DNA from: Candidatus Anaerofilum excrementigallinarum
GTDB lineage: Bacteria > Bacillota > Clostridia > Oscillospirales > Ruminococcaceae
Length of the DNA: 48,069 nt
NCBI GenBank assembly: GCA_019115305.1
Contig: DXDW01000010.1
Location: 1 to 48,069, forward strand
Reading direction: 5' to 3'
The translations under genes were made by a program, and so were the position numbers. Shown piece after piece: positions 1 to 48,069 of the stretch; the stretch's first letter is position 1; every line of letters starts with the position of its first letter. Under the pieces are notes generated by a model. It ran no database searches. It was not told the origin of the DNA and worked only from the letters and a program-made list of their open reading frames with translations.

Positions 1-69
1 GTTTAATATAATAATAACAGAGGTTTTCGGGGAAATAAATAGCATTTTATTGATTGTAGGTGAAGAAAA

Positions 70-870
70 TTGATTTTTGATCCCTGCCAGTTCTGCGCCG
101 TGACCGACACCTGGGACACCACCCTTGACCAGCCGGTGCGGCTGGAGGGCGACGGGGTCTGGGTGGGGCTGGTGTCCTCGGGGCGGTGCGCCTTCAGCGA
201 GGACTCCAGCGCGGCTCTGGCCGGCCCGGGCACCTTGCTCACCGGGCGCAGCGGCACCTTGCTGGTGCCGGTGGAGCCGGTGCATCTGCTGGCGCTGCAC
301 ATCACCGGCCAGGCGGCCGACGCCTGCGCCGCAGGGCTGGAAAAGGCCCTGTTTGTGGGCTGCGACGCCTTCCCCTCCATCGCCGAGCTCATCGGCATGC
401 TCTGCTCCGACTCGGTGCAGCTGCCCGCCGCCCGCACTGCCTCGGCGGCCTTCCGCATCCTCTGCACTTTGTCCCAGGCCGACGTCTCCTCCCCGGCCCT
501 GCCTCCCCTGGTGGCCGAGGCCATCGCGGCCATCCGCCAGCATTACGGCGAGCTGTACGGGGTGGAGGAGCTCAGCGAGAGCCTGGGGGTGAGCAAATGT
601 CACCTGGTGCGGGCCTTTTCGGCGGCCATGGGCATGCCGCCGGGGCAGTATCTCACCCAGGTGCGGCTGGAGGCGGCCAAACAGCTGCTGATGCACCGGG
701 AATATCCCCTGGAAGTGGTGGCCAGTCTCTGCGGCTTTTCGGGGGCCAACTATCTGTGCCGGGTATTCCGCCGGCACACCGGCCAGACCCCTGCCCAGTG
801 GCGGGCCGCCAATCTGGCCGCGGAAGGCTCCGACCGTCCCCTGGCAGGCGAGGCCGAACTATATATATAA
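70..870 (+). CDS. AraC-family transcriptional regulator
   Basis: C-terminal double HTH (VEELSESLGVSKCHLVRAFSAAMGMPPGQYLTQVRLEAAKQLL...VASLCGFSGANYLCRVFRRHTGQTPAQWR); TTG start in the track, true start uncertain. Confidence 0.85.
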   Translation: MIFDPCQFCAVTDTWDTTLDQPVRLEGDGVWVGLVSSGRCAFSEDSSAALAGPGTLLTGRSGTLLVPVEPVHLLALHITGQAADACAAGLEKALFVGCDAFPSIAELIGMLCSDSVQLPAARTASAAFRILCTLSQADVSSPALPPLVAEAIAAIRQHYGELYGVEELSESLGVSKCHLVRAFSAAMGMPPGQYLTQVRLEAAKQLLMHREYPLEVVASLCGFSGANYLCRVFRRHTGQTPAQWRAANLAAEGSDRPLAGEAELYI

Positions 871-938
871 TGTATGGTTGCACAAATGTCCGGTTTGGCT
901 CTGTTTTTTGCACTTTCTTCCCCAACCGTGTTTTTCCT

Positions 939-967
939 TTGCAAACGGGTGACGGCTGCTGTATAGT
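939..967 (+). promoter_or_regulatory. Predicted sigma-A promoter for nagB
   Basis: TTGCAA - 17 bp - TATAGT. Confidence 0.6.
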
Positions 968-1036
968 AGAGGTAAGAGAAACGGACGCCTGCCTTGCGGC
1001 GCCCCTACCAGAACAAGAGAACAGGAGAGATTTGCA

Positions 1037-1774
1037 ATGAAAGTAATCGTTACCAACAGTTACGACGAATCCTGCAAAGTTGTAGCGGAAATGATCCGCG
1101 ACGTAGTCAACCAGAAGCCCGCCTGCAAGCTGGGCCTGGCCACCGGCGGCACCCCGGTGCCCATCTACAAAAAGCTCATCGAGATGAACAAGGCCGGCGA
1201 GGTCGACTTCTCTCAGGTGCACACCGTCAATCTGGACGAGTACTGCGGCATCCCCGGCACCCATGACCAGAGCTACCGCTACTTCATGGACACCAACCTG
1301 TTCAACCACATCAACATCGACAAGGCCAACACCTACGTGGCTCAGGGCATGGGCGACTTTGAGGCCAACGCCCGCGAGCTGGAAGCCAAGGTCCGCGAGG
1401 GCGGCGTAGCCGACCTGCAGCTGCTGGGCATCGGCAACAACGGTCACATTGCCTTCAACGAGGCCAGCGACCATCTGGTGGCTGTGGCTCACATCGAGAC
1501 CCTCACCGAGAGCACCATCACCGCCAACGCCCGCTTCTTCGAGAAGAAGGAAGATGTTCCTACCAAGGCCATCACCATGGGCATGGGCGACATCCTGGCT
1601 GCCAAGTGCGTTGTGCTGGTTGCCACCGGTCTGGCCAAGGTTCCCGCCATCAAGGGCTTGATCATGGACGACGTCATCACCACCCAGAACCCCAGCACCA
1701 TGCTGAAGATGCATGAGAACGCCATTGTCGTCATCGACAAGGAGCTGGCCAACGCCGTGGGCTACAAGGGCTGA
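1037..1774 (+). CDS. nagB: Glucosamine-6-phosphate deaminase
   Basis: LGLATGGTPVPIYKKL, VNLDEYCGIPGTHDQSYRYFM, LGIGNNGHIAFNEA. Confidence 0.95.
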   Translation: MKVIVTNSYDESCKVVAEMIRDVVNQKPACKLGLATGGTPVPIYKKLIEMNKAGEVDFSQVHTVNLDEYCGIPGTHDQSYRYFMDTNLFNHINIDKANTYVAQGMGDFEANARELEAKVREGGVADLQLLGIGNNGHIAFNEASDHLVAVAHIETLTESTITANARFFEKKEDVPTKAITMGMGDILAAKCVVLVATGLAKVPAIKGLIMDDVITTQNPSTMLKMHENAIVVIDKELANAVGYKG

Positions 1775-1809
1775 GCTTCGGCGCCGTACATTCTCTGACA
1801 TCTACAAGG

Positions 1810-1846
1810 AAACGGCAAGCCGAAAGGCATTGCCGTTTCTTTTTTT
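1810..1846 (+). terminator. Intrinsic terminator after nagB
   Basis: AAACGGCAA...TTGCCGTTT stem followed by a T run. Confidence 0.8.
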
Positions 1847-1873
1847 ATCTGTGTGGAAAGAGGTGTGTTTTTG

Positions 1874-2602
1874 ATGAAATTTTGCATTCTGACAGATATA
1901 CACAACAATGTAATCGCACTGGAAGCAATTCTGCAGGCTGTACACACAGAGCATTTTGACGGATACCTGTGTGCTGGAGATATCATTGGTATCGGGCCCT
2001 ATCCCGAACAAACTGTCCGGCGTATGATGGCGCTTCCCAATCTTGCTGCCGTGCAGGGAAACCATGACAGATACCTCACCGTCGGCATGCCGTCTTATTT
2101 CCCAAATCCGGAAGGCATGGACTACACGGAAATGCAGCATCATTGTTGGGAACACAGACAGCTTTCCGAAACCACCGCGGCCTTTCTGAAGAGTCTTCCC
2201 CTGCGCCGCGATCTCTGCGTATACGGAAAGACCATTGCTGTGATGCACTATTGCATGGACAAAAACGGACAGTATATCAATTACACACCTCACCCTTCGC
2301 CGGAGCAGTTGGCTGAAATGTTTTCCGATATAGACGCAGATATTATTGTATACGGGCACGACCATGCTCCAACCATATTGCATCATCAGGAAAAATGGTA
2401 TATAAACAGTGGTTCTCTGGGATGTCCCGGTATGGAAAAGAACATCGCACGGGCCGCTGTATTGAAGATTTTACCGGACGGATCGACAGATGTGCATTGT
2501 CTCGCCGTACCGTACGACGCACAAAGTGTAACCGCTGAAATCTCCCGTCTGCAATACCCTGCTTTTGAGCAGATCCAGCGTTTCTTTTTTGGGCTTTCCT
2601 GA
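1874..2602 (+). CDS. Metallophosphoesterase family protein
   Basis: MKFCILTDIHNN, CAGDIIGIGPYPE, GNHDRYL, VYGHDHAP, NSGSLG metallophosphatase motifs; ATG at 1874 preferred over GTG at 1853. Confidence 0.88.
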   Translation: MKFCILTDIHNNVIALEAILQAVHTEHFDGYLCAGDIIGIGPYPEQTVRRMMALPNLAAVQGNHDRYLTVGMPSYFPNPEGMDYTEMQHHCWEHRQLSETTAAFLKSLPLRRDLCVYGKTIAVMHYCMDKNGQYINYTPHPSPEQLAEMFSDIDADIIVYGHDHAPTILHHQEKWYINSGSLGCPGMEKNIARAAVLKILPDGSTDVHCLAVPYDAQSVTAEISRLQYPAFEQIQRFFFGLS

Positions 2603-2614
2603 TGGTGCTCGCAT

Positions 2615-2656
2615 AAAAAATGCCAGCGGATCAAAAACGATCCGCTGGCATTTTTA
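2615..2656. terminator. Bidirectional terminator between convergent genes
   Basis: AAATGCCAGCGGATC-aaaaac-GATCCGCTGGCATTT flanked by A and T runs. Confidence 0.85.
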
Positions 2657-3745
2657 TATTTTCTGTTCTGCGGGCGCTTCCTCCTGCTCGCCGCGGGTGA
2701 ATTTCAGCGCCAGCCACACCGCCGCCAGACCGGCCGCCAGCTTGGCCACCAGAAAGGCCGTCACCTGCTGTCCGGTGGCCACTGCGGCCACAAAGGCCAG
2801 CTGGCCTCCCAGACAGAAAGCGCCGCTCACCGTGAAGGCGGCATTCATCACCTTGCCCCGCACGTCCATGCGGCTATAAAGGGGAAGCATGGAAATGCTG
2901 TTGGCCAGGCTGGCCAGCAGCCCCACCACGGCGTACTCGTTTACCCGCAGGGCCCGGCCCGCCCGCTGCAGCAGCCTGCCGGCGCGGTGCATCAGCAGAT
3001 TGGCCGCCACCAGGGAGCCGCAGACCACCGCCGTGATGCGGAACACCACCATCAGCACCTCGGTGACCAGCGCCGGGTCCACCACCGCCCAGCGGGGCAC
3101 AAACACCCCGGCGGTGACCACACACAGCAGCAAAATGCCCGCCGCCCGCACCAGCTGGCCCAGGATACTCATGGCCCGCAGACAGCCCCGGGGCGCAAAG
3201 CGCAGCCCGGCGCAAAGGCCCAGACAGATGATACAGACCGGCCAGAGCCCGCCCCACAGCTGGGCCGGGCCCATGCCCAGCACCAATCCGCCGGCCAGCA
3301 GGCCCAACGGCAGAGAAATAATGCCCCACAGCACCCCCTGCATAAAGCCCTGCACCTCGTGGGCAGGCAGGCTGCCCAAGGAGATGGGCAGAGCAAAACT
3401 GACCAGAGTGCCCAAGGTGGAGGTGACCAGCACAGCGCTGTAAGCCCCCAGCTGGCTGTCCCGGGCCAGCTGCACCGCCAGGGTATAGCCGCCCATATCG
3501 GGAGCCAGCAGTGCCCCCGCCAGCAGAGAGGGATCGAAGGGCAGCTGCGCCAAAGCCTCCCCCGGGGTGCCGCCGCCCAGCAGGGCCGTGGCCGCGCAGT
3601 AGATACCCGCCATGGACAGGCAGAGCGGCCCCATGGAGGCCAGGCCCTGGTCAAAGGCCGGCGCAACCCCCATGACTCCGTTGAACAGCTTGTCCAACGC
3701 CCCCAGCAGGGCAAAACAGAGCAGAGCAGCGATCAGAATATTCAT
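2654..3745 (-). CDS. EutH-like ethanolamine permease family membrane protein
   Basis: Multi-TM; MNILIAALLCFALLGALDKLFNG start and NEYAVVGLLASLANSISMLPLYSRMDVRGKVMNAAFTVSGAFCLGGQLAFVA resemble EutH. Confidence 0.8.
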   Translation of the reverse strand: MNILIAALLCFALLGALDKLFNGVMGVAPAFDQGLASMGPLCLSMAGIYCAATALLGGGTPGEALAQLPFDPSLLAGALLAPDMGGYTLAVQLARDSQLGAYSAVLVTSTLGTLVSFALPISLGSLPAHEVQGFMQGVLWGIISLPLGLLAGGLVLGMGPAQLWGGLWPVCIICLGLCAGLRFAPRGCLRAMSILGQLVRAAGILLLCVVTAGVFVPRWAVVDPALVTEVLMVVFRITAVVCGSLVAANLLMHRAGRLLQRAGRALRVNEYAVVGLLASLANSISMLPLYSRMDVRGKVMNAAFTVSGAFCLGGQLAFVAAVATGQQVTAFLVAKLAAGLAAVWLALKFTRGEQEEAPAEQKI

Positions 3746-3790
3746 ACCATTTCCTCCCCCGCGGCTTTGGGCCGCTTTGCCTCCGGTCAG

Positions 3791-3831
3791 AAAGAAAAAG
3801 GGGCCTGCCGCCGGCACAGGCGACAGGCCCC
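3791..3831 (-). terminator. Intrinsic terminator after lysS
   Basis: GGGGCCTGTCG...CGGCAGGCCCC followed by TTTTTCTTT on the minus strand. Confidence 0.75.
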
Positions 3832-3856
3832 GCCCTTACAGGCGAAAGCTTGCGTT

Positions 3857-5377
3857 TCAGTCCACCGGCTTCATGGTCGGGAACAGCAGCACGTCCCGGA
3901 TAGAAGCAGAGTCGGTGAGCAGCATCACCAGCCGGTCCAGACCGAAGCCCAGGCCGCCGGTGGGGGCAAGGCCGTACTCCAGAGCGGTGACATAGTCATA
4001 GTCCACCTGGCAGGTATCATTGGGGTTCTGGGCCTTGCGGGCGGCTACCTGGCGCTCGAAGCGCTCCTTCTGGTCGATGGGGTCGTTGAGCTCGCTGAAG
4101 GCGTTGCCGAACTCGGTGGCGTTGATGAAATACTCAAACCGCTCGGTGAAGGCAGGCTCGTCGGCCTTGCGCTTGGCCAGAGGGCTGTTTTCCACGGGGT
4201 AGTCGTAGATGAAGGTGGGCTGGATCAGGTTCTCCTCCACAAAGGCGTCGAACAGCTCCACCAGCACGGCGCCCTTGGTGGCGTCGGCGGGGACCTCCAC
4301 ATGCTTTTCGGCAGCGGCGGCACGGGCGTCGGCGTCGGTGGCCCAGCTGTAATAGTCGCAGCCGGAGTACTTCTTCACGGCTTCCACCATGGTCATCCGC
4401 TCCCAGTGGTCCATGTCGATCATCTGGCCCTGGTAGGGGATGGTCATGCTGCCGCAGATGTTGCGGGCCAGCTGCTTGTACAGGTCTTCCACCAGGTCCA
4501 TCATGCCCTTGTAGTCGGTGTAGGCCTGGTACAGCTCGATGGAGGTGAACTCGGGGTTGTGCTTGGTGTCCATGCCCTCGTTGCGGAAGATGCGGCCCAC
4601 CTCGTACACCTTGTCAAAGCCGCCCACGATGAGACGCTTCAGGTTCAGCTCGGTCTCGATGCGCAGGTACATGTCCATGTCCAGGGTGTTGTGATGGGTG
4701 ACGAAAGGCCGGGCGGAAGCGCCGATCTCCAGAGGCAGCAGGATGGGGGTGTCCACCTCCACAAAGCCACGGGAATCCAAGAAGTCCCGGATCTGGCGCA
4801 GGATCTGGCTGCGCTTGACGAAGGTGTCCTTCACCTCGGGGTTGACGATGAGATCGATATACCGCTGGCGGTAACGGATCTCCTGGTCCTTGAGGCCGTG
4901 GAACTTCTCGGGCAGGGGCAGCAGGCTCTTGCTGAGCAGGATGATCTCGCTGACCTTGACGCTGATCTCCCCCATCTTGGTGCGGAAGACCTCGCCCTTG
5001 ACGCCGATGATGTCGCCGATGTCCATCTTCTTGAAGGCGGCGTACTCCTCGTCCCCCACCAGATCCCGGCGGACATACAGCTGGATGTGGCCGCTGTTGT
5101 CCCGCAGGTCGGTGAAGCTGGCCTTGCCCATCACCCGCTTGCTCATCATGCGGCCGGCGATGCAGACGGCGTCACCGGTCTCCTGCTCGGGCTCCAGATG
5201 GGCGTATTTCTCCTTGATCTGTCCGGCGTAGTCGGACACAGGGTAGCTGGTGAGCTGGAAGGGGTCTTTGCCGGCGGCCTGCAGGTCGGCCAGCTTCTGG
5301 CGGCGCACCGCTACCAGCTGGTTGTATTCCTGGGCAGTCTGCTGGGGCGCCTGGTTGGTGGCTTGGTTCTTTTCCAT
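3857..5377 (-). CDS. lysS: Lysyl-tRNA synthetase, class II
   Basis: Class II motifs (RSQILRQIRDFLDSRGFVEVDTPIL, FRNEGMDTKHNPEFTSIELYQAYTDY, GLGFGLDRLVMLLTDSASIRDVLLFP); start at MEKNQATNQ. Confidence 0.96.
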   Translation of the reverse strand: MEKNQATNQAPQQTAQEYNQLVAVRRQKLADLQAAGKDPFQLTSYPVSDYAGQIKEKYAHLEPEQETGDAVCIAGRMMSKRVMGKASFTDLRDNSGHIQLYVRRDLVGDEEYAAFKKMDIGDIIGVKGEVFRTKMGEISVKVSEIILLSKSLLPLPEKFHGLKDQEIRYRQRYIDLIVNPEVKDTFVKRSQILRQIRDFLDSRGFVEVDTPILLPLEIGASARPFVTHHNTLDMDMYLRIETELNLKRLIVGGFDKVYEVGRIFRNEGMDTKHNPEFTSIELYQAYTDYKGMMDLVEDLYKQLARNICGSMTIPYQGQMIDMDHWERMTMVEAVKKYSGCDYYSWATDADARAAAAEKHVEVPADATKGAVLVELFDAFVEENLIQPTFIYDYPVENSPLAKRKADEPAFTERFEYFINATEFGNAFSELNDPIDQKERFERQVAARKAQNPNDTCQVDYDYVTALEYGLAPTGGLGFGLDRLVMLLTDSASIRDVLLFPTMKPVD

Positions 5378-5479
5378 AGATTTCCTTTCCTCCGCTTTGC
5401 AGGTTGATGGATAAAAATAATCCGCCGGGGGCGGTTTGCTTGTTGTCGGTGCGCGGTCCGGGCCGCACATACATAGTAT

Positions 5480-5509
5480 AGTATAGCATATTTCCCGCCC
5501 AGGTGTCAG
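5480..5509 (-). promoter_or_regulatory. Predicted lysS promoter (extended -10)
   Basis: CTGACA - 18 bp - TGc TATACT on the minus strand. Confidence 0.55.
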
Positions 5510-5532
5510 ATGGCTTTTTGACAAAATCCGTC

Positions 5533-5581
5533 AAAAAAAGGCCGGCGGTTTTTATCGCTTTCGCAACAAAACCGCCGGCCT
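5533..5581 (-). terminator. Intrinsic terminator of the trpXYZ-dppA operon
   Basis: AGGCCGGCGGTTTT...AAAACCGCCGGCCT then T run. Confidence 0.85.
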
Positions 5582-5608
5582 CGCCGGAGGATGGCGTGGA
5601 TAACGCTG

Positions 5609-6409
5609 TTACAGGGTGAAATGATAGAACCGCAGCAGGTCCATGTAGTCCCGGCTGGCAAATTCCACCGTCTTTTCGTCCAGCCGCAGGGCGCCGGGAT
5701 AGATCGATGCGCTCTGGGCCTTGGCGTGGGTGGTAAACCGCACCTGGGTGACAAACTCCTCGGGCATGGGCACCTGACAGCCCTCTCCCTTCTGGGCTAC
5801 GGCCCGCTCCATGCCCCGGCGGATGTTTTCCGCCGCGATCTCGGGATGGATGCTGGTGCTGGAGCCGCCGGTGCCCCGGCTCACCGCCACGGTGGTGATG
5901 CCCGGCACCAGTTCCTTGGCCAGCTCACACAGGGCCTGGTCACCCGACAAAAAGATCACCGGAATCCCCAGCATACCGGCGGCGTAGGCGTGGATATGGA
6001 ACTCCCCCGCCCGCTTGCCGTTGATCCGCACCTCGTCCACGGTGACGGTGTTCATGGTGTGGGCCAGGGGATTGCCGTCCCCGCCGCCGGGGCTGTGATA
6101 GCCCACAAAGGCCAGCGCGTCAAAGCCGTCCTGCAGGCCGCTGACCATGCTGAATCCGTCTCCGGTCCAGCCCCGGTTCAGCTCCACCCCTTCGGGCAAA
6201 GTGCCGGGCAGGATGTTGCGGGCGTTGTCGTGGGCGTCCTTTACCCGGATGGCACCGGCCCCGGCGGCCAGCGCACCCCGGCAGGCGGCGTTGACTTCCC
6301 GGGTCATCTGGCCCCGGGCATATTCGTAATCGTCCTTGCCCCGCTCGGTCTCGGGCCAGGCGCAGACGCCGCAGCAGCCCTCGATATCGGCGGAAATAAA
6401 CAGCTTCAT
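5609..6409 (-). CDS. M55 family metallopeptidase (D-aminopeptidase, DppA-like)
   Basis: MKLFISADIEGCCGVCAW, VKDAHDNARNILP, FVGYHSPGG: M55 motifs. Confidence 0.92.
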   Translation of the reverse strand: MKLFISADIEGCCGVCAWPETERGKDDYEYARGQMTREVNAACRGALAAGAGAIRVKDAHDNARNILPGTLPEGVELNRGWTGDGFSMVSGLQDGFDALAFVGYHSPGGGDGNPLAHTMNTVTVDEVRINGKRAGEFHIHAYAAGMLGIPVIFLSGDQALCELAKELVPGITTVAVSRGTGGSSTSIHPEIAAENIRRGMERAVAQKGEGCQVPMPEEFVTQVRFTTHAKAQSASIYPGALRLDEKTVEFASRDYMDLLRFYHFTL

Positions 6410-6424
6410 TGGTATTCCTCCTTT

Positions 6425-7228
6425 TTATTGAGCCGACAGCAGAATGCGGTCGTTGTCCAGCTGCTTGCCTGCGCCCACCTTGAACCGGTCCAGCAGATCC
6501 TGCACCGTCAGCCCGCTGCGCTCCTGGCCTGCCACGTCCAGCACAATGCGGCCGGCGTCCATCATCAGCGTGCGGTTGCCCAGCTCCAGGCTGGAGGCCA
6601 GATTGTGGGTGATCATCAGGCAGGTGATCTGCTTTTGTTCCACGATCTCTTTGGTCAGGTTCAGCACCTTTTCGGCGGTGCCGGGGTCCAGAGCGGCGGT
6701 GTGCTCGTCCAGCAAAAGCAGCTTGGGGGTGACCATGGTGGCCATGAGCAAGGTCAGAGCCTGGCGCTGGCCTCCCGACAGCAGCCCCACCGGCTGCTTC
6801 ATCCGGTCTTCCAGACCCAGTCCCAGCCGGGCCAATTGAGCCCGGAACCACTCCCGGTCGGTGCGGGTGATGCGGGAAAAACCCATGCCTTTCTTGGCGG
6901 TGCGCAGATAGGCCAAAGACATGTTTTCCTCAATGGTCATGGAAGGGGCGGTGCCCTTCATGGGGTCCTGGAACAGCCGGCCGATCTCGCCGCTGCGCTT
7001 GTGCTCGGGCAGGAAGGTAACGTCCCGGCCGTCCAGCAGAATGCGTCCGCTGTCGGCGATGAAGCTGCCGGCAATGGCGTTGAACAGAGTGGATTTGCCC
7101 GCCCCGTTGGAGCCCAGAATGGTGATGAAATCCCCCTTGTGCACCTCCAGATTCAAATCGCAGAGGGCCTGCTTCTGGTTGACGGTGCCGGGGTTGAAGG
7201 TTTTGGAGATATGTTCCAGGGTCAGCAT
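6425..7228 (-). CDS. ABC transporter ATP-binding protein (TrpZ-like)
   Basis: Walker A GSNGAGKST, signature LSGGQRQALTLLMA, Walker B LLLLDEHTAALDP. Confidence 0.93.
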   Translation of the reverse strand: MLTLEHISKTFNPGTVNQKQALCDLNLEVHKGDFITILGSNGAGKSTLFNAIAGSFIADSGRILLDGRDVTFLPEHKRSGEIGRLFQDPMKGTAPSMTIEENMSLAYLRTAKKGMGFSRITRTDREWFRAQLARLGLGLEDRMKQPVGLLSGGQRQALTLLMATMVTPKLLLLDEHTAALDPGTAEKVLNLTKEIVEQKQITCLMITHNLASSLELGNRTLMMDAGRIVLDVAGQERSGLTVQDLLDRFKVGAGKQLDNDRILLSAQ

Positions 7229-8124
7229 GATTTTTTCGCCTCCCGTTTGCGCCGGGCAAATGCCAGGGCGGATTTGAGAGCCGGCAGCGAGATGGTGACG
7301 CCCACAATCACCGCCGACACCAGCTTGAGGTTGCTGGCGCCCAGGTTGGCGCCCAGGGCAAAGGCCATGATGATGCGGTATAGGATGGAACCAACCATGA
7401 CCCCGGCCACACACCGGGCCACGCCGCCCCGGCCCACGATCACCTCGCCGATGATGAGGCTGGCAAGCCCCACCACCACCATGCCGGTGCCCAGGTTGGA
7501 GTCGCTGAACTTCTGCTGCTGGGCCAGCAGACCGCCGGACAGGGAGATGATGGCGTTGGCCAGGCAGAGCCCCACCGTGGTGGTGAAGGCGGGATTGATG
7601 GAGGAGGCGGAGACCATGTCCTTGTTGTCGCCGGTGGCCCGGATGGACAGGCCCAGCTGGGTGCCCAGAAAGGCGGTGAGGCCGCCTCCCACCACCAGCA
7701 CCACCGCCAGGGCCAGCGCCAGGGTACCGAACTGCTTGCCCAGCAGTCCCTCGGCCCAGGTGAACACGGTGTCGGCCTTGAGCAGGGGCAGATTCTGCCG
7801 TCCGCCCATGACCATGAGGTTGATGGAATACAGGCCCGTCATGGTGACGATACCGGCCAGAATGGGCTGCACCTTGCATTTGGTCTGCAAAAAGGCGGTG
7901 ACGCCGCCGGCCATGGCCCCGGCCAGAATGGCCGCAGCCAGTCCCAGCACCGGATGGCCCAGCGTGGTGAGCATGGCCGAGGTGGCGGCCCCCAGAGTAA
8001 AGCTGCCGTCGGTGGTGAGGTCGGCCACATTCAGCACCCGGTAGCTCAGGTAAAGGCCCAGCGCCACCAGGCTGTAAATCAGCCCCTGTTCCACCGCGCC
8101 CAGCAGCGCAGTCATCGAGATCAT
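7222..8124 (-). CDS. ABC transporter permease (TrpY-like)
   Basis: Hydrophobic; GAVEQGLIYSLVALGLYLSYRVLNVADLTTDGSFTLGAA typical of this permease family; between ATPase and SBP genes. Confidence 0.9.
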   Translation of the reverse strand: MISMTALLGAVEQGLIYSLVALGLYLSYRVLNVADLTTDGSFTLGAATSAMLTTLGHPVLGLAAAILAGAMAGGVTAFLQTKCKVQPILAGIVTMTGLYSINLMVMGGRQNLPLLKADTVFTWAEGLLGKQFGTLALALAVVLVVGGGLTAFLGTQLGLSIRATGDNKDMVSASSINPAFTTTVGLCLANAIISLSGGLLAQQQKFSDSNLGTGMVVVGLASLIIGEVIVGRGGVARCVAGVMVGSILYRIIMAFALGANLGASNLKLVSAVIVGVTISLPALKSALAFARRKREAKKSC

Positions 8125-8202
8125 ATTGATTCTCCCCTTTTCCCCGTTTTCACGCCGCAAAGCGCCGGCGGGTCTTCCCCGCGCGGCGCCATGGACGGCC
8201 TA

Positions 8203-9204
8203 TCAGTTGACGTAAGCGGAAACATCCACCCCGATGGCGGCGGCGGTCTCTTCATTGACCACCACGTTGACGTCGGTCATGGTCTGCACCGGCATGGTGG
8301 CGGGATCGGCGCCCTGAAGCACCTCCAGCACCATATCGGCGGTCTTTTCACCCAGATTGGTGTAGTTGACGCCGGCGGAAGCCAGACCGCCGTCCTTCAC
8401 CATGCTGTCGGCCGACACATACACCGGGATCTTGGCCTCGTTGGCCACCTCGGCTACCACGCTCATGGCGGTGGCCACGGTGTTGTCGATGGGGATGAAG
8501 ATGGCGTCGCATTTTTCCACCAGCGTCTGGGCAGCCTGCTGCACTTCGCTGGTATTGGTGACGGTGGCCTCGGTGTAGCTGCCGCCGTTAGCGTCCAGAT
8601 AGGCCTTGGCGTCGGCGATGACCCCGGCGCTGCTGGGCTCGCTGGTGCAGTAGAGCAGGCCGAAGTTCTTGGCTTCGGGGGTGAGCTCGGCGGCCACTTC
8701 AAAGATCTTTTCCACCGGGATGCTGTCGCTGGTGCCGGTGACGTTGCCGCCGGGGGCGTCCAGGCTGTCCAGCTGCAGGTCGGTGACAGGATCGGTCACC
8801 GCCGAAAAGACGATGGGAATGTCCTCGGTGACGCCGGCGGCTCCGGCGGCGGCGGGGGTGGCGATGGCCACGATGAGGTCCACGCCCTCGCCCACAAACT
8901 TGTTGCAGATATTGGAGATATTGGTGGGATCGCCCTGGGCGTTCTGCACCTGGACATCCACGGTGATACCGGCGGCCTCGGCCTGGCTCTGCAGCCGCTG
9001 CTCCAGAGCGGTGCGGATCTCATCCAGGGAGGTGTGCTCCATATACTGGATCAGGCCAACGGTGTAGTCGGCCCCGCCGGCGCTGCCGCTGGCGGTCTGG
9101 CTGCCGGCGGCAGAACCGGACGAGCTGCCCGAACAGCCGGCCAGCATACCGGCGCATACAGCGGCGGAGAGCATCGCGGACAAGAGTTTGTGCATCTTTT
9201 TCAT
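8203..9204 (-). CDS. ABC transporter substrate-binding lipoprotein (TrpX-like)
   Basis: MKKMHKLLSAMLSAAVCAGMLAGCSGSS lipobox; YTVGLIQYMEHTSLDEIRTAL and NISNICNKFVGEGVDLIVAIATPAAAG match the ABC_sub_bind family. Confidence 0.92.
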   Translation of the reverse strand: MKKMHKLLSAMLSAAVCAGMLAGCSGSSSGSAAGSQTASGSAGGADYTVGLIQYMEHTSLDEIRTALEQRLQSQAEAAGITVDVQVQNAQGDPTNISNICNKFVGEGVDLIVAIATPAAAGAAGVTEDIPIVFSAVTDPVTDLQLDSLDAPGGNVTGTSDSIPVEKIFEVAAELTPEAKNFGLLYCTSEPSSAGVIADAKAYLDANGGSYTEATVTNTSEVQQAAQTLVEKCDAIFIPIDNTVATAMSVVAEVANEAKIPVYVSADSMVKDGGLASAGVNYTNLGEKTADMVLEVLQGADPATMPVQTMTDVNVVVNEETAAAIGVDVSAYVN

Positions 9205-9233
9205 AGTGGTTCCTCCTCTTTGTGGGGCGGGAC

Positions 9234-9520
9234 CAAAACAAAACGGCCCGCCCTGGTGATGTTTCATCACAAGGACAGGCCGGAATTTCTTTCCAAACAC
9301 CTGCGGTGCCACCTTGTTTGCCGCGAAAGCCGCGGCCCCTCTGCGGGATGCCAACACATCCCTGCCCAATAACGGGAGCACCCGTCGCGGGATTTCGGCT
9401 TTGCGGCCATTCCCCCGCGCCCTCCACGGTCCATTTGTCCGCCCCGCTTTCTGCCCGTTTCCATCCTCCGGGCTCTCTGGAAGTGCGCTGTGCGGTTTTA
9501 TCTCCGTTTCAATGGTTTAC
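9234..9520 (-). ncRNA. T-box leader (probable tRNA-Trp specificity) upstream of the trpXYZ-like operon
   Basis: AAGGTGGCACCGCAGG T-box (9300..9315), terminator CGGCCTGTCCTTGTGATG-AAA-CATCACCAGGGCGGGCCG-TTTTGTTTT (9234..9283), Stem I AGAGAG element, candidate specifier TGG at 9431..9433 in GGACAAATGGACCG. Confidence 0.85.
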
Positions 9521-9524
9521 TGGT

Positions 9525-9553
9525 ATTAAACACGATTTCGCCCCAATTGTCCA
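9525..9553 (-). promoter_or_regulatory. Promoter of the T-box / trpXYZ operon
   Basis: TGGACA - 17 bp - TTTAAT on the minus strand. Confidence 0.65.
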
Positions 9554-9628
9554 TAGCCATCTTATACAAAATTTTCGCGAAAAGCAATTCTATTTTGTAC
9601 TCATAGCCATGTTAGACAAGATTTTCGC
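9552..9628. repeat. Two imperfect 27-bp direct repeats 50 bp apart
   Basis: CATAGCCATcTTAtACAAaATTTTCGC (9552-9578) and CATAGCCATgTTAgACAAgATTTTCGC (9602-9628), 24/27 identical. Confidence 0.75.
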
Positions 9629-9653
9629 ATTGATCTTGTGCAAGCTGCGGGGA

Positions 9654-10988
9654 TCAGTAGCCGTATCGGCGGCGTTTGACCAGCAGGAAAATCCCCGCCA
9701 GCACCACCGCCATGACCTCGGCCACCACGATGGACCACCAGATGCCCTGGATGCCCAGCAGCCGCGGCAGCAGCTGCACCGCCGCCACCTGGAACACCAA
9801 GGTGCGCAGAAAAGAGATGATGGCCGAGGTGACGCCGTCGTTGAGGGCGGTGAAGAAGCCGGACCCGAAGATGGCAAAGCCCATGAACAGAAAAGACAAG
9901 GCAAAGATGCGGAAGCCGTTCACCGTGAGCTCCAGCAGCCCGGCGTCGTAGCCCACAAACAGCCGGGCCAGCGGCACCGCCAACAGCTGGGCCGCCGCCA
10001 CCATGAGCAGACCGAACAGGCCGATCATTCCCAGGCTTTTGTGCAGCAGGCCGTGGAGTTCGGCGCAGTTGCGGGCGCCGTCGTGGTAGCCCACAATGGG
10101 GGCGGTGCCGATGGAATAACCGATAAAGGCGGCGGAAAAGACCATGCTCACATACAGCATCACCCCATAGGCGGCCACACCGTCCTCCCCGGCGTAGGCC
10201 AGCAGCTGGATGTTGTACAGCATACCCACCAGATTCATGGAAACATTGCTCATAAACTCCGAGGAGCCGTTGACGCAGGCCTGCAGAATGGCCCGCAGGT
10301 CCATGCTGGTTTTCTGCAGCCGCAAAATGCTGCTGTTTTTGCGGAAAAAGTAAAACAGCGGCACCACGCCTCCCACCACCTGGCTCATGGCGGTGGCCAC
10401 CGCCGCTCCGGCCAGCTTATAGGGCCCGGGCAGCAGCATCACCAGCACGGCGTCCAGCACCATGTTGGTAAGGCCGGAGGAGACGGTCACCGCCAGGCCC
10501 AGATGGGGCTTTTCGGCGGTGACGAAAAAGCTCTGGAACAGCAGCTGGCAGACGTAAAAAGGCAGCGCCACCAGAATAATGCGGGCATACACCACGCAGT
10601 TTTCCAGCAACTCCCCCTGGGCCCCCAGCAAAATGGAAATGGGGCGGATAAAGATAAAGCCCAGCACCGCGATGATCACGCCCAGCCCGAAGGCCACATA
10701 GACAAAGAGGGAAAAATACCGGTTGGCCCGCTCACTGTCTCCCTCGCCGAAGGCCTTGGCCACAATGGCGGTGCCGCCGGTGCCGAACATAAAGCCCACG
10801 GTGGCCACGATCATGAGAAAGGGAATGATGAGGTTCACCGCCGCAAAGGGGGTCTTGCCCGCAAAATTGGAGACAAAAAAGCCATCCACCACCCCGTAGA
10901 TGGAGGTGAACACCATCATGACGATGGAAGGCAGGGTAAACCGGATGAGTCTTTTGTAGGTGAAATGATCGGACAGCTGAATTTTCAT
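9654..10988 (-). CDS. MATE family efflux transporter
   Basis: 12-TM pattern; LPSIVMMVFTSIYGVVDGFFVSNFAG..AAVNLIIPFLM, GTGGTAIVAKAFGEGD. Confidence 0.93.
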   Translation of the reverse strand: MKIQLSDHFTYKRLIRFTLPSIVMMVFTSIYGVVDGFFVSNFAGKTPFAAVNLIIPFLMIVATVGFMFGTGGTAIVAKAFGEGDSERANRYFSLFVYVAFGLGVIIAVLGFIFIRPISILLGAQGELLENCVVYARIILVALPFYVCQLLFQSFFVTAEKPHLGLAVTVSSGLTNMVLDAVLVMLLPGPYKLAGAAVATAMSQVVGGVVPLFYFFRKNSSILRLQKTSMDLRAILQACVNGSSEFMSNVSMNLVGMLYNIQLLAYAGEDGVAAYGVMLYVSMVFSAAFIGYSIGTAPIVGYHDGARNCAELHGLLHKSLGMIGLFGLLMVAAAQLLAVPLARLFVGYDAGLLELTVNGFRIFALSFLFMGFAIFGSGFFTALNDGVTSAIISFLRTLVFQVAAVQLLPRLLGIQGIWWSIVVAEVMAVVLAGIFLLVKRRRYGY

Positions 10989-11605
10989 GGTCTCCTCCCA
11001 AACCAGTCCAGGGCAAACCGGCCCACAGCCGGCGCCAGATCTTTGATATTCCAGTCGGTGGTATTTACGATGAGATGGTAGGCGTCCCGCCGGCCCCACT
11101 CCGAGCCGGACAGCAGCATCCGGGTCTGGGCCCGCACCCGGTCCACCTGCTTCATTTTTCGCAGCAGCTCTTTGGGGGAGAGATTTTCTCCCTCCGGCGC
11201 CCGTCCCTGGCAGCGCTCCAGCTTTGCCTGGGTATCGGCGCAGACAAACAGCTTGAAGGGCTGCCGGCTTTCCAGCAGCACGTCGGCGTTGCGGCCCACG
11301 ATGACGCAGTCCTTGCCCAGAGCCGCGATCTGCTCGATGACCTTTTTCTGCTCCAGCAGCAGCCGCACGTCCCCGGCCTGCAGCCGCGCCGCCGAGTGCA
11401 GCGTGGTGCGGAAGCTGACCGAAAAGTTCTGCCAGCCGTGGTTGCTGAGGGCATTTTCCACATAGCCCTCCTCCAGGCCGCTGCCCTTGGCAACGGCGGC
11501 GATGATCTCGCTGTCGTAGTAGTCAAAGCCGGTCTCGTCGGCCAGCCGCTTGCCCAGTTCCCGGCCGCCGCTGCCGAACTCCCGGCTGATGGTGATGATC
11601 CGCAT
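10985..11605 (-). CDS. Cytidylate kinase-like family protein
   Basis: MRIITISREFGSGGRELGKRLADETGFDYYDSEII; VGRNADVLL; 4-bp overlap with the MATE gene. Confidence 0.88.
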   Translation of the reverse strand: MRIITISREFGSGGRELGKRLADETGFDYYDSEIIAAVAKGSGLEEGYVENALSNHGWQNFSVSFRTTLHSAARLQAGDVRLLLEQKKVIEQIAALGKDCVIVGRNADVLLESRQPFKLFVCADTQAKLERCQGRAPEGENLSPKELLRKMKQVDRVRAQTRMLLSGSEWGRRDAYHLIVNTTDWNIKDLAPAVGRFALDWFGRRP

Positions 11606-11624
11606 ACAGCATGCTCCCCTTTCC

Positions 11625-12062
11625 TTACAGCTCTTCCAGCGTCTGCCGGAATGCCTCGTTGTATTTGGCCATCAAACGGATGTGCTCGTCCATCTCCTCA
11701 TCGCTCCAGCTTGCAAACAGGGCGCACTCGGCCCGGTAGAGCCGGCCGGCGGTGCGGTCCACATATTCCTTGCCTTCTTCGGTTAGGATCACCCGCTTGC
11801 CCCGGCCACTGCCGGATTCCACCCGCAGCACCCCCTGTTCCTCCAGCCGGCGCAGAGCCGAGTTCACCGTCTGCTTGCTGATGCCCGATTCCTTGTACAC
11901 ACAGCTCAGGGGGCAGTCCTCCTCCCCGTGGTCGTAGATGGTGTAGAGCACCCGCATGGTGCTGTCGGCAATGCCCATCCGCAGGGACGCCTGGTGGTAC
12001 AGCCACTCGATCTCGGCGGTGAGATAGTTGATTCGATGCAGTTTTTCCGATGTCTTTTCCAT
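11625..12062 (-). CDS. MarR-family transcriptional regulator
   Basis: wHTH: YKESGISKQTVNSALRRLEEQGVLRVESGSGRGKRVILTEEGKEYV. Confidence 0.88.
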   Translation of the reverse strand: MEKTSEKLHRINYLTAEIEWLYHQASLRMGIADSTMRVLYTIYDHGEEDCPLSCVYKESGISKQTVNSALRRLEEQGVLRVESGSGRGKRVILTEEGKEYVDRTAGRLYRAECALFASWSDEEMDEHIRLMAKYNEAFRQTLEEL

Positions 12063-12078
12063 GGTTTCCCTCCCGACA

Positions 12079-12136
12079 AGTACGAAATCGTACTTTCTTC
12101 AGCAGAGAGTATAGTACGAAATCGTACTTTTGTCAA
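12079..12136 (-). promoter_or_regulatory. MarR operon promoter with two identical palindromic operators
   Basis: TTGACA (12131-12136) - 17 bp - TATACT (12108-12113); GTACGAAATCGTAC at 12080-12093 and 12114-12127. Confidence 0.85.
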
Positions 12137-12300
12137 CAGGTGAGCTGCTTTTTGTATCCGGGGCCCTCAAAAGGCAGGGTTGCGGCGGCAAGGGTGGGCC
12201 AAATATCTCAAAAGTTTAAAATTCTGTATATTCTATGGTGATTTGCCGGCGTTTGCTGTATAATATTGTTTGATACGCGCGGCATACCAGCGCCGCGGGA

Positions 12301-13455
12301 ATGGAGGATACAATTTTGAAAAAGCAAATCTGCAAGGCGGTTTCCCTGGCAGCCTGCCTGGGCATCGCCGTTTCTCTGGCCGGCTGCAGCGCGGCCGCTG
12401 ACCCCAAAGCCGACGGCGCGTTTGTGTCGGTGGGCGGCACCCCCGTCTCCTACGACGAATTCCGCTACTACTTCCTCAGCACCAAGGACATGATGAGCCA
12501 GTCGTCCGACAGCGATTCCAGCGCCACCAACCTGGACCTGCCCAGCCTGCTGACCCAGGTGGAGAGCAACCTGCAGAACGACCACGGCCTGGACGCCTGG
12601 GCCTCCTCTGTGGGCGTGGAGCTCACCGACGAGGACAAGGCCGAGCTGGACTCCTTCACCGAGTATATGGTCCAGATGGCCGGCGGCGAGGACGCCTTTG
12701 CCGACTGGCTGGGCGGCATCTACTGCACCCCCGACCTCTACCGCAGCCTGAACGAAAAGCAGATTCTGCAGCAGAAGGCTCTGGAAAAGTGGTTCAACGA
12801 CAACTACGCCCAGTCGGTGGTGGACTCCTTCGAGGGCAACACCGACTATGTCCATGTGCAGCATGTGCTGATCGCCTTTGAGGACACCGCCGAGGGCGCC
12901 GACCACTCCGCCGAACTGGCCACCGCCAACGAGGTGTACCAGAAGGCCGTCGCCGGCGAGGATTTCGAGAGCCTGATCGAGGAGTACAACGAGGACCCCG
13001 GCCAGGCCAATGACATGCACGGCTATATGTTCACCGCCGATGACAGCTATGTGCAGGAGTTCAAGGACGCTTCCTTTGCTCTGGAAGAGGGCGGCATCAG
13101 CGAGCCGGTGGAAACCAGCTACGGCTACCACATCATCAAGCGCCTGCCCATCGACCTGGACTATGTCCGGGAGAACGCCATGAACCTGGCTCCCGAGGAT
13201 GTTCTCACCCAGGCCCAGGAGGCCCTGCAGGCCGATCTGGACAGCCGCATCGCCGAGATGACCATCACCCAGGGCGACTGCTACGACAAGCTGACCATCG
13301 ACTACTTCGACGACACCATCCCCACCCCCTCCCCTGCGCCTTCCTCTGACAGCGCCAGCGCCTCCCAGCCTGACAGCGCTGCCCAGTCGGACAGCACCGC
13401 CGCTTCGGATGACAGCGCCGCAGCCGACGCCTCCTCCGCCAGCAGCGCCGAATAA
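12301..13455 (+). CDS. Parvulin-type peptidylprolyl isomerase / PrsA-like foldase lipoprotein
   Basis: Lipobox LAGCS; PpiC domain VHVQHVLIAFEDTAEG...FESLIEEYNEDPG...PVETSYGYHIIKRL; Ser/Asp/Ala-rich tail. Confidence 0.88.
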   Translation: MEDTILKKQICKAVSLAACLGIAVSLAGCSAAADPKADGAFVSVGGTPVSYDEFRYYFLSTKDMMSQSSDSDSSATNLDLPSLLTQVESNLQNDHGLDAWASSVGVELTDEDKAELDSFTEYMVQMAGGEDAFADWLGGIYCTPDLYRSLNEKQILQQKALEKWFNDNYAQSVVDSFEGNTDYVHVQHVLIAFEDTAEGADHSAELATANEVYQKAVAGEDFESLIEEYNEDPGQANDMHGYMFTADDSYVQEFKDASFALEEGGISEPVETSYGYHIIKRLPIDLDYVRENAMNLAPEDVLTQAQEALQADLDSRIAEMTITQGDCYDKLTIDYFDDTIPTPSPAPSSDSASASQPDSAAQSDSTAASDDSAAADASSASSAE

Positions 13456-13471
13456 TTTTCTGTCTGCACCG

Positions 13472-13504
13472 CCCCCGGTTCCCACCAGGACCGGGGGCTT
13501 TGTC
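13472..13504 (+). terminator. Intrinsic terminator after the foldase gene
   Basis: CCCCCGGT...ACCGGGGG then CTTTGT. Confidence 0.6.
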
Positions 13505-13520
13505 ATGCCAAAAAAGGCAC

Positions 13521-13565
13521 AAAAAACTCCCCCAGGGGCACAGAGCCCTTTGGGGGAGTTTTTTC
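13521..13565. terminator. Bidirectional terminator
   Basis: AAAAAACTCCCCCAggggcacagagcccttTGGGGGAGTTTTTT. Confidence 0.85.
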
Positions 13566-13580
13566 GTATGGAATGCCGTA

Positions 13581-14753
13581 TCAGAAATACTGGCGGATCT
13601 GGAAGTCGTGCTTTTGCACCTGGCCCTCCACCAGCTCGCCCTTTTCGTTCCAGGACACGGGAATGGCGGTGTTGCGGGTGAGCCGCAGCATCTCGTCCAG
13701 CCGCTTTTTGTCCTCGTCGGTGTAGAGGATGTAGGACACGCCCTCCTTGCCGGCCCGGCCGGTGCGGCCGATGCGGTGGGTATAGTACTCGTTGGAGGGG
13801 GGCAGATCGTAGTTGAACACCGCGTCCACGTCCTCCACGTCGATGCCCCGGGCGGCCACGTCGGTGGCCACCAGCACCGCCAGCTTGCCTTCCCGGAAGC
13901 TGGCCATGATCTTGTTGCGGTCGGCCTGGGAGAGGTCGCCGTGGAGGCAGTCCACCACAAAGCCGCAGCGGGCCAGCTGGTTGGTGAGCATGGCGGTGGT
14001 GTAGCGGGTGTTGCAGAACACCATCACCCGCTTGTAGTCCTTTTTGATGATAAGGTCGGTGAGGTCGGCCAGCTTGTTGCGGCCGGTGGTGTGCAGCTGG
14101 TACTGGGTGATCTTGGGGGCGCTGGCCTTGACAGGCTGCACCGTGATCTCCTCGGCGTCCCGCTGGTAGAGCCAGCCGATGTCCATGACCTCCCGGCTGA
14201 TGGTGGCGCTGAACATGGCCAGGGTCTTGCGGGCCTTCATGCTGTCGATGATCTTGCGCACATCCTTGTAAAAGCCCATGTCCAGCATCTCGTCGGCCTC
14301 GTCCAGCACCACGGTGGTGACGTGGCGGATGTCGATGGTGCGGTGCTGCATGTGGTCCATAAGGCGGCCGGGAGTGGCCACCACGATCTGGCAGCCCTTT
14401 TTCAGCTGCTCGGTCTGCCGGGCCATGTTGGCGCCGCCGTAGACGCAGGCGATGCGCACATCGGGCAGAAAATGGGCCAGGTCCCGCAGGTCCTGGGCGA
14501 TCTGCTGGGCCAGCTCCCGGGTGGGGGCCAGAATCACCGCCTGGGGCCAGGCGGCGGTGCGGTCCAGCTTTTCGATCACCGGGATGCCAAAGGCACAGGT
14601 CTTGCCGGTGCCGGTGGGGGCCTTGGCGATGATGTCCTTGCCGGCCTGCATCACGGGGATGGCCTTTTCCTGCACCTCGGTCATCTGGGTGAAGCCCATC
14701 CGCTCCACCGCCTGCAGGATTTCGGGCAATGTATTCAGATCCTGATAAAGCAT
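13581..14753 (-). CDS. DEAD/DEAH-box RNA helicase
   Basis: APTGTGKT, PTRELAQQIA, VLDEADEMLDMGF, SATIS, HRIGRTGRAG. Confidence 0.94.
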   Translation of the reverse strand: MLYQDLNTLPEILQAVERMGFTQMTEVQEKAIPVMQAGKDIIAKAPTGTGKTCAFGIPVIEKLDRTAAWPQAVILAPTRELAQQIAQDLRDLAHFLPDVRIACVYGGANMARQTEQLKKGCQIVVATPGRLMDHMQHRTIDIRHVTTVVLDEADEMLDMGFYKDVRKIIDSMKARKTLAMFSATISREVMDIGWLYQRDAEEITVQPVKASAPKITQYQLHTTGRNKLADLTDLIIKKDYKRVMVFCNTRYTTAMLTNQLARCGFVVDCLHGDLSQADRNKIMASFREGKLAVLVATDVAARGIDVEDVDAVFNYDLPPSNEYYTHRIGRTGRAGKEGVSYILYTDEDKKRLDEMLRLTRNTAIPVSWNEKGELVEGQVQKHDFQIRQYF

Positions 14754-14849
14754 AGGGATACTCTCCTGTTTTGGAAGGCCGGCAGCCGGGCTGCGGCCGG
14801 AATGATTCACAGATACACACCCCGCCCAAAGGGGCGGACAGCTGGATAT

Positions 14850-14878
14850 ATCATACCATATTCTGCCATAAAATGCAA
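14850..14878 (-). promoter_or_regulatory. Predicted helicase promoter
   Basis: TTGCAT - 17 bp - TATGAT on the minus strand; about 90-nt 5' UTR. Confidence 0.55.
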
Positions 14879-14912
14879 AAAAGCCCGGCAGACAGCTGGC
14901 TGTCTGCCGGGC
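14877..14912 (-). terminator. Intrinsic terminator after the HU gene
   Basis: GCCCGGCAGACAG-CCAG-CTGTCTGCCGGGC then T run on the minus strand. Confidence 0.85.
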
Positions 14913-14924
14913 AGGCTGGATCTT

Positions 14925-15206
14925 TTAGTCTTTGCAGCCCAGCTTGCTTTTCAAAATGCCGCTGGCTTTAAAGCCGGGAATCGCTGTGGGCTCGAGCTGG
15001 GAGGACACCTTGGTCTTGGGATTGGTGAAGGATTTGGTTTTGCGGGCCCGCATCTCAAAGCGTCCGAATCCCGCGATGGTCACCTTCTCTCCCTGCTTCA
15101 GGCTCTCGGCAATGCTGTCGAACAAACCGTTCATCACCAGCTCCACCTGTGCCTCGGGCAGCCCCGTGTCGTGCGAAACCTTTGTAATAAGCTGAGACCT
15201 GGTCAT
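14925..15206 (-). CDS. HU-family DNA-binding protein
   Basis: MTRSQLITKVSHDTGLPEAQVELVMNGLFDSIAESLKQGEKVTIAGFGRFEMRARKTK. Confidence 0.92.
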   Translation of the reverse strand: MTRSQLITKVSHDTGLPEAQVELVMNGLFDSIAESLKQGEKVTIAGFGRFEMRARKTKSFTNPKTKVSSQLEPTAIPGFKASGILKSKLGCKD

Positions 15207-15347
15207 ACATCGACCCTCCTGATTTTCTTGTATTTGTTCCGGGTCAGCTCTCCCGTTCCGGGTGGTTTTAGGGCCGGAACGGGAATATGTTCCTTGTTCG
15301 GTACATACATCGAAACCCCTTAGGAAACATTCCCTTCTTTGCCTTTT

Positions 15348-15376
15348 ATTATAGCCTTTTATGAAAAAAGATGCAA
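15348..15376 (-). promoter_or_regulatory. Predicted HU promoter
   Basis: TTGCAT - 17 bp - TATAAT on the minus strand. Confidence 0.65.
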
Positions 15377-15640
15377 CTATACTACATATTTTTCGGGCAC
15401 AAAATCTGCTTTTTTCACACTTTGTGAAATGCGGCTTTTGCAAAAAGAACGACTATGCGAGAATTTGCGATTCAATGTCCTGTTTTTCGCCCATAAGCCC
15501 CCCTAAAATGGCATTGCGCCGGGAGGCAGATCCGGGTCTGTATGCCCTTTTTTGCCCTCTTTTTTCCGGCCTTGGCCCCGGGAAATGGGAAAAGGGAAAA
15601 ATCCATGGAAAAAGCATAAAAAATCACATAGTGTCGCAAT

Positions 15641-15687
15641 AAAGCCGAAAAGCGGCCGGTACCCCCCCCCCAGAGGAAACCGGCCGC
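15641..15687 (-). terminator. Terminator of the pyr-car operon with a G10 tract in its loop
   Basis: GCGGCCGGT (15652-15660) / ACCGGCCGC (15679-15687) stem, loop carries a C10 (+)/G10 (-) homopolymer, then TTTTCGGCTTT. Confidence 0.65.
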
Positions 15688-15705
15688 CGCTGTTTTGGCT
15701 GTGGC

Positions 15706-18917
<3,212 letters not shown>

Positions 18918-18921
<4 letters not shown>

Positions 18922-20003
18922 TCCCCTTTCTTCTGTGCCATACGGCGGATGAATTCGTCAAACAGGTACTCCGCGTCCCGGGGGCCGCCGCTGGCCTCGG
19001 GGTGGAACTGGACGGTGAAGCAGTTCCAGGCGGTGTAGGCCACGCCCTCGCAGGTGCCGTCGTTGGCGTTCACATGGCTCACCTTGCCCATCTCGGCGGG
19101 CAGAGTGTCCCCCAGAACGGCATAGCCGTGGTTCTGGCTGGTGATGAGGGTGCGGTCGTGGGCCAGGTCGGTGACAGGCTGGTTGGCGCCGCGGTGGCCG
19201 AATTTCAGCTTACCGGTGGAAGCGCCGGCGGCCAGAGCCGACAGCTGGTGGCCCAGGCAGATGCCGAACACCGGCAGGCCCAGGGCCATGATGGAGCGCA
19301 GATTCTCGATGATCTGCACATTTTCGGCGGGGTCGCCGGGGCCGTTGGACAGCATCACGCCGTCCACGTCCATGGCCTTGATCTCCTCGGCGGTGGCAAA
19401 GGCGGGCAGCACGGTGACCTCACAGCCCCGCTTTACCAGACAGCGGACGATGTTGTTCTTGCAGCCGAAGTCCAGCAGGGCGACCTTGTACTTTTCGCCC
19501 TTGCCGTGGACGGTGGGCTCGGAGCAGGTCACGGCCTTGACGGCGTCCACAATGGAGTAGCTGCGGATCTGAGCCAGCAGCTCTTCCCGCTTTTCCTCGG
19601 AATATTCGGTGGTGATGGCGCCGTTCATAACGCCGTGGCTGCGCAGGATGCGGGTGAGCCGGCGGGTGTCGATGCCCTCGATGCCCACGATGTTCTGTTC
19701 CTTCAAAAATGCATCCAGCGTCTTTTCACACCGGAAATTGCTGGGGTACTGGCAGCTTTCCCGCACGATGTATCCCTTGGCCCAGATCCGGTCGCTCTCC
19801 TTGTCCTGGCTGTTCATGCCGTAGTTGCCGATGAGCGGGTAGGTCTGGGTGATCAGCTGACCGTAATAGCTGGGGTCGGTGAGGGTCTCTTCAAACCCCA
19901 CCATGCCGGTGGCAAACACCACCTCGCCAACGGTGGTGCCGGCTACGCCCAGGCTTTTGCCCTCAAACAGGGTGCCGTCGGCCAGCAGCAGATACGCCTT
20001 CAT
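18918..20003 (-). CDS. carA: Carbamoyl-phosphate synthase small subunit
   Basis: LLLADGTLFEGKSLG, GATase GICLGHQ, FHPEASGGPRD. Confidence 0.97.
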
Positions 20004-20041
20004 ACTTACGAATCCCTCTTTTCTCTCTTGGTGTCTGGTGC

Positions 20042-20635
20042 TCACAGGGTCTGCTTGGCCTGCTCTTTCATCTTGCGGCTGCCCAGGTGGATCAGGGGCA
20101 GCTTGCCCTCGGCGCAGATGGGGCACTCCTCAGGCAGGTAGTTGGGCAGGTCCAGCTTGGCCGCGCTGGCCAGGATGGGAATGGGAGAGGGGGCGTCGGC
20201 CTTGGTGCGGTCCACCACGCAGGTGATGCCCAGGCAGATGCCGCCGGCCTCCTCGATGACACGCTTGGTCTCCAGGCTGGAGATACCGGTGGTGACCACG
20301 TCCTCGGCGATGATGCACTTTTCGCCGGGCTGGATGGCAAAGCGCTTCAGGGTCATCACATTGTCCACCCGCTCGGTGAAGATGGCCCGCTTGCCCAGCT
20401 GCCGGGCCAGCTCATAGGCGTAGACGATGCCGCCCATAGCCGGGCCGACGATGACGTCCACATCGGTGTCCTTCAGCTGCTCGGCCACCCGCTCCATCAC
20501 CTCGGCGCACTTGTCGGGGTACTGCTGCAGGTAGGCCATCTGGCAGTAGGCGGAGGAATGACGGCCGGAGGAAAGTAGGAAATGGCCCTCCAGGAAGGCG
20601 TCGCACTCTTTCAATACTTCAATGGGATCACGCAT
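20042..20635 (-). CDS. pyrE: Orotate phosphoribosyltransferase
   Basis: LLSSGRHSSAYCQM, VIVGPAMGGIVYAYELARQLGKRAIFTER, IIAEDVVTTGISSLE. Confidence 0.95.
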   Translation of the reverse strand: MRDPIEVLKECDAFLEGHFLLSSGRHSSAYCQMAYLQQYPDKCAEVMERVAEQLKDTDVDVIVGPAMGGIVYAYELARQLGKRAIFTERVDNVMTLKRFAIQPGEKCIIAEDVVTTGISSLETKRVIEEAGGICLGITCVVDRTKADAPSPIPILASAAKLDLPNYLPEECPICAEGKLPLIHLGSRKMKEQAKQTL

Positions 20636-20690
20636 GGTTGTATCCTCCTTGTATAGTTATATATGTTATATACAAATTGTTGTATCGCAC

Positions 20691-21596
20691 TTACAGGCAG
20701 CAGCCCCGGATCTCATCCAGGGTCTTGACGCCGTTTTTGTCCATCCAGGCGGCGATCTCGTCGGTGATGCGCTGGCAGGCCTTGGGATCGGCAAAGTTGG
20801 CGGTGCCCACCTGCACGGCCACAGCGCCGGCCATGATGAACTCCAAAGCGTCCCGGCCGGTGGCGATGCCGCCCAGACCGATGACGGGGATGTTCACCGT
20901 CTTGCAGACCTGGTGCACCATGCGCAGAGCGATGGGACGGATGGCGGGGCCGGACAGACCGGCGTAGACGTTGGCAAACACCGGGCGGCGCTTTTCCAGG
21001 TCGATGGCCATGGCCTGGAAGGTGTTCACCAGGCTCAGGGCATCGGCGCCGGCGTCGGCGCAGGCGGCGGCCATCTCAGGAATGCTCTCGGCGTTGGGGC
21101 TCATCTTGACGATGAGGGGCTTTTTGCAGACTGCCCGCACCCGGCTGACCACCTCGTGGGCGCTGTCGGCCTTGACGCCGTAGGCGATGCCCCCGTGCTT
21201 GACGTTGGGGCAGGAGATGTTCAGCTCGATGAAGTCCACGGGGGTGTCGCCCAGCAGCTGCGCGCCCTCCTCGTAGTCCTCGATGGCGCCGCCGCCCAGG
21301 TTGGCGAAGATGGCGGTGCCCAGAGTCTGCATCTCGGGCAGCTCGTTTTCAATGAAGTGCCGCACGCCGGGATTCTGCAGGCCGATGGAGTTGATGAGGC
21401 CGCTGGGGGTCTCCCACAGACGCTCGCCCTGGTTGCCGGGCTTGCCGTTGAGGGTGAGACCCTTGCTGCAGACGCCGCCCAGACGGCTGCAGTCGATCAT
21501 GTCGGCGTATTCCACGCCGTAGCCGAAGGTGCCGGAGGCGCCGATCACCGGGCCGTTGAGGGTCTTGCCCAGCAGATTTACCCGCAGATCAGCCAT
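20691..21596 (-). CDS. pyrD: Dihydroorotate dehydrogenase, class 1B catalytic subunit
   Basis: [16 protein letters not shown]-like start, [43 protein letters not shown]. Confidence 0.95.
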
Positions 21597-22362
21597 ATGC
21601 GTCCTCTCCTTTCAGCACAGGGCCCTGCTTGCAGACGCTGATAGCCCCTTTGTTCTTGGTGTGGCAGGTGCAGCCCAGGCAGGCCCCGATGCCGCAGGCC
21701 ATCTTGTTTTCCAGGCTCACCAGAATCTCGGTGCCCTTTTCCAGGGAGAGCTTGGTGGCGGCCTTCATCATGGGGGTGGGGCCGCAGCAGCAGATCACGT
21801 CGTAATCGGCGGGATCGTACAGCTCGGTGACCAGGCCATGGTGGCCGAAATTGCCGCTGTCGGTGGCCACTTCCACCTTGGCGCAGTAGGGGGCGAAGGC
21901 CTCCAGCCGGTAGGGCATATCCCGGAACCCGCAGAACAGGTCGGGCTTTTGGCCGGCCGCTGCCAGCTCCTTGGCCAGCTGCAGCAGGGGGGCGGTACCG
22001 ATGCCGCCGCCCACCAGGGCGATCTTTTTGCCCAGCAGCTGATCCACCGGCCAGCCGTTGCCCGCCGGGCCGGTGAGATTGAGGGTGTCCCCGGGCAGCA
22101 GAGCCGCCAGCTTGTGGGTGCCCTCTCCCCGCACTTCATACAGGAAGGAGACCACTCCGGTGTCGGGGGACCACTCGTGGACGCTGATGGGGCGGGAGAG
22201 CAGCGGGGCTTCGTCCTGCCGCCAGCAGCGCAGCATATAGAACTGGCCGGCCTTGGGGGCGTGGGCCATGTCTTCCCATTTTACATCCAGCAGACGGATG
22301 GTGTCGCTTACCGCCCGGTGGCTCAGTACCTTGCAATCACAGTTTTGCGCACGCATCGGCAA
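21589..22362 (-). CDS. pyrK: Dihydroorotate dehydrogenase electron transfer subunit
   Basis: FAD/NAD domain ([18 protein letters not shown]) and 2Fe-2S cysteines ([14 protein letters not shown]). Confidence 0.93.
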
Positions 22363-23203
22363 TGGCCTCCCTCATGGCAACACATTCGTTGTAGGCGGCC
22401 TCGTCAAAGGCTACGCCGGGCTGTTTCTTGCGGGCCAGCAGCACGCCGCGGCTGGAGTTGACCACGCCGCCGTTGCCCTTGGTGAGATACTGGGCAATGT
22501 CGGGGGCGGTGCCGCCCTGGGCGCCGTAGCCGGGGATCAGGAAGAAGCTGTCCTTGTAGCGGGCGCGGATCTCGGCTGCCTCCTCGATATGGGTGCCGCC
22601 GATGACCAGACCCAGGCTGGAGTAGCCCCGCTCGCCCATGTAGCCCTTGCCCAGGGCGTTGAGCTTGTCGCCCACCATGTCGTAGACGTGGCGGCCGTCG
22701 GCCAGCTTCTCGTATTCAAAGTCTTTGGCGCCGGGGTTGGAGGTGCGCACCAGCACAAACAGGCCCTTGCCCTGCTTTTCCACAAAGGGCAGGTAGGGCT
22801 GGATGGAATCCAGGCCCATGTAGGGAGCCAAAGTGATGTAGTCGGCCTCGAAGTCGCCCTCGAAGTGGGCGCGGGCGTACATCTCGGCGGTTTTGGCGAT
22901 GTCGCCCCGCTTGATGTCGGCGATCACGGGGATGCCGGCCTCGCGCACCATGCGCAGGGTCTCGGCGTAGGCGCGCATGCCGTCCAGGCCCAGAGTCTCG
23001 TAATAGGCGATCTGCACCTTGTAGCAGCCGGCGGCAGACTTGGTGGCTTCCAGAATGGCCTTGTTGAACCGCACGATGTTCTCACCGGCGGTGAGCTCGG
23101 ATTTCACAAACTCCTCGGGCAGGTAGCTGAAATCGGTGTCCAGCCCCACGCAGACAGGGCCGCGGGCGGCAACAGCGTCATACAGTTTGTCCATATTGGT
23201 CAT
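22337..23203 (-). CDS. pyrF: Orotidine 5'-phosphate decarboxylase (PyrF type 2)
   Basis: VCVGLDTDFSYLPE, VIADIKRGDIAKTAEMYA, FLIPGYGAQGG. Confidence 0.95.
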   Translation of the reverse strand: MTNMDKLYDAVAARGPVCVGLDTDFSYLPEEFVKSELTAGENIVRFNKAILEATKSAAGCYKVQIAYYETLGLDGMRAYAETLRMVREAGIPVIADIKRGDIAKTAEMYARAHFEGDFEADYITLAPYMGLDSIQPYLPFVEKQGKGLFVLVRTSNPGAKDFEYEKLADGRHVYDMVGDKLNALGKGYMGERGYSSLGLVIGGTHIEEAAEIRARYKDSFFLIPGYGAQGGTAPDIAQYLTKGNGGVVNSSRGVLLARKKQPGVAFDEAAYNECVAMREAIADACAKL

Positions 23204-23292
23204 TGCAGATTCCTCCGTCGTTTGGTGTTGATGCAGCCGGTTTTCCCCGCTGCCAGATTCGTTCAAAGGGCACAACTTGCCTATCATGCTTT

Positions 23293-23298
23293 AGTATA
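23293..23298 (-). promoter_or_regulatory. Possible internal promoter (extended -10) upstream of pyrF
   Basis: AAATATGCTATACTA in the 122-bp pyrC-pyrF gap; same 15-mer as the lysS promoter -10 region. Confidence 0.45.
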
Positions 23299-23325
23299 GC
23301 ATATTTTGCGCATTTTCGCACCCGG

Positions 23326-24501
23326 TCAGGGGCGATTGTAGGTGATTTTTCCGCCCATCACCGTCATCCACACCCGGCCAAACAGCTCGGCGCCGGCGAA
23401 GGGGGTGTTGCGGCTTTTGCTGTGGAAGGTTTCGGGGTCCACCACAAAGGGCTCGTCCAGCTCCACCAAAGTGAAATCGGCGTCCCAGCCGGGCAGCAGC
23501 CGGCCTTTGCTCTGCAGGCCCAGGATGCAGGCGGGATAGTAGCTCATCAGGTCGCTGAGCACCGACAGGGGCAGACCCTCCTGCAGGCAGAGCTTGGTGT
23601 AGCAGACCGAAAAGGCGGTCTCGCTGCCCACCATGCCGGCCATGCCATTGGCCTTGTCCTCGGCGGAATGGGGGGCGTGGTCGGTGGCGATGGCGTCCAC
23701 CAGGCCTGCCTTGATGGCCGCCACCAGGGCGTCCACATCCTCTTTCTGGCGGATGGGGGGATTCACCTTGTAGTCGGTGTCGTGGAACCACAGGTGGTGG
23801 GGGGTCACCTCGCAGGTGACGTTGGCCCCCTTCTGCTTGGCCTCGCCGATGGCCAGCATGGCCTCCTTGGTGCTCACATGGCACATGTGCAGCCGGGTGC
23901 CGTAGTACTCGCAGAGGTGCAGGTTGCGCACCGTCTCGATGTTTTCGGCCAGACGGTAGTCCCAGGGGGAGATATCCATGTCCTCGGCATGGCTCATGAG
24001 GGTGATGCCTTTTTCGGCGCAGATGGCGAAGGCCTTGGCCATCACCTCGTTGCTCTGCACGCCCTTGCCGTCCTCGGTGATAAACTTGATGTCATCGGGC
24101 AGGTCCAGCAGCCGCTGGACGCTTTTGCCGTCGAAGTTCTCGGTGATGCTCACGGTCTGGTTGGCGCCGCACAGCCCCACCCGGCGTGCCTCGTCCATCA
24201 CCCAGCGGGCCTGCTCGGCGCTGGAGCAGACGGGCTTGGTGTTGGGCATCAGGTTGACGAAGGTGTAGCCGCCGGCGGCCGCCGCGGCGGAACCGGTGGA
24301 GATGTCCTCCTTATATTCAAAGCCCGGGGTACGCCAGTGGCAGTGCAGGTCCACAAAGCCGGGCAAAATGGTGCGTCCGGCGGCGTCGATGGTCTCGGGG
24401 TCCTGGATGGGCAGGTTCTGGCCCATGGCCCGGATCTTGCCCTCGTACACCCACACATCCGCGGGGGTGCCGTCGGCCAGCAGCGCGTTTTTGATCAGCA
24501 T
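23326..24501 (-). CDS. pyrC: Dihydroorotase
   Basis: ILPGFVDLHCHWRTPGFEYKEDISTGSAAAAAGGYT, CHVSTKEA, IATDHAPHSAEDK. Confidence 0.95.
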   Translation of the reverse strand: MLIKNALLADGTPADVWVYEGKIRAMGQNLPIQDPETIDAAGRTILPGFVDLHCHWRTPGFEYKEDISTGSAAAAAGGYTFVNLMPNTKPVCSSAEQARWVMDEARRVGLCGANQTVSITENFDGKSVQRLLDLPDDIKFITEDGKGVQSNEVMAKAFAICAEKGITLMSHAEDMDISPWDYRLAENIETVRNLHLCEYYGTRLHMCHVSTKEAMLAIGEAKQKGANVTCEVTPHHLWFHDTDYKVNPPIRQKEDVDALVAAIKAGLVDAIATDHAPHSAEDKANGMAGMVGSETAFSVCYTKLCLQEGLPLSVLSDLMSYYPACILGLQSKGRLLPGWDADFTLVELDEPFVVDPETFHSKSRNTPFAGAELFGRVWMTVMGGKITYNRP

Positions 24502-24516
24502 GGGGCAAGCCTCCTT

Positions 24517-25593
24517 TTATTCCTCAATATGGGCGGTGTAGTCGCAGTACAGGCAGCGGTACTCGTTGGGGGCGATCTCCAGCATCTGCTGGGGCTCGTT
24601 TTCCAGGTTGCAGATGCAGCGGGGGTTCTTGCAGCGGTATTTGGTGGGGACAAGGCGGGTCTGCTTGGGCTGGTAGCCAACCTCCAGCAGCTTGAGGATC
24701 AGAGCCATGCGGATGAACATACCGTAGCGGGCCTGGCGGAAGTAGCGGGCCCGGGGATCGTAGTCCACCTCACGGCTGATCTCCTTCACCCGGGGCAGGG
24801 GGTGCATGACGATCATGTCGTCCTTGGCCAGCTTCATCTTCTCGGCGTCCAGGACGTAGTAGTCCTTGAGGCGCTCGTACTCGGACTCGTCCGAGAACCG
24901 CTCCCGCTGGATGCGGGTCATATACAGCACATCGCAGTCGGCGATGGCATCCTCGATCTTGTCCACCTCGGTGAAGGGCACCTTATTTTCCTGAAGGAAC
25001 TCCCGCAGATACCGGGGCAGCCGCAGCTCTTCGGGGCTGATGAGCACAAACTCCACATTTTCGTAGCGGCTCATGGCCTGGATCAGGCTGTGGACCGTGC
25101 GGCCGAACTTCAGGTCACCGCAGATGGCCACCTTCAGGTCGCTGGTGCGGCCGAACACCGTGTGCATGGTGTACAGGTCGGTGAGGGTCTGGGTGGGGTG
25201 GTTATGGCCGCCGTCACCGGCGTTGATCACCGGGATGTCGCTGTACAGGCTGGCCACCTTGGGAGCGCCCTCGTAGGGGTGCCGCATGACGATGATGTCG
25301 GCGTAGGCACTGAGCATCCGGGCGGTGTCGGCCACGGTTTCTCCCTTGGTCACGCTGGAGGAGCCGGGGTCGGAGAAGCCCACCACGCGGCCGCCCAGGC
25401 GGTTCATAGCCGAGGCAAAGGACAGCCGGGTGCGGGTGCTGGGCTCGTAGAACAAGGTGCCCATCAGCTTGCCCGCGCAGGCATTGACATACAGCTCGGG
25501 GCGATTTTTGATGTCGTCGGCCAGAACGAACAGCTCCTCGATTTCCTTCACGCTCAGGTCCTGAGGCTCGATGAGAGAATGGGTTTTCAGCAT
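24517..25593 (-). CDS. pyrB: Aspartate carbamoyltransferase catalytic chain with C-terminal PyrI-like zinc motif
   Basis: [48 protein letters not shown]-terminal extension with CKNPRC...CLYC. Confidence 0.95.
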
Positions 25594-25645
25594 AACGCAC
25601 ACTCCTTTTTCGCTGGCAGCGGGTCTGGGCCGGTGACTTTTGGGC

Positions 25646-25673
25646 AAAAAAAAACTTTTCCCCAGGGGAAAAG
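25646..25673 (-). terminator. pyrB leader attenuator (intrinsic terminator)
   Basis: CTTTTCCCC-T-GGGGAAAAG then T9 on the minus strand, hairpin begins directly after the leader-peptide stop codon. Confidence 0.85.
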
Positions 25674-25757
25674 TCAAAACGCCAAAAGCGGGGCGGCCAG
25701 CCCCTGCATAAACACAACCATGGGAAAGGGAGCAGACAGCGTATACCGTTTTTTCAT
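25674..25757 (-). CDS. Predicted 27-aa pyr leader peptide (PyrL-like in position)
   Basis: ATG at 25757: [27 protein letters not shown]; upstream GAGGAAAGGGG as SD; TGA at 25676-25674 abuts the attenuator. Confidence 0.7.
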
Positions 25758-25792
25758 CTGTGCGCGCCCCTTTCCTCAATAAATTTCAAATT

Positions 25793-25821
25793 ATTTTATC
25801 ATGCGCCGCCCGGCTTGTCAA
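25793..25821 (-). promoter_or_regulatory. pyr operon promoter
   Basis: TTGACA (25816-25821) - 17 bp - TAAAAT (25793-25798), TGA before the -10. Confidence 0.8.
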
Positions 25822-25879
25822 TCCGAACTTTTTCGCTCCCATGCGCTCTTTTCCGTGCAGGCTGCACAAATGGCTTTTT

Positions 25880-26374
25880 TCACAGCTTTTTTACCAGCAC
25901 CAGACAGGGGTTCCATTCGTCCCAGAGAGTGGGAAAAACTTCCAGCCGGCAAAAACCCATGGCCTCGTAAAAGGCCACGGTGCGGTCGTATTCGGGGTAG
26001 TGGCCCTGGTCCACGGTCTTCACCTGGGCATAGACAAAGCCCCGCTGCCGGGCTCCGGCCTCAAACAGCTCTTCCAGCCGCCGGCCCACACCCCGCCGGT
26101 GGAGCCGGGGGGCCACCCCCATGACATACAGTTCGGCGGTATGGGCACTGCTGGGCCGCAGGGCGATAAAACCAACCGGCCGCCCGGCGGCAAAGGCGGC
26201 CCACACCGGCAGCCCGGCGCAGGTGCGGATGTACTCCTCCCGGCTGTCGGCCAGGCCGAACCAGTCGGGCAGCTGCTCCAGAATGGCCCGGGCGATCTTC
26301 TCTTTTTCCTCGGGGCTTTCCAGTTCCCGGTATTGGATGGCCAGCCGGGGACCGGCGGCGGGTCTCTGCATCAT
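25880..26374 (-). CDS. GNAT-family N-acetyltransferase
   Basis: AAFAAGRPVGFIALRPSSAHTAELYVMGVAPRLHRRGVGRRLEELFEAGARQRG, C-terminal AFYEAMGF. Confidence 0.88.
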   Translation of the reverse strand: MMQRPAAGPRLAIQYRELESPEEKEKIARAILEQLPDWFGLADSREEYIRTCAGLPVWAAFAAGRPVGFIALRPSSAHTAELYVMGVAPRLHRRGVGRRLEELFEAGARQRGFVYAQVKTVDQGHYPEYDRTVAFYEAMGFCRLEVFPTLWDEWNPCLVLVKKL

Positions 26375-28101
26375 TCTGTTTCTCCTTTTTCTATAGGAAG
26401 GCCGGGGGCTGCGGCCCAGCTTTCCACCTGGGCCAAAGAGGCCCGGTGCACCGGTCGGCGTCCGGTGACGGGATGGGGCGGCTGCCAGCAGTCCACCCAG
26501 GCCAGCTGTCCGCTGCCGTAGAGCAGCGCCGTGCCCCGGCGGGCTCCCGCGGGGCGGGGGTATTTCTGTTCCAGCCGCAGCCGGCATCCCTTGAGGGCCT
26601 TGTCCGGCCGCTGGAGGCACCGGGGCAGCCGTCCGCCGCTTTCAAAGGCCAGCCGGTCCAGGCAGAGGGCGTCCCGCAGCTTTTCCGGCTCCACCCCCGG
26701 CAGGTTCTGGGCCGCCGTCTGCACCAAGGCGGTGTAGTCGTCCAGGCTCATGCCCGGGGCGGCGGGGCTTTGGGCCAGCGCTTCAAACAGCACAAAGGGC
26801 CGCCAGCCGGTGGCGGTCAGCAGGTATTCCACCGTAAAAAGGAACCGGCCGGAATTGTACAGCCGCTCCACCGCGTCTTCCACGCCCCGCAAGTCGTCCA
26901 GCTGTCCGGCGGTGATCCAGGGGGTGTCGATGACCTCATAAGGGGGCTCGGGGCGGTACCGGCAGGGGTATTCGTCGGGATATTCCCGCATATCCGCCCC
27001 GGGCAGCAGCTTGAGAAAGCCCAATTGCAGCATCTGGGGGCGCAGAGAAAAGGCGGTGTCGAAGCTGCGGCCGAAGGTGTCGTAATCCTCCAAAGGCAGA
27101 CCGGCGATGAGGTCGATGTGCAGGTGCAGATTCCCCCTTTTCGCCAGCAGCCGGATGTTTTGGGCCAGTTTGCGGCAGTCGGTGCGGCGGTGGATGGCCG
27201 CCAGAGTGGGCTCGTGGAAGCTCTGCAGACCGATCTCCAGCTGCACCGCCCCGTCAGGGAAGGCGCTCAGCAGTTCCAGCTGCCGGGGGGTGAGGATGTC
27301 CCCGGCGATCTCAAAGTGCAGCCGCACCCCGGCGGGGATGCCCCGGCCGTATTCCGCCAGCATCCACGCCCAGAGGGCTTCGGCCCGGGCGGGGGAGGCG
27401 TTGAAGGTGCGGTCGACGAATTTGATGGTCCTGGCCCCGCTGGCGGCCAGCAGCAAAATGCGGTTTTTGGCCTCCTCCAGATCCAGCAGACGCACCGGGC
27501 CGCACCGCCCCGACAGGCAGAAGGCGCAGCGGTAGGGGCAGCCCCGGCTGGTTTCGATGTATGCGATGCGCCCGCCCAGAGCCTGCAGGCAGGCGTCGGT
27601 ATAGGGAGAAGGGGCGGGGCCGGTGAGCACCGCGGGCTCGCTCTGGTATATGCCTTTTTCGTCCCGTCCGCACAGGCCCGGCAGCTCCCCCCGGCCGGGG
27701 CGTTTTCCCTCTTGCAGCATCCGGCAGAAGGCGGGCAGGCTCTCCTCCCCTTCCCCGGCCAGGATATAGTCGGCTTCGGGCAGAGCCTTTAGCATCTGGA
27801 CGGCGCAGTAGCTCACCTCGGGGCCGCCCAGCAGGATGAGGCACTCCGGCCGCAGCTGCCGCAGCCGCCGCACCGCCGCAAAGGTGGCTTTCCGGTTCCA
27901 GATATACACCGAAAAACCCGCGGCGTCGGGGTCCAGGGCGGCCATGGCATCGGCCAGCTTTTCGGGGGGCTGGTTGATGGTGCCCTCCAGCACCCGGCAG
28001 TCGGTTTCCGGGGCCCGCTGCTCCACAGCGGCCGCCAGGCACCAGGGCGCCAAAGACGAGTGGACATATTTGGAATTGAATACCCCCAGGGCAAGTTTCA
28101 C
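26371..28101 (-). CDS. B12-binding-domain radical SAM protein (DUF4080-like)
   Basis: N-terminal B12-binding-like fold (KLALGVFNSKYVHSSLAPWCLAAAV), radical SAM ETSRGCPYRCAFCLSG; GTG start inferred; 4-bp overlap with GNAT. Confidence 0.85.
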   Translation of the reverse strand: MKLALGVFNSKYVHSSLAPWCLAAAVEQRAPETDCRVLEGTINQPPEKLADAMAALDPDAAGFSVYIWNRKATFAAVRRLRQLRPECLILLGGPEVSYCAVQMLKALPEADYILAGEGEESLPAFCRMLQEGKRPGRGELPGLCGRDEKGIYQSEPAVLTGPAPSPYTDACLQALGGRIAYIETSRGCPYRCAFCLSGRCGPVRLLDLEEAKNRILLLAASGARTIKFVDRTFNASPARAEALWAWMLAEYGRGIPAGVRLHFEIAGDILTPRQLELLSAFPDGAVQLEIGLQSFHEPTLAAIHRRTDCRKLAQNIRLLAKRGNLHLHIDLIAGLPLEDYDTFGRSFDTAFSLRPQMLQLGFLKLLPGADMREYPDEYPCRYRPEPPYEVIDTPWITAGQLDDLRGVEDAVERLYNSGRFLFTVEYLLTATGWRPFVLFEALAQSPAAPGMSLDDYTALVQTAAQNLPGVEPEKLRDALCLDRLAFESGGRLPRCLQRPDKALKGCRLRLEQKYPRPAGARRGTALLYGSGQLAWVDCWQPPHPVTGRRPVHRASLAQVESWAAAPGLPIEKGETE

Positions 28102-28174
28102 GGCCTTCGCCTCCTGTTCATTTCTATAGAGCATCCTACCCCAAAACAGGCCGGATTGTCAAACTTTCCGCGGC

Positions 28175-28204
28175 TTGACATCCCTTTCCTGTTGGGGGTA
28201 GAAT
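28175..28204 (+). promoter_or_regulatory. Predicted promoter of the MarR gene
   Basis: TTGACA - 18 bp - TAGAAT. Confidence 0.6.
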
Positions 28205-28265
28205 TTAAATAGTATAGTTTTTTATTTTCTCTGCGGCGCCATATGCCACATATTTATAAAAGGAG

Positions 28266-28733
28266 ATGCTGTCTATGTGCACCCCTTTCTCCAATCATCT
28301 CGGCCGGGAGATCCGCATGGTATCCAACCAGATCGCCCGCTATCTCGGCGCCATACCCGCCATCTGCCAGGGAGAAAGCCTGACGCCCATGCAGCGGATG
28401 TTCATCGGCGCCATCTACGACCGCACCATCCGGGACGGCCAGGACATGTTCCAGCGGGATCTGGAAAAGGTATTCAACATCCGCCGCTCCACCGTCACCG
28501 GCACCTTGCAGCTGATGGAAAAGCGGGGGCTGATCCTGCGCAGCCCGGTGGAGGGGGACGCCCGGCTCAAGGGGCTGCAGCTCACCGAGGCCGCCGTGCA
28601 GATCCACGACCAGATCGACCAGGGCATCGAGCATATGGAGCACAAGCTGCGCCAGGGTCTTTCGGACGAGGAGGTGGAGCAGTTCCACCGGATGCTGGAC
28701 ATCATCTCCCGCAACCTCAGCGAGCCCGACTGA
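28266..28733 (+). CDS. MarR-family transcriptional regulator
   Basis: FQRDLEKVFNIRRSTVTGTLQLMEKRGLILRSPVEGDARLKGLQLTEAA; start may be ATG at 28275. Confidence 0.88.
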   Translation: MLSMCTPFSNHLGREIRMVSNQIARYLGAIPAICQGESLTPMQRMFIGAIYDRTIRDGQDMFQRDLEKVFNIRRSTVTGTLQLMEKRGLILRSPVEGDARLKGLQLTEAAVQIHDQIDQGIEHMEHKLRQGLSDEEVEQFHRMLDIISRNLSEPD

Positions 28734-28823
28734 CCGCCCCCAAAAAAATTTTTAAAAAAATATAGATCACCTGCAATAAATCCTTTTGTTTGCGCATTAC
28801 TTGATTGACAGGAGTTAAACGAT

Positions 28824-29399
28824 ATGGTGCTGATTCTCTCACTGGCGCAGCCGCAGCCCCTTTGCTGTGCCGAACAGCTGGAGCCGCTGCTGGCCGGGCT
28901 GGCGGCCGGAGACCGGGATTCTCTGGCCGAGTTGTACCGCCGCACCCGGGCGGCGGTATACGGGCTGGCCCTTTCCTACCTGAAAAACAGCCAGGATGCA
29001 GAGGACGTCACCCAGGACACCTTTGTGCGCGCCTGGGAAAAAGCGGCGCAGTACCAGCGGCAGGGCAAGCCCCTGCAGTGGCTGCTGGCCATCGCCCGCA
29101 ACCTCTCGCTGATGAAGCTGCGCCAGAAGACACGCACCGCCGACCTGCCGGAAGAGGACTGGCTGGCCATTGCAGCCGACGCCCCGGCTCTGACGCCGGA
29201 GGAAAAGCATCTGCTGCACACCGCCCTGACCCAACTTTCGGAGGAGGAAAGCCGCATCGTGCTGCTCCACGCCGTCACCGGGCTCAAGCACCGGGAGATC
29301 GCCGCTTTGCTGGGCCTCCCCCTGCCCACGGCCCTGTCCAAGTATCACCGCGCATTGAAAAAGCTGAAAAAGCTGCTGGAAGGAGAGATGGCACCGTGA
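28824..29399 (+). CDS. RNA polymerase sigma factor, ECF type
   Basis: Region 2 AVYGLALSYLKNSQDAEDVTQDTFVRAWEKAAQYQ; region 4 LSEEESRIVLLHAVTGLKHREIAALLGLPLPTALSKYHRALKKLKKLL. Confidence 0.9.
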   Translation: MVLILSLAQPQPLCCAEQLEPLLAGLAAGDRDSLAELYRRTRAAVYGLALSYLKNSQDAEDVTQDTFVRAWEKAAQYQRQGKPLQWLLAIARNLSLMKLRQKTRTADLPEEDWLAIAADAPALTPEEKHLLHTALTQLSEEESRIVLLHAVTGLKHREIAALLGLPLPTALSKYHRALKKLKKLLEGEMAP

Positions 29400-31066
29400 A
29401 AAACCAGGAACTGGAAGCCCGGCTGCGCACCGCGCTGGAACACGCTGCTCCCAACGACCTGCAGGGCGTTCTCTCCCGCTGCCAGCAACAGAAAGGAACT
29501 GTGATCTATATGAAGGAAAACGCACGCAGACGCTCCCCCGCCCTCCGCTGGGCTGTCGCCGCCTGCCTGGCGCTGTTTCTTATCGCCGGCGGTTTCGGCA
29601 TCGGCTACCAGGTGCAGAACCTGTCGGTGGCCAGTGTTGTTTCGCTGGATGTCAACCCCTGTGTGGAACTTAAAGTAAACGCCAAGTCCCGTGTGCTGGA
29701 GGCAAACGCCGTCAACGAGGACGGCCAGATCATCCTCCAGGACATGGATCTGAAAAACACCGACCTCAACGTGGCGGTGAACGCCCTGGTGGGCGCGCTG
29801 CTGCGCAACGGCTATGTGGACGAACTGGCCAACTCGGTGCTGATCACCGTGGCCGACGACGACACCGCCCGGGCCCAGCAGCTGCAGACCTCCCTCTCCG
29901 ACCAGGTAAACCAGGCTCTGGCCAACGCCCAGGTGGAAGGCTCGGTGCTGTCCCAGACCGTGGACGCCAACAGCCCCCTGCAGCAGAAGGCCGACGAATA
30001 CGGCATCTCTCTGGGCAAAGCCACTCTGATCCAGGGCATTGTGGACCAGAACAGCCGCTACCGCTTTGAGGATCTGGTGGGGCTGACCGTGAACGAGCTG
30101 AACCTGCTGGCCTCCAGCCAGGCCGCCGCCCCTGCGGGGGTCACGGTGAGCGGCTCGGCCTCCAGCGGCTCCTACATCGGGCTGGACGCCGCCAAAGCGG
30201 CCGCCTACCAGCACGCCGGTATTGCCGCCGCCGATGTGACCTTTGAGGACGCCGAATTTGACTACGAAAACGGCCGGATGGTCTACGAGCTGGAATTCTA
30301 CGCCGGCGGCCAGAAATACGAGTACGACGTGGACGCCGCCACCGGCGAGATCGTGAAATATTCCAGCAAGGCCGGCAGCGCCGGCACAGGCTCCGGCGCC
30401 GTGCAGACTCCCGCCCTCACAGCCGACCAGGCCCGGGATATCGCCCTGACCAACGCCGGGCTGGCTGTCGCCGATGTGTGGGATCTGTCGGTGGAGCTGA
30501 AACAGCAGAACGGCCAGCAGGTCTACGAGGTGGAATTTGACGCCGCCGGAGCCGAGTACGACTACTGGGTGAACGCCGAAACCGGCGAGATCCTGCGGTC
30601 GGACAACAAGACCGCCTCCGCTTCTTCCTCCTCCACCGGCACCGGCAGCATCACCGCCGACCAGGCCCGGGACATCGCCCTGACCAAAGCCGGACTGGCT
30701 GCCGCCGATGTGTGGGATCTGAAGGTGGAGCGGGAGCACGACCACGGCGTGAGCTACTACGAGGTGGAGTTTGAATCCTCCAAGGGCGAGTACAAATACG
30801 CCATCGACGCCTCCAACGGCGCGGTGCTGGGCTCGGAAGAGGACCTCCACGCCGCCGGCGGCACCACCGCTTCCCTCACCGCCGACCAGGCCCGGGATAT
30901 TGCCTTGACCAACGCCGGGCTGGCCCTGGCCGATGTGTGGGATCTGGAGATCAGCCTGGACGAGGACGACGGCCGGCTGGTATACGATGTGGAATTTGAA
31001 GCCCGCGGCGGCGATTACGAGTACGAGATCGACGCCTCCAGCGGTTCCATCCTCAAGATCGGATGA
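29396..31066 (+). CDS. RsgI-like membrane anti-sigma factor with four C-terminal PepSY-like repeats
   Basis: GTGA overlap with sigma stop; one TM (LRWAVAACLALFLIAGGFGIGYQV); ASVVSLDVNPCVELKVNAKSRVLEANAVNEDG; repeats LTADQARDIALTNAGLA..VWDL..YEVEF....Y.Y.IDA.TG.IL. Confidence 0.85.
   Translation: MKNQELEARLRTALEHAAPNDLQGVLSRCQQQKGTVIYMKENARRRSPALRWAVAACLALFLIAGGFGIGYQVQNLSVASVVSLDVNPCVELKVNAKSRVLEANAVNEDGQIILQDMDLKNTDLNVAVNALVGALLRNGYVDELANSVLITVADDDTARAQQLQTSLSDQVNQALANAQVEGSVLSQTVDANSPLQQKADEYGISLGKATLIQGIVDQNSRYRFEDLVGLTVNELNLLASSQAAAPAGVTVSGSASSGSYIGLDAAKAAAYQHAGIAAADVTFEDAEFDYENGRMVYELEFYAGGQKYEYDVDAATGEIVKYSSKAGSAGTGSGAVQTPALTADQARDIALTNAGLAVADVWDLSVELKQQNGQQVYEVEFDAAGAEYDYWVNAETGEILRSDNKTASASSSSTGTGSITADQARDIALTKAGLAAADVWDLKVEREHDHGVSYYEVEFESSKGEYKYAIDASNGAVLGSEEDLHAAGGTTASLTADQARDIALTNAGLALADVWDLEISLDEDDGRLVYDVEFEARGGDYEYEIDASSGSILKIG
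30180..31060 (+). repeat. Intragenic tandem repeats encoding four PepSY-like domains
   Basis: GCCGACCAGGCCCGGGATATYGCCYTGACCAACGCCGGGCTGGC... recurs near 30423, 30657 and 30884, with a diverged first copy near 30180. Confidence 0.85.
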
Positions 31067-31078
31067 CACAAAATGCAC

Positions 31079-31122
31079 AAAAAAGCCGCCTCTGTTCCAA
31101 CCGGAACAGGGGCGACTTTTTG
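31079..31122. terminator. Bidirectional terminator between convergent genes
   Basis: GCCTCTGTTCC-AACC-GGAACAGGGGC flanked by A and T runs. Confidence 0.75.
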
Positions 31123-31141
31123 CATGGATATGGAGAAGGAT

Positions 31142-32485
31142 TTATACGCAGAGCATCCGCACTCCGTGCTTGCCCTGCTTTTTCACCTCGTAGAGCAGCT
31201 TGTCGGCCCGCTCATAAAGGGCGCCGAAGGGTTGGTTCTGCCCTTCGCTGTACAGTACCCCCACGCTGAGGCTCAGCCGGCTTTTGGGGTAGTTTTCCTG
31301 GTTGTAGTCCCGGAACAGCTGGCAGAACTGCTCCACCCGGCGGAGGATAACCTCCCGGTCCTTGGCGTCGTAGAAATAGACGATGAACTCGTCGCCGCCG
31401 ATGCGGGCCACAATGTCGCTGTGGCGGGTCTGGCGTTTGAGGATATCGGCCAGTTCCTGGAGAATCTGGTCGCCGCTGACATGGCCGTAGATGTCGTTGG
31501 CCTCCTTGAAATTGTCGATGTCGATCATGCAGAAGGCTCCCGGCCGCCCTTCCCGGGCGATGTGGTTCACCAGCTCGATGGCCTTGCGCCGGTTGTAGAT
31601 GCCGGTGAGGGGGTCGTAGGCCGCCTCCCGCTCCAGCCGCTGCTGCTGGTGGATGGATTCGGAAATATCCATCACCACGCTGATAAATGCCTGGCGGCCG
31701 TCATAACCCGCGATCTCCTTGCCCTTGCCGCTTACCCACAGGTAATCCCCGTCCCGCTTTTGCATCCGGTAGCTGATCTCATAGCTGCCGCTGTGCTCCA
31801 GGCCGGCGTAGATGGCGTCCTTGACCATCTTCAGGTCATCGGGGTGGACGATATTGGCCAGCATACCGCCGGTGGCCCGAATAAAATCCTTGTAGCTGTA
31901 ATCCAGATACCGCAGCAGCTCGTCGTTGATGAAATAAAGGGGCAGCCCCTTCTCCAGATACCCGCCCATAAGCCCGCCGGGCACCATGTCGGCCATGATG
32001 GCGGCCAGTTTTTTCTGGGCGTTGAGGTCGATCTTCTGCTGCTCGTGGAGGATGTAGTGCAAGGGGAAGAAATCCCTTTCGTCCCAGCGGGACCCTGCCA
32101 CCGAAAAGTGCATCCCCGCAATGCACAGGGGCTGGCCGCAGAGCATCAGGGACAGCCGTGTCTCCACCCGGGTGCGATCGGTGTGGCCGGGCAGGCGCAG
32201 CTCCATCAATACCCCGGCAAACACGCCCCAGGCCTGCTGTCCCAGACTGACCTCCCGGTATTGGGTGACGGAATACCGCATTTCTTCCAGCTCGGAGTCA
32301 CAGCGGTATTCCCGCCGCAGCAGCTCTTCCAGCTGGGCCCGGCTGCGGGTGGCCTGCTCCTGGTGGGGGCCAAATCCGCACACATGCTCGGCCATCAGCT
32401 CCATGGTGGCGTCCAGGTCGCGGACACAGAGATATTGCTTCAAAAATTCTTCCAGTATCCAGCGGGGAGTTCTTGGCTGTTCCAT
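31142..32485 (-). CDS. Diguanylate cyclase: N-terminal SnoaL-like region, PAS, GGDEF
   Basis: PAS VHPDDLKMVKDAI...YLWVSGKGKEI; GGDEF DPLTGIYNRRKAIEL, IARIGGDEFIVYF-type signature (VARIGGDEFIVYF). Confidence 0.9.
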   Translation of the reverse strand: MEQPRTPRWILEEFLKQYLCVRDLDATMELMAEHVCGFGPHQEQATRSRAQLEELLRREYRCDSELEEMRYSVTQYREVSLGQQAWGVFAGVLMELRLPGHTDRTRVETRLSLMLCGQPLCIAGMHFSVAGSRWDERDFFPLHYILHEQQKIDLNAQKKLAAIMADMVPGGLMGGYLEKGLPLYFINDELLRYLDYSYKDFIRATGGMLANIVHPDDLKMVKDAIYAGLEHSGSYEISYRMQKRDGDYLWVSGKGKEIAGYDGRQAFISVVMDISESIHQQQRLEREAAYDPLTGIYNRRKAIELVNHIAREGRPGAFCMIDIDNFKEANDIYGHVSGDQILQELADILKRQTRHSDIVARIGGDEFIVYFYDAKDREVILRRVEQFCQLFRDYNQENYPKSRLSLSVGVLYSEGQNQPFGALYERADKLLYEVKKQGKHGVRMLCV

Positions 32486-32523
32486 ACGGTCTCCTTTCTG
32501 TTTTTTTGCAAGGGGAACGGCGA

Positions 32524-33300
32524 TCAGCCGGCTTCGGCCGACGCGTCCAGCCGCTCGGCACGGCGAGCGCAGACCACCACCCGGTTTTCACCGTCGCCGG
32601 TACAGGTGCTGAGGGTGAGGATATGGTCCTCACCGGTGGGCTCCACCCCCATGTTGTAATACCGCAGGCCTATGGTGTTCTGCACAAACTCGTCGTAAGC
32701 TTGCCCGGGGCCAAAGCCGATGGTGTAGAGGGTGCTGTCCGGGGGCACCTGGCTGGCGCAGAACATCTCATACCGCCAGATCCCGTCCAGGGTGTAGACG
32801 ATGATCTCCCCGCCGTTTTCGGTGTAAAAGTCCGGGTCCAGATATTTCAGCAGCCCGGCAAACATGCTGCCGTCCCGCATATTGTGGCCGTAGACGATGC
32901 TGTGCAGGTCCTCAAAGCCGGTGTTGTTGGCGTCCATAAACAGGCTGCCCGAGGCGTTGTAGCTGCCGTCGGGAAGGCGATGGAGATAGTAGGCGTTGTC
33001 GGGTCCCTTGAGCACCGGATAGCTCAGATCCAGCGAATCGATCTGAATCCAGCCGATGACGTCGGGATTCTGCCGGCGCATCCCCTCCAGATCCACCTGG
33101 AGCAGGGCGTTGCCCACATCGGCCTCGGCGGAAACCGGCGCGGTGAACTGGCTGGCTATATCCTTGTAGGTGTCCTGTCCCTTTTTATATTCCAGCAGCC
33201 GCTTTACCAACAGCACCGCCGCCACCAGCGCCACCAGCAGCAGCAGCCACCGGACCACATCCAGCGCCGAAATTTTTTTATGGCTTTTCGCCTTGCTCAT
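32524..33300 (-). CDS. Class B sortase
   Basis: N-terminal TM; NPDVIGWIQIDSLDLSYPVLKGPDNAYYLHR, SIVYGHNMRDGSMFAGL, LTLSTCTGDGENRVVVCARR. Confidence 0.92.
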   Translation of the reverse strand: MSKAKSHKKISALDVVRWLLLLVALVAAVLLVKRLLEYKKGQDTYKDIASQFTAPVSAEADVGNALLQVDLEGMRRQNPDVIGWIQIDSLDLSYPVLKGPDNAYYLHRLPDGSYNASGSLFMDANNTGFEDLHSIVYGHNMRDGSMFAGLLKYLDPDFYTENGGEIIVYTLDGIWRYEMFCASQVPPDSTLYTIGFGPGQAYDEFVQNTIGLRYYNMGVEPTGEDHILTLSTCTGDGENRVVVCARRAERLDASAEAG

Positions 33301-33424
33301 CTTGCTCTCATCCTTTCCTCCCCTGCGGCTGTTTGGGCCGCGGCACTCTATTTTTATCATACAGAAAAAGAGTGTAAGTTTCTAGTACTATTTGAGAATA
33401 TTTTCTATTTTGTCCATCCAAGAC

Positions 33425-33453
33425 AAAAAAGCCCGGCCGAAGCCGGGCAAAAA
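33425..33453 (-). terminator. Intrinsic terminator after the BTAD regulator gene
   Basis: GCCCGGC-TTCG-GCCGGGC then TTTTTT on the minus strand. Confidence 0.85.
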
Positions 33454-33466
33454 TTCCAAAAAAGAT

Positions 33467-34687
33467 TCAGCTGTTGGGCTGCCAGCCCCCCTGCTGCAGC
33501 ATTTCCAGGGCCGATTCTCCCACCATGACCACGCTGTGCTGGAAGGATACACCCCGCTCGGGGGTTTGGCGGTACTGGTCCATGATCCGGCTGCACACCG
33601 TTTCGCAGTCCTCCCGGTTGGCCCCCACCAGCAAAAGCAAAAACCGGTCCCGGTCGTACTGGGTGTAGGTGTCGCCCCGGCGCAGGCTGCGGCCGATGGC
33701 GGCGTCCAGCTTCTGGGCAGCGGCGGCGATTTTGGCGCTGTCCTCCAGCAAACCGCCCCGGGGGTCCACCAGCCAGCACATGGCCATATAAGCGCTCTGG
33801 CCGCTGCGCTCCAGCATCCGGCTGCAGATGCGGTAGACGTCGATAAAGCTGGGATAGCTGCACCGATAGGCGCCGCTGGAGGCCTCTTTTTCCTCCAGCT
33901 GCCCTGCCACCTGGTCCAGGGATTCCCCCGCCCCGGCAGCCATGGGCTGCAGCTGCCGCAGCCGCTGCACCATCCGCTCGCTGGGCCGAACGCCGAATTT
34001 TTCCGCCAGCACCCCGGCGGCTTCCTCAAACACCTGCTTGGCCTCGTCGTACCGCTGCAGCTGCATCAGGCAGTCCAGCCGCAGGTATTGCCATTCCTCG
34101 GTAAAATACCGCTGGGCCGCCCGGGTGACGATGGGCAGCAGCTTATCCCACTGCTCGGCCTGGGCCAGACGGCTGGCCAGCAGCCGCACGCAGGCGAAAT
34201 ATTCCTCCCGGCAGCGGGCCGCCACCACCGACACCCAGCCCGTACCGGACAGAGCCGGGAGAAATTCCCCGCGGTAGAGGGCCTCCGCCTGGAGCAGCTG
34301 GTCGGTGTCCCCGGCCTGGCCGGCCTGCAGCGCCTGCTCGAAATCCCGCACGTCCAGCCGCACCGGCAGCCGGCTGCGGAGATAGTAGCGCCCTTCCCGG
34401 TATTCGATGGAAACAATCTGATCCAGCCCGGCCTTTCGCAGCCGGCTGCGCAGATTGCTGACGGTTACTTTCAGATTGTTGCCCGGATCGGCCACGGGGC
34501 CGCTTTCGTAGAGGACCTCCCGCAGTGTATCCCGGCCGGCGCCGTCTTCGCCCTGGTACAGCAGAACCTGCATGGCCTGCAGCGCCTTGGTGTTGCTGGT
34601 GCGCTCCAGCCGGATCACCCGGCTGCCCTGCCGGAGCACAAAATCCCCCAGCATTCGCACCCAAAAGACTTCATCCTGTTGTTTCAT
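33467..34687 (-). CDS. BTAD-domain transcriptional regulator with a possible degenerate GGDEF-like C-terminus
   Basis: N-terminal wHTH (NLKVTVSNLRSRLRKAGLDQIVSIEYREGRYYL), BTAD TPR-like region, C-terminal SLRRGDTYTQYDRDRFLLLLVGANREDCETVCSRI. Confidence 0.78.
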   Translation of the reverse strand: MKQQDEVFWVRMLGDFVLRQGSRVIRLERTSNTKALQAMQVLLYQGEDGAGRDTLREVLYESGPVADPGNNLKVTVSNLRSRLRKAGLDQIVSIEYREGRYYLRSRLPVRLDVRDFEQALQAGQAGDTDQLLQAEALYRGEFLPALSGTGWVSVVAARCREEYFACVRLLASRLAQAEQWDKLLPIVTRAAQRYFTEEWQYLRLDCLMQLQRYDEAKQVFEEAAGVLAEKFGVRPSERMVQRLRQLQPMAAGAGESLDQVAGQLEEKEASSGAYRCSYPSFIDVYRICSRMLERSGQSAYMAMCWLVDPRGGLLEDSAKIAAAAQKLDAAIGRSLRRGDTYTQYDRDRFLLLLVGANREDCETVCSRIMDQYRQTPERGVSFQHSVVMVGESALEMLQQGGWQPNS

Positions 34688-34751
34688 CTTGCTTTAAAAC
34701 CCCTCGCAGCAAACAGCACAAACTGTAAAGTTTTGGTCCTTTTGGCTACAA

Positions 34752-34783
34752 AAAAACAAACAGTAAGATCTGTTTGTTTTTAT
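34752..34783 (-). terminator. AT-rich intrinsic terminator
   Basis: AAAACAAACAG-atctta-CTGTTTGTTTTTTT on the minus strand. Confidence 0.7.
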
Positions 34784-34863
34784 CATAGCATCCAGTCCTT
34801 GAAACAGTCAATGTTGGCCGGGGGGTTTGTTTTTTTTAAAACGGTGCAGTTCTTAACTGTCCT

Positions 34864-35928
34864 TTATTCCGGCAGTTGACCTTCCCCGACACCCAGCTTG
34901 GCCGCAAAGCCCGCGGGATCGGCGGCATAAAGGCGCTCCATGGAAGCATCGTAGCCCACCACCACGCCGGGCAAAGTCTGCCGGATGTAATCCAGCGCCT
35001 CCAGCACCTTGGCCTGCTTGCGCTGGGTCACGATATGTTTTTTGCCCTTGTCATCCCGCAGCACCAGGGCATAGCTCTTGCCCACAGGGATAAAGCCGGC
35101 ATAGCGGTGGGTGGTGATCTGCTGATAGGCCCACACCAGGTCTCCGGCAGGCAGGACCCGCAGCTTGGAATTCTGGAAAAACAGCACCGCCAGCTGGTTG
35201 ATCCACAGTCCTTTTTGGGCCAGGCCCTGCTGCCACTGCGCTTCCATTTCCTCCTGCCGCAGTTCGCCCTTTTCTGTGCAGAACCGGTCCAGCTCCCGCA
35301 GAGTGGCTCCCGACGCTGCCCGGATCACCAGCACGGCGCCCCACAGCACCAGCACCGCCCCCGCCGCAGCCAGGAATATCACCATGCCCGGCTGGCCGGC
35401 CTCCAGCAGACCGTCCTCCAGCATCCAGTAGCTCACCTCGTCGGCGGAAACTTCGCCGCCAAACATATCCTCGTAGTAGGCCACCAGGTCGGGGTCCTCC
35501 ATAAGGGACAGACAGCCGGTGACCTGCAGGGGGACCGGAAGATCCGCCTCGCTGCCGCTTTCGATATAGGTCCAGGTCTCCTCATAAAGGCGCTCCGCCT
35601 CCTGGTAGCGGTCGGGGTCCAGCTGCAAAGCCATATACTGCGTCTGGTTGGCGTCCACCACATACATCTGGTGGGTGCTGCGCACGGCGCCGTTTTCCTC
35701 GGTGGTCTCTTCCGCAAACAGGCCATAGATGTAGGGAAGCGCGGCGGTGACATATTCCCCTTCCAGGTCGCCGCCCTGTTCCGTGACCTCAAACAGGTAC
35801 CGGGGCCCCCGCACCAGCTGCCACAGGCTTTTGCCCGAAAAAGCCAGCAGCAGTCCGCCCAGCAGCCACAGCAGCAAGGCCATGCCCGCTGCACGCCGCA
35901 CACTTTGACCAATGAGTTCCTTACGCAT
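34864..35928 (-). CDS. Hypothetical membrane protein with two predicted TM segments
   Basis: 354-aa ORF, TM segments AAGMALLLWLLGGLLLAF and MVIFLAAAGAVLVLWGAVLVI; no family I can name firmly. Confidence 0.75.
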   Translation of the reverse strand: MRKELIGQSVRRAAGMALLLWLLGGLLLAFSGKSLWQLVRGPRYLFEVTEQGGDLEGEYVTAALPYIYGLFAEETTEENGAVRSTHQMYVVDANQTQYMALQLDPDRYQEAERLYEETWTYIESGSEADLPVPLQVTGCLSLMEDPDLVAYYEDMFGGEVSADEVSYWMLEDGLLEAGQPGMVIFLAAAGAVLVLWGAVLVIRAASGATLRELDRFCTEKGELRQEEMEAQWQQGLAQKGLWINQLAVLFFQNSKLRVLPAGDLVWAYQQITTHRYAGFIPVGKSYALVLRDDKGKKHIVTQRKQAKVLEALDYIRQTLPGVVVGYDASMERLYAADPAGFAAKLGVGEGQLPE

Positions 35929-35978
35929 TGTGACACCTCTCCTTTTTCACCATTTTGCTCAGACCCCCTTTGCAGGGG

Positions 35979-36473
35979 TCATTTCAGCACCAGCCGATAG
36001 CTGCAGCCCTTTTCGGTGGGGGCAAAAGGCAGAAAGCCCGCCTTTTCAAAGCAGCGGCGGCTGGCGGGGTTCCAGCTGTATATCTCCTCCACAAACAGCG
36101 CGTCGTATCCCAGCTCCCGGCCCCGCTGCACCAGGCGCTTCACCACTTTTGTGCCAATTCCATGGCCGCGCATAGATTTTTCTCCCACCACAATGGGCAT
36201 ATCCTGCTGCCAGAAGGTCACATCCCCCACCGGGCGCCACACATTCTGTTCCAGCACCTCGATGAAATACAGTTCGCCCTTTTGGTTGAGGTACTCATAC
36301 ATCTGCCGCAGCCGCTCCGGGGTGTAGGGGTCGGTTTTTCCGTCCACCAGCAGCAAAGTGTCGGGGTCCTGGTACCAGTCCAGGGCGAAATCACATTCTC
36401 CCTCGTACCGGTGCAGCCGCAGACCCTCCTCCACCGGCAGAATCTCGGGCTGGTCAACGCCTTCAATGGGCAT
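35979..36473 (-). CDS. GNAT-family N-acetyltransferase
   Basis: PVGDVTFWQQDMPIVVGEKSMRGHGIGTKVVKRLVQRGRELGYDALFVEEIYSWNPASRRCFEKAGF. Confidence 0.88.
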   Translation of the reverse strand: MPIEGVDQPEILPVEEGLRLHRYEGECDFALDWYQDPDTLLLVDGKTDPYTPERLRQMYEYLNQKGELYFIEVLEQNVWRPVGDVTFWQQDMPIVVGEKSMRGHGIGTKVVKRLVQRGRELGYDALFVEEIYSWNPASRRCFEKAGFLPFAPTEKGCSYRLVLK

Positions 36474-36505
36474 AGCGTTCTCCTCCTTTATGCTTTTTGT
36501 GCTTT

Positions 36506-37354
36506 TTATCGGTCAAAGGCCTGCCGCCGCCGGGTGCTGGTGATGAACATTTCCTCCAGCCCCGCCCGGTCGCCCTGGATGAGCTTTTCCTTCATGCCCT
36601 GCAAAGCGGCGGTGAACTGGTCGATCTCCTCGATGAGCACCTGGCGGTTTTCCAGAAACAGTTCGCTCCACATCCTTTCGTTGATGCGGGCAATGCGGGT
36701 GAGGTCCCGGAAGGAGTCGCCGGTGTACTCGGCCAGATGGGTGTTGTCGCTGGCGCACATGAGGCTCACGGCGATGGCATGGGTCAGCTGGCTCACATAG
36801 CCGATCATCCGGTCATGCTCGGCGCAGCTCAGCTGGCAGATGTGGGCAAAGCCCAGCTCCTCGGCCAGCACCCGGGCGAAGGCCAGCCCCGCCGGGGTGT
36901 TCTTTTCGGTGGGAGTGATGATGAAGTTGGCGGGAGCGAAGATGGCGTCGGTGGCATTCTGCACCCCGCTCACCTCCCGGCCCGCCATGGGATGGCTGGC
37001 GATGAACTCCACCCCTTCGGGCAGCATGGCCTGGATGGGCTCCACCACCCCGCACTTCACGCCGGACACATCGGTGAAGATCAGCCCCGGGCGGAACAGG
37101 TGCTTATACTGCTCCACCCATTTCACAAAGGCGGCGGGATAGAGGGCGAACACCATGCGGTCGGCTGCGGCCACCATCTCCTCGAAGTCCCGGCTGACCC
37201 CCTGGTCGATGATGCCCTTTTCCTTGGCATAGGCCAGGGCGTACTCGTCCCGGTCGATGGCCTGCACCTGCCAGCCTTTTTTGGAAAGTCCCATGGCATA
37301 GCTGCCCCCCAGCAGGCCCAGGCCCACGATCAATATTTTCTTCTGTTTACTCAT
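36506..37354 (-). CDS. tyrA: Prephenate dehydrogenase
   Basis: KILIVGLGLLGGSYAMGLSKKGWQV, SHPMAGREVSGVQNATDAIF. Confidence 0.93.
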   Translation of the reverse strand: MSKQKKILIVGLGLLGGSYAMGLSKKGWQVQAIDRDEYALAYAKEKGIIDQGVSRDFEEMVAAADRMVFALYPAAFVKWVEQYKHLFRPGLIFTDVSGVKCGVVEPIQAMLPEGVEFIASHPMAGREVSGVQNATDAIFAPANFIITPTEKNTPAGLAFARVLAEELGFAHICQLSCAEHDRMIGYVSQLTHAIAVSLMCASDNTHLAEYTGDSFRDLTRIARINERMWSELFLENRQVLIEEIDQFTAALQGMKEKLIQGDRAGLEEMFITSTRRRQAFDR

Positions 37355-38627
37355 CTGTGCGCACCACCTTTGCTCCCAGCTCTTCCAGCTGGTCAAAAAA
37401 TCCCGGCCAGCTCTTGGCCACCGCCCCGGCGTCGGCCAAAGTCACCGGCACTCCCGCGGCCAGAGCCGCCACGGCGCAGGCCATCACCACCCGGTGGTCG
37501 TTGTGGCTGTCCACCGGCTGGGCGGGGGCCTGGAGCCGGCAGCCCTCGATTTCGATGGTGTCGGCGTCCAGCTGGCGCACCTGGCCGCCGAATTTGGCCA
37601 GCTCGGCGGCCATGGCCTCGATGCGGTCGCTCTCCTTGATGCGCAGCCGTCCCGCGTGCTCGATGCGGGTGGTGCCCTGGCAGAACAGAGCCAGCACCAT
37701 GAGGATGGGACCCAGGTCGGGGCAGTCGGCCAGGTCGATGACGCAGCCCTGCAGCCGGGCCGGTTCAAAGCAGAGCCGCCCGGCTTCGTCCCAGTGGAAG
37801 CTGGCCCCGCACCGGGCCAGGATGTCCAGGATCACCCCGTCCCCCTGGGCGCTGCTGCGGGACAGCCCCGCCACCTGCACGCCCCCGGCAATGGCTCCCA
37901 GCACCGCCGGGAAGGCCGCGTTGCTCCAGTCGGCTTCCACCCGGAAATCGAAGGGCCGGTACCGCTGGCCGCCCTCCACCGAAAAGCTGGTCTCCCCTTC
38001 GCCTTCGCAGGGGTGGACCTGGACGCCGAAATCCGCCAGAGCCGCCAAAGTAAGGCCCACATAGCTGCGGCTCTCGAAGGGATGCTGCACCCGGATCACC
38101 GAATCTTCGTCGGCCAGGGGCAAAGCAAACAGCAGCCCCGAAATGAACTGGCTGCTCACGTCCCCCCGCAGGGTGTACTCCCCGCCGGGCAGAGGTCCCT
38201 GCAGCCAAATGCCGGTATCGTCCTGCTCAAACCGGGCCCCTTTCTGCCGGAACAGATCGGCGTAGATCTGCTGGGGCCGCTGGGGCAGCCGGCCATGGCC
38301 CAACAGCCGCACCTCGCCGCCGGTCTGGGCCAGGATGGGGGCCAGAAAGCGCAACGTGCTGCCGCTTTCGCCGCAGTCCACCGGACCATCGGGCAGCTTG
38401 GGCCAGCCGCAGCCGGTGATGATTGCCCCGCCTTCGATCTGCTTGACATGGGCGCCGAAATCCCGGGCGGCCTGCAAAGTGGCGCTCACGTCGGCAGACC
38501 ACTGGAGATTCTCCACCCGGCTGGTGCCGTCGGCCAGAGCGGCGCAGAGCACCGCCCGGTGGGCCAGGCTTTTGGAGGGCGGGGCCTGGGCGACGCCCCG
38601 GGCCGCCCCGCTGAGGGTGACGTTCAT
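37347..38627 (-). CDS. aroA: 3-phosphoshikimate 1-carboxyvinyltransferase
   Basis: PPSKSLAHRAVLCAALADG, CGESGSTLRFLAP, RIKESDRIEAMAAELAKFG, DHRVVMACAVAAL. Confidence 0.96.
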   Translation of the reverse strand: MNVTLSGAARGVAQAPPSKSLAHRAVLCAALADGTSRVENLQWSADVSATLQAARDFGAHVKQIEGGAIITGCGWPKLPDGPVDCGESGSTLRFLAPILAQTGGEVRLLGHGRLPQRPQQIYADLFRQKGARFEQDDTGIWLQGPLPGGEYTLRGDVSSQFISGLLFALPLADEDSVIRVQHPFESRSYVGLTLAALADFGVQVHPCEGEGETSFSVEGGQRYRPFDFRVEADWSNAAFPAVLGAIAGGVQVAGLSRSSAQGDGVILDILARCGASFHWDEAGRLCFEPARLQGCVIDLADCPDLGPILMVLALFCQGTTRIEHAGRLRIKESDRIEAMAAELAKFGGQVRQLDADTIEIEGCRLQAPAQPVDSHNDHRVVMACAVAALAAGVPVTLADAGAVAKSWPGFFDQLEELGAKVVRTDE

Positions 38628-38649
38628 GGAAAATTCCCCTTCCTTATTA

Positions 38650-38697
38650 TAAAAAAACAGGGGCCGCCGCCCGCCCAGACAGCGGGGCGGCAGCCCT
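38650..38697 (-). terminator. Strong terminator-like hairpin between the DAHP synthase gene and aroA
   Basis: GGGCTGCCGCCCCGC...GCGGGCGGCGGCCC then CTGTTTTTTT on the minus strand. Confidence 0.75.
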
Positions 38698-38715
38698 CCG
38701 ATACTATGCTTTCTT

Positions 38716-39732
38716 TTACAGGTCGCGGCCCACCACACGGGCGATGGTGCGGCCCTTTTCAATGACATCCTTGAACCGGGCGGGTTTCAGGCTCTGGGCG
38801 CCGTCGCTCCAGGCATGCTCGGGATCGGGATGCACCTCGATGATCAGACCGTCGGCGCCGGCGGCGATGGCGGCCAGGCTCATGCTCTCCACATACTTCC
38901 AGTTGCCGGTGGCATGGCTGGGGTCGATGACGATGGGCAGGTGGGTCTTTTCCTTGATGATGGGAATCACCGACAGATCCAGGGTATTGCGGGTGTACTT
39001 TTCAAAGGTACGGATGCCCCGCTCGCAGAAGATCACGTTCTCGTTGCCCCCGGCCATGATGTACTCGGCGGCCATGATCCACTCCTCGATGGTGTTGGCC
39101 AGGCCCCGCTTGAGCAGCACCGGCTTTTTCATCTTGCCCACGGCCTTGAGCAGCTGGAAGTTCTGCATGTTCCGGGCGCCGATCTGCACCAGGTCCACAT
39201 ACTCCTCAAACTCGTCGATGCGGTCCTCGCTCATCAGCTCGCTGACGATGGGCAGACCGGTGATTTCCCGGGCCTTCACCAGGTCCATGATGCCCTCGGT
39301 GCCCAGACCCTGGAAGGCATAGGGGGAGGTGCGGGGCTTGTAGGCGCCGCCCCGAAGCAGAGTGCCGCCGGCCTCCTTCACAGCCTTGGCGACGGCGATG
39401 GTCTCCTCCTCGCCCTCCACGCTGCAGGGGCCGCCGATGACGGCGATCTTCTCCTGGCCGCCGATCTTGACGCCGCCCACATCCACAATGGTGTCGGCCT
39501 CGTGGAACAGCCGGTTGGCCTTTTTGTAGGGGGCTGCCACACGGGTGACGCTGTCCACCCAGGGGTTGGCGGCGATGATCTTTTCATCCAGCTTGGTGGT
39601 GTCGCCCACCAAACCGAATACGTTGTAATCGGTGCCTCGGATCAGAGTGACAGACAGGCCCTGGGCCTCGAAGCTGTCGATGATCTTTTTGATTTCCTCC
39701 TGGGGAGTGCCGCGTTTGGTAGAAATAATCAT
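38716..39732 (-). CDS. aroF: 3-deoxy-7-phosphoheptulonate synthase with N-terminal ferredoxin-like domain
   Basis: IAVIGGPCSVEGEEETIAVAKAVKEAGGTLLRGGAYKPRTSPYAFQGLG, VIIDPSHATG-type motif (VIDPSHATGNW). Confidence 0.95.
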   Translation of the reverse strand: MIISTKRGTPQEEIKKIIDSFEAQGLSVTLIRGTDYNVFGLVGDTTKLDEKIIAANPWVDSVTRVAAPYKKANRLFHEADTIVDVGGVKIGGQEKIAVIGGPCSVEGEEETIAVAKAVKEAGGTLLRGGAYKPRTSPYAFQGLGTEGIMDLVKAREITGLPIVSELMSEDRIDEFEEYVDLVQIGARNMQNFQLLKAVGKMKKPVLLKRGLANTIEEWIMAAEYIMAGGNENVIFCERGIRTFEKYTRNTLDLSVIPIIKEKTHLPIVIDPSHATGNWKYVESMSLAAIAAGADGLIIEVHPDPEHAWSDGAQSLKPARFKDVIEKGRTIARVVGRDL

Positions 39733-39779
39733 AGTTTTTCTTTCCTTTCCCTCTTTTTTCCCATTTTATAGCCGGTCTC

Positions 39780-40226
39780 TCAGCAGACCTGGCCCTTTTG
39801 GATTTTTTCCGCCAGCTGGCGGGCGGCCATGCCGTAACCCGCCACTCCCTGGCCGATGACGTGAACGCAGCAGGCCATGCCGGCGTAGCTGATCTGCCGG
39901 AAGGGCTCCCGCTTGGTCACGTCGCTGATATGCACCTCGGCGGCAGGCAGCGCCACCGCCTTCAGGGCGTCCAGAATGGCGATGCTGGTGTGGGTGTAGG
40001 CGCCGGGGTTGATGACGATGCCGTCGAATTTGCCCCGGGCGTCCTGGATCACATCCACCAGATCCCCCTCGTGGTTGGACTGGTAAAAATCGGTCTCGAT
40101 GCCGGCCTCGGCGCACTCGGTGCGCACCAGCTCGATCATGCCATTGTAGTCCAAAGTGCCGTAGATGCCCGGCTCCCGCACCCCAAGCAGGTTCAGGTTA
40201 GGGCCGTTGATGACAAGCAGTTTCAT
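39780..40226 (-). CDS. aroQ: 3-dehydroquinate dehydratase, type II
   Basis: LVINGPNLNLLGVREPGIYG, QSNHEGDLVDVIQDA, INPGAYTHTSIAILDAL, VHISD. Confidence 0.96.
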   Translation of the reverse strand: MKLLVINGPNLNLLGVREPGIYGTLDYNGMIELVRTECAEAGIETDFYQSNHEGDLVDVIQDARGKFDGIVINPGAYTHTSIAILDALKAVALPAAEVHISDVTKREPFRQISYAGMACCVHVIGQGVAGYGMAARQLAEKIQKGQVC

Positions 40227-41454
40227 AAAATGCCTCCTCGATGGCCCGGGCCACCCGGTCAAAGGGGCCGCGGTTTTGTACGATGCAGTCGGCTGCCGCC
40301 TCATAGAGGGGCCGGCGGACCGCTTCCATCTCCTCCAGAGCCTGGCGGCTGGTGGAAAGGGGACGTCCGCCTCCCACCTCCAGCTCGTCCAGGGGCCGGT
40401 CGATGAAGATCACCGGCCCGTTCTGGCGCAGCGCCCGGATGTTGGCGGCGTTTTTCACCACCCCGCCCCCGGTGGACAACACCTGGCTGTTCTGGGCGCC
40501 GAACTTTCGGCAGACCTCGCTTTCCAGACGGCGGAAGCCTTCCTCCCCCTGCTGGGCGAAGATCTCCGGGATGGACATGCCCACCAGCTTGACCACCTCG
40601 GCGTCCAGATCCACAAAGGTTTTGCCCAGCCGCCCGCTGAGGGCCCTGCCCAGGCTGGTTTTGCCGCTGCTGGGCATGCCGATGAGGGTGAGGTTGGACA
40701 GCTGGCCCACCAGCTGGCTGTGTACCCGCTGGATCTCGCTTTCGGGGATGGTCTTGTCCAGGAACCAGCCCGCGGCGTAGACCGCCTGGGCCACCAGCAT
40801 CTCAAAGCCGTTGACGGTCAGCACCCCGGCATCCCGGGCCCGGAGCAGCAGCTCGGTGGCGAAGGGGTTGTAGATGGCGTCGAACACCGCCTGGCACCGG
40901 GGGAACCAGTCCATTTCGATCATGCACTGGCCGTTGTTCGGGTACATCCCCACAGGGGTGGTATTGACGATGATGTCGATCTCGGGGTGCTTTTGGCACT
41001 CCTCGTAGGTGATGACGTCGGGCCCCGGCCGCCGGCTCACCGACAGCACCCGGGCGGCGCCCTCGGCGCGGCAGACGGCGGTCACCGGCTTATGGGTGCC
41101 GCCGGTGCCCAGCACCAGCACGTTTTTGCCCGCCAGGCTCACTCCGTGGGCCTTTACCATGTACAGAAAGCCGCCGAAATCGGTGTTGTGCCCTTCCAGG
41201 CGGCCGTTTTTGTTCACCACCGTGTTCACCGCCCCGATGGCGGCGGCCTGCTCATCGATGGAGTCGAGATAGGGCATCACGGTGCGCTTATAGGGGATGG
41301 TGACGTTGATGGCCTTCCAGTCGTGGCGGCGCATGAAATCCTCCACCTGGTCCGGGGCCAGGGGGCAGAGGTCGTAGGTGTAGTCGCAGAGCATCTCGTG
41401 GATGATCTTGGAATAGCTGTGTCCCAGCCGTTCCCCGATGAGTCCGTATTCCAT
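40198..41454 (-). CDS. Fused shikimate dehydrogenase - shikimate kinase
   Basis: AroE half: GLIGERLGHSYSKIIHEML, NVTIPYKRTVMPYLD, HNTDFGGFLYM, NTTPVGMYPN; AroK half: LIGMPSSGKTSLGRALSGRLGKTFVDLDAEV, VLSTGGGVV. Confidence 0.94.
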   Translation of the reverse strand: MEYGLIGERLGHSYSKIIHEMLCDYTYDLCPLAPDQVEDFMRRHDWKAINVTIPYKRTVMPYLDSIDEQAAAIGAVNTVVNKNGRLEGHNTDFGGFLYMVKAHGVSLAGKNVLVLGTGGTHKPVTAVCRAEGAARVLSVSRRPGPDVITYEECQKHPEIDIIVNTTPVGMYPNNGQCMIEMDWFPRCQAVFDAIYNPFATELLLRARDAGVLTVNGFEMLVAQAVYAAGWFLDKTIPESEIQRVHSQLVGQLSNLTLIGMPSSGKTSLGRALSGRLGKTFVDLDAEVVKLVGMSIPEIFAQQGEEGFRRLESEVCRKFGAQNSQVLSTGGGVVKNAANIRALRQNGPVIFIDRPLDELEVGGGRPLSTSRQALEEMEAVRRPLYEAAADCIVQNRGPFDRVARAIEEAFYETACHQRP

Positions 41455-41457
41455 CCC

Positions 41458-42576
41458 TCAGCCCTCCTTTGCCCCGGCCTGCCACAAAGTGCCGAACCGC
41501 TGGGTGTAGAGGTCCAGCAGGCCGATGGCGCACACCGCGTCCTGCACCGCCCTTGCCCGGGGCAGAATGCAGGGGTCGTGCCGGCCCTGGATGGCGATCT
41601 CGGCGTCCTTTTTGGCGATATAATCCACGGTTTTCTGGGGTTTGTAGATGCTGGGGGTGGGCTTGATCACCGTGCGCAGCAGCACCGGCATGCCGTTGGT
41701 GATGCCGCCGTTGATGCCGCCGTTGTGGTTGGTGAGGGTGACGATCTTCTCCCCCCGCATGGCGAAGGGATCGTTGGCGGCGCTGCCCCGCATACCGGCA
41801 AAGCCGAAGCCCGCGCCGAACTCCACACCCTTCACCGCCGGCACGCTGAACAGCAGCCGGGCCAAGGTGCTCTCCACGCTGTCAAAGAAGGGTTCTCCCA
41901 GCCCCGCTTCCAGGCCGGTGACGGCGGTTTCCAGCACGCCGCCCACGCTGTCCCCCTCGGCGGCGGCAGCCCGGATGGCAATTTGCATGGCGGCTCCGGA
42001 GGCCTCGCTGAGCACTGCAAAGTCCATATTGTTCAGCTTTTCCTGCTGGCTGCGCAAGGTCTGGACGTCGGAGGAAAACTCCAGGTCCTCCACCCCGCCG
42101 CAGCTGCGCAGATGGGTGGCGATGACAACCCCCTTGCTCTCCAGCACGCTGCGGCAGAGGGCGCCGGCGGCCACCACCGCGGCGGTGATGCGGCCGGAAA
42201 AATGACCCCCGCCCCGGGCGTCCTGCCAGCCGCCGTACTTGGCGTAGGCGGTGAGGTCGGCGTGGCCGGGGCGCAGCAGATCGGCGGTTTTGGCGTAGTC
42301 GCCGCTGCGGGTGTTGGTGTTGCGCACCACCATGGTGACGGGGGTGCCGGTGGTGTGGCCGTTATAGACGCCGCTGAGCAGCTCGATCTGGTCGGCCTCG
42401 GTGCGGGCGGTGGAAAGGCCGTCCCCCCGGGCCCGGCGGCGGTCCATCTGGGCCGCCAGATAGGTGTTGTCCACCGGAATGCCGGCGGCCAGGCCGTCCA
42501 CCACAGCGCCGATGGCCGCCCCGTGGCTTTCGCCGAAAATCGTAACAGTTACCGCATTTCCAAAGGTATTTTTCAT
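41458..42576 (-). CDS. aroC: Chorismate synthase
   Basis: TIFGESHGAAIGAVVDGLAAGIPVD, RPGHADLTAYAKYGGWQDARGGGHFSGRITA. Confidence 0.96.
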   Translation of the reverse strand: MKNTFGNAVTVTIFGESHGAAIGAVVDGLAAGIPVDNTYLAAQMDRRRARGDGLSTARTEADQIELLSGVYNGHTTGTPVTMVVRNTNTRSGDYAKTADLLRPGHADLTAYAKYGGWQDARGGGHFSGRITAAVVAAGALCRSVLESKGVVIATHLRSCGGVEDLEFSSDVQTLRSQQEKLNNMDFAVLSEASGAAMQIAIRAAAAEGDSVGGVLETAVTGLEAGLGEPFFDSVESTLARLLFSVPAVKGVEFGAGFGFAGMRGSAANDPFAMRGEKIVTLTNHNGGINGGITNGMPVLLRTVIKPTPSIYKPQKTVDYIAKKDAEIAIQGRHDPCILPRARAVQDAVCAIGLLDLYTQRFGTLWQAGAKEG

Positions 42577-43628
42577 TCCTGCTGCTCCTTTTTGCGGGGT
42601 TGGATCTCCCGGGCGGTGCCCAGCACCAGGGCAGCTACCTCCTCAAAGGGGACCTTGTCCAGCCGGAACTGGGCCAGCTGGGGAATTTTTACCACGGTGA
42701 TGCTGCCGGCCTGGGCTTTTTTGTCGTGGCGCATGGCCTCCACCACCGCCTGGCGGTCGTAGTTGACCCGGGCGGGCAGGCCCAGACGCCGGTATACCTT
42801 GCGCAGACGGGTGGCCAGCTTTTTGTCCTCGATCATGGGCAGCATGCCCAGGGCCACGCATTCCCCGTGGTAGAGGGCCCGGTAGCCGTGAAGGCTGGAA
42901 ACGCTCTCGATGCCGTGGCCGATGGTGTGGCCCAGGTTCAGCGCCGCCCGGTCGCCCTTTTCGTTTTCGTCCCGCTCCACGATGTTCTTTTTGACGATGA
43001 GGCTTCGGTAGATCACTTCCTCGATCCGCTCGTTGTAGTCCTCCTCCTCAAAAAGGCGGAAGAGCTCGCTGTCGGCCAGCAATCCGGCCTTGACGGCCTC
43101 GGCCAGGCCGGCGGCAAAATGCCGGGGGGGCAAGGTGGACAGCACATCGGGGTCCACGATGACCAGCCGGGGCTGCCAGAAGGCGCCCACGATATTTTTG
43201 GTGTTTTCAAAGTTGATGGCGGTTTTGCCGCCGATGGAGGAATCGATCTGGGCCAGCGTGGTGGTGGGCAGGTTGATGAAGTCGATGCCCCGCATATAGC
43301 TGGCCGCCGCAAAGCCGGCCAGATCTCCCACCACGCCGCCGCCCACGGCCATTACGGCGTCGCCGCGGCCGAAGCCCTTTTCCAGCATGGTGTGCAGCAG
43401 CTGCTGCCATACCTTCAGGCTTTTGCTGTCCTCGCCCTGGGGCACCGTGACGATATAGGGATGGGCGCACTGGGCGGCCGCCTGCTGCACATACTGCACC
43501 GGCACGCCGCTGTCGGTGACCACCAGCACCTTGCGGTCCAGATGGACCAGCTGGTTCATCCGTCCCAGGCTGCCCCGCTTTATAATAATGTCATAGCTGC
43601 GCACGCCCAGCTGCATGGTCAGTTTCAT
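42573..43628 (-). CDS. aroB: 3-dehydroquinate synthase
   Basis: VMAVGGGVVGDLAGFAAASYMRGIDFINLPTTTLAQIDSSIGGKTAINF, LNLGHTIGHGIES. Confidence 0.96.
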   Translation of the reverse strand: MKLTMQLGVRSYDIIIKRGSLGRMNQLVHLDRKVLVVTDSGVPVQYVQQAAAQCAHPYIVTVPQGEDSKSLKVWQQLLHTMLEKGFGRGDAVMAVGGGVVGDLAGFAAASYMRGIDFINLPTTTLAQIDSSIGGKTAINFENTKNIVGAFWQPRLVIVDPDVLSTLPPRHFAAGLAEAVKAGLLADSELFRLFEEEDYNERIEEVIYRSLIVKKNIVERDENEKGDRAALNLGHTIGHGIESVSSLHGYRALYHGECVALGMLPMIEDKKLATRLRKVYRRLGLPARVNYDRQAVVEAMRHDKKAQAGSITVVKIPQLAQFRLDKVPFEEVAALVLGTAREIQPRKKEQQE

Positions 43629-44704
43629 TGCTGTTCCTCCTTTGAAAAGACGCCCAGCAGCTTGACGCTGCGGCACACCCCGTTCAGCTGCTCCAGCAGT
43701 CCGCGGGCGTTTTGCTGGCTGGCATCCCCCACCAGTTCTACATAGAAATAGTATTCCCAGGGGGTATGGGGCAGGGGGCGGCTCTTGATGCTCTCCATGT
43801 TGAAGCCCTCCCGGCCGATGATCTGGATCACCCTGGCCAGCTGGCCGGCCTTGTGGTCCACCGTGAACAGCAGGCTGAACCGGTTGCCCTTTTCCGCCGG
43901 CTGGCGGCTGATGACGATGAAACGGGTAGTGTTGCCCTCGGCGCTGTTGGCCCCGGCGGCCAGCACCTCCAGGCCATACAGCTGGGCAGTCTCGGCGCTG
44001 GCGATGGCCCCGATGGTCTTGTCACCGGTCTCGGCCACATGCTGGGCGGCCATGGCGGTGTTGGGGTACTCGATGGTCTGCAGCCCCAGCTGCCGCAGCA
44101 AAGGCGCACACTGGCGCAGGCCTTGGGGATGGCTGTATACCAGCCGGATGTCGGACAGCTTGGCCCCGGGCAGGCCCAGCAGATTCTGCACCACCGGCAG
44201 ATCGTACACCTGGGTCACATAGCAGTTGTGGGAAAAGCAGAGGTCCAGCACCTCCCCCACATCGCCGGTGGTGGAGTTTTCAAAGGGCAGCACGCCAAAG
44301 GCGGCGGCGCCCTCCTCCACCTGGCGGAACACCTCGGCCCAGGTGGGGCATTTTATCGCCCGGGCCCGGGGAAACAGCCGGGTGAGGGCGATGTGGGAAA
44401 AGGCTCCCTCCACGCCCTGGTAGGCCACCCGGTCCCGGCCCAGCACCCGGCTCTGGTACTGCCGGGAAAGGGCCATGAGGTCCTTCTGCCACTGTGCATA
44501 ATAATCCCGCAGCTCGGCTCTTTCGATCCGGGCTGTATTTTTTTCGATCACCTGTTCCTCCCGGCCGGCGTCCAGCACCGGCATACCGGTGGCCTGCTTA
44601 TAGGCGATGACTCCCTCCACCGCCTGCATCCGCGCTTCAAACAGGCGGGCCAGCTCGGCGTCGATGCGGTCGATCTCGGCCCGCGCCTGCATCAGCTGAT
44701 CCAT
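43625..44704 (-). CDS. pheA: Bifunctional chorismate mutase / prephenate dehydratase
   Basis: N-terminal CM helix RAEIDRIDAELARLFEARM; PDT VAYQGVEGAFSHIA, VLPFENSTTGDVGEVLDL, TTRFIVI; C-terminal ACT with ESIKSRP. Confidence 0.95.
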   Translation of the reverse strand: MDQLMQARAEIDRIDAELARLFEARMQAVEGVIAYKQATGMPVLDAGREEQVIEKNTARIERAELRDYYAQWQKDLMALSRQYQSRVLGRDRVAYQGVEGAFSHIALTRLFPRARAIKCPTWAEVFRQVEEGAAAFGVLPFENSTTGDVGEVLDLCFSHNCYVTQVYDLPVVQNLLGLPGAKLSDIRLVYSHPQGLRQCAPLLRQLGLQTIEYPNTAMAAQHVAETGDKTIGAIASAETAQLYGLEVLAAGANSAEGNTTRFIVISRQPAEKGNRFSLLFTVDHKAGQLARVIQIIGREGFNMESIKSRPLPHTPWEYYFYVELVGDASQQNARGLLEQLNGVCRSVKLLGVFSKEEQQ

Positions 44705-44765
44705 ACGATTCCTTCCTCTCCTGCCCCTTGCCGACCCAATGCGGCAAAATGGTTGTACTTTATTA

Positions 44766-44795
44766 AGTATACCACACCTAACCGACTACGGGCAA
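44766..44795 (-). promoter_or_regulatory. Predicted promoter of the aromatic amino acid operon
   Basis: TTGCCC - 18 bp - TATACT with TGG before the -10, minus strand. Confidence 0.55.
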
Positions 44796-44884
44796 CGAAG
44801 ATGCATAAAAATTCCCTCACATACCGCACAAATTGCAGACCCGGCAGGGCGGGTTTGCATACAAAATGCCCAATCCTCCGCCGG

Positions 44885-44935
44885 CAAAAAAACACAGGCG
44901 GCCCCGCGTCTGTGAAACGCGGGGCCGCCTGTTCC
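44885..44935 (-). terminator. Intrinsic terminator after the cupin gene
   Basis: GGCGGCCCCGCG-tttcacaga-CGCGGGGCCGCC then T run on the minus strand. Confidence 0.85.
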
Positions 44936-44975
44936 AGAGCCCGCCGCCGCTTTGCGCCGCGGCCAAAAGCCCCTG

Positions 44976-45299
44976 TTATTTCAGAAAATCTTCCCGAATG
45001 GGGGTAAAAATATCCAGCAGCACTCCCTGCTCCAGGGCCGTCATGCCGTGGAGCGCCCCGGCGGGCACGGTCACGGTGTCTCCGGGGCCGAGAATCGCCT
45101 TCTGCCCGGCGCACCGGGCCTCGAACCGCCCTTCCAGCACATAGGTGATCTGCTGGTGGGGATGGGTGTGATCGGCGCCCACGGCTCCCTTTTCAAAGCG
45201 CACCTCCACCAGCATCTGGCTCTGGTTCACCGCCAGAATCCGGCGGGTGCAGCCTTCGCCGGCGGGCTGGGGGGAGATTTCCTTTTCAAAACAAAACAT
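44976..45299 (-). CDS. Cupin-domain protein
   Basis: ADHTHPHQQITYVLEGRFEARCAGQKAILGPGDTVTVPAGALHGMTALEQGVLLDIFTP. Confidence 0.88.
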   Translation of the reverse strand: MFCFEKEISPQPAGEGCTRRILAVNQSQMLVEVRFEKGAVGADHTHPHQQITYVLEGRFEARCAGQKAILGPGDTVTVPAGALHGMTALEQGVLLDIFTPIREDFLK

Positions 45300-45397
45300 A
45301 TGGCTTTCCCTCTCTTGTTTCTGCCGCACCAGCTGAGCCGGGGTGCGGTCTTTTGTGAAAAAGCGGCGGTAAGGGGAATCCGCCGGCTGCCCGGCGC

Positions 45398-46111
45398 TCA
45401 CCAGCGGGAGGGGATGCCGGTGAGGGCTTCGAAGAAGGCGTCGCCCTGGGCGGCTTTTTCCAGCACTTCCTCTTTTTCCTGACCGCTGTATCCCCGGCGG
45501 GCCACCACAAAGCCCTCCAGCAGTTCGCTGATGTCCACCGTCTGGCCGGTGTAGGAGTCCTCATAGGTCAGGTCCAGATTGGCCAGTCCCGGGGCGTCCT
45601 GCCAGTCCACCCACTGGGCTCCTTCCTCGGCGGAAAAGGCCCCCGACCACTCGTTCACCGATTCCAGGTCATCGGTGAGAAATACCACCGAATCCCCCAC
45701 CTGCAGATCGGTGGACAGCTTGACGGTGCCGGCCATCTGGTTGGCGTAGTCCACGCTCTCCTCCCCGTCGGTGCTGAGCTGGTAGAGGTTGATCTGGAGA
45801 ACGCTTTCGCCGTCCCCGTTGATATCGGGCACCATGCCGGCATCCTCCAGCTGCTGAGACATGTTGTCCAGCATGGCCTGGGGCAGAGACTGGGAGGTGA
45901 TGAAGGACATCTGCAGGTCGGGCTCCACCCTGGACACAAAATCCCGTACCATAAAGATCACCAGCAGCAGCACCACTACCCCTACCACCACATGCCATTT
46001 GTAGTAGAACCAGAAGTTCTGCCACTTTTCCTTGGGGGTGAGGGGCCCGCGGGGCTCGTCGGGCTTGAGGTCCTCGGGGTCGATATGCAGTGTATAGCGT
46101 GCGCTTGCCAT
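45398..46111 (-). CDS. Hypothetical single-TM membrane protein
   Basis: Cytoplasmic N-terminus then TM WHVVVGVVVLLLVIFMVRDFV; no recognised domain. Confidence 0.75.
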   Translation of the reverse strand: MASARYTLHIDPEDLKPDEPRGPLTPKEKWQNFWFYYKWHVVVGVVVLLLVIFMVRDFVSRVEPDLQMSFITSQSLPQAMLDNMSQQLEDAGMVPDINGDGESVLQINLYQLSTDGEESVDYANQMAGTVKLSTDLQVGDSVVFLTDDLESVNEWSGAFSAEEGAQWVDWQDAPGLANLDLTYEDSYTGQTVDISELLEGFVVARRGYSGQEKEEVLEKAAQGDAFFEALTGIPSRW

Positions 46112-46139
46112 GGCGTTTTTTCCTCTCTTTCCGGTGTGT

Positions 46140-46877
46140 TCAGGCCGTTTCCTGCATCTGGCGCAGGTTTTCCAGAATGATGTCGGCTGTCTGCTCGGGC
46201 AGCTGCCGCAGCTGCTCCCGGGAGAGACCGTCGGTGGGAATGCTGGGCAGAATGCGGATGGTGACGTGGGTGGGTTTCATCCAGCCGCCGTTGTTTTCCA
46301 TGATATCCCGGCTGCCGTGGATGGCCAGAGGCACCACCGGAGACTTGGTTTTGGTGGCGATGCGGAAGGCCCCGGCCTTGAACTCGCCCAGTTCCAGCTC
46401 GCTGCCCTTGCCCCGGGTGCCTTCGGGGAAGATGGTGACCGAATAGCCCTTTTTCAGGTTCTCCATGGCCTGGTTCATGGCCTGCATGGCCTGGCGGGGA
46501 TTGTCCCGGTCGATGAACACGCAGCGCAGCAGTTCCATCCAGCCCTTTACCAGGGGCAGCCGGGCCAGCTCCTTTTTCGCCACCAGGGGATGGGGCTTAT
46601 CCAGGCAGGTGAGCACCAGGGGAATGTCGTAATAGCTGCGGTGGTTGCCCACAAATACACAAGGTGTGTCGGTGGGGATGTTTTCCTTGCCGGTGACCTC
46701 CACCGTCACGCCGGCCAGCCGCAGAAGGCCCCCGGCCCACTTGGGCACCATTTTTTCCACCAGGGCGTCCACAGCGGCGTCATCCCCCGCCTGCAGCGCC
46801 TTTTTTCCCTTGCGCTGCAGCGGCTGCAGCACCGCCAGCTGCACCCAAAACCAGATAAACCACACAATGGTGCGCAT
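46140..46877 (-). CDS. plsC: 1-acyl-sn-glycerol-3-phosphate acyltransferase
   Basis: VFVGNHRSYYDIPLVL (NHxxxxD) and TIFPEGTRGKGSEL motifs. Confidence 0.92.
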   Translation of the reverse strand: MRTIVWFIWFWVQLAVLQPLQRKGKKALQAGDDAAVDALVEKMVPKWAGGLLRLAGVTVEVTGKENIPTDTPCVFVGNHRSYYDIPLVLTCLDKPHPLVAKKELARLPLVKGWMELLRCVFIDRDNPRQAMQAMNQAMENLKKGYSVTIFPEGTRGKGSELELGEFKAGAFRIATKTKSPVVPLAIHGSRDIMENNGGWMKPTHVTIRILPSIPTDGLSREQLRQLPEQTADIILENLRQMQETA

Positions 46878-47211
46878 ATCGCTTCCTCTTTTCCGCCGGC
46901 AGACCTGCGCCGGCTGTTCCAATATTTCTTCCTATTGTACCCTTTTTCCCTGCCGCTTGCAAGGCAAAGACCCGCCTTCGGGGCCATCTTCACATTCCTT
47001 TCACCATCCCTGGCAGGCTGCACAAACCGCCCGCAGTCAATTTGCACATTGTGCCAAAATCGTTCCGGCAGCCGGTGTCAGCGGGCGGGTTTGGGGCTTT
47101 TTGTCTTGCCAAGCGGTATAAAATGGTCTATGATTAAAAATAATTCGCGCCCCGCTGCGCGCCTATCCCGCCGCCTCGGGCGGCTGTATACAAAAGGAGC
47201 TTTGCTGCATC

Positions 47212-48030
47212 ATGGGTCTCTTCAACATGCACTACGACCGCCCCGGTCCCGGCGTTTCCAAGGACGCCCCCCGCAAAACCGGCTTCGCCCGCTGGTTTGA
47301 GATCGTGGCCCGGGACATCGGGTCTTTCACCAAGGCCAACATCATCACCAGCCTGTGCTTTCTGCCGGTGCTGATCATCGCCTTCCTGGCCGTGATCTGG
47401 CTGGCGGCCGATCCCAACCTGCTGATCGTTCTGCTGAGCGTTGTGCTGGGCAGTCTGCTGGGCGCCATCTCCGGCCCCGCCCTCTGCGCCATGGAAGCCA
47501 TCTTCCTCAAGGCCCTGCGGGATGAGCCCTGCTTCTTCTGGCACACCTACAAAAAGGCCTTCCGGGAAAACTTCCGCCGTGGCTGCATTGTGGGCGCCAT
47601 CTTCTGGTTTGCCATGCTGATCCAGCTGTTTGCCTTCATCCTCTACCTGCAGGGGGCTGCCTCGGCGGTGCTGCTGGGCATGCTGTTCCTGGACGTGCTG
47701 CTCATCACCATGGCCATGATCTTCCTCATCCCCCAGATGGTGCTGCTGGACCTGGATATGATCCACATTTTCACCAACAGCCTGCGGCTGATGCTGGGCT
47801 ATATCCCCCGCAGCCTGCCCGCTGCCCTGATCCAGATCGTGCTGTTTGCTCTGCAGGCCATCTACGCCCCCACCATTCTGCCGGTGTTCCTGCTCATCGG
47901 GCTGTGGCTGCCTCTGTTCACCGGTGCTTTCCTGACCTACAAACCTCTGGACCAGAGCTTCTCCATCGAGGAGCAGTTCACCCAGCGCCGCAACCAGGAA
48001 ATGGATGAATTTATGAACCAGCAAAAGTAA
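47212..48030 (+). CDS. YesL/DUF624-like integral membrane protein
   Basis: Multi-TM; GAISGPALCAMEAIFLKALRDEPCFFWHTYKKAFRENFRRG. Confidence 0.72.
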   Translation: MGLFNMHYDRPGPGVSKDAPRKTGFARWFEIVARDIGSFTKANIITSLCFLPVLIIAFLAVIWLAADPNLLIVLLSVVLGSLLGAISGPALCAMEAIFLKALRDEPCFFWHTYKKAFRENFRRGCIVGAIFWFAMLIQLFAFILYLQGAASAVLLGMLFLDVLLITMAMIFLIPQMVLLDLDMIHIFTNSLRLMLGYIPRSLPAALIQIVLFALQAIYAPTILPVFLLIGLWLPLFTGAFLTYKPLDQSFSIEEQFTQRRNQEMDEFMNQQK

Positions 48031-48069
48031 AAAACGTATTTTCGCTTTTTATTGCAATTTTTTCGGGCC

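Follow-up and report, generated by a model that had tools for sequence, protein, structure and literature searches.

A probable pyrBI-type attenuator leader upstream of the pyr operon in Anaerofilum and PyrR-lacking relatives

Introduction

Regulation by a ribosome that follows close behind the polymerase is a textbook mechanism of enterobacteria. In the pyrL leader of Escherichia coli, RNA polymerase pauses when UTP is low, which allows the ribosome to draw level and block the terminator (PMC10135430, PMC5021804). His leader peptides have been reported in Bacilli, so leader peptides exist in Firmicutes (PMC2965389). In a classification by phylum, the Bacillota were placed among the bacteria with runaway (uncoupled) transcription (PMC13323073, PMC7858274).

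The locus described here lies in a window (the whole stretch of DNA that was analyzed, 48,069 nucleotides) that is contig 211 of an Anaerofilum MAG (Oscillospiraceae; 84% complete). The E. coli pyrL control sequence was taken from NC_000913 and compared side by side with the leader upstream of pyrB in the window. In E. coli, the order is Shine-Dalgarno (SD) tract, ORF, hairpin, U-rich tract, terminator and TTTTTTTTGCCC, and the parts of the Anaerofilum leader follow in the same order, which agrees with the pyrBI-type layout proposed in an earlier, sequence-only reading of the locus.

Results

Leader and operon

ORFs and Pfam matches gave the gene order pyrB-pyrC-pyrF-pyrK-pyrD-pyrE-carA-carB on the minus strand downstream of the leader. 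The features of the locus are:

25793..25821, minus strand: sigma-70-type promoter TTGACA-17-TAAAAT with an extended -10 (consensus scan, 11/12 match, TG before the -10)
25767..25777, minus strand: SD tract of the leader ORF, GAGGAAAGGGG (sequence)
25674..25757, minus strand: leader ORF of 27 codons ending in UGA (translation; counterpart ORFs at 15 other loci)
25722..25733, minus strand: pyrimidine tract GCUCCCUUUCCC inside the leader ORF, complementary to the leader SD (minimum-energy fold, pairs with 25767..25777)
25690..25704, minus strand: GGGGC-N5-GCCCC hairpin (GGGGC-TGGCC-GCCCC), a candidate pause hairpin (-9.0 kcal/mol)
25669..25689, minus strand: U-rich tract GCUUUUGGCGUUUUGACUUUU (sequence)
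25646..25675, minus strand: intrinsic terminator (attenuator), a 10-bp stem (25675..25653) followed by T9 to 25646
25642..25645, minus strand: GCCC directly 3' of the T run, common to seven other family leaders and E. coli pyrBI
24517..25593, minus strand: pyrB, aspartate carbamoyltransferase, 358 aa (Pfam OTCace_N, OTCace)
15706..24501, minus strand: pyrC, pyrF, pyrK, pyrD, pyrE, carA and carB (ORFs, Pfam)

The promoter, SD, 27-codon ORF, GC hairpin, U-rich tract and terminator were all recovered on the minus strand, exact to the base, where the sequence-only reading had put them. That reading had the terminator begin right after the UGA of the leader ORF; the position was correct, but the two do not merely abut, as the G (25675) and A (25674) of the UGA are the first two bases of the stem.

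The consensus scan detected no promoter-like site near pyrB on the minus strand other than 25821..25793 and none in the 52 nt that separate pyrB from the T run. Transcription of the pyr operon must therefore cross the terminator, and the terminator is therefore an attenuator. The -10 with its preceding TGA is retained in the leaders of the Anaerofilum genomes G134, G018 and G198. Elsewhere in the window, two good divergent promoter-like sites, TTGACA-18-TAGGAT (minus) and TTGACA-18-TAGAAT (plus), lie at 28133..28204, flanked by genes for a radical SAM protein and a MarR-like protein.

The terminator has a predicted stability of -11.4 kcal/mol, which was equaled by 4 of 200 shuffled sequences. 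The single-sequence fold of the whole leader was unexceptional (z about -1.5), and for that reason the case made below rests on comparison. The GGGGC-N5-GCCCC stem is retained in 4/4 Anaerofilum genomes, with differing loops and one GC pair changed to GU.

The transcription start is predicted near 25787. E. coli pyrBI has a second control layer, UTP-dependent slippage at its AAUUU transcription start. GAAAUUU at 25781..25787, near the predicted start in the window, is similar to the AAUUUG at which E. coli pyrBI transcription begins; AAAUUU is present near the start, as predicted from the sequence, in the window, G018 and G198 and absent in G134, G024 and G057. The C-terminus of PyrB has a PyrI-like zinc ribbon (24517..24640, residues 320-356; a weak PyrI_C match), which may be what is left of a fused regulatory chain.

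The leader among relatives

The survey of pyrB upstream regions covered about 135 family genomes and 79 named loci obtained in a broad search for pyrB. The layout was found at 16 loci, 15 of them in family genomes and one (L093) in an unrelated Clostridiales MAG. The carriers are four Anaerofilum genomes (G000, G018, G134 and G198, that is, the window genome and three further members of the genus), G024, G057, five genomes of one genus (g48), G078, G088, two g51 genomes and L093. The genome nearest to the window is G134, Anaerofilum sp. An201, with a pyrB identity of 93%.

The leader peptides range from 16 to 67 residues, are almost wholly different between genera and are unconserved even among species whose PyrB proteins are 82-93% identical. 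The stop codon lies at the start of the terminator stem in Anaerofilum, G024, G057, g51 and L093; in G318 it is at or close to the edge of the stem, and in the other g48 genomes it is in the terminator loop. In G078 and G088, the leader ORF passes through the terminator. Conservation of the leader in relatives, on which the sequence-only reading depended, thus holds for an ORF with a fixed junction between stop and terminator and fails for the peptide sequence. In G221 (g48), one base of the ORF is lost and one T is gained in the terminator loop (-1/+1), so that the UAA is still in the loop although the end of the peptide is read in a different frame. This compensating frameshift points to translation of the ORF and to selection on the position of the stop, not on the peptide.

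An ORF with a strict SD that reaches the terminator was detected at 13/16 leader loci vs. 1/32 other pyrB-upstream terminators (Fisher 3.7e-8), and the U content of the 40 nt upstream of the terminator was 0.41 at leader-type and 0.32 at other pyrB terminators (p=0.0009); the leader loci were chosen by eye for their layout and most are related and non-independent, so both p-values overstate the case. About 10% of shuffled leaders had an ORF that reached the terminator (shuffle null 0.10). The window is one of the three leader loci that fail the strict SD rule, its SD matching the consensus at 4 bases, not 5. The single positive among the 32 controls (L168, in G040) is a small gene, presumably SpoVM-like, with its own terminator directly upstream of pyrB, and is useful as a control for false positives.

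The tail that follows the T run is also shared. GYCC (G[CT]CC) was found in 8/16 leaders (25642..25645 in the window; L024, L025, L026, L027, L028, L041, L048 and L163) and in E. coli pyrBI, and occurred at 0/37 other terminators of An201, 0/17 others of E. coli and 1/52 other terminators of Clostridia loci. Folding indicates that, once the polymerase has read through, this tail could base-pair with the GGG in the 3' arm of the stem.

Proposed mechanism and alternatives

The leader is probably a translation-coupled, pyrBI-type attenuator, acting on the entire pyr operon in place of PyrR. By analogy with E. coli, we infer UTP sensing, polymerase pausing and ribosome blockade in the Anaerofilum leader. 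With pyrimidine nucleotides in ample supply, RNA polymerase starting near 25787 would cross the leader fast, the terminator would fold and transcription would end short of pyrB. At low UTP (perhaps also CTP), the polymerase would slow along the pyrimidine-rich leader as well as at the hairpin and U-rich tract, and the ribosome on the leader ORF would catch up, reach the stop codon and cover the 5' arm of the terminator, allowing the polymerase to continue into pyrB. Translation to the stop would be decisive and the peptide itself irrelevant. The sequence features, hairpin and U-rich tract, are present upstream of the terminator and the U content there is raised; pausing at them is a prediction.

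Under runaway transcription, a trailing ribosome might not catch up, which counts against translation coupling. The median distance from stop codon to terminator was 24 nt in Anaerofilum (27 terminators) vs. 20 nt in an E. coli sample (12 terminators; p=0.24), a weak indication from small samples that stop codons and terminators are not tightly packed in Anaerofilum and bear no runaway signature. A search of the four Anaerofilum genomes (G000, G018, G134 and G198) gave no Rho match above the cut-off of the family. Coding purine content was about 51% in the An201 sample, like that of the E. coli sample; purine bias was rejected as a proxy for coupling because the genus is without a Rho match over the cut-off.

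The translation-coupled reading can be elaborated into a two-step kinetic sensor in which the pyrimidine tract of the ORF is an anti-SD. Low UTP or CTP would slow the polymerase, the tract would be made late, the SD would stay open longer and more ribosomes would load; the same coupling step would then block the terminator. An SD/anti-SD hairpin was predicted in the four Anaerofilum genomes and G057 from differing sequences, with 0-39 of 300 shuffles equally stable. Compensatory pair changes were found in G134 and in G018/G198: two pairs are changed on both sides, and 95% of cells are paired vs. at most 75% when the arms are slid, a comparison of four sequences only. Such two-sided changes favor the two-step sensor. 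Against it, the SD is purine-rich and any pyrimidine tract would pair with it by chance; 39/300 shuffles were as stable as the hairpin in the window and 89/300 as that of G024, and in g48, g78, g51 and E. coli the hairpin was weak or not above chance in the shuffle test. The SD hairpin was accordingly rejected as a feature common to all leaders, the shuffle test giving no support outside Anaerofilum and G057. We regard the two-step sensor as possible but doubtful. If SD masking does occur, the nucleotide level would determine how readily ribosomes load and also the coupling at the terminator. The fuller proposal, loss of PyrR in a Firmicute lineage and the independent evolution there of an NTP-sensing, ribosome-coupled attenuator with SD masking as its first stage, is unlikely.

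A translation-coupled attenuator might instead respond to a signal other than UTP, either the general translation rate or tRNA charging as in trp- and his-type attenuators. The identical layout of ORF and terminator would suit such a signal, and Phe codons are frequent near the end of the ORF in many leaders. These codons are there because of the U-rich tract, however, and the 16 peptides have no run of one regulatory codon in common. Further, the folds contained no alternative antiterminator pairing with the 5' arm, and the products of the operon are pyrimidines. We judge a signal of this kind improbable.

Much the same layout would arise if an ordinary small gene, complete with terminator, lay upstream of pyrB by chance, and the gene at L168 is such a case. 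This explanation is very improbable for the leader in the window, as its peptide is unconserved and the scan found no promoter between terminator and pyrB.

PyrR and its RNA element

PyrR protein, called with model NF003549 over its cut-off, was present in 86/198 genomes of the family and was detected in none of the family's leader genomes, nor in the genome of L093. The PyrR RNA element (RF00515) was not detected in the family leader genomes searched; G198 was searched for the protein only. The sequence-only reading had seen neither an obvious PyrR-type leader nor pyrR in the window. Consistent with this, the Rfam scan of the window and leader gave no PyrR match even at E 10 and no relevant match to other families, and no PyrR protein over the cut-off was found in the four genomes of the genus, two of which are 97% and 99% complete.

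RF00515 lies immediately 5' of pyrB in the PyrR-positive relatives G156 and G145, and by eye a PyrR loop also lies upstream of pyrB in Clostridium species. PyrR leaders thus hold the same position as the leader described here, but with RF00515 and PyrR absent from the family leader genomes and no Rfam family in the leader, a PyrR-type attenuator, or another riboswitch or protein-binding attenuator, that the searches overlooked is hardly credible.

In a pyrB tree, 10 of the 11 leader rows fell into one group of 12 rows without PyrR members (support 89, quick method). The two non-leader rows of this group are G116 and G170. Upstream of pyrB in these genomes (L034 and L037, respectively) are long hairpins with a purine arm and a pyrimidine arm that end in a T-rich GYCC, with possible 45-codon ORFs running through them; they are possibly a further variant of the leader.

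Discussion

The pyrBI-type interpretation of the leader is supported as far as sequence can show. None of the checks proposed with the sequence-only reading that could be made on sequence refuted it: the ORF is conserved in relatives, and PyrR and its RNA element are absent. The PyrB of the window is 46% identical to that of E. coli, and leader rows are scattered in the similarity ranking. Transfer of leader and pyrB together from Proteobacteria was considered and rejected, as the PyrB proteins of leader genomes are no nearer to E. coli PyrB than others are. Since PyrB is not close to that of E. coli, the likeness of the two switches is read as convergence, and homology is not indicated. The pyrBI-type switch seems to have arisen separately from that of the enterobacteria and to have replaced the standard Firmicute one.

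The open-access literature that was searched contained no prior description of a pyrBI-type leader in these bacteria. If the reading is true, a conserved leader of this type in a PyrR-less clade of Oscillospiraceae would provide a natural test of coupling outside the Proteobacteria and be a clear example of an operon at which one sensing system has taken over from another.

The amino-acid attenuators (trp, his) resemble the pyr leaders in having a leader peptide and a terminator, and differ in their shared regulatory codons and antiterminator hairpin, which were not seen in the pyr leaders. The PyrR attenuator of the Bacillota (RF00515) shares the operon, the position and the outcome, termination when pyrimidines suffice, but requires the PyrR protein and its binding loop, both of which are absent in Anaerofilum. 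The closest counterpart is E. coli pyrBI, in which a leader before pyrB likewise has an SD and ORF, a hairpin and U-rich tract upstream of the terminator and GCCC after the T run, and in which a ribosome at the end of the ORF would cover the terminator. The Anaerofilum ORF ends at the stem rather than crossing the terminator as in pyrL; only G078 and G088 resemble pyrL in having the ORF run through it. The template of E. coli pyrL is 49% U-requiring (a literature value), whereas the leader ORF of the window has a lower U content of 32%, which counts against the pyrBI-type reading. Anaerofilum further differs in having a leader SD that could be sequestered, the whole pyr-car operon downstream and a Firmicute host.
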